DNA of 64,000 nt, from positions 558,001 to 622,000 of the forward strand of contig NZ_CP101988.1 in assembly GCF_024508335.1 (NCBI RefSeq). The letters run 5' to 3'. This DNA comes from Cellulomonas chengniuliangii (GTDB lineage Bacteria > Actinomycetota > Actinomycetes > Actinomycetales > Cellulomonadaceae). This document shows, piece by piece, positions 1-64,000 of the stretch. Within the stretch, counting starts at the first letter, position 1, and every line of letters begins with the position of its first letter. The notes beneath the pieces are model-generated. The model saw only the letters and a program-made list of their open reading frames with translations, was not told where the DNA came from and did no database searches. A program made the position numbers and the translations under genes.

Positions 1-150
1 GGCTCGAACGTCAACGACCCCGACTCGATCACCCACGTGGCGATGTGGATGGGCAACAACCAGATCGTCGAGGCGCCTCGCGCCGGCGTGCCCGTCCGTG
101 TCACGCCGATGCGCTGGTCCGGCACCATGACGTACGCGGGACGTCCCTGA
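1..150 (+). CDS. NlpC/P60 family peptidoglycan hydrolase, C-terminal end (partial)
   Basis: The window opens inside a gene: frame 1 is open for 49 codons to a TGA. The peptide reads THVAMWMGNNQIVEAPRAG and ends in MTYAGRP. A histidine followed by a hydrophobic strand, a GN turn and 'IVEAPRAG' is the typical end of an NlpC/P60 domain, where that histidine is the second member of the Cys-His catalytic pair; the cysteine would lie outside the window. The family are secreted cell-wall endopeptidases that cut near D-Glu-diaminopimelate or D-Glu-Lys bonds. A strong hairpin follows the stop. The domain call is fairly safe; the full architecture cannot be seen. Confidence 0.8.
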   Translation, partial: GSNVNDPDSITHVAMWMGNNQIVEAPRAGVPVRVTPMRWSGTMTYAGRP

Positions 151-160
151 CATACGCGAA

Positions 161-215
161 ACGGCCCCGGCCGGACCGCGCGGCGTCTCTGCCTGCGCGG
201 TCCTGCCAGGGCCGT
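161..215. terminator. bidirectional terminator between the NlpC/P60 gene and ppa
   Basis: Nested inverted repeats: ACGGCCC (161-167) pairs with GGGCCGT (209-215) and GGACCGCGC (173-181) with GCGCGGTCC (195-203). It lies between two convergent genes and has no T-run, as is usual for GC-rich actinobacteria. Confidence 0.75.
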
Positions 216-240
216 TCGCGGCCGGCCTGCTAGCGGTCGA

Positions 241-735
241 TCAGTGGTGGTAGCCGGCGTCGATCGCGCGCTGGCGCGACCGCTCGATCTCGGCCTCCGC
301 CTCGGAGCGCCCGGTCCAGTGGGCGCCCTCGACGGACTTGCCGGGCTCCAGGTCCTTGTACACCTCGAAGAAGTGCTGGATCTCGAGCCGGTGGAAGTCG
401 GACACGTCGTCGATGTCCTGCCGCCACGCCGCGCGCTGGTCGCCCGTGGGCACGCACAGCACCTTGTCGTCGCCGCCGGCCTCGTCGCGCATGCGGAACA
501 TGCCCAGGGCGCGGCAGCGGATCAGGCAGCCCGGGAACGTGGGCTCCTCGAGCAGCACGAGCGCGTCCAGCGGGTCGCCGTCCTCGCCGAGGGTGCCCTC
601 GATGAACCCGTAGTCGTCCGGGTACCGCGTCGAGGTGAAGAGCATCCGGTCCAGGCGGATGCGCCCCGTCGCGTGGTCCACCTCATACTTGTTGCGCTGA
701 CCCTTGGGGATCTCGATCGTGACGTCGAACTCCAC
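241..735 (-). CDS. ppa: inorganic pyrophosphatase
   Basis: Cytoplasmic family I pyrophosphatase, hydrolysing PPi to two phosphates and so pulling biosynthetic reactions forward. The 164-residue product has the start [20 protein letters not shown] and the family signature DGDPLDALV, with the metal-binding aspartates at residues 52, 54 and 57. The start is the GTG at 735-733 because a strong GGAGGAG ribosome site lies just upstream on the minus strand; a longer in-frame reading begins with arginine-rich residues not found in the family. It is divergent from a dacB-type gene, the same neighbours as in M. tuberculosis (Rv3628/Rv3627c). Confidence 0.95.
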
Positions 736-972
736 AGCTCTCCTCCGCCGGTGCGGGCCGCCATGCCGGATGGGCGCTGTCGGTGCACGCACGATGTTCT
801 TGCGACGCGTCGTCGTGCGACCCGCCGCCCCAGTAGTGACCTAGTGTGACGCACCGGGACGCATGGAGGGGAACCGCCGAGGCGCATGTCGGGGCACGGG
901 TTGCCCCGGGCGCGCGTCGGAGCCCCTTGTTGGGCGTGACAGCCCTACGGGGACACGGCAGGAGGAGGACCG

Positions 973-2382
973 ATGGCGGCAGCAGCCCGCGCGGCGGGGG
1001 CGGCGGTGCTCGCCCTCGTGCTCGCCGGGGGCGGGTACGCGACCGCCGACGCCTACGACCTGGTGCCCGGGGTGCTGACGCTCGCCCCCGAGCCCGAGCC
1101 CCCGGCGGCCTTCCCGCAGGCGCCGGGCGCCGTCGACGCCCCCGCGTCGGTCAGCGTGCTCGGCGCGCTCGACGCGGGCTCCCCGATCCCGTCCGCAGCC
1201 CTGGTGCAAGCGCGCGTCGACGCCCTGGCGGCGGACCCCCGCCTCGGCCCGACCGTGGGCGTCCTGGTCGCCGACCAGCTCACCGGGGAGGTGCTGGCCC
1301 AGAGCCGTGGCGCGGAGCCGCGGACCCCCGCCTCGACCGCGAAGGTGCTCACCGCGGTCGCGGCGCTCAGCGAGCTCGGCCCCGGCACGACCCTGCCGAC
1401 CCGCGTGGTGCGCGGCGCCCCGGGGCAGATCGTGCTGGTCGGGGGCGGCGACGTGATGCTGGCCGCGGGCGCCGGCTCGCCCGACGCCGTCAACGGGCGG
1501 GCGGGACTCGCGGACCTCGCCGACCAGGTCGTCAAGCAGCTGGAGGCGGCGGGGGAGTCCACCGTGTCGCTCGCGGTCGACGACTCCCTGTTCAGCGGCG
1601 CCACCGTGAGCCCCACCTGGACGCCGTCGGATGTGAACAACGGCTTCGTGGCCCCCGTCACGGCCCTCGAGGTGAACATCGCCAAGCTCACCGACGCCGA
1701 GTACCCGCCCCGCGCCACCGACCCCACGATGTCCGCGGCCAAGACGTTCGCCGTCCTGCTCGCCGAGCGCGGGGTGGGCGTGACGGGCGGACTGACGCGC
1801 GGCGCCGCCAGCCCGGACGCCGCGCAGCTCGCCGTCGTCGAGTCCGCGCCCATGGCCGAGGTCGTCGACTACTTCCTGCACACCTCGGACAACACCGTGA
1901 CGGAGGCCGTCGCGCGGCTGGTCGCGGTCGACGCGGGCCTGCCCGCGAGCTTCGAGGGGGCCACCGTCTCGGTGCTGCGGGCCGTCGCCGCGCTTGGCGT
2001 CGACACCACGGGGGCGATCCTGGCGGACGCTTCGGGGCTTGGCGACGGCTCCGCGCTGTCGCCCACCCTGCTGGTCGAGCTGATGCGCGTCGCCGCCGAC
2101 CCGGCGCGCCCCGCGCTGCGGCGTGTGATGACGGGCATGCCCGTCGCGGGCCTGTCCGGCACGCTGCACGACCGGTACCTGAGCTCGGCCGCGCGCGGGA
2201 TGGTGCGCGCCAAGACGGGCAGCCTCAGCGGGGTGACCTCCCTGGCCGGCACGGTCGTGGACGCCGACGGGCGGCTGCTGGTCTTCGCCGTGATGGCGGA
2301 TCAGACGCCGCCCGGCCAATGGGGCCCTCGCGCCGCGATCGACGCCTTCGTCACGGATCTCGCGGCCTGCGGGTGCCGGTAG
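973..2382 (+). CDS. dacB: D-alanyl-D-alanine carboxypeptidase/endopeptidase (PBP4 type)
   Basis: Class C low-molecular-weight penicillin-binding protein of 469 residues. It trims or cleaves peptidoglycan cross-links outside the membrane. The N-terminus has a hydrophobic segment (about residues 7-24) that serves as signal or anchor. The three active-site motifs are all present: S121-T-A-K124 (SxxK, nucleophile), S305-D306-N307 (SxN) and K414-T415-G416 (KTG). The long stretch between the first two motifs fits the PBP4 insertion domain. The ATG has an AGGAGGA ribosome site. Divergent from ppa; the 237-nt gap between them must carry both promoters. Confidence 0.93.
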   Translation: MAAAARAAGAAVLALVLAGGGYATADAYDLVPGVLTLAPEPEPPAAFPQAPGAVDAPASVSVLGALDAGSPIPSAALVQARVDALAADPRLGPTVGVLVADQLTGEVLAQSRGAEPRTPASTAKVLTAVAALSELGPGTTLPTRVVRGAPGQIVLVGGGDVMLAAGAGSPDAVNGRAGLADLADQVVKQLEAAGESTVSLAVDDSLFSGATVSPTWTPSDVNNGFVAPVTALEVNIAKLTDAEYPPRATDPTMSAAKTFAVLLAERGVGVTGGLTRGAASPDAAQLAVVESAPMAEVVDYFLHTSDNTVTEAVARLVAVDAGLPASFEGATVSVLRAVAALGVDTTGAILADASGLGDGSALSPTLLVELMRVAADPARPALRRVMTGMPVAGLSGTLHDRYLSSAARGMVRAKTGSLSGVTSLAGTVVDADGRLLVFAVMADQTPPGQWGPRAAIDAFVTDLAACGCR

Positions 2383-2653
2383 GCCCCGAGCGGCGAGCCG
2401 GCGCCCGGCGGCCCCGAGCCACCGCCACCACATGGCGAGGTGTCGAGTCGGGACAAGGCGACGCCGACGGTGCTGCGGCTGACCTCGCCCTCACCTCGAG
2501 CTGGCACAAGGACATCGACGTCGTCCCGGGTCGCGACCTCGCCGCACGCCTCCGCACCCAGGAGTAGGGCGGGTGGTGGGCAGGACACGGCGCGGAATGA
2601 TGAACACCGCAAATAGGCGGACACCACGTGCACGACGACCGGGAAGTGAGCGC

Positions 2654-2989
2654 ATGAGACAGCAAGCACTCGCCACCTTGGTGTGCCTCGCGTCCACCAC
2701 CGCACTCAGCGCGTGCATCAACTACGACGCGGCGCGGCCTGCAATGTCGTTGACGAACAACTCAGATGAGGCCGTAACTGTCAGAATCGAAGGAGCAACG
2801 CCCTCCAGGGAGCAGGACGTCGGCCCCCGCGAGGCGCTCCTGTACGAACTCGACGCGTGCGCCGGCACAGCCATCGTGGTCGAGACACAGGACGGCGACT
2901 CGGTGGGTCGTGTTCAACAGAAGGCATGCCCATCGTGGACTCTGACAATCGAAGAGGACGGCACGCTCGACTACGCCGAGTGGGACTAG
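2654..2989 (+). CDS. small predicted lipoprotein of unknown function
   Basis: A 111-residue protein with a short basic start, a hydrophobic stretch and the lipobox LSAC, so it is probably exported and lipid-anchored at a cysteine near residue 20. The mature part is acidic and has a core pattern ([16 protein letters not shown]) like a small beta-sandwich. No known family was recognised. I chose the ATG at 2654 because it places the signal peptide at the N-terminus; a longer in-frame start at 2573 would add a basic tail. Codons here end in A or T far more often than in the neighbours, which suggests transfer. The 271 nt upstream hold no convincing gene. Confidence 0.7.
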
Positions 2990-3156
2990 GGACACGCATG
3001 GAAAGAGGCTGGCGCGCGATCGACGCCAGGCCTGCGACGTCGGGGATGCGTTCGCGGTGCAACTGCTGGGAGGCGGTGCGGCGCCCCTGGACGGCTCGTC
3101 GCGCCGGCGGCCCCGCTCACACGTCGGCGGAGGCGACTCGCGTCTACCGTGGGGAG

Positions 3157-4278
3157 ATGAAGTCGACCACGCTGCGCGCACGGTCCCCGGAACCGGTGGC
3201 CCCGGTCGACTGGGCGGTCGCCGCGCGGCTCGCCGCACGCCTGGCCCCGTCGGCGCCGACCGCCTCCCGGGGCGAGATCGTCGACCTCGTGGCGAGCCTG
3301 CGCAAGGCGGCGGCGACCGCGACCGCGCACGCGGCGCGCATCACCGGGCTGCGCCCCGCGGACGGGACCGACCCGGAGACGGACCCCGTCTCCAAGGTGC
3401 AGGTCGTGGACCGCGGCGGCTGGGCCGCGGCGAACGTCCGCCTCATCGAGTCGATGTCCGCACCCCTCGCGAACGAGCTGTCCGATCGCAAGGCGCCCTC
3501 GCGGCCGGTGCGGATCGCGGGCGCCGTGGAGGTCGGGTCAGTGCTCGGGCTGCTGTCCGGGAAGGTGCTCGGCCAGTTCGACCCGTTCACGGCCGACGCG
3601 ACGGCGCCCCGTGGGCGACTGCTGCTGGTCGCGCCGAACGTGCTGCAGGTCGAGCGCGCCCTCAAGGTGGTCCCCGACGACTTCCGTCTGTGGGTGTCCC
3701 TGCACGAGCAGACCCACGCGCTGCAGTTCGCCGCCGCCCCCTGGCTCGCCGGCCACCTGCGCGCGCAGGCGTCGCACCTGTTCGCGGACCTGGGCCGCAC
3801 GGGCTCTGGCCGTGGCCAGGACCGCCCCGGCCCCGCGATCGGCGACGTCGCGCAGCTCGCCGTCGAGATCGCCACCGGGCGGGACAACGGCAACGGCGTG
3901 CTCGACCTGCTCACCGAGGACCAGCAGCGTCTGCTCGCGGAGGTGGGCGCGGTGATGTCGCTGCTCGAGGGGCACGCCGACGTCTTCATGGACGCCGTGG
4001 GGCGCTCGGTGGTCCCGTCGGTGCGGCAGATCCGGGCGCGTTTCGAGGCCCGGCGGAACGCCGCCGCCAAGGTCGTCGGCCCGCAGCGGGTGCTGCGCCG
4101 GCTGCTCGGTCTCGACGCGAAGCTCGCCCAGTACCGCGACGGAGCCGCCTTCGTGCGGGAGGTGCGGCGCGCTGTCGGCGTCGATGGCCTGAACGCGGTG
4201 TGGACCGCGCCCCTGCTGCTGCCGACCTCGCGAGAGATCGCCGACCCGCGCGCCTGGGTGCGGCGCGTGCACGGCTGA
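3157..4278 (+). CDS. zinc-dependent metalloprotease, DUF2342 family
   Basis: A 373-residue protein with the zinc motif H183-E-Q-T-H187 (HExxH) and a downstream E271-G-H-A-D that can supply a third ligand. This is the DUF2342 group, often labelled 'coenzyme F420 biosynthesis-associated' from gene occurrence only; its substrate is not established. The M. tuberculosis counterpart Rv3626c also lies between the dacB-type gene and tilS, so the gene order agrees. The ATG at 3157 was chosen because a GGGGAG sequence precedes it and the protein begins where the family does. Its stop overlaps the tilS start (TGATG), so the two are translated together. Confidence 0.85.
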
Positions 4279-5435
4279 TGGCGGGCCCGGTCCCGGCGGT
4301 CGCCGCCATCCGCTCGGCCGTCACCGCGGCCACCTCCGGCCTGCCCGACGGCTCGCTCGTGCTGGTCGCGTGCTCCGGCGGCCCCGACTCGCTGGCCCTC
4401 GCGGCGTGCACGGCCTTCGTCGCGCAGCGCAGCGTCCGGCTGGCCGGCCGCCCACACGCGGGCCCGGTGCTCCGCGCGGGCGCCGTGGTGGTGGACCACG
4501 GCCTGCAGCGGGACAGCGCCGGGGTCGCCGCCACCGCCGCCATCAAGTGCCGGCGGCTCGGCCTGGACCCCGTCGCCGTGGTCCGGGTCGAGGTCGGCGT
4601 CGTGGGAGGCCCGGAGGCCGCCGCGCGGGAGGCCCGGTACGCGGCGCTCGAGCGCGCGGCCGAGCAGTTCGGCGCGGCGATGGTGCTGGTGGGGCACACC
4701 CTGGACGACCAGGCCGAGACGGTGCTCATGGGGCTGGCGCGCGGGTCGGGAGCGCGGTCGTTGGCCGGGATGCGCTCACGCCGGGGCCTCATCGTGCGCC
4801 CGATGCTCCGGCTGCGTCGCTCGGACACCCTCGCCGCGTGCGACGCGCTCGGGCTCGACCCCTGGTTCGACCCGACCAACGAGGCGCCCGCGCTCGACGG
4901 CGCGTACGTCCCGCGGCGCTCCCGGGTGCGCGCCGAGGTCATGCCGGTGCTCACCGACGTGCTCGGCCCTGGCGCCGCGCTCTCGTTGGCGCGCACCGCC
5001 GACCTGCTGCGGGAGGATGCCGACGCGCTCGACTCCCTGGCGAACGCGCTGTTCGCCGCGAGCACCGTCGGCCGGGGCGCCAAGGGCCGCGACGCGCACG
5101 GGCTGCGCCGGGCCCCGATCGCCCCCGACGTCGCCGGCGAGGCGCGCGACCTCGCCGCGGATGCGGTGCTGCTGCTCGATGTGGACCTGCTGGCCCGCGC
5201 CCTCCCCGCGATACGCCGGCGCGCGCTGCGCATCGCGGCGCTGGCGTCCGGCGCGTCCGCCGGCTCGCTGACCCACACCCACCTGGAGGCGCTCGACGCA
5301 CTCGTCACGCACTGGCACGGCCAGGGCCCGGTGGCGCTGTCAGGGCGTGTCCGGGTGCGCCGCGCATATGGCAGGCTGGAGTTTCATCCGGAGCGGCAAA
5401 AAGCTCAGGAGCGAGTGGAGAACGGTGAACGGTGA
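4278..5435 (+). CDS. tilS: tRNA(Ile)-lysidine synthase
   Basis: ATP-dependent enzyme that attaches lysine to C34 of the CAU anticodon tRNA-Ile, changing its reading from AUG to AUA; essential in most bacteria. The 385-residue product has the N-type PP-loop S33-G-G-P-D-S38 near the N-terminus and the downstream [13 protein letters not shown] stretch typical of the family, followed by a C-terminal substrate-binding region. The ATG at 4278 overlaps the metalloprotease stop (TGATG) and the stop overlaps hpt (GTGA), so the three genes form one operon, as in other actinobacteria. Confidence 0.93.
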
Positions 5436-5986
5436 ACCCTGCGGACATGGGTGACGACCTCGAGCGGGTGCTGCTGAGCGAGGAGCAGATCAACACGCGG
5501 CTCGACGAGCTCGCCGAGCAGATCGACGCGGACTACGCCGGCAAGGACGTGCTGGTGGTGGGCGTCCTCAAGGGCGCCGTGATGGTGATGGCGGACCTGG
5601 TGCGCCGCCTGCACACATCGGTCGAGATGGACTGGATGGCTGTCTCCTCCTACGGGTCGGGCACGAAGTCCTCGGGCGTGGTGCGGATCCTCAAGGACCT
5701 GGACACGGACCTCATCGGGCGGCACGTGCTGATCGTCGAGGACATCATCGACTCGGGCCTCACGCTGTCGTGGCTGCTGGCGAACCTGCGCAGCCGCGGG
5801 CCGGAGAGCGTCGAGATCGCGACGATGCTGCGCAAGCCCGACGCCGCCAAGGTCGAGGTCGACGTGCGCTACGTCGGGTTCGACATCCCCAACGAGTTCG
5901 TCGTCGGCTATGGCCTGGACTACGCCGAGAAGTACCGGAACCTGCCCTTCGTCGGGACCCTCGCGCCCCACGTGTACAGCGCCTGA
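5432..5986 (+). CDS. hpt: hypoxanthine-guanine phosphoribosyltransferase
   Basis: Purine salvage enzyme that joins hypoxanthine or guanine to PRPP, giving IMP or GMP. The 184-residue protein has the PRPP-binding loop [11 protein letters not shown] with the acidic pair at residues 103-104, the family's flexible loop [11 protein letters not shown], and [14 protein letters not shown] near the end. The GTG at 5432 overlaps the tilS stop; an ATG at 5447 is a possible shorter start. The tilS-hpt pairing, followed by ftsH, is conserved from Bacillus to actinobacteria. Confidence 0.94.
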
Positions 5987-6099
5987 GCGCTTCCTGCCCT
6001 GGGCGAACAGGGGCCGTCCTTCTCAGTTGCAGCGTGTAGTTTTCAAGCCGAACCCGACCTAGCCTTGCGACCGGAGGGATGAGGGGACTCGCCCCGCCC

Positions 6100-8128
<2,029 letters not shown>

Positions 8129-8142
<14 letters not shown>

Positions 8143-8719
8143 GCCGGTGATCGGCGCGTACGACGCGCCACGGGTCGAGGCCGCGATCCGCGAGCTGCTG
8201 ATCGCGGTCGGCGAGGACCCGGACCGCGAGGGCCTCAAGGACACCCCTGCCCGGGTGGCCCGCTCCTACGCGGAGACCTTCGCCGGCCTCCGCCAGGACG
8301 CCGAGGACGTGCTCACCACCACGTTCGACCTGGGCCACGAGGAGCTCGTGCTGGTCAAGGACATCGAGGTGTACTCGACGTGCGAGCACCACCTGGTGCC
8401 GTTCCACGGGGTGGCGCACATCGGGTACATCCCCGGGCCCGAGGGCCGCATCACCGGGCTGTCGAAGCTGGCGCGACTCGTGGACGTCTACGCGCGCCGG
8501 CCCCAGGTGCAGGAGCGGCTCACCACGCAGATCGCCGACGCGCTCGTGGAGTTCCTGGCGCCCGCCGGTGTGCTGGTCGTGATCGAGTGCGAGCACCTGT
8601 GCATGTCGATGCGCGGGGTCCGCAAGCCTGGATCGCGCACGGTGACGTCCGCGGTGCGCGGCCAGATGCGCGAGGTGGCCACCCGTGCCGAGGCCATGAG
8701 CCTCGTCCTGCGGCACTGA
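8129..8719 (+). CDS. folE: GTP cyclohydrolase I
   Basis: First step of tetrahydrofolate synthesis, GTP to 7,8-dihydroneopterin triphosphate. The 196-residue protein carries the type I motifs [10 protein letters not shown] (zinc cysteine and catalytic histidine) and [16 protein letters not shown] with the second zinc cysteine. It starts inside the end of ftsH, in another frame, so expression is coupled to ftsH, and it precedes folP and folB-folK as in mycobacteria. Confidence 0.96.
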
Positions 8720-8728
8720 CGGACCCCC

Positions 8729-8734
8729 TAGGCT
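8729..8734 (+). promoter_or_regulatory. -10 box (TAGGCT) of a leaderless folP promoter
   Basis: TAGGCT lies 7 nt before the GTG at 8742 in the short folE-folP gap. This spacing puts the transcription start on the start codon, so folP can be read from its own leaderless mRNA as well as from upstream. Confidence 0.55.
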
Positions 8735-8741
8735 CATGGGC

Positions 8742-9644
8742 GTGAGCACCGGCACACGGCCCCAACCCCTCCCGGACCATCTGGCGCGGCTCGACCGCAC
8801 GCTGGTGATGGGCGTCGTCAACGTCACGCCGGACTCGTTCTCGGACGGCGGCCGGTGGTTCAAGCCCGGCGCCGCGGTGGCGCACGGCATGACGCTGATC
8901 GGCCAGGGAGCCGACGTGCTGGACGTCGGCGGCGAGTCCACCCGTCCCGGCGCCCGTCGGGTGCCGGTTGACGAGGAGCTGGTGCGCGTGCTGCCCGTCG
9001 TCGAGGACCTCACCCGGCGGGGCGCCGTGGTGAGCGTCGACACGACGCGGGCCGTCGTGGCCCGCGAGGCCGTCGCCGCGGGGGCGCAGATCATCAACGA
9101 CGTCTCCGGCGGGCTCGCCGATCCCGACATGCACGCGACGGTGGCACGGACCGGCGCCGTCTACGTGGCGATGCACTGGCGCGGGCACGCCGACGTGATG
9201 GACGACAACGACCGCTACGACGACGTCGTGGCCGATGTGCGCCGCGAGCTCGCCGAGCGGGTCGCGGCCCTGCGCGCCGCGGGGGTGCACGACGAGCAGG
9301 TGGTGCTGGACCCTGGCCTCGGCTTCGCGAAGGCCGGCAGCAGCAACTGGCCGCTCCTGGCGCGGTTGCCCGAGCTCGTCGCAGACGGCTTCCCGGTGCT
9401 CGTGGGCGCCTCGCGCAAACGGTTCCTGGGCCATCTGCTGGCGGGGGCGGATGGCGAGCCGGCGCCGCCGCTCGCCCGGGACGGCGCCACCGCGGCGGTG
9501 TCCGCCCTGGCTGCGCAGGCAGGGGCATGGTGCGTCCGGGTGCACGAGGTGGCAGGCTCAGCGGACGCGGTCCGGGTCGCTGCGGCATGGCGGTCCGGCG
9601 CTGGCGGATCGCCCATCACGATGACGAGAGAGGACACGCCGTGA
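8742..9644 (+). CDS. folP: dihydropteroate synthase
   Basis: Condenses p-aminobenzoate with hydroxymethyl-dihydropterin diphosphate; the sulfonamide target. The roughly 300-residue TIM barrel has the signatures MGVVNVTPDSFSDGG near the start, DVGGESTRPGA, and late DPGLGFAK and GASRKRF. I chose GTG 8742 over ATG 8736 because a TAGGCT -10 box sits 7 nt upstream of it; the difference is two residues. Its stop overlaps the folB-folK start (GTGA). Confidence 0.94.
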   Translation: MSTGTRPQPLPDHLARLDRTLVMGVVNVTPDSFSDGGRWFKPGAAVAHGMTLIGQGADVLDVGGESTRPGARRVPVDEELVRVLPVVEDLTRRGAVVSVDTTRAVVAREAVAAGAQIINDVSGGLADPDMHATVARTGAVYVAMHWRGHADVMDDNDRYDDVVADVRRELAERVAALRAAGVHDEQVVLDPGLGFAKAGSSNWPLLARLPELVADGFPVLVGASRKRFLGHLLAGADGEPAPPLARDGATAAVSALAAQAGAWCVRVHEVAGSADAVRVAAAWRSGAGGSPITMTREDTP

Positions 9645-10951
9645 GCACCGAGGCGGGCAGTCAGGCGGCGGGAGGCGGCGCACCGTGGGCGGGCGGGGTC
9701 ACCCTCGACTCCTCGGGGCGGCCGCTCGACCAGATCCGCCTGGTCGGCATCGCGGCGACCGGGTATCACGGCGTGTTCGAGCATGAGCGCCGGGAGGGGC
9801 AGCGGTTCGTCGCCGACGTGGTGGTGCACCTCGACACCCGGCGCGCCGCCGCGGGCGACGACCTCGCGCACACCTTGCACTACGGCGTCCTCGCGGAGCA
9901 GGTGGCCGCCGTCCTGGCCGGCGAGCCGGCGGACCTCGTCGAGACCGTGGCCGAGCGGATCGCGGCCACGGTGCTCGCCTTCCAGCAGGCGGTGGCCGTC
10001 GACGTCTCGGTGCACAAGCCCCAGGCGCCGATCACCGTGCCGTTCGACGACGTGGTCGTGACAATCCACCGGGATCGCACGAAGCTGCCGGCGGCGGAGC
10101 CCTACCGGCCCCCGGTCGAGGCCGCCGCCCCGGCGCCCGCTCCGGCCCCGCCGACCTCGACGGCCGCGTTCCCGCTGGTCGCGACGCCGTCCGGGCCTCC
10201 GGCCGCCCGCGTCCCCGCGCCCACGCCCGCCGCGGAGCCGCTGGCGCGCCCCGACTGGCACGGGGTCCTGGAAGGGCCCGCGCCCGCCGCAGGCCCCGTC
10301 GAGCCCGAGCCGCAGGACGCCCTCGACGTGGCGCCGGCCCAGCCGGTGGACGTGGTGCTGGCCCTCGGCGCGAACCAGGGCGCCGCGCAGGAGACGCTGC
10401 GGGCCGCCGTCAGCGACCTGGCGCGGGTCCCGGGCCTCGAGCTCGTGGACGTCTCCCCGCTGGCCCGCACCGCGGCGGTCGGCGGCCCGGAGCAGCCCGA
10501 CTACCTCAACGCGGTGGTGCTGGCCCGGACGACGCTGGCCCCGCGGGCGCTGCTGCGCGCGACGCAGGCGATCGAGCAGGCGCACGGCCGCGAGCGGGCC
10601 GAGCGGTGGGGGCCCCGCACGCTCGACATCGACCTCATCGTGGTCGGCTCGACGCTGGCCGTCACCGACGACCTCGAGCTGCCGCACCCCCGGGCCCACG
10701 AGCGCGCGTTCGTGCTGCAGCCCTGGGCGCAGCTCGACCCTGACGCGGTGCTGCCCGGGCTCGGCGGGGGCCCGGTGGCCGTGCTCGCGGCGACCGCCCC
10801 CGACCGGGAGGGCATCCGCTGGCTGGCCCTGGACTGGCTCACGGCGCCGGTGCCCGCGCCGCAGCCCGAGCCGGACCTGGAGCCGGGCCAGCACGGCCCG
10901 GTGGGCGAGGTCCATCACGGGCAGCATCCCGCGGGCGACTGGCGGGCCTGA
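9641..10951 (+). CDS. folK: bifunctional dihydroneopterin aldolase / hydroxymethyl-dihydropterin pyrophosphokinase (FolB-FolK fusion)
   Basis: A 436-residue fusion of two consecutive folate enzymes. Residues about 29-145 are FolB (IAATGYHGVFEHERREGQRF, with the aldolase glutamates). A proline/alanine-rich linker of about 80 residues follows. From about residue 236 comes FolK: VVLALGANQG, then GPEQPDYLNAVV and RWGPRTLDIDLIVV with the ATP/metal-binding DIDL. FolB makes the substrate that FolK phosphorylates. In mycobacteria folB and folK are separate adjacent genes. GTG 9641 overlaps the folP stop and has a GAGAGAGGA ribosome site; the stop overlaps the next ATG (TGATG). Confidence 0.92.
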   Translation: MSTEAGSQAAGGGAPWAGGVTLDSSGRPLDQIRLVGIAATGYHGVFEHERREGQRFVADVVVHLDTRRAAAGDDLAHTLHYGVLAEQVAAVLAGEPADLVETVAERIAATVLAFQQAVAVDVSVHKPQAPITVPFDDVVVTIHRDRTKLPAAEPYRPPVEAAAPAPAPAPPTSTAAFPLVATPSGPPAARVPAPTPAAEPLARPDWHGVLEGPAPAAGPVEPEPQDALDVAPAQPVDVVLALGANQGAAQETLRAAVSDLARVPGLELVDVSPLARTAAVGGPEQPDYLNAVVLARTTLAPRALLRATQAIEQAHGRERAERWGPRTLDIDLIVVGSTLAVTDDLELPHPRAHERAFVLQPWAQLDPDAVLPGLGGGPVAVLAATAPDREGIRWLALDWLTAPVPAPQPEPDLEPGQHGPVGEVHHGQHPAGDWRA

Positions 10952-11442
10952 TGCAGCGCACCCGCTGGCAGACCCTGCTGCTCATCGCCCTCGTGACGAC
11001 CTCGGCGGGCTGGCTGCTGCTGGTCCTGCTCGACAGCCGCCGAGTGTCGCCGCCGCAGGTGCCGTGGCTGGTCATGGTGGTCGAGGTGGTCATCGCCGCC
11101 GTGGTGTTCGTGATGGGCTGGTCGGTGCGCCAGTTCTTGCGCGGCAAGCGACCGACCTTGGACCCCATCCGGGCCGCCCGCACCGCGGTGCTCGCGAAGG
11201 CGTCGTGCTACACCGGGGCGCTCCTCACCGGCTGGTACCTGGCCCAGGTGCTGATCGTGGCGGGCGACCTGGACATCGCCTCGCAGCGCGGTCGGGCGGG
11301 CGCCGCGGCGCTGGCCGCCCTGGGCGCCCTGGTGCTCGCGGTGGTGGGGCTGATCGTGGAGTGGTTCTGCCAGGTTCCTCCCGAAGACGGGGAGGACGCC
11401 GCCCGGCGCCGCGACCACAACCCGGGGCCCGTCGCCGGCTGA
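10951..11442 (+). CDS. DUF3180 family membrane protein
   Basis: A 163-residue protein with four hydrophobic segments (about residues 8-26, 36-54, 83-103 and 113-136). It corresponds in position and type to M. tuberculosis Rv3605c, which also follows folK. Function is unknown. The start overlaps the folK stop (TGATG), so it is translated with the folate genes. Confidence 0.82.
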   Translation: MQRTRWQTLLLIALVTTSAGWLLLVLLDSRRVSPPQVPWLVMVVEVVIAAVVFVMGWSVRQFLRGKRPTLDPIRAARTAVLAKASCYTGALLTGWYLAQVLIVAGDLDIASQRGRAGAAALAALGALVLAVVGLIVEWFCQVPPEDGEDAARRRDHNPGPVAG

Positions 11443-11493
11443 GTCCCGGGCGCCCCCGCCCACGGCCCGGCCGCGCGGTGGAAGGATAGGGCC

Positions 11494-12015
11494 ATGACCG
11501 CACCTGAGCACGGTGGCGCCGCGCTGGCCGCGCCGGGGCCGTTCGACCCGTCCGACGTGAGCTGGACGCCTGTGTCACGGCGCCTGGCGACGGCCCGCCT
11601 CACCTCCGCCGGGATCACCGTGGGCATCGCCCTGGTGGCCACGGTGGTGCCCGCTGCCCTGATCGGGGTGGCCTGGCTGTGGGCGCTGCCGGGGGTCGTG
11701 CTGCTGTGCGGGGTGTGGGCGGCGCTGCTCATCCCGCGCCAGGTCCGCGCGCTGGCCTACGCCGAGCGCGCCGACGACCTGCTGATCCGCCGCGGGATCC
11801 TGCTGCGCTCGCTCGTCGTGGTGCCCTACGGCCGCATGCAGTACGTCGACGTGACCGCGGGGCCGCTGGCCCGCAAGTTCAAGATCGCGTCGGTGCAGCT
11901 GCACACGGCGGCGCCCAACACGAATGCCACGATCGACGGCCTACCGCCGGAGGAGGCCGCCCGCCTGCGCGACCGCCTCGCGTCCCGCGGCGAGGCGAGG
12001 CTGGCAGGGCTGTGA
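11494..12015 (+). CDS. membrane protein with bacterial PH domain
   Basis: A 173-residue protein with two hydrophobic segments (about 45-65 and 66-88) followed by a bacterial pleckstrin-homology-like domain (YdbS type: ADDLLIRRGILLRSLVVVPY, QYVDVTAGPLARKFKIASVQ). The pattern 'basic strand, VPY.RMQYVDV..GPL.R.F' is typical of this family; the function is not settled but is linked to the cell envelope. AAGGAT lies 6 nt before the ATG, so the message may be leaderless; it can also be read as a ribosome site. The stop overlaps the next gene (GTGA), a second PH protein. Confidence 0.82.
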   Translation: MTAPEHGGAALAAPGPFDPSDVSWTPVSRRLATARLTSAGITVGIALVATVVPAALIGVAWLWALPGVVLLCGVWAALLIPRQVRALAYAERADDLLIRRGILLRSLVVVPYGRMQYVDVTAGPLARKFKIASVQLHTAAPNTNATIDGLPPEEAARLRDRLASRGEARLAGL

Positions 12016-13439
12016 GCATCGCACCGGAGGCTCCGCCGGCAGCCGATCCCACCGTGTGGCGGCGGATGCACCCCATCACGCCGGCCATCAAGGGCTGGAA
12101 GGTGCTGGTCGGCGTGCTGGTCGTCGCGAGCTACCAGTTCGGCGACGACCTGCGCCGCGCCGCGGAGCTCATCGAGGGCGGGGAGTGGCGCATCGTCGGC
12201 CTGATCGTGGCGGGGATCGTGGTGGTCGGCTTCGGGTACTCGGCCCTCGCGTGGCGGGTCACCCGGTTCGCCGTGACGGATGACGCGGTGCACCTGCAGC
12301 AGGGCGTGCTGTTCCGCCAGCAGCGGCAGGCGCGCCTGGACCGGTTGCAGGCCGTCGACGTGGTGCAGCCGCTGCTGGCCCGGCTCACCGGGCTCTCCGA
12401 GCTGCGGCTCGAGGTCGCGGGCGGATCCGGCTCCGGGGTTTCCCTGGCGTTCTTGCGCGAGGCCGAGGCGGAGTCGCTGCGCGCCGAGCTGCTGGCCCGC
12501 GCCGCCGGCGTGCACCAGGAGGAGGACGGGACACCCGCCCCGGCCGCTCCCGAGCAGCCTCTGTTCGAGGTGCCGATGGGGCGGCTCATCGTCGCCACGC
12601 TGCGGTCCTCTGCGACCGTCGGCCTGCTGGTCATGGTCGTCGCGATCATCGTGACCTCGGTGGTCGCCCGGGACATCGGGCCGGCGTTCGTGCTGCTGCC
12701 GGGCCTGCTGGGATTCGCCGGCTACTTCTGGTCCCAGTTCAACCGCGGCGCGAACTTCCGGGCGGCCATCTCGCCGGACGGCATCCGGCTGCGCCACGGC
12801 CTCACCGAGGCGCGCGCCCAGACGGTCCCGCCGGGCCGCGTGCAGGCGCTGTCGATCACCCAGGGGCCGCTGTGGCGGGGCCGCGACTGGTGGCGCGTCG
12901 ACATGAACGTCGCGGGCTACAGCGGCTCGAGCGACTCCGACCACGCCACCGCGAACGTGCTGCTGCCGGTGGGCACCCGCGACGAGGCGGTGCTGGCGCT
13001 GTGGCTGGTGCTGCCGGACCTGGGCACCCCGGACCCGCGTGCCGTCGTCGAGGCCGGGCTGTCCGGCTCGGGAGACGCGCTCGGCTTCACCACGGTGCCC
13101 GAGCGCGCCCGCTGGCTCGACCTGCTCGCCTGGCGGCGGCGCGGGGTGCTGGTCACCGACCGGGCGCTGCTGGTCCGCTCGGGGCGGCTCGTGCGCAGGC
13201 TGGTCGTGGTCCCCCATGAGCGGACCCAGTCGCTCACGCTGCGCCAGGGGCCGCTCCAGCGGCGCCTGCGGGTGGCCTCGATCGTCGTCCACTCGACCCC
13301 GGGGCCGGTGACCCCGTCGGTGGACCACCTCGACCAGGCAGTCGCGGCGCGACTGCTCGAGGAGCAGTCTGACCGGGCTCGCACGGCGCGCAAGACGGCC
13401 GCGCCCGAGCAGTGGATGCGTCGGACGGAGGACGCGTGA
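12012..13439 (+). CDS. large PH-domain membrane protein (YdbT type)
   Basis: A 475-residue membrane protein with repeated bacterial PH-like domains, each marked by a version of 'R..RLQAVDVVQPLLARL..L' (three copies: residues about 110-150, 265-300, 390-420) and separated by pairs of hydrophobic segments. Proteins of this YdbS/YdbT pair occur together in many Gram-positives. In Bacillus the pair is associated with resistance to a bacteriocin; its role here is unknown. The start is the GTG overlapping the previous stop. It probably forms a complex with the preceding small PH protein. Confidence 0.82.
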   Translation: MSIAPEAPPAADPTVWRRMHPITPAIKGWKVLVGVLVVASYQFGDDLRRAAELIEGGEWRIVGLIVAGIVVVGFGYSALAWRVTRFAVTDDAVHLQQGVLFRQQRQARLDRLQAVDVVQPLLARLTGLSELRLEVAGGSGSGVSLAFLREAEAESLRAELLARAAGVHQEEDGTPAPAAPEQPLFEVPMGRLIVATLRSSATVGLLVMVVAIIVTSVVARDIGPAFVLLPGLLGFAGYFWSQFNRGANFRAAISPDGIRLRHGLTEARAQTVPPGRVQALSITQGPLWRGRDWWRVDMNVAGYSGSSDSDHATANVLLPVGTRDEAVLALWLVLPDLGTPDPRAVVEAGLSGSGDALGFTTVPERARWLDLLAWRRRGVLVTDRALLVRSGRLVRRLVVVPHERTQSLTLRQGPLQRRLRVASIVVHSTPGPVTPSVDHLDQAVAARLLEEQSDRARTARKTAAPEQWMRRTEDA

Positions 13440-14560
13440 GCACGGGGAACGACCCGTCCCGCCGGCCTGGCCGGCTGGGTGTGGGGGTGATCGGCGCCGG
13501 GCACGTGGGCGCCGTGCTGGGCAGCGCGCTGCGCGCGGCAGGGCACCCGGTGGTCGCGGTGAGCGCCATCTCCGCCGAGTCGCGGGACCGCGCCGAGCTG
13601 CTGCTGCCGGGCGTCCCGGTGGTCGACGTCCCCGAGGTGGTGCGCCGCTCCGAGCTCGTGCTGATCGCCGTGCCGGACGACGCGCTCGCAGGGCTCGTCA
13701 GCGGCCTCGCCGACCTGGGGGCGTGGCAGCCCGGCCAGATCGTCGCGCACACCTCCGGTCGGCACGGCATCGAGGTGCTCGCCCCGGCCCGGGCGGCTGG
13801 CGTGATCCCGCTCGCCATCCACCCGGCCATGACCTTCACCGGCACCTCGCTGGACCTGTCCCGGCTCGAGGGCACCACGTTCGCAGTCACGGCGCCGGGC
13901 CCGGTGCTGCCCATCGGGCAGGCGCTCGTCGTGGAGATCGGCGGGGAGCCGGTGATCATCGCGGAGGAGGACCGCGCGCTGTACCACGCGGCCCTCGCGC
14001 ACGGCGCGAACCACCTGGTGGTGCTCGTCGCGCAGGCCGGCCAGGCGCTCGCCGCCGCCGGGGTCGACGACCCGGGCCGGGTGCTCGCGCCGTTGCTGGG
14101 CGCCGCGCTCGACGGCGCCCTGCGGGCCGAGTCGGCCGCGGCCTCGGGCCTCGGGCACGACGACCTGTCGGGGGAGCGGCGCGACCTGCCTGCTGGCGAC
14201 GACCCCCTGGCGCTGCGGGGCGCGGGGGCGGTGACGGCGCTGACCGGCCCGGTGCGGCGCGGGGACGCGGGCACCGTGCGGGACCACGGCGAGGTGCTCG
14301 CCGATCTCGGGGCGCGGACGGGGGCCGTGGACATCGCCGCCAGCTACCGTGTGCTCGCCCGATCCGCCGCCCAGCGCGCCCTCGCCGCTGGGCAGCTGCG
14401 CGAGGACGCCGCGCGCGATGTGCTCGACGCCCTGGCCGAGCCGGGCATGCCCGAGCGGCCGGGCGCGTTGCACGAGGGGGAGAATCGTGACGCCTCGGCC
14501 CCACCCGAGGGCCTGATCGACCCGCAGGACCCGGAACACCCTCAGGAGGACGACGCATGA
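13436..14560 (+). CDS. Rossmann-like/DUF2520 domain dehydrogenase, probable ketopantoate reductase-like
   Basis: A 374-residue protein with an N-terminal nucleotide-binding fold (GVGVIGAGHVGAVLGSALRA; GxGxxG) and a C-terminal all-helical DUF2520 domain. The M. tuberculosis equivalent, Rv3603c, sits just before panC as here. The fold and the panC-panD context fit an NAD(P)-dependent reductase acting near pantothenate synthesis, but no reaction is proven. GTG 13436 overlaps the previous stop and has GGACGGAGGA upstream; its own stop overlaps panC (ATGA). A charged tail of about 30 residues at the C-terminus is probably disordered. Confidence 0.82.
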   Translation: MSTGNDPSRRPGRLGVGVIGAGHVGAVLGSALRAAGHPVVAVSAISAESRDRAELLLPGVPVVDVPEVVRRSELVLIAVPDDALAGLVSGLADLGAWQPGQIVAHTSGRHGIEVLAPARAAGVIPLAIHPAMTFTGTSLDLSRLEGTTFAVTAPGPVLPIGQALVVEIGGEPVIIAEEDRALYHAALAHGANHLVVLVAQAGQALAAAGVDDPGRVLAPLLGAALDGALRAESAAASGLGHDDLSGERRDLPAGDDPLALRGAGAVTALTGPVRRGDAGTVRDHGEVLADLGARTGAVDIAASYRVLARSAAQRALAAGQLREDAARDVLDALAEPGMPERPGALHEGENRDASAPPEGLIDPQDPEHPQEDDA

Positions 14561-15543
14561 GCCCGCTCAACCACGCGGGGGGCCCCACGCTGGCCCGCAC
14601 CCGTGAGGAGCTCGCCGCGGCCCTGCCTCGGGGCGGCTCCGCGGGAGCCCGCGCCGTGGTGATGACGATGGGCGCGCTGCACGCGGGGCACGTCGAGCTG
14701 GTGCGGGAGGCGAAGCGCGCGGCAGCCCAGGTGGTGGTCTCGATCTTCGTCAACCCGTTGCAGTTCGGCCCCGGGGAGGACCTCGACCGGTACCCACGCG
14801 ACCTCGAGGGCGACCTGGCGACGTTGAGCGGGCCCGGCCTGCTGGACTCGGGCGACGTCGTCTTCGCGCCCACCCCCGACGTGATGTACCCCGACGGCGA
14901 CCCGGTGGTGCGAGTGACGGCGGGCGTGATCGGCGAGGTGCTGGAAGGCGCCTCACGGCCCGGGCACCTGGACGGCGTGCTCACGGTCGTGCTCAAGCTC
15001 ATGCACCTGACCCGGCCGGACGTCGCGCTGTTCGGCCAGAAGGACGCGCAGCAGCTCGCGGCGGTGCGCCAGATGGTCCGCGACCTCGACGTCCCCGTGC
15101 AGGTGCGCAGTGTCCCGACGCAGCGCGACGTTGAAGGGCTGGCCCTGTCGTCGCGCAACGCGTACCTCTCGCCCGAGGAGCGCGAGCGCGCGCTGGCACT
15201 GTCCCGCGCGTTGCGCGCCGCGGCCCAGGACGCCCGGGCGGGCGCCCGCGCCGACCAGGTGAGGTCGGGCGCCCGCGAGGCCCTCGTCGAGGCCGGCCTC
15301 GACGTGGACTACGTCGCGCTGGTCGACCCCCGCACCTTCGCCGACGTCGCGGCCGACCACCGGGGCGAGGCCGTGCTGGCCCTCGCCGCGCGGGTGGGCG
15401 GCGTCCGGCTCATCGACAACACGACGCTCGAGCTGGGCGGGTCCGCGGACCCGTCGCTGCCGGGCGCCGCCGCCGCGCGCCGTTCCGAGGGGCCGTTCCC
15501 GGCCTCGGCGGCGCACGCCGGCGCACACCAAGGAGAGGCATGA
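14557..15543 (+). CDS. panC: pantothenate synthetase
   Basis: Joins pantoate and beta-alanine at the cost of ATP to give pantothenate, the coenzyme A precursor. The 328-residue protein has the HIGH-like motif MGALHAGH (H42, H45), [28 protein letters not shown] and [12 protein letters not shown], all family landmarks. It is longer than usual because of a C-terminal alanine/glycine-rich tail of about 30 residues. Overlaps at both ends (ATGA) couple it to the DUF2520 gene and to panD, which makes its beta-alanine. Confidence 0.94.
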
Positions 15544-16010
15544 CCACGCTGCAGCGGCCGATGATGATCGGCAAGATCCACCGTGCGACGGTGACGCAGG
15601 CTGACCTGCACTACGTCGGCTCGATCACTGTCGACGCCGACCTGCTGGCGGCCGCCGACCTCCTGCCCGGCCAGCAGGTGGACGTGGTCGACGTGACCAA
15701 CGGGGCCCGGTTGACCACCTACGCGATCGCGGGGGAGAGCGGCTCCGGCCAGATCTGCATCAACGGCGCGGCCGCGCACCTGGTCCACCCGGGCGACGTG
15801 GTGATCCTCATCGCGTACGGGATGCTCTCCGACGCGGAGGCGCGCACCTACGAGCCGCACGTGGTGCTGGTGGACGCGGAGAACCGCATCATCGACACCG
15901 GCGACGACCCCGGGCAGGTCCCGGCGGCGTGGACGGAGGAGTCCGGCCTCGAGCCCAGCGGCGTGCCCTTCACGGAGGGCCGCGGGCTCGTCCAGGGCGC
16001 GAGCAGGTGA
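15540..16010 (+). CDS. panD: aspartate 1-decarboxylase, pyruvoyl-dependent
   Basis: Makes beta-alanine from aspartate. The proenzyme cleaves itself at Gly27-Ser28 ([13 protein letters not shown]) to form the pyruvoyl cofactor. [18 protein letters not shown] and [14 protein letters not shown] are family motifs. At 156 residues it is a little longer than the common 125-140; three extra residues are at the N-terminus and the rest in an acidic tail. The stop overlaps the nadB start (GTGA). In mycobacteria coaX follows panD; here nadB takes that place. Confidence 0.94.
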
Positions 16011-17794
16011 CCCCGGCGCCCCTCGCCTCGACCCTCCCGCACACCTCGGCCGATCAGGCCGTTCCGGCTGACGCGCGCGCCGGCGACCTGCCCGGTGTCC
16101 GCCTGGCCGCCCGCCTCGCGGCGCCCGCGCCCGGCTGGACGATCCGTGCGGACGCCATCGTGGTGGGCTCGGGCATCGCGGGCCTGACCGCGGCCCTCGA
16201 GCTGCGCACCCGGGTGCCGCACGTGCTGCTCGTCACCAAAGGGCAGCTCGTGTCGGGATCGACGGTGTGGGCGCAGGGCGGCATCGCCGCGGTGCTCGAC
16301 CCGGCCGACTCCACGTCCGCGCACCTGGAGGACACGCTCGTGGCGGGCGGCGGCCTGTGCGACCCGGCCGCGGTCGAGGTGCTGGTCACCGAGGGCCCGG
16401 CCCGGGTGCGCGAGCTGGTCCGCAGGGGCGCCCTGTTCGACCTGGCCCCGGACGGCGAGATCGCGCTGACCCGGGAGGGAGGCCACCACGCCGACCGCAT
16501 CGTGCACGCGGGCGGCGACGCCACGGGCGCCGAGGTCTCCCGGGCGCTCGTCGCCCAGCTCGAGGCGGTGCGGGACGACCCGGGCATCGAGGTCGTCGAG
16601 CACGCCCTGGTGCTCGACGTGCTCACCGGGCCGCCCGGCCCGGACGGGCAGCCGGGAGCCGCGTGCGGCGTGACCTTGCACGTCATCGGGGAGGGCTCGC
16701 GCGACGGCGTGGGCGCCGCGCTGGCTCCCGCGGTGGTGCTCGCGACGGGCGGGATCGGCCAGGTGTTCCGGTCCTCGACCAACCCGGCCCAGGCGACGGG
16801 CGACGGGATGGCCGCCGCGCTGCGGGCGGGGGCCGTGCTGGGCGACGTGGAGTTCGTCCAGTTCCACCCGACGGTGCTGTGGCTCGGGGCGAACGTGAAG
16901 GGCCAGCTCACCCTGATCTCGGAGGCTGTCCGCGGCGAGGGCGCGCTGCTGCTCGACACCGACGGCGCACGCTTCATGCCCGCGGTGCACCCCATGGCCG
17001 AGCTGGCCCCCCGGGACGTCGTCGCGCACGCGATCGTGCGGCAGGCGGCGGCCACCTCCTCCGACCACGTGCTGCTCGACGCGCGGCACCTGGGCGCGGA
17101 CTTCCTGCGGACGCGGTTCCCCACGATCCACGAGCGCCTCCTCGAGCACGGCATCGACCTGACCACCGACCTGGTGCCGGTGGCGCCCGCCCAGCACTAC
17201 CACTCGGGTGGCGTGGTCACGGACCTGGTCGGCCGCACGTCGGTGCGCGGCCTGTACGCGGCGGGCGAGGCGGCCTGCACCGGCGTGCACGGCGCCAACC
17301 GCCTGGCCTCGAACTCCCTGCTGGAAGGGCTCGTGTTCGCGCACCGGGCCGCGCGCGACATCGCCGAGCGTGTCGGGGCGGGCGGGCTGACGCAGGCGGA
17401 GCCGGTCGAGCGGCCAGGCGCGGCGGCCTTGGTGGCCGCGGCGACCCGATCACGCATCCAGCGGGTCGCGTCCGACGGCCCGGGCGTGCTGCGGTCAGCC
17501 GAGGGCCTGCGTGCCGCGGCGGAGGTCCTGGCGAAGGTCCGCACCGACGCGCATGCCGAGTCGGGCGCGGGCGCGGTGGCGGACCCGCAGGCCGCCGAGT
17601 GGGAGACGACGAACGTGCACCAGGTCGCGTCGGTGCTCACGGCCGTGTCGCTGGCGCGCACCGAGAGCCGCGGCGGCCACTTCCGGACGGACCACCCGGC
17701 GCCCGACGACCGGTGGCGCCTGCGCCTCGAGGCCAGGCTGGACGCCTCCGGGACGCTCGAGGTCACCCCGGCGCCCATCCCGGGCGTGGGCTGA
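16007..17794 (+). CDS. nadB: L-aspartate oxidase
   Basis: FAD enzyme that oxidises aspartate to iminoaspartate, the first step of de novo NAD synthesis. The 595-residue protein has the dinucleotide-binding motif [16 protein letters not shown] (about residues 49-64), the substrate-loop [24 protein letters not shown], and the late [19 protein letters not shown]. The first 45 residues are a low-complexity extension; GTG 16007 was chosen for its overlap with panD, but a later start is possible. nadC lies just beyond on the same strand; no nadA (quinolinate synthase), which must act between them, is in the window. Confidence 0.92.
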
Positions 17795-17798
17795 CGGG

Positions 17799-18107
17799 CT
17801 ACTCGAGGGGCAGGCCCGCGTGGCGCCACGCGCTCGTGCCGCCGGCGACGTTCACCACGTCGTACCCCTGGCCCTCGAGCCACGCCGCCGCCTGCCCGGA
17901 GCGCCCGCCCACCTCGCACACCAGGTAGACCGTCCCGGGCAGGGCGCCGATCTCGGCGTGCCGCGCGACGAGCTCTGACAGCGGCACCGAGACAGCGCCG
18001 GGGATGTGGCCGTGGGCGTACTCGTGGTCCTCGCGGACGTCCACCACGGGGGTGCTCGGGTCATGCTCCAGCAACGCGTGCAGCCGGGTGGTGTCGATCT
18101 CGTCCAC
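17799..18107 (-). CDS. rhodanese-like sulfurtransferase, single domain
   Basis: A 102-residue single rhodanese domain (GlpE/PspE size). The active-site loop is VCEVGGRSGQAA with the catalytic cysteine, and VVDVREDHEYAHGHIPGA is the upstream family signature. It may carry persulfide sulfur; the substrate is unknown. GTG at 18107-18105 is chosen because GAAGGAG lies 6 nt upstream on the minus strand. It is inserted against the direction of nadB and nadC and ends 4 nt from the nadB stop, so those two are not one simple transcript. Confidence 0.88.
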   Translation of the reverse strand: MDEIDTTRLHALLEHDPSTPVVDVREDHEYAHGHIPGAVSVPLSELVARHAEIGALPGTVYLVCEVGGRSGQAAAWLEGQGYDVVNVAGGTSAWRHAGLPLE

Positions 18108-18173
18108 GACAAGCTCCTTCGTCGGTCTCGTGGCGCCAGCATGCCATCGGGCGGGGACGGGGCCGCGCGGCGT

Positions 18174-18179
18174 TAGCGT
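18174..18179 (+). promoter_or_regulatory. -10 box (TAGCGT) of a leaderless nadC promoter
   Basis: TAGCGT ends 6 nt before the GTG of nadC, the leaderless spacing. It lies in the 78-nt gap between the divergent rhodanese gene and nadC. Confidence 0.6.
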
Positions 18180-18185
18180 TGCCCC

Positions 18186-19145
18186 GTGACCTCCTCCGCC
18201 CCCGCCTCGTCCTCGACCACTGTGGCGCCCCAGGGCCGCCCGCTCGACCTCGGCTGGGCCCGCCGCACGGTGTCCGTCGCGCTCGACGAGGACCTGGGAG
18301 CGGCGCCCGGCCGGGACGTCACCACGCAGGCCACCGTCCCGGCCGACGAGCTGGGCGCGGGTCGCCTGGTGGCGCGCGAGCCGGGCGTCGTCGCCGGGCT
18401 CGTCATGGTCCAGGAGGTCCTCGACCAGGTCACGACCCGCCTCGGGCTGGCTCCCGCGACCTGCGAGCTGCGGGTGGTCGACGGCGCGCGGGTCGAGCGC
18501 GGCGACGTGCTCGCGGTGCTCAGCGGGCCGGTCCAGGCGCTGCTGATCGCCGAGCGGACCCTGCTGAACCTGGCCTCGCGCGCCTCCGGGGTCGCGACCC
18601 ACACGCGCCGCTGGGCGGACGCGCTGGCGGGCACCGGCGCACTCGTGCTCGACACCCGCAAGACCACGCCCGGCCTGCGCGAGCTCGAGAAGTACGCGGT
18701 GCGCTGCGGGGGCGGCACGAACAAGCGCATGGGCCTCCACGACGTGGCGATGGTCAAGGACAACCACGTCGTCGCGACGGGCTCGGTCGCCGCCGCCGTG
18801 CGCGCGGTGCGCGAGCGCTTCCCGGACGTGCCGATCCAGGTCGAGGCGGACACGCTCGCGCAGGCCCTCGAGGCCGTCGAGGCGGGAGCCCGGTTCCTGC
18901 TGCTCGACAACATGCCGGCGCCGGTGCTGCGGGAGGTCGTGGAGGCGGTGCGCGCCCGCGAGGGCGAGGCGGGACGGATCGAGCTCGAGGCGACGGGCAA
19001 CCTCACCCTCGACCGCGCCGCCGAGGTGGCGGGCACCGGGGTCGACTACCTGTCGGTGGGCGCGCTGACGCACTCGTCGCCGATCCTGGACCTCGCGCTC
19101 GACCTCGACGAGAGGGCCGACGGGACGCACAGCAGCCGCCAGTAG
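18186..19145 (+). CDS. nadC: nicotinate-nucleotide pyrophosphorylase (carboxylating)
   Basis: Quinolinate phosphoribosyltransferase, making nicotinate mononucleotide from quinolinate and PRPP. The 319-residue product has DEDLGAAPGRDVTT near the start, DTRKTTPGLRELEKYAVRC, GGGTNKRMGLHD and MVKDNH, then LLLDNM and the late VDYLSVGALTHS, all type II PRTase landmarks. There is no ribosome site; the -10 box 6 nt upstream supports the GTG at 18186 as a leaderless start. Confidence 0.94.
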   Translation: MTSSAPASSSTTVAPQGRPLDLGWARRTVSVALDEDLGAAPGRDVTTQATVPADELGAGRLVAREPGVVAGLVMVQEVLDQVTTRLGLAPATCELRVVDGARVERGDVLAVLSGPVQALLIAERTLLNLASRASGVATHTRRWADALAGTGALVLDTRKTTPGLRELEKYAVRCGGGTNKRMGLHDVAMVKDNHVVATGSVAAAVRAVRERFPDVPIQVEADTLAQALEAVEAGARFLLLDNMPAPVLREVVEAVRAREGEAGRIELEATGNLTLDRAAEVAGTGVDYLSVGALTHSSPILDLALDLDERADGTHSSRQ

Positions 19146-19148
19146 GAT
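19143..19148 (+). promoter_or_regulatory. -10 box (TAGGAT) of a leaderless lysS promoter, overlapping the nadC stop
   Basis: TAGGAT lies 6 nt before the lysS GTG, and its first three bases are the nadC stop codon TAG. The stop codon thus doubles as part of the promoter. Confidence 0.6.
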
Positions 19149-19154
19149 CGCCGG

Positions 19155-20666
19155 GTGAGCGAGACGCCCCTTCCCCAGCCCGACGAGGACCTTCCCGAGC
19201 AGATGCGGGTCCGCCGCGAGAAGCGCGAGCGGCTCCTCGCGTCCGGAGTCGAGGCGTACCCCGTCTCCGTGCCGCGCACCCACACGCTCGCGGAGGTGCG
19301 CAAGGCGTACCCCGACCTCGAGCCCGGCGCCGAGACCGAGGACGAGGTCGGCGTGGCCGGCCGGGTCGTGTTCCTGCGCAACACCGGCAAGCTCTGCTTC
19401 GCGACGCTGCAGGACGGCGAGGGCAACCAGCTGCAGGTCATGCTGAGCCTGGCGGCCGTCGGCGAGGAGCGCCTCGCCGCGTTCAAGTCCGACGTGGACC
19501 TGGGCGACCACCTGTTCGCGCACGGCAAGGTCATCAGCTCGCGGCGCGGAGAGCTCTCGGTCTTCGCTGACTCCTGGCAGCTCGCGGCGAAGGCGCTGCG
19601 CCCGCTCCCGGTGCTGCACAAGGCGCTCTCCGAGGAGGCCCGGGTCCGCCAGCGCTACGTCGACCTGATCGCCCGGCCGGCGGCCCGCGACGCGGCGCGG
19701 CTGCGCGCGGGCGTGGTGCGCTCGTTGCGGGAGAACTTCCACCGCCGCGGCTACCTCGAGATCGAGACGCCGATGCTGCAGACGCAGGCCGGTGGCGCCA
19801 CGGCCCGCCCCTTCGTCACGCACATGAACGCGTTCGACATCGACCTGTACATGCGGATCGCCCCCGAGCTGTTCCTCAAGCGCGCGGTGGTCGGCGGCAT
19901 CGAGAAGGTCTTCGAGATCAACCGCAACTTCCGCAACGAGGGCGCGGACTCCACGCACTCCCCGGAGTTCGCGATGCTCGAGGCCTACGAGGCCTACGGC
20001 GACTACGACACCATGGCCGCCCTCACCGAGGACCTGGTGCAGACCGCGGCGCTCGACGTGCTGGGCACCACGACCGTGACACTCGCGGACGGCTCCGAGT
20101 ACGAGCTGGGCGGGCGGTGGGCGCAGCTCACCATGTACGGCTCGCTGTCCGAGGCACTGGGCGAGGAGATCACCGCCGAGGCCTCTGTGGCGCGGCTGTC
20201 CGCGATCGCGGACCGCCTGGGGGTCGAGGTGGACCCGAAGCGGGTCAGCCACGGCAAGCTGGTCGAGGCGCTGTGGGAGCACCTGGTGGGCGACCACCTG
20301 GTGGCGCCCACGTTCGTGCGCGACTTCCCGGTCGAGACCTCCCCGCTGACCCGTGACCACCGGAGCATTCCGGGCGTCGTGGAGAAGTGGGACTTGTATG
20401 TGCGGGGCTTCGAGCTCGCCACGGCATATTCCGAGCTCGTGGACCCGGTCATCCAACGCAAGCGCTTCGAGGCCCAGGCATTGCTCGCCTCGGCCGGTGA
20501 TGACGAGGCCATGCTGCTCGATGAGGACTTCCTCACTGCCGTCGAGTATGCGTTGCCGCCGACGGGTGGGATGGGCATGGGCATCGACAGGCTGCTCATG
20601 GCGATGACCGGTATGGGTATTCGCGAGACGATCCTGTTTCCGCTGGTGAAGCCGCAGGCGCACTAG
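19155..20666 (+). CDS. lysS: lysyl-tRNA synthetase, class II
   Basis: Charges tRNA-Lys. The 503-residue protein has an N-terminal OB-fold anticodon-binding domain (about 60-160; [20 protein letters not shown]) and a class II catalytic core with motif 2 [20 protein letters not shown] and motif 3 [15 protein letters not shown]. Length and order are normal. GTG 19155 follows a TAGGAT box with the leaderless spacing. In mycobacteria lysS is also followed by lsr2. A perfect 16-bp hairpin ends the transcript. Confidence 0.96.
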
Positions 20667-20690
20667 GGCTGAGAGCCCTCCGGACCGCAA

Positions 20691-20729
20691 CGAGAGGCCG
20701 CTCGCGCCCACCGCGCGAGCGGCCTCTCG
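20691..20729 (+). terminator. terminator after lysS
   Basis: A perfect 16-bp inverted repeat: CGAGAGGCCGCTCGCG at 20691-20706 and its complement at 20714-20729, with a 7-nt loop. No T-run. Confidence 0.8.
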
Positions 20730-20770
20730 CGGCTTCTCGGGCCCGCTGGAGTCATCAGAATCACGCGACG

Positions 20771-20776
20771 TAGACT
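20771..20776 (+). promoter_or_regulatory. -10 box (TAGACT) for the small membrane protein
   Basis: TAGACT ends 6 nt before the GTG at 20783, again the leaderless pattern. Confidence 0.55.
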
Positions 20777-20782
20777 GGGGCG

Positions 20783-20968
20783 GTGAACTCCGTGACAGCC
20801 GCCCTCGCCGCGATCGTGCCGTCCATCGGCGTGGGCGCGCTCTTCTGGCTCACTATCCGCTCGTTGGTCAATGCCGATCGAAACGAGCGTGCCGCGCTCG
20901 CCCGTCTGGACGCCCAAGAGGCCGCGGCGCCGTCGCCCATTGTGGCGTCGGGGGATTCTGAGAGCTGA
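20783..20968 (+). CDS. small single-pass membrane protein, unknown function
   Basis: A 61-residue protein with one membrane segment (about residues 5-27, VTAALAAIVPSIGVGALFWL) and a charged helix with NADRNERAALARLDAQE. The hydrophobic N-terminus, charged C-terminus and a leaderless promoter at the right distance support a real gene. The position after lysS and before lsr2 gives no functional clue. Confidence 0.7.
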   Translation: MNSVTAALAAIVPSIGVGALFWLTIRSLVNADRNERAALARLDAQEAAAPSPIVASGDSES

Positions 20969-20969
20969 C

Positions 20970-21010
20970 GTTCACAAGTCGTCCACAGGGTTCGCCCGTG
21001 AACGGTTCAC
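20970..21010. promoter_or_regulatory. repeated GTTCAC half-sites upstream of lsr2
   Basis: The gap before lsr2 is clearly AT-richer than its surroundings. It holds GTTCAC at 20970-20975 and a 13-bp dyad GTGAAC-G-GTTCAC at 20998-21010, so three half-sites in about 40 bp. This may be an operator for lsr2. The regulator is unknown. Confidence 0.45.
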
Positions 21011-21103
21011 GATTTCCGTGCCGTTCCCTTTGACGTGCCATTGATGAGGTGCGATGCTCTGGACACGTATTCTTCTCTAAGTCGTCCATCAGGAGACAAC
21101 ACA

Positions 21104-21439
21104 ATGGCTCAGAAGGTTCAGGTCCTGCTCGTCGACGACATTGACGGCGGCAACGCGGACGAGACCGTCACTTTCTCCCTTGACGGCGTGTCCTACGAGA
21201 TCGACCTCACCTCGGCGCACGCCACCGAGCTGCGGGAGTCTTTTGCCACCTGGGTGGGCCACGCGCGCAAGGTTGGCGGACGGTCCGCCGCTGGGCGCTC
21301 CACCCGCGCTCGGCGCACCACGGGGGGCGGGGCCGACGCGGGCGCCATCCGCGACTGGGCGAAGGCCAACGGTCACCCCGTGTCCGAGCGCGGCCGGATC
21401 TCGGCCGAGGTCCGCGCCGCCTACGAGGCCGCGCACTGA
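21104..21439 (+). CDS. lsr2: nucleoid-associated protein Lsr2
   Basis: Actinobacterial H-NS-like protein that binds AT-rich DNA, bridges it and silences acquired genes. The 111-residue product has the N-terminal oligomerisation part MAQKVQVLLVDDIDGG...VSYEIDLT and a C-terminal DNA-binding domain with AIRDWAKANGHPVSERGRIS, where the RGR triplet enters the minor groove. ATG 21104 has an AGGAG site 8 nt upstream and gives the standard N-terminus. It has its own AT-rich upstream region and a strong shared terminator with xylB. Confidence 0.96.
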   Translation: MAQKVQVLLVDDIDGGNADETVTFSLDGVSYEIDLTSAHATELRESFATWVGHARKVGGRSAAGRSTRARRTTGGGADAGAIRDWAKANGHPVSERGRISAEVRAAYEAAH

Positions 21440-21456
21440 CGCTGTCGCCACGCACA

Positions 21457-21499
21457 CAGACGAGCCCGGCGCCCCCCTGAGGGGCACCGGGCTCGTCTG
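21457..21499. terminator. bidirectional terminator between lsr2 and xylB
   Basis: CAGACGAGCCCGG (21457-21469) pairs perfectly with CCGGGCTCGTCTG (21487-21499), with further CCCC/GGGG pairing inside. It sits between convergent genes. Confidence 0.8.
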
Positions 21500-21525
21500 C
21501 GTCAGGCCGCCGGAGCGGCCCGTGG

Positions 21526-22938
21526 TCAGGCGGGGCGGTCAGCGGTGAGCTCGCGCACCGCCGCGTACTGCGCGCGGACCTGCGGGGCCGGGTCGGCGCT
21601 GTACACGTCGGCCTCGCCCGCGGCGGCCCAGGCCGGGGCCTCCGCGGCGCCGGAGAGCGCCCAGGCGGCCTGGCGGGCGGCGCCGTCGGCGACGTACTCC
21701 CCGGGCGTCGGGACGGAGACGTCCAGGCCCAGCACGCTGGGGGCAATGCGGCGCACGGCCTCAGACTGCGCGCCACCGCCGATGAGGAACACCCGCCGCA
21801 CAGGCACACCCTGCGCCCGCAGCGCCTCCATGCCGTCAGCCAGGGCGCAGAGCATGCCCTCGACTGCGGCGCGCGCGAGGTGCGCCGGGGTCGTGTTCGC
21901 GAGCCGCATGCCGTGCAGCGCCCCGGTGGCGTCGGGCTTGTTCGGGGTCCGCTCGCCCTCCAGGTAGGGCACCAGGACGAGGCCGTCGGCGCCCGCGGGC
22001 GCGGCCAGGGCCAGCTCGGACAGCCCGGCGTGGTCGACGCCCAGCATGCGCGCGGCCGCGTCGAGCACCCGGGAGGCGTTCAGCGTGCACGCGAGCGGCA
22101 GGTAGGCGCCGGTGGCGTCGGCGAAGCCCGCGACCAGGCCGGAACCGTCCGCGACGGGGGTGGTCGAGATCGCCGAGACGACGCCCGACGTGCCGATCGA
22201 GATGGCGACGTCGCCGGGCTGCAGTCCCAGGCCGAGGGCGGCGGCGGCGTTGTCGCCGGCGCCGGCTCCGAGCACCGCCCGGCGGGAGCCGAAGGTCGAG
22301 ACGCCGGCCTGCTCCGAGGGGCCTGCGACACGCGGCAGCACCGCGTCGTGGCCCAGGGCCAGCTCGAGCAGGTCGCGGCGGTAGTCCTCGGTGAAGGGCG
22401 ACCAGTACGCGGTGCCGGAGGCGTCGGACCGGTCGGTGACGAGGGTGTCGATGCCCGCGGCGCCCGCGAGCTGCCACGTCAGCCAGTCGTGGGGGAGTGC
22501 CACGGCAGCGGTGCGCGCCGCGTTCTCGGGCTCGTTGTCGCGCATCCAGCGCAGCTTGGTGCCGGTGAACGAGGCGACGGGGGTCGAGCCGATGGCCGCG
22601 GCCCATGCGTCGGGGCCGCCCAGCTCCGTGGTCAGGTCGAGCGCGGCGCCCGCGGACCGGGTGTCGTTCCACAGCAGCGCGTCGCGGACGACCTTGCCGT
22701 CGGCGTCGAGCGCCACCATGCCGTGCTGCTGGCCGCCGACGGAGATCGCGTCGACGTCGTCCAGGCCGCCCGCGTCGGCGACGGCGGTCTGCAGGGCGTC
22801 CCACCAGTGGGAGGGCGCGATCTCCGTGCCGTCCGGGTGGGAGGCGCGCCCCGAGCGGACCAGCGCTCCGGTCTCGGCGTCGCGGATGACGATCTTGCAG
22901 GACTGGGTGGACGAGTCGACCCCGGCGACGAGCGTCAT
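21526..22938 (-). CDS. xylB: xylulokinase
   Basis: FGGY-family sugar kinase, phosphorylating D-xylulose to xylulose 5-phosphate for the pentose phosphate pathway. The 470-residue protein starts [20 protein letters not shown] (actin-like ATPase fold, phosphate 1 loop) and has [20 protein letters not shown], the late [19 protein letters not shown] and [15 protein letters not shown] (adenosine motif). The start at 22938 has AAGGA 9 nt upstream. It follows xylA on the minus strand with a perfect hairpin in the 92-nt gap. Confidence 0.94.
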
Positions 22939-22981
22939 GGCGGGCATCCTTCGAGGGAGGTGGGTGACGGGTGGGACGGAC

Positions 22982-23016
22982 GGACCCGGCGACCGCGCAG
23001 GGCGGTCGCCGGGTCC
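22982..23016 (-). terminator. intergenic hairpin between xylA and xylB
   Basis: A perfect 15-bp stem (22982-22996 with 23002-23016) around a 5-nt loop. Inside an operon, such a stem can give partial termination or protect the upstream xylA message, so the isomerase may be made in excess over the kinase. Confidence 0.65.
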
Positions 23017-23030
23017 AGGGTGACGCAGGG

Positions 23031-24218
23031 TCAGCGGGCGCCGAGAGCGTGCTCGAGCGCGAGCTGGTTGAGGTGCACGAAGTCGAAGCCGCGCGCGGCG
23101 ACGGCGTCGACGTCGAGCTCCTCGTAGGCCGACGGGTCGGCGAGGAGGTCGGCCAGCGTCTCGCCCTCGGCGAGGGTCGGGATGGCCAGGTCGAAGACGC
23201 CGGAGGCCTCGAGCGCGGCCTGCACCTCGGGGTCGGCGCGGAACGCGAGCGCCCGCTCCTTGAGGATGAGGTACGTGCTCATGTTGGCGGCGGCCGAGGC
23301 CCACACGCCGTCGAAGCTCTCGGTGCGCGAGGGCTTGTAGTCGAAGTGGCGGGGGCCGTCGTAGCGCGGGCCGCCGCTCGGGAAGCCGTTCTCGATGAGG
23401 TCGACCGTGGCGAACGCGGAGAACAGGTCGCCGTGGCCGAACACGAGGTCCTGGTCGTACTTGATCGAGCGCTGGCCGTTGAGGTCGATGTGGAACAGCT
23501 TGTCCGCCCACAGCGCCTGCGCGATGCCGCCCGTGTAGTTCAGGCCCGCCATCTGCTCGTGGCCGGTCTCCGGGTTCAGGCCGACGATGTCGCCGTGCTC
23601 GAGCTGCGCGATGAAGCCGAGCGCGTGGCCGACCGTGGGGAGGAGGATGTCGCCGCGGGGCTCGTTGGGCTTCGGCTCGATCGCGATGCGCAGGCCGTAG
23701 CCCTTCTCCTTGATGTACGCGGCGACGGTGTCGATGCCCTCGGCGTAGCGGTCGTGCGCGGCCTTGAGGTCCTTCGCGGAGTCGTACTCGGCGCCCTCGC
23801 GGCCGCCCCACATGACGAACGTGTCCGCGCCGAGCTCCGCGGCGAGGTCGACGTTGCGGATGATCTTGCGCAGGCCGTAGCGGCGCACGCGGCGGTCGTT
23901 CGAGGTGAACGCGCCGTCCTTGAAGATCGGGTGGCTGAAGGTGTTGGTCGTGACCATCTCGACCTTGACGCCGGTCTCGTCGAGGGCGCCCTTGAAGCGG
24001 TCGAGGATCTTGTCGCGGGAGGCGGCGTCGGAGCCGAAGGGCACCACGTCGTCGTCGTGGAAGGTCACGTAGGACGCGCCGAGCTCGGCCAGCTTGTGCA
24101 CGGACTCGACCGGGTCGAGCCACGGGCGGGTGGCGTCGCCGAACTGGTCGCGCGCCTCCCAGCCCACGGTCCACAGGCCGAATGAGAACTTGTCTTCCGG
24201 GGTGGGCTTGAGAGCCAT
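23031..24218 (-). CDS. xylA: xylose isomerase
   Basis: Interconverts D-xylose and D-xylulose (and glucose/fructose) with two divalent metals. The 395-residue product belongs to the short actinobacterial (class I) type. Catalytic H54 and D57 ([12 protein letters not shown]), W16, the metal-site [10 protein letters not shown], and HEQMAGLNY and HIDLNGQ motifs are all in place. A GAGGAGA site lies 6 nt before the ATG. Its promoter (TTGACC, 17 bp, TAAATT) overlaps that of the divergent xylR. Confidence 0.97.
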
Positions 24219-24247
24219 CAGAGTCTCCTCGTCGAGATTTGTTGTGC

Positions 24248-24281
24248 TTCTGAATTTATCCGTCGGAAGCGCTAGGGTCAA
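24248..24281. promoter_or_regulatory. overlapping divergent promoters of xylA and xylR with probable XylR operator
   Basis: For xylA, on the minus strand: -35 TTGACC (24281-24276), a 17-bp spacer, -10 TAAATT (24258-24253). For xylR, on the plus strand: -10 TAGGGT at 24273-24278, 6 nt before the ATG, lying on top of the xylA -35. The 11-mer TAAATTCAGAA (minus, 24258-24248) covers the xylA -10 and recurs exactly at the sugar-transporter promoter, so it is the likely XylR site. Confidence 0.65.
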
Positions 24282-24284
24282 GTC

Positions 24285-25583
24285 ATGCACGTCCACAGCA
24301 CGGGCCCCGCACGCCGCCCCCGGCCCGAGGCGCCGACGCCCGACCGCGCCGCCCGGCAGGCCGGTGTGCGCGGTCAGAATTTGAGCCTCGCGCTGCGTCA
24401 CGTGCTCGAGTCGGAGCGGCCGCAGTCCCGCGCCGACATCGCCACCGCGACAGGGCTGTCGCGCGCCACCGTCTCCGGGCTCGTGGACGAGCTCATCGCC
24501 GCTGACCTGCTGGTGGAGCTCGAGCCGCCGGCGGCCGTGCGCGCCGGGAGGCCGGCTGTTCCGCTCGCGGCGGCGCGCGGCACAGTGGCCGGCATAGGGA
24601 TGGAGATCAACGTCGACTACCTGGGCGTGCGGGCGCTCGACCTCGGCGGCCGGGTGCTCACCGAGCGCGTCGAGCTGGGCGACTTCCGGGACAGCGACCC
24701 GGTGGCGGTCCTCGACCGCCTGGCGGGGATCGCGGGGCGTGTGGTGGCCCACCTCAGCGCCGACGGCATCCGGGTCGCGGGCACCGCGCTGGCGCTGCCG
24801 GGCCTCGTGGACCGGATCACCGGGCCGCTGCGAGTGGCGCCCAACCTGGGGTGGCGGGACGTCGACGTGATCGGCATCCTCGCCGCGCACCCAGTGTTGG
24901 CCGGGCTGCTGCCGCGGCTGGCGAACGAGGCCAAGCTCGCGGCCCGCGCGGAGGCGGACGCGCGCGGCCACGACGGGGAGCGGCCCAGTTTCGTCTACAT
25001 CTCGGGCGAGGTGGGGATCGGCGCGGCCATCGTGCTTGACGGCGAGATCTTCCCCGGGCGCCACGGGTGGAGCGGGGAGATCGGGCACAGCGTCGTGGAC
25101 GCCTTCGCCTCGCCGCCGAGCCGTCCGGCGGGCGGGCGGGCGGTGTGGCGGCAGCGCGAGGGGATATCGACGCTCGAGGACCTCGCGGGGCAGGACGCGC
25201 TGATGCGGGGAGCCGGGCTCGACCCGACCGAGCCGTTGGAGAGCCTGCTGCGCGCCGCCCGTGCGGGCGAGGCCGAGGCGCTGGGCTCGCTGCGGCGGGC
25301 CGGAGCGGCCCTCGGAGTGGCGGTCGCGAACGTCGTCAGCGTGGTCGACGTGGGCCTGGTGGTGCTCGGCGGGACGTTCGGCCAGGTCTTCCCGTACGTC
25401 CGCGAGGCCGTGGAGCAGCAGCTCGAGCGGTGCGTGATCTTCGCGCCGTGGTCGCCCATCGAGGTGAGCGAGGCGCGGGCGCGCGAGTACCCCGCGATGA
25501 CCGGCGGCGCCTTGGTGGCGCTGCGGACGGTGGTCGCCGATCCCGCGACCTGGGCCGGGGCGGCTCCCGTGGCGCAGGCCTGA
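24285..25583 (+). CDS. xylR: ROK-family transcriptional regulator of the xylose genes
   Basis: A 432-residue repressor. After a basic leader, residues about 35-80 form a winged helix-turn-helix ([20 protein letters not shown]), followed by the two-lobed sugar-kinase-like ROK domain ([46 protein letters not shown]). ROK proteins normally have a zinc cluster CxCGxxGCxE after GEIGH; here that place reads [14 protein letters not shown], with no cysteines, so the zinc site is lost. Divergent from xylA and upstream of the transporter, it probably represses both until xylose binds. TAGGGT 6 nt upstream marks a leaderless start. Confidence 0.88.
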
Positions 25584-25659
25584 CGTCAGGCCATCCGCGA
25601 TCGTCACCGAGGTGTGATCTGGGCGTTGCCGGAACGTGACTTTCGAAGGCTGTACTTGC

Positions 25660-25700
25660 TTGCGCCGCGTGAGTTCACGTTCTAAATTCAGAACAAGAAC
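25660..25700 (+). promoter_or_regulatory. sugar-transporter promoter with extended palindromic operator
   Basis: -35 TTGCGC (25660-25665), a 17-bp spacer, -10 TAAATT (25683-25688). The palindrome GTTCT-AAATTC-AGAAC (25679-25694) covers the -10 and is flanked symmetrically by GTTC (25673-25676) and GAAC (25697-25700). TAAATTCAGAA is identical to the xylA site. Downstream to the start codon about 150 nt of 5' leader hold only small hairpins. Confidence 0.65.
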
Positions 25701-25848
25701 TAATCGAGTCTCGGCTCGAGCGGGGTGAGAGGGGAGCGTGTTGGCTCGTCGGAGAGCCAGCGCAGTGCCTCCCCGGCACGAAGGGCGCGAAGGAGCGTCC
25801 GCAAGCCGACCGGGTGGTCCGGGCGGTGGGATGAAAGGTCGGACAACG

Positions 25849-26973
25849 ATGTCTCACACATTCACCAGGTACGTCGCCGCAGCGGCGGGTGTCGCGCTCC
25901 TCCTGGGCGCCTCCGCATGCAGCACCGAGCGCACGGACGACGGCGCCCCCGCCGCGGCCGGCGGCGACTCCGGAGGGCTCGTGGGCATCGCGATGCCCAC
26001 GAAGAGCCTCGAGCGTTGGAACAAGGACGGCGCCCACCTCGAGGGCCTGCTGCAGGACGCGGGCTACGAGACGACGCTGCAGTACGCCGACAACAAGGTC
26101 GACCAGCAGATCACCCAGCTCCAGAACATGATCAACCAGGACCCCGAGGTCCTCGTGATCGCCTCGATCGACGGCACGGCCCTGGGTCCCGTCCTCGCGC
26201 AGGCGAAGGAGAAGGACATCACGGTCATCGCCTACGACCGCCTGATCAACGGCACCGGCGACGTCGACTACTACGCCACGTTCGACAACTACAAGGTCGG
26301 GCAGCTGCAGGGCGAGTACATCGTCGACACGCTCGGCCTCGACACCGGCGCGGGGCCGTTCAACCTCGAGCCCTTCGCCGGCTCCCCGGACGACAACAAC
26401 GCGAAGTTCTTCTTCTCCGGCGCGTGGGACGTGCTCTCCGAGTACGTCGCCAACGGCCAGCTCGTCGTCCCGTCCGGCAAGGCGCCGGCCTCGAACGACC
26501 AGTGGTCGAGCATCGGCGTCCAGGGCTGGTCCTCGGACACCGCGCAGTCCGAGATGGAGACCCGGCTCAACTCGTTCTACGCCGCCGAGAAGGTCGACGT
26601 GGTGCTCTCCCCGAACGACTCGCTCGCGCTCGGCATCGCGCAGGCGCTGCTCGGCGCCGGCTACACCGCGGGCGTCGACTGGCCGCTGATCACCGGCCAG
26701 GACGCCGACCAGGCCAACGTCGAGAACATGCTCATCGACCGCCAGGCCATGACCGTCTGGAAGGACACCCGCACCCTCGGCGACCAGGTCGCCGCCATGG
26801 TGGACCAGGTCATCAAGGGCTCCAAGGTCACGGTCAACGACGAGGAGACCTACGACAACGGCAACAAGGTCGTCCCGACGTACCTGCTGCCGCCCGTCGT
26901 CGTGACCAAGGACTCGATCAAGACGTCGCTGGTCGACTCCGGCTTCTACTCGGCCGCGGACCTCGGGCTCTGA
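25849..26973 (+). CDS. sugar ABC transporter substrate-binding lipoprotein (ChvE/XylF type)
   Basis: Periplasmic-binding-protein-like lipoprotein of 374 residues that captures monosaccharides outside the membrane. The signal [20 protein letters not shown] ends in lipobox [53 protein letters not shown] and [18 protein letters not shown] mark the class I sugar-binding fold of the ChvE group that serves multiple monosaccharides. I prefer ATG 25849 because of the AAAGG site; ATG 25831 is an alternative. It leads a three-gene operon controlled from the palindrome upstream and is followed by a strong hairpin. Confidence 0.9.
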
Positions 26974-27007
26974 CGCCACCGACGGCTCCTGCCTGACGGG
27001 ACCACGA

Positions 27008-27043
27008 CCGGACGGGCCGGTGGAGATCCACCGGCCCGTCCGG
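27008..27043 (+). terminator. hairpin between the sugar-binding protein and ATPase genes
   Basis: A perfect 17-bp inverted repeat (27008-27024 with 27027-27043). A stem after the binding-protein gene commonly stabilises its mRNA or stops part of the transcripts, so the binder exceeds the membrane components. Confidence 0.65.
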
Positions 27044-27109
27044 CCACCCGGCCACCCGACCGCGTCGACCGCGCGTCGACCGGACCCACGAACACGACTG
27101 CGAGCAGAC

Positions 27110-28660
27110 ATGGCCAACGAGCACACGATCCTCGAGATGCGGGGGATCACGAAGACGTTTCCCGGCGTCAAGGCGCTGCAGGACGTCACCCTGGAGGTGA
27201 CGCGTGGAGAAGTCCACGCGATCTGCGGGGAGAACGGGGCCGGCAAGTCGACCCTGATGAAGGTCTTGTCGGGCGTCTACCCCCACGGGAGCTACGACGG
27301 GGAGATCCTCTTCGAGGGCGAGCCGTGCGAGTTCCGCACGATCCGCGACTCCGAGGCGCGCGGGATCGTGATCATCCACCAGGAGCTCGCGCTGAGCCCT
27401 TACCTGTCGATCGCCGAGAACATCTTCCTCGGCAACGAGAGGGCCCACCGGGGAGTCATCGACTGGGGCGCGACCAACGCCGAGGCGGCGAGGCTGCTGG
27501 CGCGAGTCGGGCTCGCGGAGCACCCGGACACCAAGATCATCGACATCGGCGTCGGCAAGCAGCAGCTCGTCGAGATCGCCAAGGCGCTGTCCAAGCGCGT
27601 CAAGCTCCTCATCCTGGACGAGCCCACCGCCGCGCTGAACGACGAGGACAGCTCGCACCTGCTCGACCTGCTGCGCAGCCTGCGGGACGAGGGCATCACC
27701 TCGATCATCATCAGCCACAAGCTCAACGAGATCGAGTCGATCGCGGACACGACCACGGTCATCCGCGACGGCCAGACCATCGAGACCTTGCCGATGCACG
27801 ACGAGGTCGAGGTCACCGAGGAGCGGATCATCCGCGCCATGGTCGGCCGCGCGCTCGACGCACGGTTCCCCGAGCGGGAGCCGCGGATCGGCGCCGAGGT
27901 GCTGCGCGTCGAGGACTGGACCGTGCACCACCCGGTGGACCAGACGCGCAAGGTGGTCGACGGCGCCACGCTCTCGGTGCGCCGCGGGGAGATCGTCGGC
28001 CTCGCGGGGCTCATGGGGGCGGGGCGCACCGAGCTCGCGATGAGCGTGTTCGGCCGCACGTACGGCAGCCACATCTCGGGCCGGATCATCAAGGACGGCC
28101 AGGAGATCCGCATCGGCTCGGTGCGCGACGCGATCCGGCATGGCCTCGCGTACGCCACCGAGGACCGCAAGAAGTACGGCCTCAACCTCATCGACACGAT
28201 CAAGCGCAACGTCTCGGCGTCCGCGCTCGGCAAGGTCTCCCAGTGGGGCGTGGTCGACCGGCAGGGCGAGGCGCGGATCGCCGAGCAGTACCGCGCGGAC
28301 CTGGGCATCAAGACCCCCACGGTCGAGGCGCTCACCGGCAAGCTGTCCGGCGGCAACCAGCAGAAGGTCGTGCTGAGCAAGTGGATCTTCGCCGACCCTG
28401 ACGTGCTGATCCTCGACGAGCCCACCCGCGGCATCGACGTCGGCGCGAAGTACGAGATCTACACGATCATCAACCGCCTCGCGGACGAGGGGAAGGCGGT
28501 CATCGTCATCTCCTCCGAGCTGCCCGAGCTGCTCGGCATCTGCGACCGCATCTACGCCCTCAGCCAAGGGCGCATCACCGGCGAGGTGTCCCGCGAGGAC
28601 GCCACCCAGGAGACCCTCATGCACTACATGACGATGGACAAGGACGGGGCAGCCCGATGA
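27110..28660 (+). CDS. sugar ABC transporter ATP-binding protein (MmsA/GguA type, duplicated ATPase)
   Basis: A 516-residue double ATPase driving sugar import. The N-terminal copy has Walker [10 protein letters not shown], signature [14 protein letters not shown] and Walker [12 protein letters not shown]. The C-terminal copy has a degenerate Walker A ([13 protein letters not shown]), signature [14 protein letters not shown] and Walker [12 protein letters not shown]. This is the standard pattern for the RbsA/XylG/GguA group, where only one site is fully active. The phrase '[19 protein letters not shown]' is typical of the multiple-monosaccharide subgroup. It overlaps the permease gene (ATGA). 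Confidence 0.92.
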
Positions 28661-29904
28661 GCACCACCACGACGCCGACACCTCCCGCCCCGCCGAGCCA
28701 GAGTGGCGGAGCGGCCGCCATCCCGTTGTCGTTGACCGCCCGCATGCAGGGCGTCGGCGGCAGCATGCGCCAGTACGGCATCCTCGGCGCGCTCATCGTG
28801 ATCGTGCTGCTGTTCCAGGTCCTGACCGACGGCAAGCTGCTCATGCCGAACAACGTCGCGAGCCTGATCCAGCAGAACGCGTACGTGATGATCCTGGCCA
28901 TCGGCATGGTCATGGTCATCGTCGCCGGGCACATCGACCTGTCGGTCGGGTCGGTGGTGGCCTTCGTCGGCGGGATCGTGGCGCTGTCGATGAAGGACGC
29001 CGGCATCCCGTGGCTGCTCGCGGTGCTGATCGGCCTCGCCGTCGGCGCGGCCGTCGGCGCCTGGCAGGGCTACTGGATCGCGTACGTGGGGATCCCCGCG
29101 TTCATCGTGACCCTCGCCGGGATGCTGGTGTTCCGCGGGCTGACCATCGTGATCGTCGGCGAGACGGTCGCCGGACTGCCCGCCACGTTCGTCAACATCA
29201 CCAACGGCTCGGTGCCGAACAAGCTCGGCTACCTGGCCAACGGCGACGTGGTGACCCTGCTGATCGGCGGGGTCGCGATCGCCGCGATCATCTTCAGCCA
29301 GTTCCGGGCGCGGGCCGCGCTCCGCAAGCACCAGCTGAGCACCGAGCCCGTCGGGCTGTTCGCGGTCAAGCTGACGCTCATCGTCGGGCTCATCGGCGCG
29401 CTGACGTGGGTGCTGTCGCAGAGCGCCAAGGGCACCCCCTTGGTGCTGGTCGTGGTGGGCGTGCTCATCCTGGCGTACACGTTCCTGATGGGGCGCACCG
29501 TGTTCGGGCGGCACATCTACGCGATCGGCGGCAACCAGGCGGCGGCGATCCTCTCGGGCGTCAACACCAAGAAGACGAACTTCTGGATCTTCGTCAACAT
29601 GGGGTTCCTCGCCGGCGTGGCCGGAGTGGTCATGACCTCCCGGGCGGGCGCGGCGACGGCCGCCGCGGGGGCGAACTTCGAGCTCGACGCGATCGCGGCC
29701 TGCTTCATCGGCGGCGCCGCCGTCACGGGCGGCGTCGGGCGGATCTCCGGGGCGATCATCGGCGCGCTGATCATGGGCGTGCTGAACATGGGCCTGTCGA
29801 TCATGTCCGTCGACACCGCGTGGCAGCAGGCCATCAAGGGCTTGGTGCTGCTGGTGGCCGTCGCCTTCGACCTGGTGAACAAGCGCCGCGCCGGCACGCG
29901 CTGA
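28657..29904 (+). CDS. sugar ABC transporter permease (MmsB/GguB type)
   Basis: A 415-residue inner-membrane permease with about ten hydrophobic segments. Family landmarks are [32 protein letters not shown], and the late [20 protein letters not shown] and [20 protein letters not shown]. The insertion between segments 6 and 7 ([19 protein letters not shown]) and the length over 400 set the GguB group apart from shorter RbsC/XylH proteins. ATGA overlap with the ATPase. A strong terminator follows. Confidence 0.92.
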
Positions 29905-29913
29905 GCCGACGCG

Positions 29914-29955
29914 GGCAGCGGGGGCGGTGGGCATGGGCCCGCCGCCCCCGCTGCC
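29914..29955 (+). terminator. terminator of the sugar-transporter operon
   Basis: GGCAGCGGGGGCGG (29914-29927) pairs perfectly with its complement at 29942-29955 over a 14-nt loop. Confidence 0.75.
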
Positions 29956-29960
29956 ACGTC

Positions 29961-29966
29961 TAGGCT
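29961..29966 (+). promoter_or_regulatory. -10 box (TAGGCT) of the lactonase gene
   Basis: TAGGCT just after the terminator and 8 nt before the GTG at 29975. Confidence 0.5.
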
Positions 29967-29974
29967 CCACCACC

Positions 29975-31093
29975 GTGACCGAGCACACGCCGCCAGCCCC
30001 GCCGCCCAGCTCATCCGCCGAGGCCGCCCCGTCGATCGGCCTGTGGGTCGGCACGTACCCCGCGGCAGGCGCCGAGTCCCCCGCGGGCGCGGGGGAGGGG
30101 ATCTGGGAGGTCTCGCTCGACCCGGCGACCGGCGGGCTGTCCGGCCGGCAGGCGGTCCGCACGCCTGCCCCCTCGTTCGTGGCGGCGCACCCGTCCGGCG
30201 GCGTGCTGTACGCCGTGGGGGAGCAGGAGGCCGGCACGGTCAGCGTCTTCACGGTGACCGACCCGCGGTCCTCCGACGCCGCGGTCGCCCTCGAGCACCA
30301 GGCCACCGTCTCCTCGGGCGGCGCGTCGCCGTGCCACCTGCTCCTCGCCCCCGACGCCCGCACGCTGTACGTCGCCAACTACTCGTCCGGGACGCTCGCC
30401 GTGCTGCCGCTCGAGCCCTCTGGCGCCCTCGCCCCCGAGGTCCTGGCCGGCGGCCCGGCGCAGGTCTTCGGCCACACCGGCTCGGGGCCCCGCGCCGACC
30501 GGCAGGAGTCGTCGCACGCCCACTTCGTGGCGTTCGCCCCCGGTGGCACGCACCTGCTGGTCAGCGACCTGGGCGCCGACGAGCTGCGCCGGTACCGGGT
30601 CGCGTCTGACGGGCTCCTCGCCGAGGACGGCATCGCCGCCCGGCTGCCCGCGGGCGCCGGTCCCCGGCACCTCGCCTTCTCGGCCGACGGCCGCCACGCG
30701 TACGTGGTGGGCGAGCTCGACGGCGCCGTCCACGTCCTGGAGTGGGACGAGGGGTCGGCCTCGGGCGCACCGGTGCAGCAGGTCCCGCTCGTCGACCCCC
30801 CGCTCACCGCGCAGCCCTCGCACATCGAGCGGGACGGCGACGTGCTGTTGGTGGGCGTGCGCGGCGCGGACCTGGTCGTGGCGTTGCGGATCGGCGCCGA
30901 CGGCCTGCTCGAGCGTGAGCAGGGCGCCACTGCCCTGCCCGGGGGATGCCCCCGGCACCACGCGGTCGTGGGCGGCTGGACAGTCGTCGCCGAGCAGGTC
31001 CCCGGGGCGCTCGTGACGCTCAGGCCCGACAGCCGCGCCGTCGCGCACGTGCTGCCGGTGCCGTCGCCCGCCTGCGTGGCGCCCCGGCGCTGA
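29975..31093 (+). CDS. lactonase family protein, 6-phosphogluconolactonase type beta-propeller
   Basis: A 372-residue seven-bladed propeller of the YbhE/Pgl family, expected to open 6-phosphogluconolactone or a related sugar lactone. Repeating blade patterns are visible ([75 protein letters not shown], and a final [17 protein letters not shown]). Sugar-transport genes are upstream but a terminator and a new promoter intervene, so it may be independent. The start choice rests on the -10 box 8 nt upstream. Confidence 0.82.
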
Positions 31094-31235
31094 CCTGGTC
31101 CGGCGCGCCGTCGCCGCCCGGGGGACCCCCTCGTCGCGACCGCGGGTCAACCGCTCGGTGGATCTGGCTCACAATGGAGGAGAGCAGTCCCTCGCGTCGG
31201 CCCCCGCGCGACGTCAGACCATCGACAGGAGCCTT

Positions 31236-32564
31236 GTGACCCTCGAGCAACCCCGGGTGGCGATGCTCTCGGTGCACACCTCCCCCCTCGACCAGCCGGG
31301 CGCCGGCGACGCCGGGGGGATGAACGTCTACGTGGCCGAGTTGTCCCGCGCGCTCGCGCTCCGAGGCGCGCGAGTGGAGATCTTCACCCGCGCGACGTCC
31401 TCCGCGCTGCCCGAGACGGTGGTGCTGGACGGGACGGCGGCCGACGGCAGCCCGTTGACGGGCGAGGCCGCCCGCGAGGTGCTCCTCGCGGCGGCCGTGC
31501 CGCCTGGCGTGGTCCCGCCCGTGCTGGTGCACCACGTGCCCGCCGGGCCGTTCGAGGGCCTCGACAAGAACGACCTCCCCGGCCAGCTCTGCGCGATGGC
31601 CGCCGGCGTGCTGCGCTCCGAGGCCGCCCGACGGCCCGGCTGGTACGACGTGGTGCACTCCCACTACTGGCTGTCGGGACAGGTGGGCTGGCTCGCGGCG
31701 GACCGCTGGGAGATCCCGCTGGTGCACACCATGCACACCATGGCCAAGGTCAAGAACGCGTCGCTGGCGCCGGGGGACAGCCCTGAGCCGCTGGGCCGCA
31801 TCATCGGCGAGGAGCAGGTGGTGGCCGCCGCCGACGCGCTCGTGGCCAGCACCGCCCAGGAGGCCGACGAGCTGGTGCAGCTCTACAACGCCGATCCCGC
31901 CCGGGTGCACGTCGTCGCGCCCGGCGTCGACCTCGAGCTGTTCACGCCCGGGCCCGGTCGGCAGGCCGAGCGGGCGGCGCTGGGCCTGCCAGTAGACCGC
32001 GACATCGTCCTGTTCGCCGGCCGCGTCCAGCCGCTCAAGGGGCCTGACGTGCTGGTGCGGGCGGTCGCGGAGATCGCCGCCGCCGGGAGACCGGTCCCCC
32101 TGCTCGTCGTGCTCGGCGGCCCTAGCGGCCGCCCGACGGCCGTGCGCGAGCTGCAGGCGCTCGCGGCGTCGAGCGGTGTCGAGGCGGACGTGCTGTTCCG
32201 GCCGCCGGTCCCCCGCGAGGAGCTCGCGCGGTGGTACCGCGCGGCGGACCTGGTGGCCATGCCGTCACGCTCCGAGTCCTTCGGCCTGGTGGCTGTCGAG
32301 GCCCAGGCCTGCGGCACGCCGGTGCTGGCCTCCGCTGTGGGCGGGCTGCGCTCCGTGGTGGTCGAGGGCGTCTCCGGGAGGCTCGTCCCGAGCCACGACC
32401 CGCGGGCGTGGGCGGACGCGATGAGCGCCGCGCTGGCCTCGCCGGAGCTGCGCAGCGCCTGGCCGCAGGGCGCCCGCCGCGTCGCCGAGCGGTACGGGTG
32501 GGATGCGACGGCGGCGCAGATGCTCAAGGCCTACGCGATGGCGGCGGACCACCGCCGGCGATGA
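31236..32564 (+). CDS. mshA: D-inositol-3-phosphate glycosyltransferase (mycothiol synthesis)
   Basis: First committed step of mycothiol, the actinobacterial low-molecular-weight thiol: transfers N-acetylglucosamine from UDP-GlcNAc to inositol 3-phosphate. The 442-residue GT4/GT-B protein has the N-terminal DAGGMNVYV loop and HTMAKVKN, and in the C-terminal lobe [15 protein letters not shown] and the nucleotide motif [23 protein letters not shown] 31236 is preceded by AGGAG. The order mshA-gpmA-senX3-regX3 matches mycobacteria (Rv0486-Rv0491c). Confidence 0.95.
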
Positions 32565-32642
32565 CCGCCCCGAGGTGGACCGCAGCGCCCACGGGTCGAA
32601 CGTCCCCCGTGCGCTGAGCAGCAGGTGGGGCAGGATGGACCC

Positions 32643-33383
32643 ATGACCTACACCCTCGTGCTGCTCCGCCATGGCGAGAGCGAGTGGAATGCCAAGAACC
32701 TGTTCACCGGCTGGGTGGACGTTGCCCTGTCCGAGAAGGGCGTCGAGGAGGCCAAGCGCGGCGGCAAGCTGCTGGTCGACGAGGGCGTCCTGCCCGACGT
32801 CGTGCACACGTCGCTGCTGCGTCGCGCGATCACCACGGCGAACCTCGCGCTCGACGCGGCCGACCGCCACTGGATCCCGGTCCGGCGCAGCTGGCGCCTG
32901 AACGAGCGCCACTACGGCGCGCTGCAGGGCAAGGACAAGAAGCAGACGCTCGAGGAGTACGGCGAGGAGCAGTTCATGCTCTGGCGCCGCTCGTACGACG
33001 TCCCGCCGCCCCCCATCGAGCCCGGCTCGGCGTTCTCGCAGGACTCCGACCCGCGCTACGCGGGCGAGCCGATCCCCAGCGCCGAGGCCCTCGAGCAGGT
33101 CCTCGAGCGCGTGGTGCCGTACTGGGAGTCGGACCTGGTGCCCGACCTCAAGTCCGGCAAGAAGGTGCTCGTCGCCGCGCACGGCAACTCGATCCGCGCG
33201 ATCGTGAAGTTCCTCGACGACGTCGACGACAAGACCATCGCCGGCATCAACATCCCCACCGGCATCCCGCTCGTCTACGAGCTGGACGAGGAGACGCTCA
33301 AGCCGACGAACCCGGGCGGCACGTACCTCGACCCGGCCGCCGCCGCGGACGCGATCAAGGCCGTGGCCAACCAGGGCCGCTGA
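32643..33383 (+). CDS. gpmA: 2,3-bisphosphoglycerate-dependent phosphoglycerate mutase
   Basis: Glycolysis and gluconeogenesis: interconverts 3- and 2-phosphoglycerate through a phosphohistidine. The 246-residue protein has [10 protein letters not shown] with the phosphorylated H10, [19 protein letters not shown], and the second histidine in [19 protein letters not shown] lies 6 nt before ATG 32643, compatible with a leaderless start. A long hairpin separates it from the convergent phoU. Confidence 0.95.
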
Positions 33384-33390
33384 CCTCAGC

Positions 33391-33446
33391 GCACACGACA
33401 CAGGGCGCCGCACCCCCTCGGGGGAGCGGCGCCCTGCGTCGTGTGC
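33391..33446. terminator. bidirectional terminator between gpmA and phoU
   Basis: A long stem: GCACACGAC-a-CAGGGCGCCGC pairs with GCGGCGCCCTG-c-GTCGTGTGC, one mismatch, with an inner CCCC/GGGG. Confidence 0.8.
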
Positions 33447-33464
33447 GAGGGCTGTCGGGCCCGG

Positions 33465-34118
33465 TCAGCGCACCGCCACCTCGGAGTCGCCCGTCACCAG
33501 GTAGACGACACGGCGCGCGATCGAGACGCCGTGGTCGCCGAAGCGCTCGTAGTAGCGGCCCACCAGCGTGACGTCGACCGTCTCCTGGGCGGTGCCGTCC
33601 CACGCGCCGCCGAGCGTGGCGTTGAACGTGTCCCGGTGCAGCGCGTCGAGCATGTCGTCGTCGCGCTCGATCTTCTCGGCCACCGCCAGGTCGTAGCTGG
33701 TGAGCAGCGTCGTGGTGCGCCGGCCCACCCGGACCGCCGCGTCGTGCATCTCGGCGAAGGTGCCGCTCAGGCTCTGCGGGATCGCCACCCGCGGGTAGCG
33801 CCCGCGCGCGACCTCGGCGACGTGCCGGGCCAGGTCGCCCATCCGCTCGAGGGTCGCGCTCATGCGCAGCGACGAGACGACGACGCGCAGGTCGGTGGCC
33901 ACCGGAGCCTGCTGCGCGAGCAGCAGCACGCACCGCTCGTCGAGGTCCCGCTCGATCGCGTCGATGGCCAGGTCGTCGGCGATGACGGCCTCGGCGAGCT
34001 GCAGGTCGGCGGTGAGCAGGGCCTCGCCCGCCTGGGTGACGGCATGCTCGACCCGGCGGCTCATCGCCGCGAGGTCCTGACCGAGCTGTGCGAGCTCGGC
34101 GTCGAAAATGTGGCGCAC
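33465..34118 (-). CDS. phoU: phosphate transport system regulatory protein PhoU
   Basis: A 217-residue all-helical protein that links the Pst transporter to the sensor kinase, keeping the phosphate regulon off when phosphate is ample. Two repeats of the PhoU three-helix unit are visible, with metal-binding motifs ERDLDERC and ERMGDLARHVAE in the first half and ERFGDHGVSIARRVVYLVTG at the end. GTG at 34118-34116 has GAGAGG upstream. It is divergent from senX3, and the gap between them holds PHO-box repeats. Confidence 0.93.
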   Translation of the reverse strand: MRHIFDAELAQLGQDLAAMSRRVEHAVTQAGEALLTADLQLAEAVIADDLAIDAIERDLDERCVLLLAQQAPVATDLRVVVSSLRMSATLERMGDLARHVAEVARGRYPRVAIPQSLSGTFAEMHDAAVRVGRRTTTLLTSYDLAVAEKIERDDDMLDALHRDTFNATLGGAWDGTAQETVDVTLVGRYYERFGDHGVSIARRVVYLVTGDSEVAVR

Positions 34119-34173
34119 GGGGCTGCCTCTCTGTGGGCGGTCATGATGTCCGGGCTCCAGGGTCTCAGCCGCA

Positions 34174-34202
34174 GGTGAACGGGCGCCCGCCCCGAGGTGA
34201 AC
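34174..34202 (-). promoter_or_regulatory. PHO-box repeats between phoU and senX3
   Basis: GGTGAAC occurs at 34174-34180 and 34196-34202. Read on the minus strand these are GTTCACC units 22 nt apart, i.e. two 11-nt helical repeats with a degenerate unit (GGCGGGC) between. GTTCACC in 11-nt steps is the known binding unit of actinobacterial PhoP/RegX3. It suggests RegX3 control of phoU and autoregulation of senX3-regX3. Confidence 0.6.
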
Positions 34203-34274
34203 ATCAGGCGAGGAACCGGTGCCGGGCCTGCGGTGTCGCCAGCGCGCGCAGGCGGCGCCCGTACGCTGAACGAC

Positions 34275-35492
34275 GTGAATGGCCTCGAGGGTGGTGTGGT
34301 GGTCCTGGCCGGGCTGATCGGCCTGGCGACGGGCGTGGTCGCCGCCCTGGGGTTCCGGTGGAGCGAGCGGTCGCTGCGCGCGATGCCGCCGCGCCCCGAG
34401 CCCGAGCTCGACGACGGCCTGGTCCGCGCGCTCGCGGTGCTGCGCTCCGCCGCCGTCGTGCTGGACGACGACGACCAGGTGCTCCGCGCGAGCCCGCCCG
34501 CCTACACCCTCGGCATCGTCCGCGACCGGCAGATCGCGCACGCCGCGATCCGGGAGATGGTCGCCGCGGTGCGCCGCGACGGGGTGATCCGCGACGAGGA
34601 GCTCGAGCTGCCGCGGGGCCCCGTGGGCGCGGGGACCGTGACCGTGCAGGTCCGGGTCGCGCACGTGGGGCCGCGGCACGTGCTCGTCCTCGGCGAGGAC
34701 CGCACCCAGGCCCGCCGCGTCGAGGAGATCCGCCGGGACTTCGCGGTCAACGTGTCGCACGAGCTCAAGACGCCCGTCGGGGCGCTCGCGCTGCTCGCCG
34801 AGACCGTCGAGGCGGCCGCGGACGACCCCGACGCGGTCCGCCGGTTCGCGACGCGCATGCAGGGAGAGGCAGCGCGGCTGTCGACCCTCGTGCAGGAGAT
34901 CATCGAGCTCTCGCGCCTCCAGGTGGCCAGCGCCATCCAGGAGCTCGTGCCGGTCGACGTGGACGGCGTCATCGCGGAGGCGGTGGACCGGGCGCGGACC
35001 GGGGCCGCGGCCAAGCGCATCGTCTTCGAGGTGGGCGCCCCCGCCGGCGTGCGCGTCTTCGGGGACCACGCGCTGCTGGTCACGGCAGTCCGGAACCTGC
35101 TCGACAACGCGGTCGCCTACTCGCCCGAGCACACGCGCGTCGGCGTCGGCGTGCGGGTCGTCGGCGGGATCGTGGAGATCGCCGTGGTGGACCAGGGCAT
35201 CGGCATCGACCCCGACGACCAGGAGCGGCTCTTCGAGCGGTTCTACCGTGTGGACCCGGCGAGGTCCCGCGACACCGGCGGCACCGGGCTGGGCCTCAGC
35301 ATCGTCAAGCACGTCGTCGCCGACCACGGCGGCGAGGTCACGGTGTGGTCCCAGCCCGGCCAGGGGTCGACGTTCACCCTGCGGCTCCCCGAGGCCGACG
35401 CCGCACACGCCCAGGATCCCGACCCGTCCCCGACGCTCCCGCGGCCAGCCATCGGCACACCCCCGACCGACACGACCGGAGAGACCCCGTGA
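34275..35492 (+). CDS. senX3: phosphate-sensing histidine kinase SenX3
   Basis: A 405-residue membrane sensor kinase for low phosphate. A single N-terminal membrane segment (about 8-28, VVVLAGLIGLATGVVAALG) is followed by a PAS-like region, dimerisation domain with H162 (NVSHELKTPVGAL) and catalytic domain with NLLDNAVAYSP (N), DQGIGIDPDD (G1), LFERFYRVD (F) and GTGLGLSIVK (G2). GTG 34275 has TACGCT 7 nt upstream (34262-34267), a leaderless arrangement; an earlier ATG at 34197 is less likely. The stop overlaps regX3 (GTGA). Confidence 0.93.
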   Translation: MNGLEGGVVVLAGLIGLATGVVAALGFRWSERSLRAMPPRPEPELDDGLVRALAVLRSAAVVLDDDDQVLRASPPAYTLGIVRDRQIAHAAIREMVAAVRRDGVIRDEELELPRGPVGAGTVTVQVRVAHVGPRHVLVLGEDRTQARRVEEIRRDFAVNVSHELKTPVGALALLAETVEAAADDPDAVRRFATRMQGEAARLSTLVQEIIELSRLQVASAIQELVPVDVDGVIAEAVDRARTGAAAKRIVFEVGAPAGVRVFGDHALLVTAVRNLLDNAVAYSPEHTRVGVGVRVVGGIVEIAVVDQGIGIDPDDQERLFERFYRVDPARSRDTGGTGLGLSIVKHVVADHGGEVTVWSQPGQGSTFTLRLPEADAAHAQDPDPSPTLPRPAIGTPPTDTTGETP

Positions 35493-36223
35493 CGCGCATC
35501 CTGCTGGTCGAGGACGAGGAGTCCTACCGCGACCCGCTGACCTACCAGCTGAGCCGGGAGGGCTTCGAGGTGGTGACCGCGGCGACTGGGCCCCAGGCGC
35601 TCGCGGAGTATGACCGCGTGGGCGCCGACCTGGTGCTGCTCGACCTCATGCTGCCCGGGCTCTCCGGCACGGAGGTGTGCCGCCAGCTGCGGTCCCGCGG
35701 CGACGTGCCGATCATCATGCTCACGGCCAAGGACGCCGAGATCGACAAGGTGGTGGGCCTCGAGCTGGGCGCCGACGACTACGTGACGAAGCCGTACTCG
35801 TTCCGCGAGCTGCTCGCGCGGGTCCGGGCGGTCCTCCGGCGCCGGGAGACGGTCCCCGCGGGCGCGGCCCCAGCCCTCGCGAGCACGGCCCCGGCGGCAG
35901 GCCAGTCCGACGAGACGCTCGTCCTGGGCCCGGTGCGGATGGACGTCGAACGCCACGTCGTCCACGTGAACGACGAGGTCGTGGCCTTCCCGCTCAAGGA
36001 GTTCGAGCTGCTCGAGCTGCTGCTGCGGCACGCCGGCCGGGTGCTCACCCGCGGGCAGCTCATCGAGCTGGTGTGGGGCTCGGACTACGTCGGCGACACC
36101 AAGACCCTCGACGTCCACGTCAAGCGGGTCCGCGCCAAGATCGAGGCCGACCCGGCCAACCCGCGGCTGCTGCTGACCGTGCGCGGGCTCGGGTACAAGC
36201 TCACCGACGAGCCGCCCGAGTGA
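35489..36223 (+). CDS. regX3: phosphate response regulator RegX3
   Basis: A 244-residue OmpR/PhoB-type regulator. The receiver has the phosphorylated D52 (VLLDLMLPG), the acidic pair in LLVEDEES and the lysine in YVTKPYS. The C-terminal winged helix ends in TLDVHVKRVRAKIEADP and VRGLGYKL. It pairs with SenX3 and should bind the PHO box ahead of pstS. GTG start overlapping the senX3 stop, with GGAGA upstream. A linker of about 25 alanine-rich residues joins the domains. Confidence 0.95.
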   Translation: MTRILLVEDEESYRDPLTYQLSREGFEVVTAATGPQALAEYDRVGADLVLLDLMLPGLSGTEVCRQLRSRGDVPIIMLTAKDAEIDKVVGLELGADDYVTKPYSFRELLARVRAVLRRRETVPAGAAPALASTAPAAGQSDETLVLGPVRMDVERHVVHVNDEVVAFPLKEFELLELLLRHAGRVLTRGQLIELVWGSDYVGDTKTLDVHVKRVRAKIEADPANPRLLLTVRGLGYKLTDEPPE

Positions 36224-36245
36224 GCCCGGCGCCCGCGGGCCGGGC
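36224..36245 (+). terminator. possible terminator after regX3
   Basis: GCCCGGC (36224-36230) pairs with GCCGGGC (36239-36245), with further pairing inside, right after the stop codon. Moderate support only. Confidence 0.4.
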
Positions 36246-36297
36246 AGCCCAGGGCGCCCTTCCCCGGTGGCGCGGGTCGCGGCAATCGTCGTCAGCC

Positions 36298-36352
36298 GTT
36301 CACCTGGGGTTCACCGGGGACATCTGATCCAGTCACCTGCCCTGCCTACCGT
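36298..36352 (+). promoter_or_regulatory. PHO box and -10 of the pst operon
   Basis: Two adjacent 11-nt units GTTCACCTGGG (36298-36308) and GTTCACCGGGG (36309-36319) match the actinobacterial phosphate-regulator direct repeat. A -10-like TACCGT lies at 36347-36352, so the box occupies the -35 region, as expected for activation by RegX3. Confidence 0.75.
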
Positions 36353-36406
36353 CGGGAGTGGTCGCGCACAGACCGGTGCGCACTGCGACTGACGGGATGG
36401 AACCCT

Positions 36407-37525
36407 GTGAAGCTCTCCCACCACCGTGTCGGGGCCGTGGCTCTGACGGCCGCGTTCGCCTTGACCCTCACCGCATGCGGCTCGGACGACCCTGTCGGCG
36501 GGGCGCAGAACGGCGCCACAGCGGACGCAGCCGCGGCGAGCACGCTCAGCGGCGAGCTCAACGGCGCCGGAGCCAGCTCGATCGAGTCCGCCATGGAGGC
36601 GTGGCGCTCGGGCTTCCAGAACGAGAACCCCGACGTGACGGTCAACTACGACCCGGTCGGCTCGGGCGGCGGGCGCACCCAGTTCCTCGAGGGCGGCGTG
36701 CTGTTCGCGGGCACTGACTCGGCCCTCACGGAGGACGAGCTGGAGCAGTCGATCGAGCGGTGCGCGGGCGCCACGGCGATCGACCTGCCGGTGTACGTGA
36801 GCCCGATCGCCGTCACGTTCAACCTCGACGGCATCGACTCCCTCAACCTGTCCGCCGCGACCGTCGCCGCGATCTTCAACGGCACGGTCACGCGCTGGGA
36901 CGCGCCGGAGATCGCCGCCGAGAACCCCGGGGTGACGCTGCCGTCGGTCGCGATCACCACCGTGCACCGCTCGGACGACTCGGGCACCACGAAGAACTTC
37001 ACGGACTACCTGAGCAAGGCGTCCGGCGGGGTGTGGGCCCACGAGCCGAGTGGTGACTGGCCCGTCGAGGGTGGCCAGTCGGCGCAGGGCACGTCGGGCC
37101 TGATCCAGACGGTGCAGAGCGCGCAGGGCACCATCGGCTACGCGGACCTGTCGAAGGTCGGCGCCCTGGGCACCGCCAGCATCAAGGTCGGGGACGCCTG
37201 GGTGGCGCCGTCCGAGGCCGCGGCCGCGGCCGCGCTCGACGCCTCCCCGCGCGACGACTCCCGTGACGAGAAGGACATCGTCATCAAGCTCGACCGCACC
37301 ACGTCCGCCGCGGGCGCGTACCCGCTGGTGCTCGTCTCCTACGGCGTGGCGTGCACGGCCTACGAGACGCAGGAGGACGTCGAGCTGGTCAAGGCGTTCC
37401 TCACCTACGTGGTCAGCGAGCAGGGCCAGAAGGCCTCGGAGAGCGCGGCCGGCTCGGCCCCGATCTCCGCCGCCCTCCGCACCGACGTCCAGGCGGCGAT
37501 CGACTCGATCAGCGCCGCCTCCTGA
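36407..37525 (+). CDS. pstS: phosphate ABC transporter substrate-binding lipoprotein
   Basis: High-affinity phosphate binder, 372 residues, lipid-anchored at C24 (lipobox LTAC). GAGASSIESAMEAW and FQNENPDVTVNYDPVGSGGG and VHRSDDSGTTKNFTDYL are the phosphate-contacting loops of the family. GTG start with a GATGGA site. First gene of pstSCAB behind a clear PHO box; a 16-bp hairpin after it should favour excess of binding protein over the membrane complex. Confidence 0.95.
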   Translation: MKLSHHRVGAVALTAAFALTLTACGSDDPVGGAQNGATADAAAASTLSGELNGAGASSIESAMEAWRSGFQNENPDVTVNYDPVGSGGGRTQFLEGGVLFAGTDSALTEDELEQSIERCAGATAIDLPVYVSPIAVTFNLDGIDSLNLSAATVAAIFNGTVTRWDAPEIAAENPGVTLPSVAITTVHRSDDSGTTKNFTDYLSKASGGVWAHEPSGDWPVEGGQSAQGTSGLIQTVQSAQGTIGYADLSKVGALGTASIKVGDAWVAPSEAAAAAALDASPRDDSRDEKDIVIKLDRTTSAAGAYPLVLVSYGVACTAYETQEDVELVKAFLTYVVSEQGQKASESAAGSAPISAALRTDVQAAIDSISAAS

Positions 37526-37531
37526 CGGCGG

Positions 37532-37573
37532 CGGTGGCCGTCCCGCCCTTCGGGGGAGGCGGGACGGCCACCG
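37532..37573 (+). terminator. hairpin between pstS and pstC
   Basis: A perfect 16-bp inverted repeat (37532-37547 with 37558-37573). Inside the operon it may act as partial terminator or mRNA stabiliser for pstS. Confidence 0.65.
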
Positions 37574-37747
37574 GTTCCCGGGTGACGGCACGCAGGTGCA
37601 GGCAGGACACGCAGGCCAGGCATGAGGTGGCCGCAGAGGAGAAGGCAGAGCAAGCAGGTGCAGCAGCACATCCCAGGGCCCACCGAGACCGGGGCGGACC
37701 ACGCCCCCGTCGAGGCGCGGGAACCCCAGAACGACGACCATGCCGCG

Positions 37748-38725
37748 ATGACCGGCGCCCGCAAGGGGCTCCTGAGCCCTCGCGGCCTCCGTCGTGCCCG
37801 CACCACCGACCGGGGCGCGTCCCGGGCCTTCCGGTGGACGGCGACGGCCTCCGCGGTGCTCATCCTCGTGGTGCTGGCCGCCGTCGCGCTGTTCCTGGTG
37901 CTGCGGGCGTGGCCGGCCATCCAGGCCGACCCGGCCGAGCTCTCGGCCAAGATCGCGTGGTTCCCGGCCGACACGTCGCTGCTGGGCTTCATCGGGCCGC
38001 TGGCGTTCGGCACGGCCCTCGTCGCCGCCCTGTCGCTCGCCATGGCCGCCCCGGTCGCGGTGGGCATCGCGCTGTTCATCTCGCACTACGCGCCGCGCCG
38101 GCTCGCGAACGCCCTCGGCTACGCCGTCGACCTGCTCGCCGCGATCCCCTCGGTGGTCTACGGGCTGTGGGGCGTCATCGTGCTGGCGCCGTGGCTCGCG
38201 CCGGCGTGGACGTGGCTCAGCGACAACCTCGGCTGGATCCCGCTGTTCTCCGGCCCGGCCTCGCAGCCTCCGCGCGTCATCCTCACGGTGGCCGTGGTGC
38301 TCGCGGTGATGATCCTGCCGATCATCACCGCCGTGGTCCGGGAGGTCTTCCTGCAGACCCCGCGGCTCAACGAGGAGGCCGCCCTCGCCCTCGGGGCCAC
38401 CCGCTGGGAGATGATCCGCACCGCGGTGTTGCCGTTCGCGCGCTCCGGCATCGCCTCGGCGTCGATGCTCGGCCTGGGCCGGGCGCTCGGCGAGACGATG
38501 GCGGTGCTCATGATCCTCTCGCCCGGGACCCTCTACTCGCTCAAGCTCCTGGTCGCCGGCCAGCAGCAGACCATCGCCGCGAACATCGCCGCGCAGTTCC
38601 CGGAGGCGAACCCGCTGGGCGTCTCCACGCTCATCGCCACGGGCCTGGCCCTGTTCGTCATCACCCTCGCCGTGAACATGACCGCCCGGGCCATCGTCGC
38701 GCGCGGCGCCCAGAAGGGACGCTGA
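37748..38725 (+). CDS. pstC: phosphate ABC transporter permease PstC
   Basis: A 325-residue inner-membrane permease with six hydrophobic segments. The coupling motif is EEAALALGATRWEMIRTAVLP, followed by GLGRALGETMAVLMI, both typical. The start is uncertain: ATG 37748 gives the usual length, while an in-frame ATG at 37622 would add 42 hydrophilic residues. The 222 nt after pstS contain the hairpin and otherwise nothing recognised. It is followed by pstA after 1 nt. Confidence 0.9.
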   Translation: MTGARKGLLSPRGLRRARTTDRGASRAFRWTATASAVLILVVLAAVALFLVLRAWPAIQADPAELSAKIAWFPADTSLLGFIGPLAFGTALVAALSLAMAAPVAVGIALFISHYAPRRLANALGYAVDLLAAIPSVVYGLWGVIVLAPWLAPAWTWLSDNLGWIPLFSGPASQPPRVILTVAVVLAVMILPIITAVVREVFLQTPRLNEEAALALGATRWEMIRTAVLPFARSGIASASMLGLGRALGETMAVLMILSPGTLYSLKLLVAGQQQTIAANIAAQFPEANPLGVSTLIATGLALFVITLAVNMTARAIVARGAQKGR

Positions 38726-38726
38726 C

Positions 38727-39692
38727 ATGTCCACGACCTCCGCGCCGGCCCCCACCGCCTCGTCTGGCGGGGTGTCCACCCGCGACCTGCTGCGCACCGT
38801 CGACAAGCGCCGCCGCCGCACCGACCGGATCATGCGGGTGCTGGTCGCCGCCGCGTTCGTGCTGGCGATGGCCCCGCTCGTCTCGTTGGTCTGGACGGTG
38901 GCCGCGAACGGCGTCGAGCGGCTGAGCCCGTACTTCCTGTCGCACTCGATGCGCGGGGTGTTCGGCGGGATGGACGCCGGCGGGATCTACCACGCGATCG
39001 TCGGCACCGTGGAGATCACGTTGTTCGCGGCGCTGATCTCCGTGCCGGTGGGCATCCTCGTGGCCGTCTATCTGGTCGAGTACGGGAGGGGCGCCCTGGC
39101 CAAGGCCGTCACGTTCTTCGTGGACGTGATGACGGGCATCCCGTCCATCGTCGCGGGCTTGTTCGCGTACGCGCTGTTCGCGGTGCTGATGGGGCCGGGC
39201 GTCAAGATGGGCGCCGTCGGCTCGGTGGCGCTGTCGGTGCTGATGATCCCCGTGGTGGTGCGCTCCTGTGAGGAGATGCTCAGGCTGGTGCCGGACGAGC
39301 TGCGCGAGGCCGCCCTCGCGCTGGGCGTGCCGCGCTGGCTCATGGTGGTCAAGGTGGTGCTCCGCACGGCCGTGGCCGGCATCGGCACCGGCGTGATGAT
39401 CGCGATCGCGCGCGTCATCGGCGAGACGGCGCCGTTGCTCATCACGGTGGGCGTCATCGACTCGATCAACTACAACCTCTTCGAGGGCCGCATGATGACG
39501 CTGCCGGTGTACGTCTACCGGCAGTACAGCCAGGGCCTGGCGCCGTGCAACGACGCGAGCGTGGCGTGCATCCCCGACGTGGCGTACCTGCGGGCGTGGG
39601 CTGCCGCGCTCGTCCTCATCCTCATCGTGATGCTGCTGAACCTGGCGGGCCGGCTCATCACCCGCATGTTCGCGCCGAAGCTGGCCCGCTGA
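38727..39692 (+). CDS. pstA: phosphate ABC transporter permease PstA
   Basis: A 321-residue permease, partner of PstC. Six hydrophobic segments; the N-terminal 35 residues are cytoplasmic and basic. Family marks are [12 protein letters not shown], the coupling loop [20 protein letters not shown] and the following [11 protein letters not shown]. Located in the conserved order pstS-C-A-B. Confidence 0.94.
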
Positions 39693-39763
39693 TGGGCAGC
39701 CGGACGGCGCCCGAGACTCCCACCCCCACCGGACCCACCCCCCGGACACGACAGGACGAACCG

Positions 39764-40543
39764 ATGGCACAGCGCATCGAGGTCAAGGACCTCAACATCT
39801 ACTACGGCAGCTTCCGCGCTGTCGCGGACGTCGAGATGTCCATTGAGCCCCGCTCGGTGACGGCGTTCATCGGCCCGTCGGGCTGCGGCAAGTCGACGTT
39901 CCTGCGCACGCTCAACCGCATGCACGAGGTGGTGCCGGGCGCCCGCGTCGAGGGCAAGGTGGAGGTCGACGGCGTGGACCTGTATGGCCGCGACATCGAC
40001 CCGGTGGCGGTGCGGCGGCAGGTCGGCATGGTGTTCCAGCGGCCCAACCCGTTCCCGACGATGTCGATCGCCGGGAACGTGCTCGCGGGCGTGCGGCTCA
40101 ACAACCGCCGCATCTCCAAGGGCGACGCGGAGGAACTCGTCGAGTCCTCGCTGCGCCGGGCCAACCTGTGGAACGAGGTCAAGGACCGGCTCGACCGGCC
40201 CGGCGCCGGCCTGTCCGGCGGCCAGCAGCAGCGCCTGTGCATCGCGCGCGCCATCGCGGTCAGCCCGCAGGTGCTGCTCATGGACGAGCCCTGCTCGGCG
40301 CTCGACCCGATCTCGACCCTCGCGATCGAGGACCTCATCTCGGAGCTCAAGGCCGAGTACACGATCGTCATCGTGACCCACAACATGCAGCAGGCCGCCC
40401 GGGTCTCGGACCGCACGGCCTTCTTCAACATCGCGGGGACGGGGGAGCCGGGGCGGCTCATCGAGCTGGACGACACCGCCACGATGTTCTCCTCGCCTCG
40501 GCAGAAGGCGACTGAGGACTACATCTCGGGCCGCTTCGGCTGA
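39764..40543 (+). CDS. pstB: phosphate ABC transporter ATP-binding protein
   Basis: A 259-residue ATPase with Walker [11 protein letters not shown]-loop [10 protein letters not shown], signature [15 protein letters not shown] and Walker [29 protein letters not shown] is a PstB-specific stretch. ATG 39764 has AGGA upstream. Last gene of the pst operon, closed by a 19-bp hairpin. Confidence 0.96.
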
Positions 40544-40556
40544 CTTGCGCCCGCAC

Positions 40557-40596
40557 GACCAGAGCCCCACGACGTGGACGTCGTGGGGCTCTGGTC
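40557..40596. terminator. terminator after pstB, shared with the convergent lipoprotein gene
   Basis: A perfect 19-bp stem (40557-40575 with 40578-40596), loop of 2 nt (effectively 4-6). Confidence 0.85.
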
Positions 40597-40625
40597 GTCG
40601 TGGCGCGAGGTCGCGCGGCGCCTGC

Positions 40626-41195
40626 TCAGCCGGCGGTGGGGGAGGCCGTGGGCGTCGGCTCGGCGGACGGCGCCTCCGTGGCCTCGGCCGTGGGCGTCGC
40701 GGAGGGCGACGGCGAGGCGGTGGGCACCAGGTCGGCGTACTCGGAGAGCGTGCCGTCCAGGACGGGCACGAAGATCGACTCGGCCCCGGCAGCGCCGGTG
40801 CTCAGCACGAGCGGGACGGCGGCGCCGGGAGCACCCGGGGAGGTGAAGGTGACGATGTCCCCGCTGGACCCGCCGAGCAGCACCGTGGCGCCTGCCGCGA
40901 CCGGGACGGCCGCCAGCTCGACGTCGTCCTCGGTGCTCAGTGTGACGGTGAGGTCATCGCGGCCGGCGTTGGTGAAGGCGCCCTGCAGCGCGCCCTCCTC
41001 GCCCTCGCCCGCGGTGATGATCAGCAGGTTCTGCGCCGTGACGTCGCCGAGGGTCGCGCGCACGCCGTCCGAGGCGGCGTAGTCCATCTGGGTGGTGATC
41101 GTGTTGGTGGCCGAGCACCCGGCGAGACCCGCGCTCACCAGCGCGACAACGCCCGCCAGGGCGAACCGGCGACGGACGGACGAGACGCGGACCAC
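40626..41195 (-). CDS. predicted lipoprotein, unknown function
   Basis: A 189-residue secreted lipoprotein: basic start VRVSSVRRRF, hydrophobic core and lipobox LAGC. The mature domain (about residues 28-150) looks like a small beta-sandwich with NLLIITAGEGEEGALQGAF and VTFTSPGAPGAAVPLVL. The last 30 residues are a Pro/Ser/Thr/Ala/Glu tail that may span the cell wall. GTG 41195 has GAGGAG 5 nt upstream. It is divergent from carD; similar lipoproteins next to carD occur in other actinobacteria, function unknown. Confidence 0.8.
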   Translation of the reverse strand: MVRVSSVRRRFALAGVVALVSAGLAGCSATNTITTQMDYAASDGVRATLGDVTAQNLLIITAGEGEEGALQGAFTNAGRDDLTVTLSTEDDVELAAVPVAAGATVLLGGSSGDIVTFTSPGAPGAAVPLVLSTGAAGAESIFVPVLDGTLSEYADLVPTASPSPSATPTAEATEAPSAEPTPTASPTAG

Positions 41196-41378
41196 GGTGA
41201 CTCCTCGGGGCAGGGCGATGGGGCGGTTCGGGCGAAGCGCGTGGACGACCCGGGACGAAGGTCACCCAGGCACAGCCTAGTGGTGTGCCGCACCTGTCCC
41301 GGCCCCTGTACACGCGCGCGTCGCGTGACCTGCGGAAATGTGCTCGAGACGGCCGAGGAGGCCCATTTTCACCCGTGA

Positions 41379-41384
41379 TAAGAT
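41379..41384 (+). promoter_or_regulatory. -10 box (TAAGAT) of carD
   Basis: TAAGAT in a locally AT-rich stretch, about 30 nt before the carD ATG, giving a short leader with AAAGGGG. Confidence 0.5.
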
Positions 41385-41412
41385 GGATCTCCGCGAAAGG
41401 GGACACCTGCAG

Positions 41413-41895
41413 ATGACTTTCACTGTTGGGGAGACCGTTGTCTACCCGCACCACGGTGCAGCGCTGATCGAAGAGATCAAGACGAGGACCATCCGCGGCG
41501 AGGACAAGCTCTACCTCAAGCTCAAGGTCGCCCAGGGTGACCTCACGATCGAGGTCCCGGCTGAGAATGTGGACCTCGTGGGGGTGCGTGACGTGGTCGG
41601 CCAAGAGGGCCTGGACCGCGTATTCGAGGTGCTTCGTGCGCCTTACACCGAAGAGCCGACGAATTGGTCGCGCCGTTACAAGGCCAATCTTGAGAAGCTC
41701 GCCTCAGGCGATGTCATCAAGGTCGCCGAGGTTGTGCGCGACCTTTCTCGGCGGGATGCCGACCGCGGCCTCTCGGCCGGTGAGAAGCGGATGCTCGCCA
41801 AGGCCCGGCAGATTCTCGTCTCGGAGCTCGCGCTGGCTGAGCACACCGAAGAGGAGAAGGCCGAGGCGATCCTCGACGAGGTCCTCGCGTCGTAA
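41413..41895 (+). CDS. carD: RNA polymerase-binding transcription factor CarD
   Basis: Essential actinobacterial factor that binds the RNA polymerase beta subunit and stabilises open complexes, notably at rRNA promoters. The 160-residue protein has the Tudor-like polymerase-interaction domain ([19 protein letters not shown]) and a helical DNA-binding part with [16 protein letters not shown], whose W85 is the tryptophan that wedges into the minor groove. An earlier in-frame ATG (41383) falls inside the -10 box and is not used. Its codon use is less GC-rich at third positions than neighbours. It precedes ispD-ispF as in mycobacteria. Confidence 0.96.
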
Positions 41896-42043
41896 CTCTG
41901 GCGCACCTCGTGCCTACGGGAACTGTGGCGTCGGCGATCGTGGCCACGAGAGCCATCGCACCTCGTCACCCTCGCGCGCGTCGCTGTGCGGCCGGAAGGC
42001 CGCCGGCGGCGCGCGCTGACGTGCGCCCGTCGGGAGGCCCTCG

Positions 42044-42868
42044 GTGAGCGTCGCGGTCATCGTCACCGCCGCGGGCAGCGGAAGCAGGCTCGGGCACGCG
42101 CTGCCCAAGGCGCTCGTGCCGCTCGGCGGGATACCGCTGGTCGTCCACGCCGTGCGGGCCATGGTGGAGGGGGCCGCGGCCTCGGTGCTGCCTGCCGAGC
42201 GGCTCGACCGGGTGGTCGTGACCGCTCCGCCTGACCGCCTCCAGGACTTCCGCGACGCGCTCGACGAGGCAGGGCTCGTCGCGCACGGGGCCGAGGCCCG
42301 GGTGGAGGTGGTTCCCGGGGCCGGCACCCGCCAGGGCTCGGTGGACGCCGGGCTGGCCACGCTGCCGCCCGAGGTCGACGTGGTGCTCGTCCACGACGCG
42401 GCCCGCGCGCTCGTCCCCCCGGACGTGGTGCGCGCGGTGCTCGCCGCGGTCCGCGCCGGGCACCGCGCGGTGGTCCCCGCACTGGCGGTCACGGACACGA
42501 TCAAGCGTGTCACGGCGTCCGGCGCGGACGGCAAGGAGGGTTGGCCGGTGGTGGAGACTGTGCCGCGCGAGCAGTTGCGCGCCGTGCAGACCCCCCAGGG
42601 GTTCAGCCGCGGGCTGCTGGCGCGCGCCCACGACGCGGGACGCCTGCGGGCGCACGACGAGGCGGCGGCCGTCTCCGACGACGCCGGGCTGGTCGAGGCC
42701 CTCGGAGAACCCGTGTGGGTTGTCCCCGGGCACGCCGACGCCGTCAAGATCACCACGCCGTGGGACCTGGCCGTCGCCGAACTCCTGCTCGCCGGGCGGG
42801 GACCGACCGCCCTGAGCCAGCCAAACCAGCCAAGCCAGCCAAGCCAGCCACAGGACGGAACCCGATGA
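42044..42868 (+). CDS. ispD: 2-C-methyl-D-erythritol 4-phosphate cytidylyltransferase
   Basis: Third step of the MEP isoprenoid pathway: transfers CMP to methylerythritol 4-phosphate. The 274-residue product has the nucleotide-binding start [33 protein letters not shown], and late RAVQTPQGF and [17 protein letters not shown] 42044 has a GGGAGG site. The C-terminus carries four copies of a 9-bp repeat encoding a Gln-Pro tail beyond the normal fold. The stop overlaps ispF (ATGA). Confidence 0.94.
42815..42850 (+). repeat. four tandem 9-bp repeats at the 3' end of ispD
   Basis: Four copies of AGCCAGCCA (the second begins AA), encoding SQP/NQP repeats in the IspD C-terminus. In-frame and likely variable in number. 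Confidence 0.8.
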
Positions 42869-43398
42869 GCGCGCCCGACCTCCCGATGCCCCTGCCCCGG
42901 ACCGGTGTCGGCGTCGACGTGCACGCGTACGCCGAGTCGCCCGAGCCCGGGGCCGTGCTGCACCTGGCTGGGCTGGCCTGGCCCGGGGAGCGGCCGCTCG
43001 AGGGGCACTCGGATGCTGATGTGGCGGCCCACGCAGCCGCCGACGCGCTGCTGTCCGCCGCCGGGATCGGCGACCTGGGCAGCAACTTCGGCACGTCGGC
43101 GCCGGAGTGGCGGGGCGCGGCGGGCACGGCGCTGCTCTCGGAGGCGGCGCGACGGGTCCGCGACGCCGGCTTCGTGATCGGCAACGTCGCCGTCCAGGTC
43201 ATCGGGAACAAGCCGCGACTGGGACCTCGCCGCGACGAGGCGGTCGCGGCGCTGTCCCGCGCCGCCGGGGCCCCGGTGAGCGTGTCGGCCACCACGACCG
43301 ACGGGCTGGGGCTGACGGGCCGGGGCGAGGGGGTCGCCGCGATCGCGACCGCCCTGGTGGTCGCGGTCGCGCGCCCTACCGGCGCTCAGGCGGACTGA
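42865..43398 (+). CDS. ispF: 2-C-methyl-D-erythritol 2,4-cyclodiphosphate synthase
   Basis: Fifth step of the MEP pathway, releasing CMP to form the cyclic diphosphate. The 177-residue trimeric-type protein has zinc ligands D18 and H20 (GVGVDVHAY) and H56 ([17 protein letters not shown]), and late [23 protein letters not shown] overlap with ispD. In mycobacteria cysS follows; here about 11 kb of other genes intervene. Confidence 0.95.
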
Positions 43399-43501
43399 CG
43401 GGCTAGCCCGCCCGCGGGCCCCCGGGCGGGAAGCGTTCCCCGCCTCCATTCGCCTGACAGGTCTCGCATATGCGGGCAAATGTCGGGTACCGTCCCCGTT
43501 C

Positions 43502-43807
43502 GTGACGACGACGCACCGCCCACCGCCCCGTGCGGACTCCCGAGTGGGAGCGCTCGGAGGGCCTACCGGCCCCACGCCCACCGGTGAGCTGCGGAGCCAG
43601 CCCTCGGCGCTGCCGCGGCGCGAGGGGCCACCCCGGGTGCGGCTGCGGGTGCGCATCCCGGTCGACGTGCTCGAGGCGACGATCACGGGCCTGACCGAAC
43701 TCGACGAGCACCAGCCCGCCGTCCTCACCCCGCAGGCCGTCGCCGCCGCCCCGCCGCCGTCGGACGACCACCTGGCCCGGCTCCGCGAACGGCCCGCCGA
43801 GCACTAG
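43502..43807 (+). CDS. small hypothetical protein
   Basis: A 101-residue, proline- and arginine-rich protein with one structured-looking stretch (RVRLRVRIPVDVLEATITGL). No family was recognised. A -10-like TACCGT (43488-43493) lies 8 nt before the GTG, supporting a leaderless gene. Its TAG stop overlaps the stop codon of the convergent oxidoreductase in the shared sequence CTAG. Confidence 0.5.
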   Translation: MTTTHRPPPRADSRVGALGGPTGPTPTGELRSQPSALPRREGPPRVRLRVRIPVDVLEATITGLTELDEHQPAVLTPQAVAAAPPPSDDHLARLRERPAEH

Positions 43808-44742
43808 GGGATCAGCACCAGCTTTCCCCGAGGATGACCGCCGCGGCTGTCCGAGTGCGCGCGGCCGGCGTCCTCGAGTGGATAGGTGCGGCTCACGATG
43901 ACGTCGAGCACGCCCTCGTCGGCGAGCCGGGCCAACCGGGAGCGGGCGGCGTCGCGGATGTCGTTCCCCGGGTCTGCGCCCGCGCCGGCTCCCAGGGTCG
44001 CGATGCCCAGCTCCGCGGCCCGGGCGACGCCGGCGATCGTCGCGATCCGGCTGCGGTCCTCCACGAGGGCGACCGACGCGTCGAGGGCCTCGTCCTCGCC
44101 CACGGTGTCGAGGGCGGCGGTGAACGGGCCCGTCTGCGCGGTGATCGCCTCGAGGCGGTCGAGCAGTCCCGGACCGTAGGCCACCGGATGGGCGCCCAGC
44201 TGGCGCAGGTCGTCGTGGGAGGCAGGGCTGGCCGTGGCCACGACCCGCGCCCCGGCGAGCGCCGCGAGCTGGACCGCGAGCCGCCCCACACCGCCGGACC
44301 CGCCGTGCACCAGCACGACGTCGTCGGGTCCCACCCGGGTGGCGGCGAGCAGGTGGACGGCGGCGGCGCCCGAGAGCAGCAGCCCCGCGGACTGTGCCCA
44401 GCTGAGCCCGGCGGGCCTTGGCGCGAGGACCCGTGCGGGGACGACGAGCCGTTCGGCGTAGCCGCCCGCCACTGGCCAGGCGATCACCTCGTCCCCGACG
44501 GCCTGCTCGACGCCGGGGCCGGCCTCCAGGACGACGCCCGCGACCTCGTAGCCCAGTCGCATCGGCAGACGGGAGGGGTCCGTGCCCCAGAGGCCGGAGT
44601 ACCTCTTCCAGTCGGCGGGGTTGACCCCGGCGGCCCGCACCTCCACCAGCGCCTCGCCAGGGCCGGGCGGGGATTCCTGCGCCTCGACGACCGCGAGGGC
44701 CTCCGGCCCGCCGTACGCCTGGGCCACCACGACTCGACTCAT
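43804..44742 (-). CDS. zinc-type alcohol dehydrogenase-like quinone oxidoreductase (MDR family)
   Basis: A 312-residue NADPH-dependent medium-chain reductase of the quinone oxidoreductase group, which lacks zinc. The N-terminal half has EVRAAGVNPADWKRYSGLWG and LGYEVAGVVLEAGPGV; the nucleotide-binding motif is LVHGGSGGVGRLAVQLA. The cysteine ligands of zinc dehydrogenases are absent. The substrate is unknown; a reduced quinone or enone is usual. First gene of the accessory block between ispF and cysS. Confidence 0.85.
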   Translation of the reverse strand: MSRVVVAQAYGGPEALAVVEAQESPPGPGEALVEVRAAGVNPADWKRYSGLWGTDPSRLPMRLGYEVAGVVLEAGPGVEQAVGDEVIAWPVAGGYAERLVVPARVLAPRPAGLSWAQSAGLLLSGAAAVHLLAATRVGPDDVVLVHGGSGGVGRLAVQLAALAGARVVATASPASHDDLRQLGAHPVAYGPGLLDRLEAITAQTGPFTAALDTVGEDEALDASVALVEDRSRIATIAGVARAAELGIATLGAGAGADPGNDIRDAARSRLARLADEGVLDVIVSRTYPLEDAGRAHSDSRGGHPRGKLVLIP

Positions 44743-44830
44743 GGCTCAGGCAAGCATGGGGTGGCGCGTCATGTCGCGCGCGGTCCGCCGACTGGTCCTT
44801 CCCGCCCTGCTGGTCGGAATCGGCCCTGGG

Positions 44831-46159
44831 TCAGCGCACGGCGCCGAGGACGCGGTCGGTGTAGGCGTTCGCGAACGCGCCCTCCGGGTCGGCCTTGGCG
44901 CGCACCGCGCGGACGTCGTCGAACCGCGGGTAGAGCTCGGCGAGGCGTGCGGCGTCGAGCCAGTGCAGCTTGCCCCAGTGCGGCCGGCCGTCCACCTGCG
45001 CCATGACGCGCTCCACCGCCTGGAAGTACCGCCGGTAGGGGAGCCGCAGGTACTGGTGGGCGGCGATGTACGCGGTGTCGCGGCCGTGGGCCGTCGAGAG
45101 CCAGACATCGTCGGCGGCGGCGAAGCGGACCTCGAGCGGGAACGGGATGTTGTCTCCCGAGGCACGCGTCCACGCGTCGATCTCGTCGAGCACGTCGCGC
45201 ACCCGCTCCCGGGGGATCGCGTACTCCATCTCGCGGAAGCGGACGCGTCGGGGGGAGGCGAACACCTCGTGCGACGGAGCGGTGTAGGTGCGGGCGCTCA
45301 GGGCGCGGGAGGCGATGCGGTTGATGCGGGGAGTGAGGCTCGGCGCCGCGGCGGCGAGCCGGTTGGTGGCAGCGAACACCCCGTTCGACAGCAGCTCGTC
45401 GTCGACCCATCCGCGGACGGGGTGCAGGCGGGACCCCGGGTCGGACTGCGCGCGGTTGTTGGCCTTGGTCAGGGCCCGCCGAGTGTGCGGGAACCAGTAG
45501 AACTCGAAGTGGTCGTTGCCGTCGACGAGCCCGTCGGGGCCGTCCAGGCGGTCGAGCACCTCGTCGAGGGGCAACGGCGCCTCGACGGCGCGCAGCTCGA
45601 AGGCGGGCACGGCCTCGAGCGTGATCGCCGTCAGGACGCCCACGCTGCCCAGGCCCAGCCGCGCGACCTCGAAGAGCTCGGGGCGGTGCTCGCGGGACGC
45701 CTCGACGATCTCACCGTCGGCGGTCACCAGCCGCACCCCGACCACCTGCGCGCTGAGGCCGCCGAGCCGTGCGCCCGTGCCGTGGGTGCCGGTCGAGATG
45801 GCGCCGGCGATGGTCTGCCGGTCGATGTCGCCGAGGTTGCGCATCCCGAGGCCGCACGCGGCGAGCACCCGGTTCAGGGTGTGCAGGCGGATGCCGGCGC
45901 CGACGGTCACGTGCGCCGTGCCGTCGGGCCGCGGGTCGACGCGCTCGACCGTGCTGAGCGCGTCCATGCGCACCTGGATGCCGTCCGTGACGGCGGCGCC
46001 GGTGAACGAGTGGCCGGCGCCCACGGCCCGCACGCGTAGCCCGTCCCGCGATCGGACGACGGATGCCAGCTCGTCCGGGTCCCGCGGGCTGACCACCCGG
46101 GCAGGCCTCGCCGACTCGGTGCGCGCCCAGTTCTGCCAGAGGTGGTCCTCCGTGCCCAT
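44831..46159 (-). CDS. D-arabinono-1,4-lactone oxidase-type FAD oxidoreductase
   Basis: A 442-residue VAO-family flavoprotein oxidising sugar lactones or sugar alcohols. N-terminal FAD-binding domain with VGAGHSF, where H50 is the usual site of covalent FAD, then GDIDRQTIAGAISTGTHGTG. The C-terminal ALO domain has the hallmark GRPHWGKLHWLDA. The start is the ATG at 46159, 6 nt after a GAGGA site; the ATG two codons earlier is too close to it. It is divergent from a TetR gene with an inverted repeat in between, so it is the likely target of that repressor. Confidence 0.88.
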   Translation of the reverse strand: MGTEDHLWQNWARTESARPARVVSPRDPDELASVVRSRDGLRVRAVGAGHSFTGAAVTDGIQVRMDALSTVERVDPRPDGTAHVTVGAGIRLHTLNRVLAACGLGMRNLGDIDRQTIAGAISTGTHGTGARLGGLSAQVVGVRLVTADGEIVEASREHRPELFEVARLGLGSVGVLTAITLEAVPAFELRAVEAPLPLDEVLDRLDGPDGLVDGNDHFEFYWFPHTRRALTKANNRAQSDPGSRLHPVRGWVDDELLSNGVFAATNRLAAAAPSLTPRINRIASRALSARTYTAPSHEVFASPRRVRFREMEYAIPRERVRDVLDEIDAWTRASGDNIPFPLEVRFAAADDVWLSTAHGRDTAYIAAHQYLRLPYRRYFQAVERVMAQVDGRPHWGKLHWLDAARLAELYPRFDDVRAVRAKADPEGAFANAYTDRVLGAVR

Positions 46160-46195
46160 GCTCATCCTCAGACCTTCATTCTGGGCGGCCGTCCA

Positions 46196-46220
46196 AGTCA
46201 AGTGCCTGTTTCCCTTGACT
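46196..46220. promoter_or_regulatory. inverted repeat between the lactone oxidase and TetR genes
   Basis: AGTCAAG (46196-46202) and CTTGACT (46214-46220), 11 nt apart. Both arms contain TTGACT, a good -35 on each strand, so a dimeric repressor bound here would block both divergent promoters. Confidence 0.5.
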
Positions 46221-46316
46221 ATTGTCATGACCGCCGTTGAAATGAGGCGAGGGGGCGCGTGGATGCTGTTCGCACTGGCCGGTGCGAGACCACGCGGCGG
46301 ATTCCGGGGGGAAACC

Positions 46317-47018
46317 ATGAATCGCTTGCCAGTCGCCGAGAGGCGCGAACAACTCATCGAGGCCGCCCTGGCCGTGGCCAGCAGGGCTGGGATCGACGCA
46401 GCCACCGTGCGAGCCGTCGCCGCCGAGGCGGGCGTCTCGCTGGGCGTGGTCCACTACTGCTTCCAGGACAAGGACGAGCTGCTGCGCGCAGTGGCCGCCG
46501 CCATCACCGCGCAGAACCTCGCGATGTCGCAGGCCGCGATCCCTCCGGACGCGGACCTGGCCACGGTGCTCGAGCTCGCAGTCGAGGGCCTGTGGCGCGG
46601 CATCCGGGACAACCGCGGGGCCCAGCTCCTCAGCTACGAGCTCACCACCACGTCCCTGCGCCACTCCGAGCTCAACCAGGTGGCCAGCGACCAGTACCGC
46701 GGCACCTGGGGCGCCGTCGAGTTGTTCCTCGAGCGCATCGAGCATGGGGCCCAGGTGAGCTGGTCGGTTCCCCGGTCGAGCCTCGCGCGCACCCTCGTCG
46801 CCACCGTGGACGGCTACGCCCTCGCGTGGCTCGTCGACGGTGACGAGGAGGCCGCGATCGACGGACTGCACCGCTTCGCGCGCTACCTCGCCACCCAGAC
46901 GGCGCAGTTCGCCCCGGCGGTCGAGGAGCAGCCGCTCGCGACGCCCCCTGCCACCGTCCAGCCCGTCGACGGTCCGGTGCTACCCGGGGTCGTGGAGCCC
47001 GTGAGCACTCCCGCGTGA
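46317..47018 (+). CDS. TetR-family transcriptional regulator
   Basis: A 233-residue repressor. The N-terminal helix-turn-helix is in RREQLIEAALAVASRAG and AGVSLGVVHYCFQDKDELL (about residues 8-55), and the rest is the helical ligand-binding domain (TetR_C6/BetI-like). The C-terminal 25 residues are proline-rich. ATG 46317 follows GGGGGGA. It overlaps the MFS gene (GTGA), so it probably controls that exporter and the divergent oxidase. Confidence 0.88.
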   Translation: MNRLPVAERREQLIEAALAVASRAGIDAATVRAVAAEAGVSLGVVHYCFQDKDELLRAVAAAITAQNLAMSQAAIPPDADLATVLELAVEGLWRGIRDNRGAQLLSYELTTTSLRHSELNQVASDQYRGTWGAVELFLERIEHGAQVSWSVPRSSLARTLVATVDGYALAWLVDGDEEAAIDGLHRFARYLATQTAQFAPAVEEQPLATPPATVQPVDGPVLPGVVEPVSTPA

Positions 47019-48265
47019 CCGCGGACCCCGGCGGCTCGCGCGACCCGCTGCTGCCGGCTGGCGCCCGTTCGGCCCGACGCGCTGTCGCGGGGGCCTTCGG
47101 CGCCCAAGGGCTGGCATACGCGGTGCTCGTCGCGAGCCTGCCGGGGTTCAAGGACCGATTCGGAATCGACGACGGCGTCGTCACCATCGTCACGCTGGGC
47201 ATCTGCCTGATGGCCGGAGCCGGCACCGTCGTCGCCGACCGTCTCGCCCGCGGCCCAGGCAGCAGGACGGTGCTCGTCGCGGGCCTCGGCACGGCCGCCG
47301 TCGCGGTGCTGGTCATCGCGCTCGCCCCGGGGCGGGCAGTGTTCTTCGGCGGCTTCGCGCTGTACGGGCTGGCGCTCGGCCTCGTCGACGCCGGGACCAA
47401 CATGCAGGCCGTGGCCTTGCAGCGGGTGTACGGGCGGAGCATCCTCACCAGCTTCTACGCGGCGTGGTCCGCTGCGGCGATCGCGGGCGCGTTGGTGGTG
47501 GTCGCCTACGAGGTGCTCGACATCTCCCAGCAGGCCGCGATCCCCGTCGTCTCCGTCGTGGTCGCAGTGATCGCGCTCGGTGTGCGGCGCGACGGGTGGC
47601 GCGCCGGTGACGTGCCGATCGGACCGACCGCTGCCGAGCGCAGCGCCGCCCGAGCGGTGCCGTGGTCCGCCGTCCTCGTGCTGGGCGCCGCTGTCGTCGC
47701 CTACTTCGTGGTGGACTCGGCCGCGCAGATCTGGAGCGCGATCTACCTGAGCGACGGCCTGCTGGCGAGCAGCAGCCTGGCGCCCACCGGCCTCGCGGTG
47801 TACCTCGCGATGACGCTCGTCTCACGGCTCGCGGGAGATCTGGCCGTCCGCCGCTGGGGGCGCGTCGCCGTGGTCCGCGCCGCCGGCCTGATCGGCGCCG
47901 CCGGGCTGCTCGGCGTGGTCCTCGCGCCTGGGCCGGCCGTGGCCGTGGCCGGCTTCGGCCTCACCGGCCTGGGCCTCGGCGCCATCGCCCCACTCTGCTT
48001 CGCCGCCGCGGGCTCGCTCGCGCCCGAGCACGCGGACGCCGTGGTGGCCCGGCTCAACGGCTTCAACTATGTCGGCGCCGTGCTCGGCGGGGTGCTGGTG
48101 GGCGCCGTCGGCACCGGGGCCTCGCTGCGGATCGGCTTCGCGGTGCCGCTGCTGCTCGCGATCGTCATCGTCGTGCTGGCCCCGCACTTCGGCACGCGCC
48201 CGGGCTCGGAGGACTCTAGGCACGCACGACAGCGGCCGCTCCCCCCGGCACGAGCCGAATGGTGA
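47015..48265 (+). CDS. MFS transporter
   Basis: A 416-residue major facilitator with about twelve hydrophobic segments; the loop after segment 2 reads ADRLARGPGSRTVL, a weak version of motif A. YGLALGLVDAGTNMQAVAL is reminiscent of the FucP/YbjJ-type group. The substrate is unknown. Translationally coupled to the TetR gene. Confidence 0.82.
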   Translation: MTADPGGSRDPLLPAGARSARRAVAGAFGAQGLAYAVLVASLPGFKDRFGIDDGVVTIVTLGICLMAGAGTVVADRLARGPGSRTVLVAGLGTAAVAVLVIALAPGRAVFFGGFALYGLALGLVDAGTNMQAVALQRVYGRSILTSFYAAWSAAAIAGALVVVAYEVLDISQQAAIPVVSVVVAVIALGVRRDGWRAGDVPIGPTAAERSAARAVPWSAVLVLGAAVVAYFVVDSAAQIWSAIYLSDGLLASSSLAPTGLAVYLAMTLVSRLAGDLAVRRWGRVAVVRAAGLIGAAGLLGVVLAPGPAVAVAGFGLTGLGLGAIAPLCFAAAGSLAPEHADAVVARLNGFNYVGAVLGGVLVGAVGTGASLRIGFAVPLLLAIVIVVLAPHFGTRPGSEDSRHARQRPLPPARAEW

Positions 48266-48277
48266 CGGGCTGTCGAG

Positions 48278-48364
48278 ATGCCGGGGCCCGCCGTCCTCGT
48301 GCTCACCACCCCGACCGACGAGATCTCGCCTGACATGGCGATCGCGATAAGAGAGGCAGACTGA
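48278..48364 (+). CDS. 28-codon small ORF coupled to the first ATP-grasp gene
   Basis: An ORF of 28 codons beginning MPGPAVLVLTTPTDE and ending AIREAD. Its TGA overlaps the ATG of the following ligase (TGATG). The sequence 'VLVLTTPTDEISPDMAIAI' looks like a beta-strand plus helix, as at the N-terminus of some ATP-grasp ligases, so it could be a remnant of one, a coupling ORF or a tiny peptide. No ribosome site is obvious. Low certainty that it is made. Confidence 0.35.
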   Translation: MPGPAVLVLTTPTDEISPDMAIAIREAD

Positions 48365-49626
48365 TGACCCTCCTGATCCTGCACACCCGCACCGCGAGCC
48401 GACGCAAGCACTTCGCCAAGGCCGTGGAGACCGCGCACGCGCTCGGCCACCGGGCGATCGTCGTGGTCGAGGAGCCCAGCTGGGAGGGCGAGTACGTCGA
48501 CGAGGTGTACACCGCGCCCACGGGTGACCTCCGGGCGACCGTCGCCCGCTGCGTGGAGATCTCGCAGCTCGAGCCCGAGCCCATCGCGGGCGTGATCGCG
48601 TTCGTCGAGCACAGCGTCCCGACTGCCGCGGCCGTCGCCGCCGAGCTCGGGCTGCCGTCGATCTCCGTGGACACGGCCGAGAAGAGCCGCGACAAGCTGA
48701 GCATGCGTCAGGCGTTCGAGAAGGTCGGCATCTCCCAGCCGCGCTTCGCGCTCGCGTCCACGGTCGAGGAAGCCCTCGAGGCGGCGGAGTCGGTCGCGTA
48801 CCCGCTCGTGATGAAGCCGATCATCGGGGGCGGCAGCATGTTCGTGCGCCGGGTCGACACGCCGGAGGAGCTCGCGGAGCACTTCGAGGACATCCGCGAG
48901 GGCGCCTGGGCCGGTTTCGACTACGACCCCCTCTTCATCCTCAAGTCGAAGTACTCGGAAGGGATCCTCCTCGAGGAGTTCCTGCCGGGGAACGAGATCA
49001 GCGTCGAGAGCTACGTGCAGGACGGCGTGACGACCGTCGTCGCCGTGCACGACAAGCCGACGCCGATGGACGGACCCTTCTTCGAGGAGACCTTCTACGC
49101 GACGCCGACGGTGCTCGCCGGTGCGACGCTCGCCAAGGTCGAGGAGTACACCGCGCTCGCCCACCAGGGCCTCGACATCGCCCAGGGTGCGACGCACACG
49201 GAGTTCCGGGTAGCCCCGTCGGGTGAGCCGTACATCCTGGAGACCGGTGCGCGCCTGGGTGGCGGACCCGTCTACCAGAGCGTGCTGCTCTCGACGGGCG
49301 TCGACATGGTCGAGGTCCTCACGAAGGTCGCCCTGGGCGAGGTGGCGGACGTGTCCGTGGACCCCGCGCGGGTGCGCCACGTCGGCTTCTCCCTGCACTT
49401 CGGCGAGCAGCCGGGCGAGCTCGCCGCCGTCGAGGGCATCGACACCCTCGAGGACCGGGACGACGTCGCGGAGGTCATGATCTACGGCAAGGTCGGCGAC
49501 CAGATCGACGTGCCGCCGCGCGTGTGGCAGGCACAGGGTCACGTCCTGTTCACCGGCGACTCGCGTGAGGAGATCGTCCGGAAGCAGCGCGAGGTCAACG
49601 AGACGCTCCGGTTCCGGGTGCGGTAG
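48364..49626 (+). CDS. ATP-grasp domain ligase, L-amino-acid ligase (BacD/DdaF-like)
   Basis: A 420-residue ATP-grasp enzyme, expected to activate a carboxylate as acyl phosphate and join it to an amine. The N-terminal domain begins MTLLILHTRTASRRKHFAKA; the ATP-grasp core has AEKSRDKLSMRQAFEKVGI, YPLVMKPIIGGGSMFVRRV (phosphate loop), ILLEEFLPGNEISVESYV and the metal-binding HTEFRVAPSGEPYILETGAR. The order matches the free-standing amino-acid ligases that make dipeptides such as bacilysin. A GAGAGG site precedes the ATG. It ends in TAG, after which the same frame stays open for another 70 codons. Confidence 0.82.
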   Translation: MTLLILHTRTASRRKHFAKAVETAHALGHRAIVVVEEPSWEGEYVDEVYTAPTGDLRATVARCVEISQLEPEPIAGVIAFVEHSVPTAAAVAAELGLPSISVDTAEKSRDKLSMRQAFEKVGISQPRFALASTVEEALEAAESVAYPLVMKPIIGGGSMFVRRVDTPEELAEHFEDIREGAWAGFDYDPLFILKSKYSEGILLEEFLPGNEISVESYVQDGVTTVVAVHDKPTPMDGPFFEETFYATPTVLAGATLAKVEEYTALAHQGLDIAQGATHTEFRVAPSGEPYILETGARLGGGPVYQSVLLSTGVDMVEVLTKVALGEVADVSVDPARVRHVGFSLHFGEQPGELAAVEGIDTLEDRDDVAEVMIYGKVGDQIDVPPRVWQAQGHVLFTGDSREEIVRKQREVNETLRFRVR

Positions 49627-49842
49627 GACGTCGCGGAACCCGAGCTGACCCGTCTCGTCGCCGCTCGGCGCAGCAGCGTCCTCGAGTCCGTCCGGGGCTT
49701 CCCCGACACCCTCCGCCTGCTCACGACGATCGGCGGCCTGGCGGTGCCCGACTCGGCGCGGCAGGCCGTCGACGCGCTGGTCAGGCCCGAGACGTGGGGC
49801 GCGGGGCGGCTGGTCGGCCACCTGCGCACGCTGCTTTAATGA
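49627..49842 (+). other. orphan coding-like frame after the TAG of the ATP-grasp gene
   Basis: In the same frame as the ligase, directly after its TAG, 70 codons run open to tandem stops TAATGA (49837-49842). Third positions are almost all G or C as in real genes, and the translation (DVAEPELTRLVAARRSSVLE... ending VGHLRTLL) looks like a helical domain. There is no ATG; one GTG lies at 49744. It may be a C-terminal extension reached by amber readthrough, or the remnant of a gene or of a longer ligase. The rest of the gap to 49993 holds a small GCCCGC/GCGGGC hairpin and nothing else recognised. Confidence 0.5.
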
Positions 49843-49993
49843 AGCGCCCGCTCGCAGGCGGGCCCAGGGGGCGGCCGGTGGCCGTGCGCGATCGACCCGG
49901 CACCGCAGCACGCTCCGTGCGTGGCGGTGCGGGTCGAGCTCGGGAGGCCCCGCGCGAGAGCCAGTCCGACGGAGAGGGACGAGCCCTCTGACC

Positions 49994-50098
49994 ATGCCCC
50001 AGCACACGAGGAGCCTGAGCCGACTCATGCACATCGCCACGGCAGCACACCCCGCGACAGAACGGCGTCACGACACGGTCGCCCGGGAGATCCGATGA
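49994..50098 (+). CDS. 34-codon small ORF coupled to the second ATP-grasp gene
   Basis: A basic 34-residue ORF (MPQHTRSLSRLMHIATAAHP, ending TVAREIR) whose TGA overlaps the ATG of the next ligase (ATGA). A GGAGAGGGACGAG stretch lies about 15 nt upstream, rather far. Codon third positions are less GC-biased than in the neighbours. It might be a coupling leader or a peptide substrate; no known family. Confidence 0.35.
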   Translation: MPQHTRSLSRLMHIATAAHPATERRHDTVAREIR

Positions 50099-51351
50099 GG
50101 TACCTGATCCTCAACCGCACCCCGCTCAGCCTCTTCCGGTTCGCGGACTGGCTCGGGGCCGAGCACGAGGCGGTCCTCCTGACCGACGCCGCGGCCCTCT
50201 CGGCCGACCCCGCGGAGCGTGCCGCCCAGCTCGCCGGGTACGCGCGGGTCGAGGTCGTCGACGACTTCCACTTCAACCCGTTGGTCGAGAGCCGGGCGCT
50301 CGCGCTGCACCGGGAGCAGTCCTTCGACCGCGTCCTGGCGGTTTCCGAGTTCGAGCTGCTCCGCGCCGCACGGCTGCGCGAGCTGTTCGGGGTGCCGGGT
50401 CAGGACGTCGCGAGCGCGACCGCCTTCCGTGACAAGCTCGCGATGAAGGACATCCTCTCGGCAGCCGGCGTGCCCGTCGCCGACTACGCGCCGGTCGCGA
50501 ACCTCGCCGACCTGCTCCGGTTCGTCGACCGGGTCGGCTACCCCGTCGTCGTCAAGCCGCGACGTGGCGGCGGCTCCATGGACGTGCGGGTCGTGCGCGG
50601 CCCGCAGGACGTCGAGTCCCTCCTCCGCGCGCACCGGGAGCTGGGCGCCGACGACGGTGGGCAGCTCCTCGCCGAGCGGTTCGTCGAGCACGAGCTGCTG
50701 CACGTGGACGGCATGGTCGTCGCGGGCGAGACGCGCCTCATGTGGGCCTCGACCCAGGGCGAGACGAGCTGCCTGGACATCAAGGAGGGCCGCCCGCTAC
50801 ACAGCTGCCTGCTCGACCCCGAGGACCCGCTGCTCGAACCCGCACGCGACCTGACCCGGCGCGCCCTCGCGGCGCTGCCGACCCCCGAGACGTCGATGTT
50901 CCACGCCGAGGTCTTCCTCGCCACGGACGGCAGCCTCGTGTTCAACGAGGTCGCGAGCCGCGCGGGGGGCGGCATGATCGAGGACATGGTGGCGCTGGCG
51001 TTCGGCCCGTTCCTGCCGGAGCTCTACGTGCGGACCCTGGCCGGAAACGAGCCTCCCGTCGTCCCGTCGGCGCCCGACCGGATCGCCGGGCTCTCGCTGT
51101 TCCCGCCGCGTCCCGGCACGCTGGAGGCGATCCCCGACGAGTGCCCGGTGCCCGGCATCGTCGCGTACCGCAGGTACGCCGACCCCGGGGCCGAGCTCGA
51201 GCTCTCCCAGATGAGCGTCGGGAAGATCGGGTCGGTCCTCGCGGCCGGTGGGTCGCGCGCCGAGGTCGAGAAGGCACTGACCGAGGCGATCACGTGGTTC
51301 GAGACGGCGACCGTCATCCGGTCCGGAGCGACGCAGACCGTCCGGTTGTGA
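50095..51351 (+). CDS. second ATP-grasp domain ligase
   Basis: A 418-residue ATP-grasp protein, only distantly like the first. It has ASATAFRDKLAMKDILSAAG, YPVVVKPRRGGGSMDVRVV (phosphate loop), LAERFVEHELLHVDGMVV and the metal-binding FHAEVFLATDGSLVFNEVAS-RAGGG. The same group includes carboxylate-amine ligases of natural-product pathways. ATG 50095 has GGGAGA 5 nt upstream. It overlaps the exporter gene (GTGA). Two ligases in a row suggest a product with two amide bonds, or one ligase for peptide and one for a cap. Confidence 0.8.
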   Translation: MRYLILNRTPLSLFRFADWLGAEHEAVLLTDAAALSADPAERAAQLAGYARVEVVDDFHFNPLVESRALALHREQSFDRVLAVSEFELLRAARLRELFGVPGQDVASATAFRDKLAMKDILSAAGVPVADYAPVANLADLLRFVDRVGYPVVVKPRRGGGSMDVRVVRGPQDVESLLRAHRELGADDGGQLLAERFVEHELLHVDGMVVAGETRLMWASTQGETSCLDIKEGRPLHSCLLDPEDPLLEPARDLTRRALAALPTPETSMFHAEVFLATDGSLVFNEVASRAGGGMIEDMVALAFGPFLPELYVRTLAGNEPPVVPSAPDRIAGLSLFPPRPGTLEAIPDECPVPGIVAYRRYADPGAELELSQMSVGKIGSVLAAGGSRAEVEKALTEAITWFETATVIRSGATQTVRL

Positions 51352-52595
51352 AGGAGACCCTGGACCTGGCCCGGCGCACCCCGGGCGTCCTGACGCTGCT
51401 CACGGGAAACTTCGCCGTCGCGTTCGGCAGCAACCTCGTGATCCCTTTCCTCGCCGTCTACCTGACGCGGGAGCTCGAGCTGAGCGCCGTCGTCGTCGCG
51501 ATGGCGATCACCGTGAAGTTCTGGGCTCAGCAGGGTCTGTCCATGGTCGGGGGCTGGATCGCCGACCGCACCGGCGCCGTTCCCGCCATGTGCGGCGGTC
51601 TGCTGGTCCGGGCCGTCTCGTACCTGCTGCTCATGGGCGCCACCGGGTCCGTCACGGTCGTGGCCGCGTGCGCGCTCCTGGGCTTCGGCGGGGCCGTCTA
51701 CGTGCCGGCGTCGAAGTCGGCGCTGGTGCGGCTGCTCGGCACCGGGGACCAGGTCCGGATGATCTTCGCGCTGCGCAGCACCGCGAACAACGCGGGCAGC
51801 GCCCTCGGACCGCTCGCCGGCAGCCTGCTGCTCCTCGTGGCCGACGCCCGGGTCAGCTTCGTCCTCACGAGCACCACCTACGTGGTCCTGGCGATCGTGC
51901 TCCTGCGCCTGCGCGGACTCACGGAGGGCGAGGAGCCCGGCGCGGCGGGCACGTCGAGCGACCCGGCTGCCGGCGACGCCCGCGCACCCGTGGACCGTCG
52001 CACGCTCGCCTGGATCCTCGCGTGCGCCTTCGCGTTCGGCTTCTGCTACATCCAGCTCGAGTACGCGCTGCCGGTGTACACGGGCGCCGAGCACGACCCC
52101 GCGCTCGTCGGCGTCCTCTTCGCGATCAACGCCGTCGCCGTGGTGCTGCTCCAGGTGCCGCTCAACCAGTCCACCAGCAGGGTCAGCAGCTCGGCCCTCG
52201 TCATCTGCGGCTCCCTGCTGCTGATGTCGACGAGCTTCATGGCCGCGTCCTGGGGAACCGTGGGCGGTCTTGTCGCGTGCGTGCTGCTGTTCTCCGCCGC
52301 GGAGGTCCTGATCGACCCGCGCATCGACGGGGAGATCGCCAACTCGGTCCCGGCGCACCGACGGGGCATGGCGTTCGGCCTCGTCGGCTCTGCGATCGGT
52401 GGGGGCGGTGCGTGCGCGAACGTGCTGGCGGCGTCGCTCGCCACGGGGGACGGCGGGCTCGAGAGCCAGTTCTGGTGGATCCTCGCGGTGGTCAGCGTCG
52501 GCTTCGCCGTGGTCCTCTACGTCGCTTCGCTCGCCGTCCGGCCGGGGCGCCGGGCGCCGGAGACCGTCGACGCCACACCGGTCGACGAGCACTGA
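51348..52595 (+). CDS. MFS exporter of the ATP-grasp cluster
   Basis: A 415-residue major facilitator with about twelve hydrophobic segments (e.g. LTLLTGNFAVAFGSNLVIPF, GGWIADRTGAVPAMCGG with motif A-like residues, GFGGAVYVPASKSALVRLLG). A charged Gly/Ala-rich loop of about 35 residues separates the halves. The GTG start overlaps the stop of the second ligase, so it is made with the ligases and most likely exports or gives resistance to their product, as BacE does for bacilysin. Confidence 0.82.
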   Translation: MKETLDLARRTPGVLTLLTGNFAVAFGSNLVIPFLAVYLTRELELSAVVVAMAITVKFWAQQGLSMVGGWIADRTGAVPAMCGGLLVRAVSYLLLMGATGSVTVVAACALLGFGGAVYVPASKSALVRLLGTGDQVRMIFALRSTANNAGSALGPLAGSLLLLVADARVSFVLTSTTYVVLAIVLLRLRGLTEGEEPGAAGTSSDPAAGDARAPVDRRTLAWILACAFAFGFCYIQLEYALPVYTGAEHDPALVGVLFAINAVAVVLLQVPLNQSTSRVSSSALVICGSLLLMSTSFMAASWGTVGGLVACVLLFSAAEVLIDPRIDGEIANSVPAHRRGMAFGLVGSAIGGGGACANVLAASLATGDGGLESQFWWILAVVSVGFAVVLYVASLAVRPGRRAPETVDATPVDEH

Positions 52596-52710
52596 CCCGC
52601 GCGTCGCGAACGCGGTCCACGCCGCGCGCGGCACCGACGCCGATACTCCCGCGGCCCACCGGGCGCGGCACCGCTCCGCCACGGTGCCGCGCCCTCGGAT
52701 CTCGGCGGCG

Positions 52711-52875
52711 TCAGACGGTGGCCAGTGACGACCAGGCCTCGTTGGGGCTGTTGGTGCAGGCGCCCCGCACCGGCCGTCCGGGGTGCGGATGGTCTGGTCC
52801 GCGGCCGAGTAGACCAGCGCTGCGTGGCCGAGCCGTTGCACTTCGTGGTGAAGCGAGGGAGATCGGACCTCGCGC
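52711..52875 (-). pseudogene. frameshifted remnant of a ricin-type lectin (CBM13) domain
   Basis: On the minus strand three reading frames in turn give TTKCNGSATQRW, then VYSAADQTIRTPDGRC, then CTNSPNEAWSSLATV-stop (52713-52711). Put together this is the end of a ricin beta-trefoil repeat (C-N-G-S...Q-x-W; x-I-x-x-x-x-G-x-C) of the kind attached to secreted glycoside hydrolases. At least two small indels break it. No catalytic part is left nearby, so it is a decayed fragment. The remaining DNA between 52596 and 53194 shows no intact gene. Confidence 0.6.
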
Positions 52876-52913
52876 TGACACCTGACGACGTCGGCGGTGA
52901 CGTCGATCTCTGG

Positions 52914-52937
52914 AGATAGTGGAACTTTGCACTATCT
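52914..52937. promoter_or_regulatory. perfect inverted repeat in an AT-rich patch
   Basis: AGATAGTG (52914-52921), an 8-nt spacer, and CACTATCT (52930-52937). It lies about 260 nt before the PLP-enzyme gene and is far more AT-rich than its surroundings. Possible operator or insertion scar. Confidence 0.4.
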
Positions 52938-53194
52938 GCTGTGCTCGTCGAGATACAGAGTCTCTCGCGCCCGAGCCCACGCTCGGGTCGGCGGTGACCG
53001 GGACGCCCGGCCAGCAGCCCGTCGCGAACGATCACGCCGGAACCTCCCCGGGACCGACCTGGCCGGGGCATGATGCAGGGCACGACCCGGCACGCGCTGG
53101 CTGCCGCACCACGCGGACCTGCGCAGCACGACCTCGCCGTCGCCGCCGGTCCGCGCGGGCCCTCGCCGGCCCCCGACACCCGGGAGAGTGCACC

Positions 53195-54376
53195 ATGAGC
53201 ATGCTCGGCACACGGCTCGACGCGGCGACCAAAGGGCTGCCAGCGCCTCTCGCAGTCGTCGACCTGGATGCCCTCGAGGCCAACGCCGACGACCTCGTGC
53301 GTCGCGCCGCAGGCGTGCCAGTCCGGGTCGCGAGCAAGTCCGTGCGGGTGCGCTCGGTGCTCGAGGCGATGCTCGCCCGGCCCGGCTTCGCGGGCGTGAT
53401 GGCCTACTCGCTGCGCGAGGCGCTGTGGCTGGTCGGCGAGGGCGTGGACGACGTCCTGGTGGGGTACCCCACCGTGGACGAGGGCGCCCTGCTGGACCTG
53501 GCCGCGGATCCCGCCGCGGCCGGCGCGGTGACGCTCATGGTCGACGACGTGCTGCAGGCCGACATGGCGCAGCGCGCGGCTGCGTCAGGCGGCAACCGCC
53601 TGCGGGTCTGCCTCGACGTGGACGCGTCGCTGCGGATCCGCGTCGGGCCGGTGACCGCCCATCTGGGCGTGCGGCGGTCGCCGGTCCACAGCCCGGAGGA
53701 CGCCGCCCGGCTCACCGCGGAGCTCGTGCGCCGCCCGGGGCTCGAAGTCCGTGGGGTGATGTTCTATGAGGCCCAGGTCGCGGGCATGCCGGACTCGAGC
53801 CTCGCCGTCCGCGCGGTCAAGCGGGCCTCGGTGGCCGACCTCGCGAGGCGCCGGGGCCAGGTCCTCGACGCGGTGCGCGACGTGCTGGGCCACGAGGTCG
53901 CGCTGGTGAACTCGGGCGGGTCCGGGTCCCTCGAGACGAGCGCGGCGGACCCGGTGGTCACCGAGGTCACCGCCGGATCAGGGCTGTACGTCCCCACCCT
54001 CTTCGACGGCTACCGGTCGTTCACGCCGCGTCCCGCCGCCTACTTCGGGCTCGACGTGGTGCGCGTGCCCGCCCGCGGGTTCGCCACGGTGGCCGGTGGT
54101 GGGTACGTCGCCTCCGGCCCCGCGAGCGGCTCGCGGCTGCCGCGCCCCGTGGCGCCGCGAGGACTCGCGCTGACCGGGCGCGAGGGCGCGGGGGAGGTGC
54201 AGACGCCGCTCCGGGGCGCCGCCTCCGCCGACCTGCGCATCGGCGACCGGGTGTGGTTCCGGCACGCCAAGGCCGGCGAGGTGATGGAGCGGTTCGACCG
54301 GGTGCACCTGGTGCGCGGCGACCGCGTCGAGCGCGTCGTGCCCACCTACCGCGGCGAGCAGCGGGCCTTCGGGTGA
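53195..54376 (+). CDS. fold-type III PLP enzyme, amino-acid deaminase/aldolase (alanine racemase-like)
   Basis: A 393-residue protein with the alanine-racemase N-terminal barrel: LAVVDLDALEANADDL and VRVASKSVR, where K48 should carry pyridoxal phosphate, and a C-terminal D-serine dehydratase-like domain (IGDRVWFRHAKAGEVMERFD) with the probable zinc residues. The family includes D-threonine aldolases and D-serine deaminases; the substrate here is unknown. GGGAGAG precedes ATG 53195. It may be independent of the ligase cluster, being separated by 600 nt with a decayed gene. Confidence 0.82.
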   Translation: MSMLGTRLDAATKGLPAPLAVVDLDALEANADDLVRRAAGVPVRVASKSVRVRSVLEAMLARPGFAGVMAYSLREALWLVGEGVDDVLVGYPTVDEGALLDLAADPAAAGAVTLMVDDVLQADMAQRAAASGGNRLRVCLDVDASLRIRVGPVTAHLGVRRSPVHSPEDAARLTAELVRRPGLEVRGVMFYEAQVAGMPDSSLAVRAVKRASVADLARRRGQVLDAVRDVLGHEVALVNSGGSGSLETSAADPVVTEVTAGSGLYVPTLFDGYRSFTPRPAAYFGLDVVRVPARGFATVAGGGYVASGPASGSRLPRPVAPRGLALTGREGAGEVQTPLRGAASADLRIGDRVWFRHAKAGEVMERFDRVHLVRGDRVERVVPTYRGEQRAFG

Positions 54377-54441
54377 GCGCGGGGCGGCCGCCGGCGGACG
54401 CTGCGCGAGGTCCCGGCGCCGACCGGAGCCGCCTGCGCCGG

Positions 54442-54447
54442 TAACCT
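54442..54447 (+). promoter_or_regulatory. -10 box (TAACCT) of a leaderless cysS promoter
   Basis: TAACCT ends 7 nt before the GTG of cysS. Confidence 0.6.
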
Positions 54448-54454
54448 TGCCGGT

Positions 54455-55903
54455 GTGAGCCTTCGCCTGTACGACACCGCCACCCGTGAGGTGCGTGACT
54501 TCGTCCCCGTGGTCCCGGGTGAGGTCGGCATCTACCTGTGCGGTGCGACCGTGCAGGGCGCCCCCCACATCGGGCACATGCGCTCGAGCGTCGCCTTCGA
54601 CGTCCTCGTCCGGTGGCTGCGCCGCAACGGCAACCGGGTCACCCTCGTGCGCAATGTCACCGACATCGACGACAAGATCCTCGCGAAGGCGGACGCCGCC
54701 GGGGAGCGGTGGTGGGCGTGGGCGCTGGCCAACGAGCGTGCCTTCACCCAGGCCTACGACGCCCTCGGGGTGCTGCCGCCCACCTATGAGCCGCGCGCCA
54801 CGGGCCACGTGCCCGCGATGGTCGAGCTGATGCAGGCGCTCGTCGACGGCGGCCACGCCTACGTCGCGGGCGAGGGAGACGTCTACTTCGACGTCCGGTC
54901 CTTCCCCGAGTACGGCTCGCTGACCAACCAGCGCCTCGACGACATGGTGGCCACCGCCGACGGCGCCGGCGACGACGCGGACGTCACGAAGCGGGACCCC
55001 CGCGACTTCGCCCTCTGGAAGTCGCCCAAGCCGGGCGAGCCCGAGACGGCGTCCTGGGACACCCCGTTCGGTCGGGGCCGTCCCGGCTGGCACCTCGAGT
55101 GCTCCGCGATGGCCCGGCGGTACCTCGGCTCCACCTTCGACATCCACGGCGGCGGCCTGGACCTGCGGTTCCCGCACCACGAGAACGAGCAGGCGCAGTC
55201 CCGTGCCGCGGGGGACGGGTTCGCCCGGTACTGGCTGCACAACGGCTGGGTCACCCAGGGCGGGGCCAAGATGAGCAAGTCCCTCGGCAACGGGCTGCTG
55301 GTCAGCACGCTGCTCGAGACGACGCCCCCCGCGGTGCTGCGTTACGCGCTCACGGCGGTGCAGTACCGGTCCATGCTCGAGTGGACCCCCGACACCCTCG
55401 GCGAGGCCGAGGCGACGTGGGAGCGGTTCACCGGTTTCGTCGACCGCGCCACCGAGCAGGTCGGCCCGGTGGACGACGACGAGGTGGCCAAGGCCGAGCT
55501 GCCCGAGGGCTTCGTCACCGCGATGGACGACGACCTGAACGTGCCCGCCGCGCTCGCGGTGGTCCACGAGCACCTGCGCGCCGGCAACTCGGCGCTCGCC
55601 GAGCAGGACCTGGACGAGGCCCGTGCCGCGTTGGTCCAGGTGCGCTCGATGCTCGACATCCTGGGACTGGATCCCGGCAGCGCCCAGTGGCGCCGCCAGG
55701 GAGACGACCGCGGGTACTCGGACGCGCTCGAGGCGCTGGTCGCCGCCGAGCTCGCCGCCCGCTCCGAAGCGCGCGCCACGCGTGACTTCGCCACCTCCGA
55801 CGCGATCCGGGACCGGCTCGCCGCCGCCGGCATCCTCGTCGAGGACTCCGCGACCGGCAGCCGCTGGTCGCTCGCGCACCGCAGTGATGAGGTCGAGAAC
55901 TGA
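54455..55903 (+). CDS. cysS: cysteinyl-tRNA synthetase
   Basis: Class I synthetase of 482 residues. Zinc cysteine C29 in [19 protein letters not shown] at 38-41, further zinc ligands in WHLECSAMA and HHENEQAQS, and K272-MSKS-276. The '[13 protein letters not shown]' form is the actinobacterial one. It is the true CysS, not the mycothiol ligase MshC, as judged by length and the C-terminal DALR-like domain. TGATG overlap with rlmB. The cysS-rlmB pair belongs next to ispDF in mycobacteria. Confidence 0.95.
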
Positions 55904-56919
55904 TGCCAGGAAACTCGCAGCGCCGGGGAGCCACCCGCAAGCCCGGCTCGAAGAAGGGCGCGCACGTCGGCACTGGCGGCAAGGGACGGCAGGCCCTCGA
56001 GGGCCGCGGCCCCACGCCCAAGGCCGAGGAGCGCCCCTACCACCCGGCCGCGAAGCGCAAGGCCGCTGCCGAGCGCCGCGGCCCGGTGAGCGGAGGCGCG
56101 CCGAACCGCATGGGACGCACCTCGCGGAGCGCCGCAGGCACCCGCGGGGGCAAGGGCGTCAGCGCCACCCACGAGATCGTGTCCGGCCGGAACTCGGTGG
56201 TCGAGGCGCTCCGCGCCGAGATCCCCGTCCAGACGGTGTACTTCGCCACCCGCATCGAGGCTGACGACCGCACCCGCGAGATCCTGCAGATCGCCACCGG
56301 CCGCGGCTACCCGCTGCTCGAGGTCACCAAGCCCGAGCTCGACCGGCTCACCGACGGCTCGGTGCACCAGGGCGTCGCCATCCAGGTGCCGCCGTACCAG
56401 TACGGCGATGCCGACGACCTCCTCGACGCGGCCGCTCTGCTCGACCAGGCCCCGCTCATCGTGGCGCTGGACGGCGTGACCGACCCGCGCAACCTCGGCG
56501 CGGTGCTGCGGTCCGCAGGCGCGTTCGGCGCGCACGGCGTCGTCGTCCCGGAGCGCCGGTCCGCGAGCGTGACCGCCGCCGCGTGGAAGGTCTCCGCCGG
56601 CGCCGCCGCCCGCGTCCCGGTCTCCAAGGTCACGAACCTGACGCGCACCCTCGAGACCTACCGCAAGGCCGGCTGCTTCATCATCGGCCTGGACGGCGGC
56701 GGGGACACCCCGGTCGCCGACCTGCCGTTCGCCGCCGACCCGTTGGTCGTCGTGGTCGGCTCCGAGGGCAAGGGCCTCTCGCGCCTGGTCCGGGAGCACT
56801 GCGACGCGATCGTGTCGATCCCGATCACCTCGACGACGGAGTCGCTCAACGCCGGCGTCGCCGCGGGGATCGCGCTGTACGAGATCGCCCGGCAGCGTGG
56901 GGCTGCCCAGCAGGGCTGA
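55903..56919 (+). CDS. rlmB: 23S rRNA (guanosine-2'-O-)-methyltransferase RlmB
   Basis: SPOUT (SpoU) methyltransferase modifying G2251 of 23S rRNA. Residues 1-85 are a basic, glycine-rich RNA-binding extension; then a substrate-binding domain (HEIVSGRNSVVEALRAE) and the knotted catalytic domain with motif 1 DGVTDPRNLGAVLRSAGAFG, motif 2 VVGSEGKGLSRLV and motif 3 STTESLNAGVAAGIALYEI. 338 residues, longer than E. coli's because of the extension, which is common in actinobacteria. Confidence 0.93.
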   Translation: MPGNSQRRGATRKPGSKKGAHVGTGGKGRQALEGRGPTPKAEERPYHPAAKRKAAAERRGPVSGGAPNRMGRTSRSAAGTRGGKGVSATHEIVSGRNSVVEALRAEIPVQTVYFATRIEADDRTREILQIATGRGYPLLEVTKPELDRLTDGSVHQGVAIQVPPYQYGDADDLLDAAALLDQAPLIVALDGVTDPRNLGAVLRSAGAFGAHGVVVPERRSASVTAAAWKVSAGAAARVPVSKVTNLTRTLETYRKAGCFIIGLDGGGDTPVADLPFAADPLVVVVGSEGKGLSRLVREHCDAIVSIPITSTTESLNAGVAAGIALYEIARQRGAAQQG

Positions 56920-56968
56920 CCTGCGCGGGCCTCGCAGCGGGGCGGCGCCCCGAGCACAGCAGGACCCC

Positions 56969-57016
56969 GACGCCCGGGCCGGCCAGCGACGATCCGTCGA
57001 GGCCGGCCCGGGCGTC
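56969..57016. terminator. bidirectional terminator between rlmB and the flavin reductase gene
   Basis: A perfect 16-bp stem (56969-56984 with 57001-57016); the loop contains a further CGACG/CGTCG pairing. Confidence 0.8.
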
Positions 57017-57022
57017 CGCACA

Positions 57023-57610
57023 TCAGATCTCATAGTGGTCCGCGAGCTGGGTGTACGCCCGGTCGTGGTAGACCAGCGGACCTCCCTCGGCGCTCGTGTC
57101 CGAGGTGATCGCCTGGACGGTCACCAGGTGGCTGTCGCCCACCGCGATGCGCTCGAGCACCCGCCCGTGCACCCACGTCCGACTCCCGGTGAGCACGGGC
57201 TCCCCGCCGGCGAGCCGGATGTGCTCGGTGCCCGCGAACCGGTCGATCCCGTGCGTGGCGAACCGCGTCGAGAGGTCGGCCTGGCCGTCGCCCAGGAAGT
57301 TGACCACCACAGTGGCGGCCCTGGCGAGCGCTGGCCAGCTCGAGGACGTCGACGCGATCGAGAACGCCAGCACCGGCGGGGCGGCCGACACCGAGATCAC
57401 CGACGTCGCGGTGAACCCCACCGGGAGCCCGGTGCGCGGGTCCGCGAGCGTGACGACCGCGACCCCGGCCGGGTGGCGGCGGAACACCTGCTTGTACTGG
57501 TCCGGGGACAGGTGCGGCTCGTCATGGGCCCGGACGGGAGCCGCCGGGCGGGCCTCAGCGAGGCCCCGCGTCCCGGCGCACTGTGCGCGCACCGGCGTGT
57601 CGGCGGTCAT
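57023..57610 (-). CDS. flavin reductase family protein (FMN-binding split barrel)
   Basis: A 195-residue flavin reductase of the DIM6/NtaB (HpaC-like) group: FRRHPAGVAVVTLADP, VGFTATSVISVSAAPPVLAFSI, VNFLGDGQADLSTRFA, and GSRTWVHGRVLERIAVGDSHL. It reduces FMN or FAD with NAD(P)H for use by a separate monooxygenase. Start at ATG 57610, overlapping the stop of the FMN reductase (ATGA). Both reductases are expressed behind a SAM-IV riboswitch and face the operon of a luciferase-like monooxygenase that needs their product. Confidence 0.88.
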   Translation of the reverse strand: MTADTPVRAQCAGTRGLAEARPAAPVRAHDEPHLSPDQYKQVFRRHPAGVAVVTLADPRTGLPVGFTATSVISVSAAPPVLAFSIASTSSSWPALARAATVVVNFLGDGQADLSTRFATHGIDRFAGTEHIRLAGGEPVLTGSRTWVHGRVLERIAVGDSHLVTVQAITSDTSAEGGPLVYHDRAYTQLADHYEI

Positions 57611-58179
57611 GCGCGGACCGCCGCTGCGTCGAGCAGCGGGCCATGGGCGTCCACCCAGGTCGCGACCACCTCGTCCAGGTCGGCGAGCTGGGCCTCCGTG
57701 AGCGCGAGCGCGCGGGTGGGGACGCTGGCCCCCAGCTCGACGAGCAGCGGCCGCAGATGCACCTCCCCGGCCAGGGAATGCGCGGGACTCCCCGAGACGA
57801 CGAGCGGCACGGCGACGACGCCGCGCAGGCCGTCTGCCCCGTACAGGTCGAGGAAGGCCTTCAGCAGCCCGGTGTAGCTGGCCTTGTAGACGGGGGTGGC
57901 GACCACCGCGACGTGCGCGGACGCCAGCCGGCGCAGCGCGTCGTCGACGGCCGGCCGGGTCGCCGCGAAGAGCTCGGGCGCCAGGTCCGCGAGGTCCACG
58001 GTGGGGGTGAGCCCGCCGCCGAGCCGTTGGGCGATCGCCCGGGACAGCGACTCGGCGGCGACCCGGGTGCGGGACCCGGGTCGCGGGTTGCCGACGACGG
58101 GGAGGACGTGGAGTCGGGAGCGCGACGCGCTCGACGCGTCGGTCGCAGGGGTGGTCGGGGTGACGGCTGACGTGGTCAT
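57607..58179 (-). CDS. NADPH-dependent FMN reductase (SsuE/MsuE-like)
   Basis: A 190-residue flavodoxin-like reductase: HVLPVVGNPRPGSRTRVAA (phosphate loop), VVATPVYKASYTGLLKAFLD and the late VVSGSPAHSLAGEVHLRPLL are the SsuE/MsuE family marks. It supplies reduced FMN to desulfonation-type monooxygenases. ATG 58179 has GAGGA about 8 nt upstream. First gene after a SAM-IV riboswitch on the minus strand, so it should be off when S-adenosylmethionine is plentiful. Confidence 0.9.
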   Translation of the reverse strand: MTTSAVTPTTPATDASSASRSRLHVLPVVGNPRPGSRTRVAAESLSRAIAQRLGGGLTPTVDLADLAPELFAATRPAVDDALRRLASAHVAVVATPVYKASYTGLLKAFLDLYGADGLRGVVAVPLVVSGSPAHSLAGEVHLRPLLVELGASVPTRALALTEAQLADLDEVVATWVDAHGPLLDAAAVRA

Positions 58180-58311
58180 CTGATGGTCCTCGGATGTGCC
58201 GACGGATCCGTGCGCGGCGTCGCCCTCCACCCGGCTCGACGCAGACCGAGGAGGAGCGGGACGACCGCGCAGGTCGTCGAGGTCGATCACGCTTGCCGTG
58301 TCCCTCAACAC

Positions 58312-58409
58312 GGCCAGGTCGTCTCCCGGAGCACCCCGCCGTGACGCTGGGGTTGCTGGCCAGCAAGCCGGGGCTGTGCTCGTGCGAGCGCTGGCACTCA
58401 AGACCTCGG
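58312..58409 (-). ncRNA. SAM-IV riboswitch
   Basis: Read on the minus strand the segment has, in order, AGGTC, TTGAGTGCCAGCG, AGCCCCGGCTTGCTGGCC, AGCAACCCC, CGGCGGGGTGCTCCGGG and GACCT. AGGTC/GACCT closes the outer helix P1, GCCAGC/GCTGGC forms P2, and ACCCC/GGGGT forms P3; CCCCGG and CCGGG can make the pseudoknot. These match the conserved SAM-IV core known from actinobacteria (variants of AGUGCCAGC, CCGGCUUGCUGGCC, GGGGUGCyCCGGG). Downstream stems CCGTGT/ACACGG (58294-58313) and ACGACC/GGTCGT (58261-58277) could be the expression platform. A candidate -10 lies at 58418-58413. Confidence 0.82.
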
Positions 58410-58479
58410 CAAGTTGTAGCACGCCGTCTTCGCGACGGGCGACCGGTGTCTCACCACACGACCCGAAACGCCCCATCTG

Positions 58480-58509
58480 TTGACGGCCCGTCGACGTTCG
58501 CCCTAACGT
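58480..58509 (+). promoter_or_regulatory. promoter of the sulfur-compound operon
   Basis: -35 TTGACG (58480-58485), an 18-bp spacer and -10 TAACGT (58504-58509). The -10 ends 7 nt before GTG 58517, so transcription should begin on the leader peptide's start codon. Confidence 0.65.
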
Positions 58510-58516
58510 CCGTCGC

Positions 58517-58594
58517 GTGAGCACCTCCACGAACCGCCGCCACGGCCTGAGCGATGTCGTCTTCGCTGCCGTCGCGCGCTGTCGCTGTTGTTGA
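58517..58594 (+). CDS. leaderless cysteine-rich leader peptide (attenuator)
   Basis: A 25-residue ORF (start VSTSTNRRHGLSDVV, end ARCRCC, then TGA). Three of the last four codons are TGT (Cys), the less used cysteine codon in this genome. With the -10 box 7 nt before its GTG it has the form of the actinobacterial leaderless leader peptides in which ribosome stalling on cysteine codons senses cysteine supply (described upstream of mycobacterial sulfur genes). It precedes the monooxygenase/ABC operon by 335 nt, so cysteine shortage probably raises that operon. Confidence 0.7.
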   Translation: MSTSTNRRHGLSDVVFAAVARCRCC

Positions 58595-58929
58595 CGCTCG
58601 TCTGCTGATCTCCGGAACGGCAGGCGGGGTCCAGGTCCCGCACGCGCCCGGATCCCCGCCCGACAGCGGCTCACACCCTCCCCGCCCTCGCGTCTGACGA
58701 CGCTCGGTGGGCGAGCCGAGGCTCATGCCGCCCGCGCTCAGCCGCACCGCCACCGCCGGCGCGCGCACGTCCGGCCCCTGGGCTCCGGCCCGCACCGCCC
58801 TCCCACGCCGCCGCTGTGCGCGGTCGCGTCAGGGCGCGCCCTTCCCCAATCCCGCATCCGCGAACGCGCCGTGCCCCGTGCTGCCAGCAGCCGGCCGCGC
58901 TGGATGCCGCCCGTGGTCGAGGAGACCCC
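58595..58929 (+). other. 5' leader between the Cys leader peptide and the monooxygenase gene
   Basis: 335 nt without a recognisable gene. It is C-rich over several stretches (around 58655-58690, 58740-58760 and 58790-58815) and lacks a clear intrinsic terminator with T-run. C-rich, G-poor RNA is the type of sequence Rho uses, so untranslated leader RNA might be terminated by Rho when the peptide is completed. This is inference. Confidence 0.4.
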
Positions 58930-60249
58930 ATGTCGCACCCACCTGTCCCGCTGTCCGTGCTGGACCTGAGCCCGGTCTCGTCCGGGAGCACCCCGGCCGA
59001 CGCGCTGCGCCGCACGCTCGACCTGGCCCAGGCGGCCGAGCGAGCGGGGTACCAGCGGTACTGGCTCGCCGAGCACCACCTCAACCCGGGGGTGGCCGGC
59101 GCCAGCCCTGCCGTGGTCGCCGCCCTCGTCGCGCAGGCCACCACGGCCATCCGCGTCGGCTCGGCGGCCGTGATCCTGGGCAACTACTCCCCGCTGCAGG
59201 TCGCCGAGCAGTGGGGGACCATCGCCGCGCTGCACCCGGGGCGGGTGGACCTGGGGATCGGCCGCTCGGGCATCGGTCGATCGGGCGGCGCGGGCCGTCC
59301 AGGCGCCACGCCCCCCGGGCGGGCGGACGCCGGAGGGGTGGCCCCCGCCGAGCAGTCGCCCCCGGCGCCGGCTGGCGCCCCGGTCACGCCGGTTCCCGGT
59401 GATGCGGGGAGGTGGCAGGTCGTGGACGGGGTGGTGATCCCGCCGGTCCGGCCCACGGCCTACGACCCCGCGCGGCTCGCACTCCAGGCCCGCCTGCTCG
59501 GGCGCGCCCCCGGCGACGGGGACGGGTTCGGCGCCGATGTGCGGGACATCCTCGCGTTCTTCGCGGGCACGTACCGGGCGCCCGAGGGGCGGCCCGTCGC
59601 AGTGACCCCCGCCGAGGGCACGGATGTGCAGCTGTGGGTGCACGGGTCCAGCGCGGGGCCGAGCGCTCAGCTCGCCGGCGAGCTCGGCCTGCCGTACGGC
59701 GCGAACTACCACGTCGCGCCCGCGACGCTCCTGGAGTCGGTGGCGGCGTACCGGGCGGCCTTCACGCCGTCCGCTGACTTCCCGGAGCCCTACGTCATCG
59801 TCTCGGTGGACGTCGTGGTCGGGGCCGACGACCAGGCAGCGCGGGCGCTCGCGGCCGGCTACGGGCCGTGGGTGCAGTCGATCCGCAGCGGCCACGGCGC
59901 CATCCCGTACCCGGACGTCCACGAGGCCCGCGCGATCCAGGCGGGCTGGGCGCCGGAGGACCACGCGGCCGTGCGCGACCGCACCGAGACCCGGCTCGTG
60001 GGCTCGCCGCAGACGGTCGTCACCCGTCTTGCGGCACTGCAGCGCCTCACTGGCGCGGACGAGCTGCTCGTCACCACGGTGACGCACCGCCACGAGGACA
60101 GGGTCCGCAGCTACGAGCTGCTGGCGGAGGCGTGGGCCGCGCAGGCGACGCCGGCCGTCGCGCACGTCGAGCACCAGCACGCGGACGCGCTCGACGCGGC
60201 CGCCACCGCGGCCACCACGGAGCTGCTGCGCGCGGCGGCACGGTCATGA
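58930..60249 (+). CDS. luciferase-like FMN-dependent monooxygenase (LLM family)
   Basis: A 439-residue flavin monooxygenase of the luciferase-like class, using reduced FMN from a partner reductase and O2. Family marks are PLSVLDLSPVSSG at the start, YQRYWLAEHHLNPGVAGASP, RVGSAAVILGNYSPLQVAEQ and HPGRVDLGIGRS, then YGANYHVAP. Between about residues 115 and 160 there is an insert rich in Gly, Pro and Ala not usual for the barrel. The closest known type is the YtmO/'MsnO8' group near cystine transporters. ATG 58930 has a strong AGGAGA site; the stop overlaps the next gene (ATGA). Confidence 0.88.
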   Translation: MSHPPVPLSVLDLSPVSSGSTPADALRRTLDLAQAAERAGYQRYWLAEHHLNPGVAGASPAVVAALVAQATTAIRVGSAAVILGNYSPLQVAEQWGTIAALHPGRVDLGIGRSGIGRSGGAGRPGATPPGRADAGGVAPAEQSPPAPAGAPVTPVPGDAGRWQVVDGVVIPPVRPTAYDPARLALQARLLGRAPGDGDGFGADVRDILAFFAGTYRAPEGRPVAVTPAEGTDVQLWVHGSSAGPSAQLAGELGLPYGANYHVAPATLLESVAAYRAAFTPSADFPEPYVIVSVDVVVGADDQAARALAAGYGPWVQSIRSGHGAIPYPDVHEARAIQAGWAPEDHAAVRDRTETRLVGSPQTVVTRLAALQRLTGADELLVTTVTHRHEDRVRSYELLAEAWAAQATPAVAHVEHQHADALDAAATAATTELLRAAARS

Positions 60250-61847
60250 CCGTGCAGACGCGGCCCGTCGGGTCGGCAGGGGTGGCGGACCTCGAGGTGC
60301 GCTACGTGCACCAGAGCGACCCACTGGTCCGCCCGCTGCTGGACGACCTTGCCCGGGAGTACGCCGACCGGTACGAGAGCCTGCGGGAGACGATCGCCGA
60401 CGACCTGTCCCGGTACCCGGCCGAGGAGTTCGCCGGCCCTGACGGCGCCCTGGTGCTGCTGCTCTCCGACGGCGCGCCCGTCGCCGGCGGCGCCTTCCGC
60501 CGGTACGACGACACGACCGCCGAGCTCAAGCGGATCTGGACCCGCTCCGACCAGCGTCGCCGGGGCCTCGGCCGCCGGGTGCTCGAGGAGCTCGAACGGG
60601 AGATCGGCGCCCGGGGGTACACCCGCGTGTACCTCACGACGGGGCCGCGTCAGCCCGAGGCGTGCGCGCTGTACCTGTCGACGGGCTACGCGGCGCTGTT
60701 CGACGTGGCCGCCGATCCCGAGGAGCTCGACGGTCCCCTCCCGTTCGAGAAGCGCCTGCGACCGGCGGCTCCCGAGGACGTTGCGGTCACGACCGGCGCG
60801 ACCGGGCCCGCCCTCGCCCCGCGACTGGCCGCGACGGCGGTGGACCTCGACGCGCGCGTCGTCCCCGCGCGCCACGTCGGACGGTGGCTCGCCACCGCGG
60901 GGACGCTCGTGCTGCTCGCGATGGTGATCAGCTCGCTGACCACGAACGCCCGCTGGGAATGGTCGATCGTCTGGCAGTACCTGACCTGGCCGTCGGTGCT
61001 CGACGGCCTGTGGGGCACGGTGCGGCTCACGGCGACGGCCGCGGTGATCGGCTTCGGGCTGGGCACGGTCCTGGCGCTGATGCGCCTGTCGCCCTCGCCG
61101 CTGCTCCGGGCGGTGTCCTGGACCTACACCTGGGTGTTCAGGTCGGTGCCGCTGATCCTGCAGCTGCTGCTCTGGTACAACCTCGCGTACCTGTACCCGA
61201 CCCTGTCGCTCGGCGTCCCGTTCGGCCCCGAGCTCCTGCAGTTCGGCACGCTGGACGTCATCGACAAGTTCGGGGCGGCGGTGCTCGGGCTGGGCCTGTC
61301 GCAGGCCGCGTACTCGGCGGAGATCGTGCGCGCGGGAATCCTCTCGGTCGACCAGGGGCAGCACGAGGCTGCCGCCGCCCTGGGCCTGCCCCGTCGCCGC
61401 CAACAGCGCCGGATCATCCTGCCGCAGGCCATGCGCACCATCGTGCCGACCGCCGTCAACGAGATCATCGGCCTGGTCAAGGGCACGTCGGTGGTCTACG
61501 TGCTCGCGTACGGCGAGCTGTTCTACATCGTCGGGGTGATCTACGGCCGCAACCAGCGCGTGGTGCCGCTGCTGCTCGTCGCGGGCATCTGGTACCTGCT
61601 GCTCACCACCGTCATCACGGTGGTCCAGTACTACGTGGAACGGCACTACGCGAAGGGCGCCCTGCGCACGCTCCCGCCCACACCGGTGCAGCGCGTCCGC
61701 TGGGCCGCCGGGGTGCTGTGGTCCCGGGTCACCGGGCGGCCGCTGCCGCAGGGCCTCCCGCCCGGCCACCTGGCCCGGACGTCGCTCGCCTCCCACGTGC
61801 TCGTCCGCAGCCGGGCCACCGCTCAGGGTCGGGGAGGGCAGCTCTGA
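60246..61847 (+). CDS. GNAT acetyltransferase fused to amino-acid (cystine-type) ABC transporter permease
   Basis: A 533-residue fusion without a stop or frameshift between the parts. Residues 1-180 are a GNAT N-acetyltransferase ([19 protein letters not shown], then the acetyl-CoA loop [15 protein letters not shown] and [14 protein letters not shown]). From about 213 it is a polar-amino-acid permease: membrane segments [52 protein letters not shown] and the coupling loop [21 protein letters not shown] near residue 373. ATGA and TGATG overlaps at the ends. Separate GNAT and permease genes occur in the Bacillus ytmI/tcy operon; here they are one protein. Confidence 0.88.
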
Positions 61848-62617
61848 TGGGGGCGGCAGGGCACGTGGAGGTGCGCGGCGTGCACAAGGCCTTCGGCCCG
61901 CTCAAGGTGCTGCGCGGCGTCGACCTGGAGGTCCGGCCCGGCGAGGTGACGGTGATCCTGGGCCCCTCGGGCTCGGGCAAGTCGACGCTGCTGCGCGCGA
62001 TCAACCACCTCGAGAAGGTGGACCGGGGACTGGTGTCCCTCGACGGCGAGCTGATCGGCTACCGGCGCACGGCACGCGGGACCCTGCAGGAGCTCAAGGA
62101 GCGGGAGGTGCTGCGGCAGCGGTCGCACATCGGGTTCGTGTTCCAGTCCTTCAACCTGTTCCCGCACCTGACGGCGCTCGAGAACGTGGTCGAGGCCCCC
62201 GTGTCAGCGCAGGGCCGGCCGCGGGCCGAGGTCGAGGCCGAGGCGCGCGCGCTCCTCGAGCGGGTGGGACTCGCGGACAAGGCCGACGTGCACCCGCGCC
62301 GGCTCTCGGGCGGGCAGCAGCAGCGTGTGGCCATCGCACGGGCCCTCGCGCTGCGCCCCAAGGTCGTCCTGTTCGACGAGCCGACGTCCGCCCTCGACCC
62401 CGAGCTGGTGGGCGAGGTGCTCGACGTGATCAAGGACCTCGCGTCGTCGGGGACCACGCTCGTCGTCGTCACCCACGAGATCGGCTTCGCCCGCGAGGTC
62501 GCCACCACCGTGGTGTTCATGGACGAGGGGCTGATCGTCGAGCAGGGCACGCCCGCCGAGGTCCTCGAGCACCCCCGGCACGAGCGCACCCGCGCGTTCC
62601 TCGACAAGGTCCTCTGA
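61847..62617 (+). CDS. amino-acid ABC transporter ATP-binding protein (TcyN/GlnQ type)
   Basis: A 256-residue ATPase for polar amino-acid import: Walker [14 protein letters not shown]-loop [18 protein letters not shown], signature [15 protein letters not shown] and Walker [26 protein letters not shown] overlap with the permease fusion. With the fused permease and the binding protein it makes a complete importer; sulfur amino acids such as cystine are the best guess from context. Confidence 0.92.
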
Positions 62618-62723
62618 CCTGCCGTCACCCGACGGCTCCCCAACCCCGGGGCGCGTCCCCGAGGGGCGCCCGCACGCCGTGCGCGCGTCCGCAGTTCCCG
62701 TTCCGACCGAGAGTGAGCTTCCC

Positions 62724-63731
62724 GTGACCGCATCGACCCGACGAGCAAGGCTCGTGACCGCACTGGCCGTCGTGCCCCTGCTGGCGCTCGCCGCGTGCGC
62801 CGGCGCCCAGGCCGGCACGGACGTCGCAGCACCCGAGGACGACGCCGCGAAGGCGAAGGCCGTGGGGCTGCAGATCAGCACCAGCCCGGAGCAGGACAGG
62901 GTGCGCAGCACCGAGAGCCCCGACGCGATCGCCCTGCTGCCCGCCGCCATCGCCGAGCGGGGCGTGCTCAAGGTGGCGACGAGCGCCAGCGGCAGCGCGC
63001 CGCTCACCTTCCTGGCCGACGACGAGAAGACCCCCATCGGCAACGAGACCGACATCGCCCAGCTCGTCGCCGACGCCCTGGGCCTCGAGCTCCGGCTCGA
63101 GGTGCGGGCGTGGGCTGACTGGCCGCTCGCGCTCCAGTCGCAGGACGTCGACGCCGTCATCTCCAACGTGACCGTCACGGAGGAGCGCAAGGAGCTGTAC
63201 GACTTCTCGTCGTACCGCAACGACCAGCTCGGGTGGATCGTCGGGGCCGAGGGCGATGTGGAGGCGATCACCGAGCCGGCGGACATCGCCGGGCTCAAGG
63301 TCGCCGTCGGATCGGGCACCAACCAGGAGAAGATCCTGCTCGCGTGGAACGAGGAGAACATCGCCAACGGGCTAGAACCGATCAAGGACGGGGAGCCGGA
63401 CTACTTCGACAACCTCGCCGACGCGCTCCTCGCGCTGCAGTCCGGGCGCCTCGACGCGTACGTGGGCCCGAACGCCTCGCTGGCGTTCACCGCGGCGTCC
63501 TCGCCGCAGGACTTCCGGATCGCGGGGACGCTCAACGGCGGGTGGCCGCTGACGGCGCAGATCGCGGTGGCCACCCTCAAGGGCGCCGACCTGGCGCCCG
63601 CGGTGACGGCGGCGTTGGCACACGTCTTCGACGACGGGACCTACCTCGAGGTGCTCCAGCGCTGGGGGCTGGAGGGCGAGGCCATCGACAAGCCCGAGAC
63701 CAACCCGCCGGGGTTGCCGAAGACCAGCTGA
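62724..63731 (+). CDS. amino-acid ABC transporter substrate-binding lipoprotein
   Basis: A 335-residue family 3 solute-binding protein. Signal VTASTRRARLVTALAVVPLL with lipobox LAAC; mature domain with GVLKVATSASGSAPLTFL, GNETDIAQLVADALGLELRL, SQDVDAVISNVTVTEERKEL-YDF and VAVGSGTNQEKIL. GTG 62724 was chosen because it gives a complete signal peptide just after GAGAGTGAG; 45 nt earlier another start is possible. Last gene of the operon. The 106-nt gap before it has a weak GGGCGC/GCGCCC hairpin. Confidence 0.9.
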   Translation: MTASTRRARLVTALAVVPLLALAACAGAQAGTDVAAPEDDAAKAKAVGLQISTSPEQDRVRSTESPDAIALLPAAIAERGVLKVATSASGSAPLTFLADDEKTPIGNETDIAQLVADALGLELRLEVRAWADWPLALQSQDVDAVISNVTVTEERKELYDFSSYRNDQLGWIVGAEGDVEAITEPADIAGLKVAVGSGTNQEKILLAWNEENIANGLEPIKDGEPDYFDNLADALLALQSGRLDAYVGPNASLAFTAASSPQDFRIAGTLNGGWPLTAQIAVATLKGADLAPAVTAALAHVFDDGTYLEVLQRWGLEGEAIDKPETNPPGLPKTS

Positions 63732-63752
63732 GCCGAGGGCCGTGGCCTCGCC

Positions 63753-63788
63753 CCGTGCCGTTCAGTGGCGCCGTGCCGTTCAGCGGTG
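63753..63788. repeat. 18-bp direct repeat
   Basis: CCGTGCCGTTCAG-TGGCG (63753-63770) is repeated as CCGTGCCGTTCAG-CGGTG (63771-63788). The second copy contains the stop codon of the minus-strand gene, so the repeat duplicated the end of that gene. Confidence 0.7.
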
Positions 63789-64000
63789 CGCGGGCGAGGC
63801 CTCTGCCTCCGCGGCGTCGTCCGCGTCGCGGTCGTGCTCGTGGTGGCGGCGCGACGCCCACGCCGTGTGGACGAGCATGCCGCCGCCCGTGAGCAACGGC
63901 GCCGCCAACGCCATCGTCACCCACCAGCTGGGGCCCGCGCGGAACGTGCCGGAGCTGGACGTCCAGGTGCACGTCAGGCCGACGGGGAACCACGTCCACG
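63780..64000 (-). CDS. membrane protein, C-terminal end (partial)
   Basis: An open minus-strand frame runs from the window edge to a TGA at 63782-63780, 73 codons. It reads WTWFPVGLTCTWTSSSGTF, a membrane segment SWWVTMALAAPLLTGGGMLVHTAW, then a hydrophilic His/Asp/Ala-rich tail (RRHHEHDRDADDAAEAEA). The tail has strong third-position G/C bias. No family was recognised from this piece. It is convergent with the ABC operon. Confidence 0.65.
   Translation of the reverse strand, partial: WTWFPVGLTCTWTSSSGTFRAGPSWWVTMALAAPLLTGGGMLVHTAWASRRHHEHDRDADDAAEAEASPAHR

Follow-up and report, generated by a model that had tools for sequence, protein, structure and literature searches.

A divergent gene cluster of Cellulomonas chengniuliangii with a probable role in organosulfur use, and the serial SAM-IV riboswitch and cysteine leader of its relatives

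Results

The window analyzed here is a 64-kb stretch of the genome of the soil bacterium Cellulomonas chengniuliangii, and at 57023-63731 two flavin reductase genes on the minus strand face away from a leader peptide, a luciferase-like monooxygenase, a GNAT-permease fusion, an ABC ATPase and a binding lipoprotein on the plus strand (Table 1). This inventory of genes and RNA elements, proposed in the original prediction, is borne out by Pfam and NCBIfam domains, by an Rfam match and by the leader ORF, and all parts of the locus are retained in two close Cellulomonas genomes (L084 and L085). It had also been suggested that the same seven-gene neighborhood be sought in Cellulomonadaceae and other actinobacteria; the exact order was present in the window and these two relatives but only there, and it is the same genes, with extra genes added and their order changed, that occur more widely.

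Table 1. Features of the divergent locus, in window coordinates
Feature	Position	Strand	Evidence
Flavin reductase (Flavin_Reduct domain)	57023..57610	-	PF01613 104.6 bits, E 7e-30
NADPH-dependent FMN reductase, SsuE/MsuE-like	57607..58179	-	PF03358 84.9 bits, E 6e-24
SAM-IV riboswitch (RF00634) ahead of the reductase pair	58405-58284	-	73.1 bits, E 4.6e-11
Putative promoter TTGACG-18 nt-TAACGT	58480..58509	+	Read from the sequence; kept in three genomes
Leader peptide MSTSTNRRHGLSDVVFAAVARCRCC, codons TGT CGC TGT TGT then TGA	58517..58594	+	Conserved ORF
Cys-codon stretch 58581-58590, predicted to pair with 58661-58670; hairpins enclosed	58581..58670	+	Minimum-energy and centroid folds
Luciferase-like monooxygenase, MsnO8 family	58930..60249	+	PF00296; TIGR03558 314.8 bits (cut-off 166.95)
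GNAT-permease fusion, single open frame	60246..61847	+	PF00583, PF00528, TIGR01726 over cut-off
ABC ATPase	61847..62617	+	PF00005; best NCBIfam model TcyN, NF008428 320.5 bits
Substrate-binding lipoprotein, SBP_bac_3	62724..63731	+	PF00497; GPN at residues 248-250

The flavin reductase, which adjoins the FMN reductase gene in relatives too, scored under the cut-off of every NCBIfam equivalog, and the FMN reductase reached 94.3 bits against TIGR03567, under the cut-off of 164. The true start of the latter gene is uncertain, as the same frame offers additional GTG codons upstream, reaching to the 3' end of the riboswitch. By covariance model the element ahead of the pair is a SAM-IV riboswitch (gathering score 38), for which SAM binding is predicted; it is the only Rfam match above gathering score within the window, and it is kept before the reductase pair in both close relatives. 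The genome as a whole yielded two SAM-IVs, this one included. A Cys uORF was not found behind it, either in the window or in L084 and L085.

On the other strand, MSTSTNRRHGLSDVVFAAVARCRCC is encoded by the sole ORF of the window with at least three Cys among its last seven codons. CxCC followed by TGA occurs five times genome-wide, as does the backward-read control pattern, and the remaining four occurrences overlap predicted genes; the motif by itself, being no commoner than chance, was dropped as evidence. What raises the leader above chance is that a near-identical 25-codon leader, with the same promoter-like sequence and the same GTG spacing, precedes the same operon in the two related genomes. 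Because the GTG start lies only 7 nt past the putative promoter, a spacing kept in all three genomes, the leader mRNA of the window clade is probably leaderless. Scans of the leader region for a consensus sigma-70 promoter and for an intrinsic terminator returned nothing promoter-like and no terminator-like site, and set against shuffled sequences the predicted fold is weak, with a z of -1.57 and an equal or better fold in 13 of 200 shuffles. The window leader and seven further leaders gave no match to NCBIfam NF042934, a cis_reg_atten putative leader peptide, which two Geodermatophilaceae-type leaders resemble at 18.4 and 18.3 bits, below the cut-off of 27. The features by which a cysteine leader is recognized, namely a short conserved ORF with a Cys-codon end upstream of sulfur genes, are found in the window clade and its relatives alike.

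Among the operon proteins, the fusion matches Acetyltransf_1 at residues 36-148 and BPD_transp_1 at residues 269-468; by these matches its N-terminus, about residues 1-180, is GNAT and the remainder is an ABC permease of the polar-amino-acid type. Its frame is unbroken in both close relatives at 83-85% identity, which rules out a local sequencing error as its origin. As a wide trait it was ruled out, since only L084 and L085 carry it among the relatives tested: a frame check of 62 loci (five without a GNAT gene nearby; the frame of L144 unreliable) gave these two as fused among 57, and an independent motif check of 78 loci, 75 with the permease motif and 56 with both motifs, likewise gave 2/56. 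In a second locus set (36 examined, 29 with both motifs) only L021 and L022 are fused, and these are the same two genomes as L084 and L085. The ATPase score against its best model, TcyN, falls under the cut-off of 406; the NCBIfam models for the cystine permease and for the SBP likewise scored under their cut-offs with the window proteins.

In the binding protein, G248-P249-N250 and R155 are invariant across 19 aligned sequences. Alignment to 4zv1 places GPN at the position of the amino-group Asp of free-amino-acid binders, a replacement that makes it less likely that the ligand is a plain free alpha-amino acid. With Phe allowed before the motif, GPN is present in 61/62 SBP frames, the exception (L142) showing a frame break; a stricter pattern gave 31/62, and L146 and L147 are without a readable SBP frame.

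A second locus in the window genome (G000, C1:259.9-263.9 kb) holds two NtaA/DmoA-type monooxygenases, one above and the other below the cut-off of TIGR03860, and a DUF1684-like gene. It is preceded by a SAM-I-like element of 43.1 bits (gathering 44.4); the corresponding match in C. timonensis reaches 45.7 bits, and before the second locus of C. cellasea ET82 no SAM-I element reached threshold. Two TIGR01891 amidohydrolases over cut-off are encoded elsewhere in the genome, and no deacetylase gene stands beside the window operon.

The window locus is half of a larger organosulfur gene set of Cellulomonas relatives. In loci of the Cellulomonas type, genes for NtaA/DmoA-, SsuD- and CE1758-like monooxygenases, a rhodanese and a nitroreductase accompany those for the transporter and the GNAT. 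The MsnO8 gene is present in 42/48 Cellulomonas-type loci and both reductases in 18/48; the loci, here and in the leader scans below, are related, so that counts over them are not counts of independent events. By tblastn no MsnO8 gene was found in any of 17 Geodermatophilaceae-type loci, and hence the enzymes encoded behind these sensors vary between the groups.

The relatives usually carry the SAM-IV and a Cys-ended leader in tandem order on the same message. A first automatic scan with uncorrected operon starts, which split operons at Dpp genes, gave a Cys ORF in 20/61 loci (reverse strand 4/61); a later scan used hand-set starts at 51 loci. There, a Shine-Dalgarno (SD)-led ORF ending in C, CR or CRR lies upstream of the operon in 47/51 loci, compared with 3/51 on the reverse strand and an expectation of 0.4 of 51 from dinucleotide shuffles, under an end rule picked after viewing the leaders. 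Requiring instead at least two Cys in the last five residues gave 26/51 loci (shuffles 0.1, reverse strand 0), and in the last eight, 29/51 (shuffles 0.2, reverse strand 3). At 44/51 loci the operon strand bears a SAM-IV, and the Cys-ended ORF lies behind it. When SAM-IVs were split by hand, from position, into 45 before the operon and 36 others at the same loci, an SD-led short ORF with terminal Cys codons by either rule followed 44 of the former (42/45 by the C/CR/CRR rule alone) and one of the latter, which indicates that both sensors are usually in series on one message. The sole operon SAM-IV without a leader by either rule, that of L143, is followed by an ORF ending CRRR. Across 41 tandems the uORF AUG lies 15-66 nt behind the riboswitch (median 36).

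Seventeen of the 68 loci stand outside the 51-locus scan: L084 and L085 (leaderless, of the window clade); L090, L092, L099, L103, L113, L115 and L121 (truncated upstream region or short contig); L096, L110 and L141 (Promicromonospora, with the start past the Dpp genes); L111 and L145-L147 (differently arranged); and L149, which was omitted for no good reason and does carry the leader. Over their last 18 codons, all 17 of the Geodermatophilaceae-type leaders conserve most of the peptide via synonymous changes. Retrieval of these leaders used an exact match to 12 bases, which all 17 loci tried contained, and this makes the sameness of the last codons partly a product of construction.

Discussion

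We consider it reasonably probable, from gene content and synteny, that the window locus is a compact, split form of an actinobacterial gene set for organosulfur uptake and oxygenation. The original prediction held that the locus imports, acetylates and oxidatively cleaves a sulfur amino-acid derivative. Sulfur-linked import and oxygenation, the GNAT and the MsnO8-type enzyme fit that proposal, but the GPN motif speaks against a plain free alpha-amino acid; we would say that the substrate is likely an organosulfur compound.

The B. subtilis ytmI operon, with its Tcy genes, its further operon genes and its regulators, is the basis of comparison. B. subtilis is among the control genomes that match TIGR03558 (seven over cut-off, ten matching at all), and its member of this family is presumably CmoO; likewise, the NtaA/DmoA-type oxygenases of the second locus belong to what we take to be the class of CmoJ. 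It is therefore to be asked whether the locus is a true member of the Cmo system, with S-alkylcysteine uptake, N-acetylation, CmoO-type sulfoxidation, CmoJ-type C-S cleavage and deacetylation to cysteine, the S-alkylcysteine salvage steps given in the accessible part of PMC10863075. The likeness drawn in the original prediction concerns the GNAT, the Tcy-like ATPase, which scores under the TcyN cut-off, and the MsnO8-type monooxygenase, which occur together in one operon here; a flavin reductase requirement is also shared with the system so described, and the genome holds NtaA/DmoA-class enzymes and amidohydrolases elsewhere. It ends, however, at the cluster itself, which contains no CmoJ-like (NtaA/DszA class) cleavage gene or deacetylase, has one permease and one SBP, fuses its GNAT to the permease, and carries a riboswitch and a leader peptide. 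Moreover, the SBP is without the usual amino-group Asp, and the SsuD-like, CE1758-like and FAD-oxidase genes of the relatives are foreign to the stated Cmo steps. We regard Cmo membership as rather unlikely. The yxe/scm operon of B. subtilis for S-(2-succino)cysteine, to judge from the available portion of PMC9706529, also combines an acetyltransferase, a flavin monooxygenase and an ABC transporter in one locus; the window cluster differs in having no deacetylase gene and in the MsnO8 family of its monooxygenase.

Alternatively, the locus might scavenge a sulfonate, a sulfone or another organosulfur compound that is not an amino acid, with the GNAT acting on an amine or thiol intermediate and not on an imported S-alkylcysteine. 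The exchange of the amino-group Asp for GPN in nearly all SBP frames, the invariant Arg of the TEERK motif in the 19 aligned sequences, and the NtaA/DmoA-class and SsuD-like monooxygenases and rhodanese of the large gene set would all accord with this. We nevertheless hold it to be doubtful, and to the same degree, as the transporter is of the polar-amino-acid type, the SsuD-like protein of the relatives, at 187.8 bits, is far short of the 518.2 bits set as cut-off for SsuD, and one motif cannot reveal the specificity of an SBP. That the genes are unrelated neighbors, in which flavin enzymes happen to adjoin an amino-acid transporter of general type and the cysteine leader arose by chance, is very improbable given synteny across many genera, the leader statistics in relatives and sequence conserved in three genomes, even if the CxCC-stop pattern is genome-wide no commoner than its control.

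Returning to the organosulfur uptake-and-oxygenation reading, its regulation might run as follows. At low cysteine, ribosomes would stall at the Cys codons of the leader peptide on its leaderless mRNA, and the stalling would let transcription or translation continue into the genes for the monooxygenase, fusion, ATPase and binding protein. The organosulfur ligand would then be imported by the ABC transporter, probably acyl-modified by the GNAT domain at the inner face of the transporter, and oxygenated by the MsnO8-type enzyme. At low SAM, the divergent SAM-IV would permit expression of both reductases and thus a supply of reduced FMN, and the SAM-I-like element at the second locus would permit that of the two NtaA/DmoA-type oxygenases, which might complete sulfur release. 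In the wider group, where the SAM-IV comes first and the Cys-ended leader follows in series, the transporter operon would for that reason be fully open only if SAM and cysteine are both low, and the reductase operons would sense SAM only.

Based on the tandems, we speculate that the SAM-IV expression platform controls translation of the cysteine-sensing uORF and so forms a conserved two-input gate ahead of the organosulfur transporter operon, a proposal to which we give about even chances. The gate would be confined to transporter operons, and operons at the same loci that encode reductases or a solitary oxygenase would have SAM-IV alone. In the window clade its two sensors would have come apart onto separate, divergent transcripts, and the acetyltransferase would have become fused to its transporter. 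No SAM-IV stands on the operon strand of the window, so the tandem logic is not directly applicable there. The idea that methionine/SAM status and cysteine status gate the two halves separately would thus fit the window clade, where the SAM-type and cysteine-type elements are split, but not most relatives, where they are in series; given the 44 loci with both elements on the operon strand, the split seems to be a derived condition in the window clade.

Cysteine leaders are already known in actinobacteria (PMC1262725 and PMC4633059, in their accessible parts), as are polycysteine leaderless sORFs in mycobacteria (Canestrari 2020, as cited in the available text of PMC9094748). So far as these sources extend, ours share with them the Cys-codon end, the position upstream of sulfur genes and a search that found no intrinsic terminator, and in the window clade probably also a leaderless mRNA. 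They differ in standing before an organosulfur oxygenase/transporter operon and, in the relatives, in being SD-led and usually behind a SAM-IV. None of the papers listed by our literature searches dealt with a SAM-IV and a cysteine leader arranged in series, and the accessible part of PMC8079986 places SAM-IV and leader peptides at separate genes. Riboswitch-controlled uORFs are described in Mycobacterium tuberculosis for B12 riboswitches (PMC11260477) and Mbox (PMC12810186), and these systems have in common with ours a riboswitch acting on a translated upstream ORF; their abstracts describe no sensing of a second metabolite by the uORF, whereas here the uORF ends in the codons of a second nutrient.

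The fusion of acetyltransferase and permease hints at a coupling of import to modification. Neither the SAM riboswitch nor the cysteine leader peptide is new in itself; if our reading is true, the serial placement of a riboswitch and a leader that senses an amino acid on one message, retained in Geodermatophilaceae as well as in relatives of Cellulomonas, would make a natural two-metabolite gate, raising the question of how cells integrate methionine and cysteine status. The tandem sensors would also serve as a regulon marker for a set of unassigned flavin monooxygenases, DUF1684 and a possibly unusual transporter ligand.

The locus and its closest relatives

The C. chengniuliangii genome is a single contig of 3.57 Mb, of which the window covers bases 558001-622000. 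Checks of the window's genes and domains, riboswitch and leader recovered every element of the original prediction, each in its predicted place. Among the loci fetched, the closest named relatives are those of Cellulomonas timonensis (L085) and C. cellasea ET82 (L084), and across the three genomes the leader, its putative promoter and about 100 nt 3' of the leader are nearly identical. The conserved promoter layout is TTGACG, 18 nt, TAACGT, 7 nt, GTG; this spacing suggests that the leader mRNA is leaderless, resembling the mycobacterial cysteine-rich short ORFs, as far as the available parts of the sources describe them (PMC4633059; Canestrari 2020 as cited in PMC9094748).

Features of the locus and of related loci (window positions unless prefixed; C1, contig of the window's genome; L numbers, fetched loci)
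Feature	Position	Strand	Remark
cysS and SpoU/TrmH-type methyltransferase gene	54455-56919		adjoin reductases; same place in both close relatives
Two flavin reductases	57023-57610; 57607-58179	-	downstream of SAM-IV
SAM-IV riboswitch	58405-58284	-	73.1 bits
Leader	58517-58594	+	25 codons, Cys-Arg-Cys-Cys end
Predicted pairing partner of Cys codons	58661-58670		
MsnO8-family monooxygenase	58930-60249	+	
Gly/Pro/Ala-rich stretch in MsnO8	59269-59481		splits TIGR03558 match in two, as is the match of the L025 homologue
GNAT domain and polar-amino-acid-type permease	60246-61847	+	one frame
ATPase	61847-62617	+	
Family-3 binding lipoprotein	62724-63731	+	
NtaA/DmoA pair, DUF1684-like gene	C1:260290-263887		second locus
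DUF1684-like gene	C1:263015-263887		assigned by eye
MetZ-like/aminotransferase region	C1:273.8-277.6 kb (L081 11822-15568)		names by eye
DUF1684 (PF07920)	L105 8431-9294		
Non-operon SAM-IV with Cys leader	L097 19029-19138		

The GNAT-permease fusion is intact in both close relatives, at 83-85% identity. One frame joins the two domains in 2/57 loci with a GNAT gene, and in 2/56 by an independent motif check (78 loci examined); in 36 further loci this check found it only in L021 and L022, again the two close relatives, and no tested locus outside the window clade has it. Among 248 genomes sampled from the order, eight had a match at E <= 1e-110, the window's own alone being full length without a stop. 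Because the one-frame arrangement was limited to the window and two close relatives in the loci tested, the fusion appears to be recent and clade-specific.

A SAM-IV riboswitch and a cysteine leader in series

In many relatives the operon of GNAT, permease, ATPase and binding-protein genes is preceded by a SAM-IV riboswitch, and the space between them is occupied by a short, Shine-Dalgarno-led ORF whose terminal codons include Cys codons (Cellulosimicrobium, ...VTCCR; Cellulomonas, ...LTRSCCR and ...SCRCR; Geodermatophilaceae type, ...LVGRPxxDLxRTDSALCR). A covariance model (R1) made from 21 operon-side SAM-IVs of relatives found 81 SAM-IVs in 68 loci. Of the 51 loci whose upstream region could be used, 44 have a SAM-IV; an ORF whose product ends with C, CR or CRR, a rule chosen after looking at the leaders, occurs in 47 of these related, hence not independent, loci as compared to 0.4 expected from shuffles and 3 on the reverse strand. 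A stricter rule, two or more Cys among the five final residues, leaves 26/51, as compared to 0.1 in shuffles and none on the reverse strand. The strongest control comes from the loci themselves: a Cys leader, accepted by one or other of two rules, follows 44/45 operon SAM-IVs as compared to 1/36 other SAM-IVs of the same loci. In 41 tandems the ORF begins 15-66 nt (median 36) downstream of the aptamer. All 17 Geodermatophilaceae-type leaders end in CTC TGT CGC TGA, and in 17/17 the peptide is largely preserved through synonymous changes.

The sole non-operon SAM-IV with such a leader (MRALHDATRRPVVHHAAPCCR) stands ahead of Dpp-type transporter genes, which in other genomes share one run with the operon.

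Departures from the tandem order were also seen. Four of five named Oerskovia loci (L086, L088, L089, L150) have the leader and lack the SAM-IV, O. flava (L093) being the exception; a Cys-rich ORF was seen and no SAM-IV found in the Promicromonospora stretches L034, L036 and L038, and none was found in two Sanguibacter loci. In the window clade the operon side has kept only the cysteine leader, with SAM-IV on the reductase side, and a leader ORF sought behind that SAM-IV was not found.

Cysteine leaders (PMC1262725, PMC4633059), SAM-IV riboswitches (PMC8079986) and riboswitch-controlled uORFs (PMC11260477, PMC12810186) are already published, according to the parts of these papers available. 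In the literature searched, we found no description of a SAM riboswitch placed in tandem with a cysteine leader; since most subscription papers lie outside it, this is weak evidence for the novelty of the tandem gate. The available part of PMC8079986 says that the S. lividans metL leader before metNIQ holds several methionines and threonines; its end reads ...RCMCRRMCAF, and judging by this peptide it could sense cysteine too.

The wider organosulfur gene set

In Cellulomonas-type relatives (including Cellulomonas, Oerskovia, Cellulosimicrobium, Promicromonospora, Sanguibacter, Krasilnikoviella and Isoptericola) the operon genes lie within a much larger run whose composition differs from genus to genus: two NtaA/DmoA-family monooxygenases, a DUF1684 protein, an N-methyltryptophan-oxidase-like FAD enzyme, a nitroreductase, the MsnO8 enzyme, a rhodanese, SsuD-like and CE1758-like monooxygenases and, in some, a Dpp-type transporter. 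MsnO8 is present in 42/48 such loci, some incomplete. Seventeen loci of Klenkia, Blastococcus, Modestobacter, Geodermatophilus and kin, most of which we take to belong to the Geodermatophilaceae, have the four operon genes behind a SAM-IV, with no MsnO8 gene found inside 10 kb flanks. L145-L147 (Paeniglutamicibacter, Arthrobacter) contain a related cluster of transporter genes that includes two matches to the binding protein, an NtaA pair and, on the opposite strand, a GNAT gene; R1 found no SAM-IV there.

The window's genome has a second locus where, against a cut-off of 279.7 bits, one member of the NtaA/DmoA pair passes with 430.8 bits and the other falls short with 199.8 bits. A SAM-I-like match upstream reaches 43.1 bits, slightly under the gathering score of 44.4; the C. 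timonensis counterpart reaches 45.7, above threshold, and the search before that of C. cellasea ET82 gave nothing at threshold. We read the window locus as one half of a split gene set. DUF1684, a regular member of the set, remains with the NtaA/DmoA pair where it splits, and this membership is a lead to DUF1684 function. Also outside the window, at C1:273.8-277.6 kb, a SAM-I riboswitch precedes genes for a MetZ-like sulfhydrylase and a rhodanese together with a small ORF, and a 110-bit SAM-IV precedes a divergent class-V aminotransferase gene; the arrangement recurs in C. timonensis and C. cellasea ET82.

The transported compound

In the binding proteins the Arg of a T-E-E-R-K motif is retained (19/19 aligned), and GPN (19/19 aligned; 61/62 readable frames) stands at the TDN position of 4zv1 (AncQR), the best-scoring solved relative. 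The Asp lost here usually binds the amino group of the ligand; with GPN in its place, an N-modified amino acid is a possible ligand, as is an organosulfur compound that has a carboxylate and lacks a free amino group. Elsewhere in the genome are two amidohydrolases that could serve as deacetylases. The originally proposed analogy to the B. subtilis ytmI operon holds for the enzyme class and fails for the full gene set, going by the available parts of PMC10863075 and PMC9706529.

Proposed regulation

A scan found no intrinsic terminator-like site, and for this reason translational coupling or Rho-dependent control behind the leader is more likely; Rho is discussed for such leaders in the available part of PMC1262725. 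Pairing of the Cys codons with a downstream segment is predicted in both minimum-energy and centroid folds, the fold being just weakly better than shuffles. The parts, their order and the conservation of sensors and genes are matters of observation, and we infer from them that SAM shortage would open the riboswitch and that cysteine shortage would stall ribosomes at the terminal Cys codons of the leader. The transporter operon would need one signal in the window clade and both in the tandem relatives.
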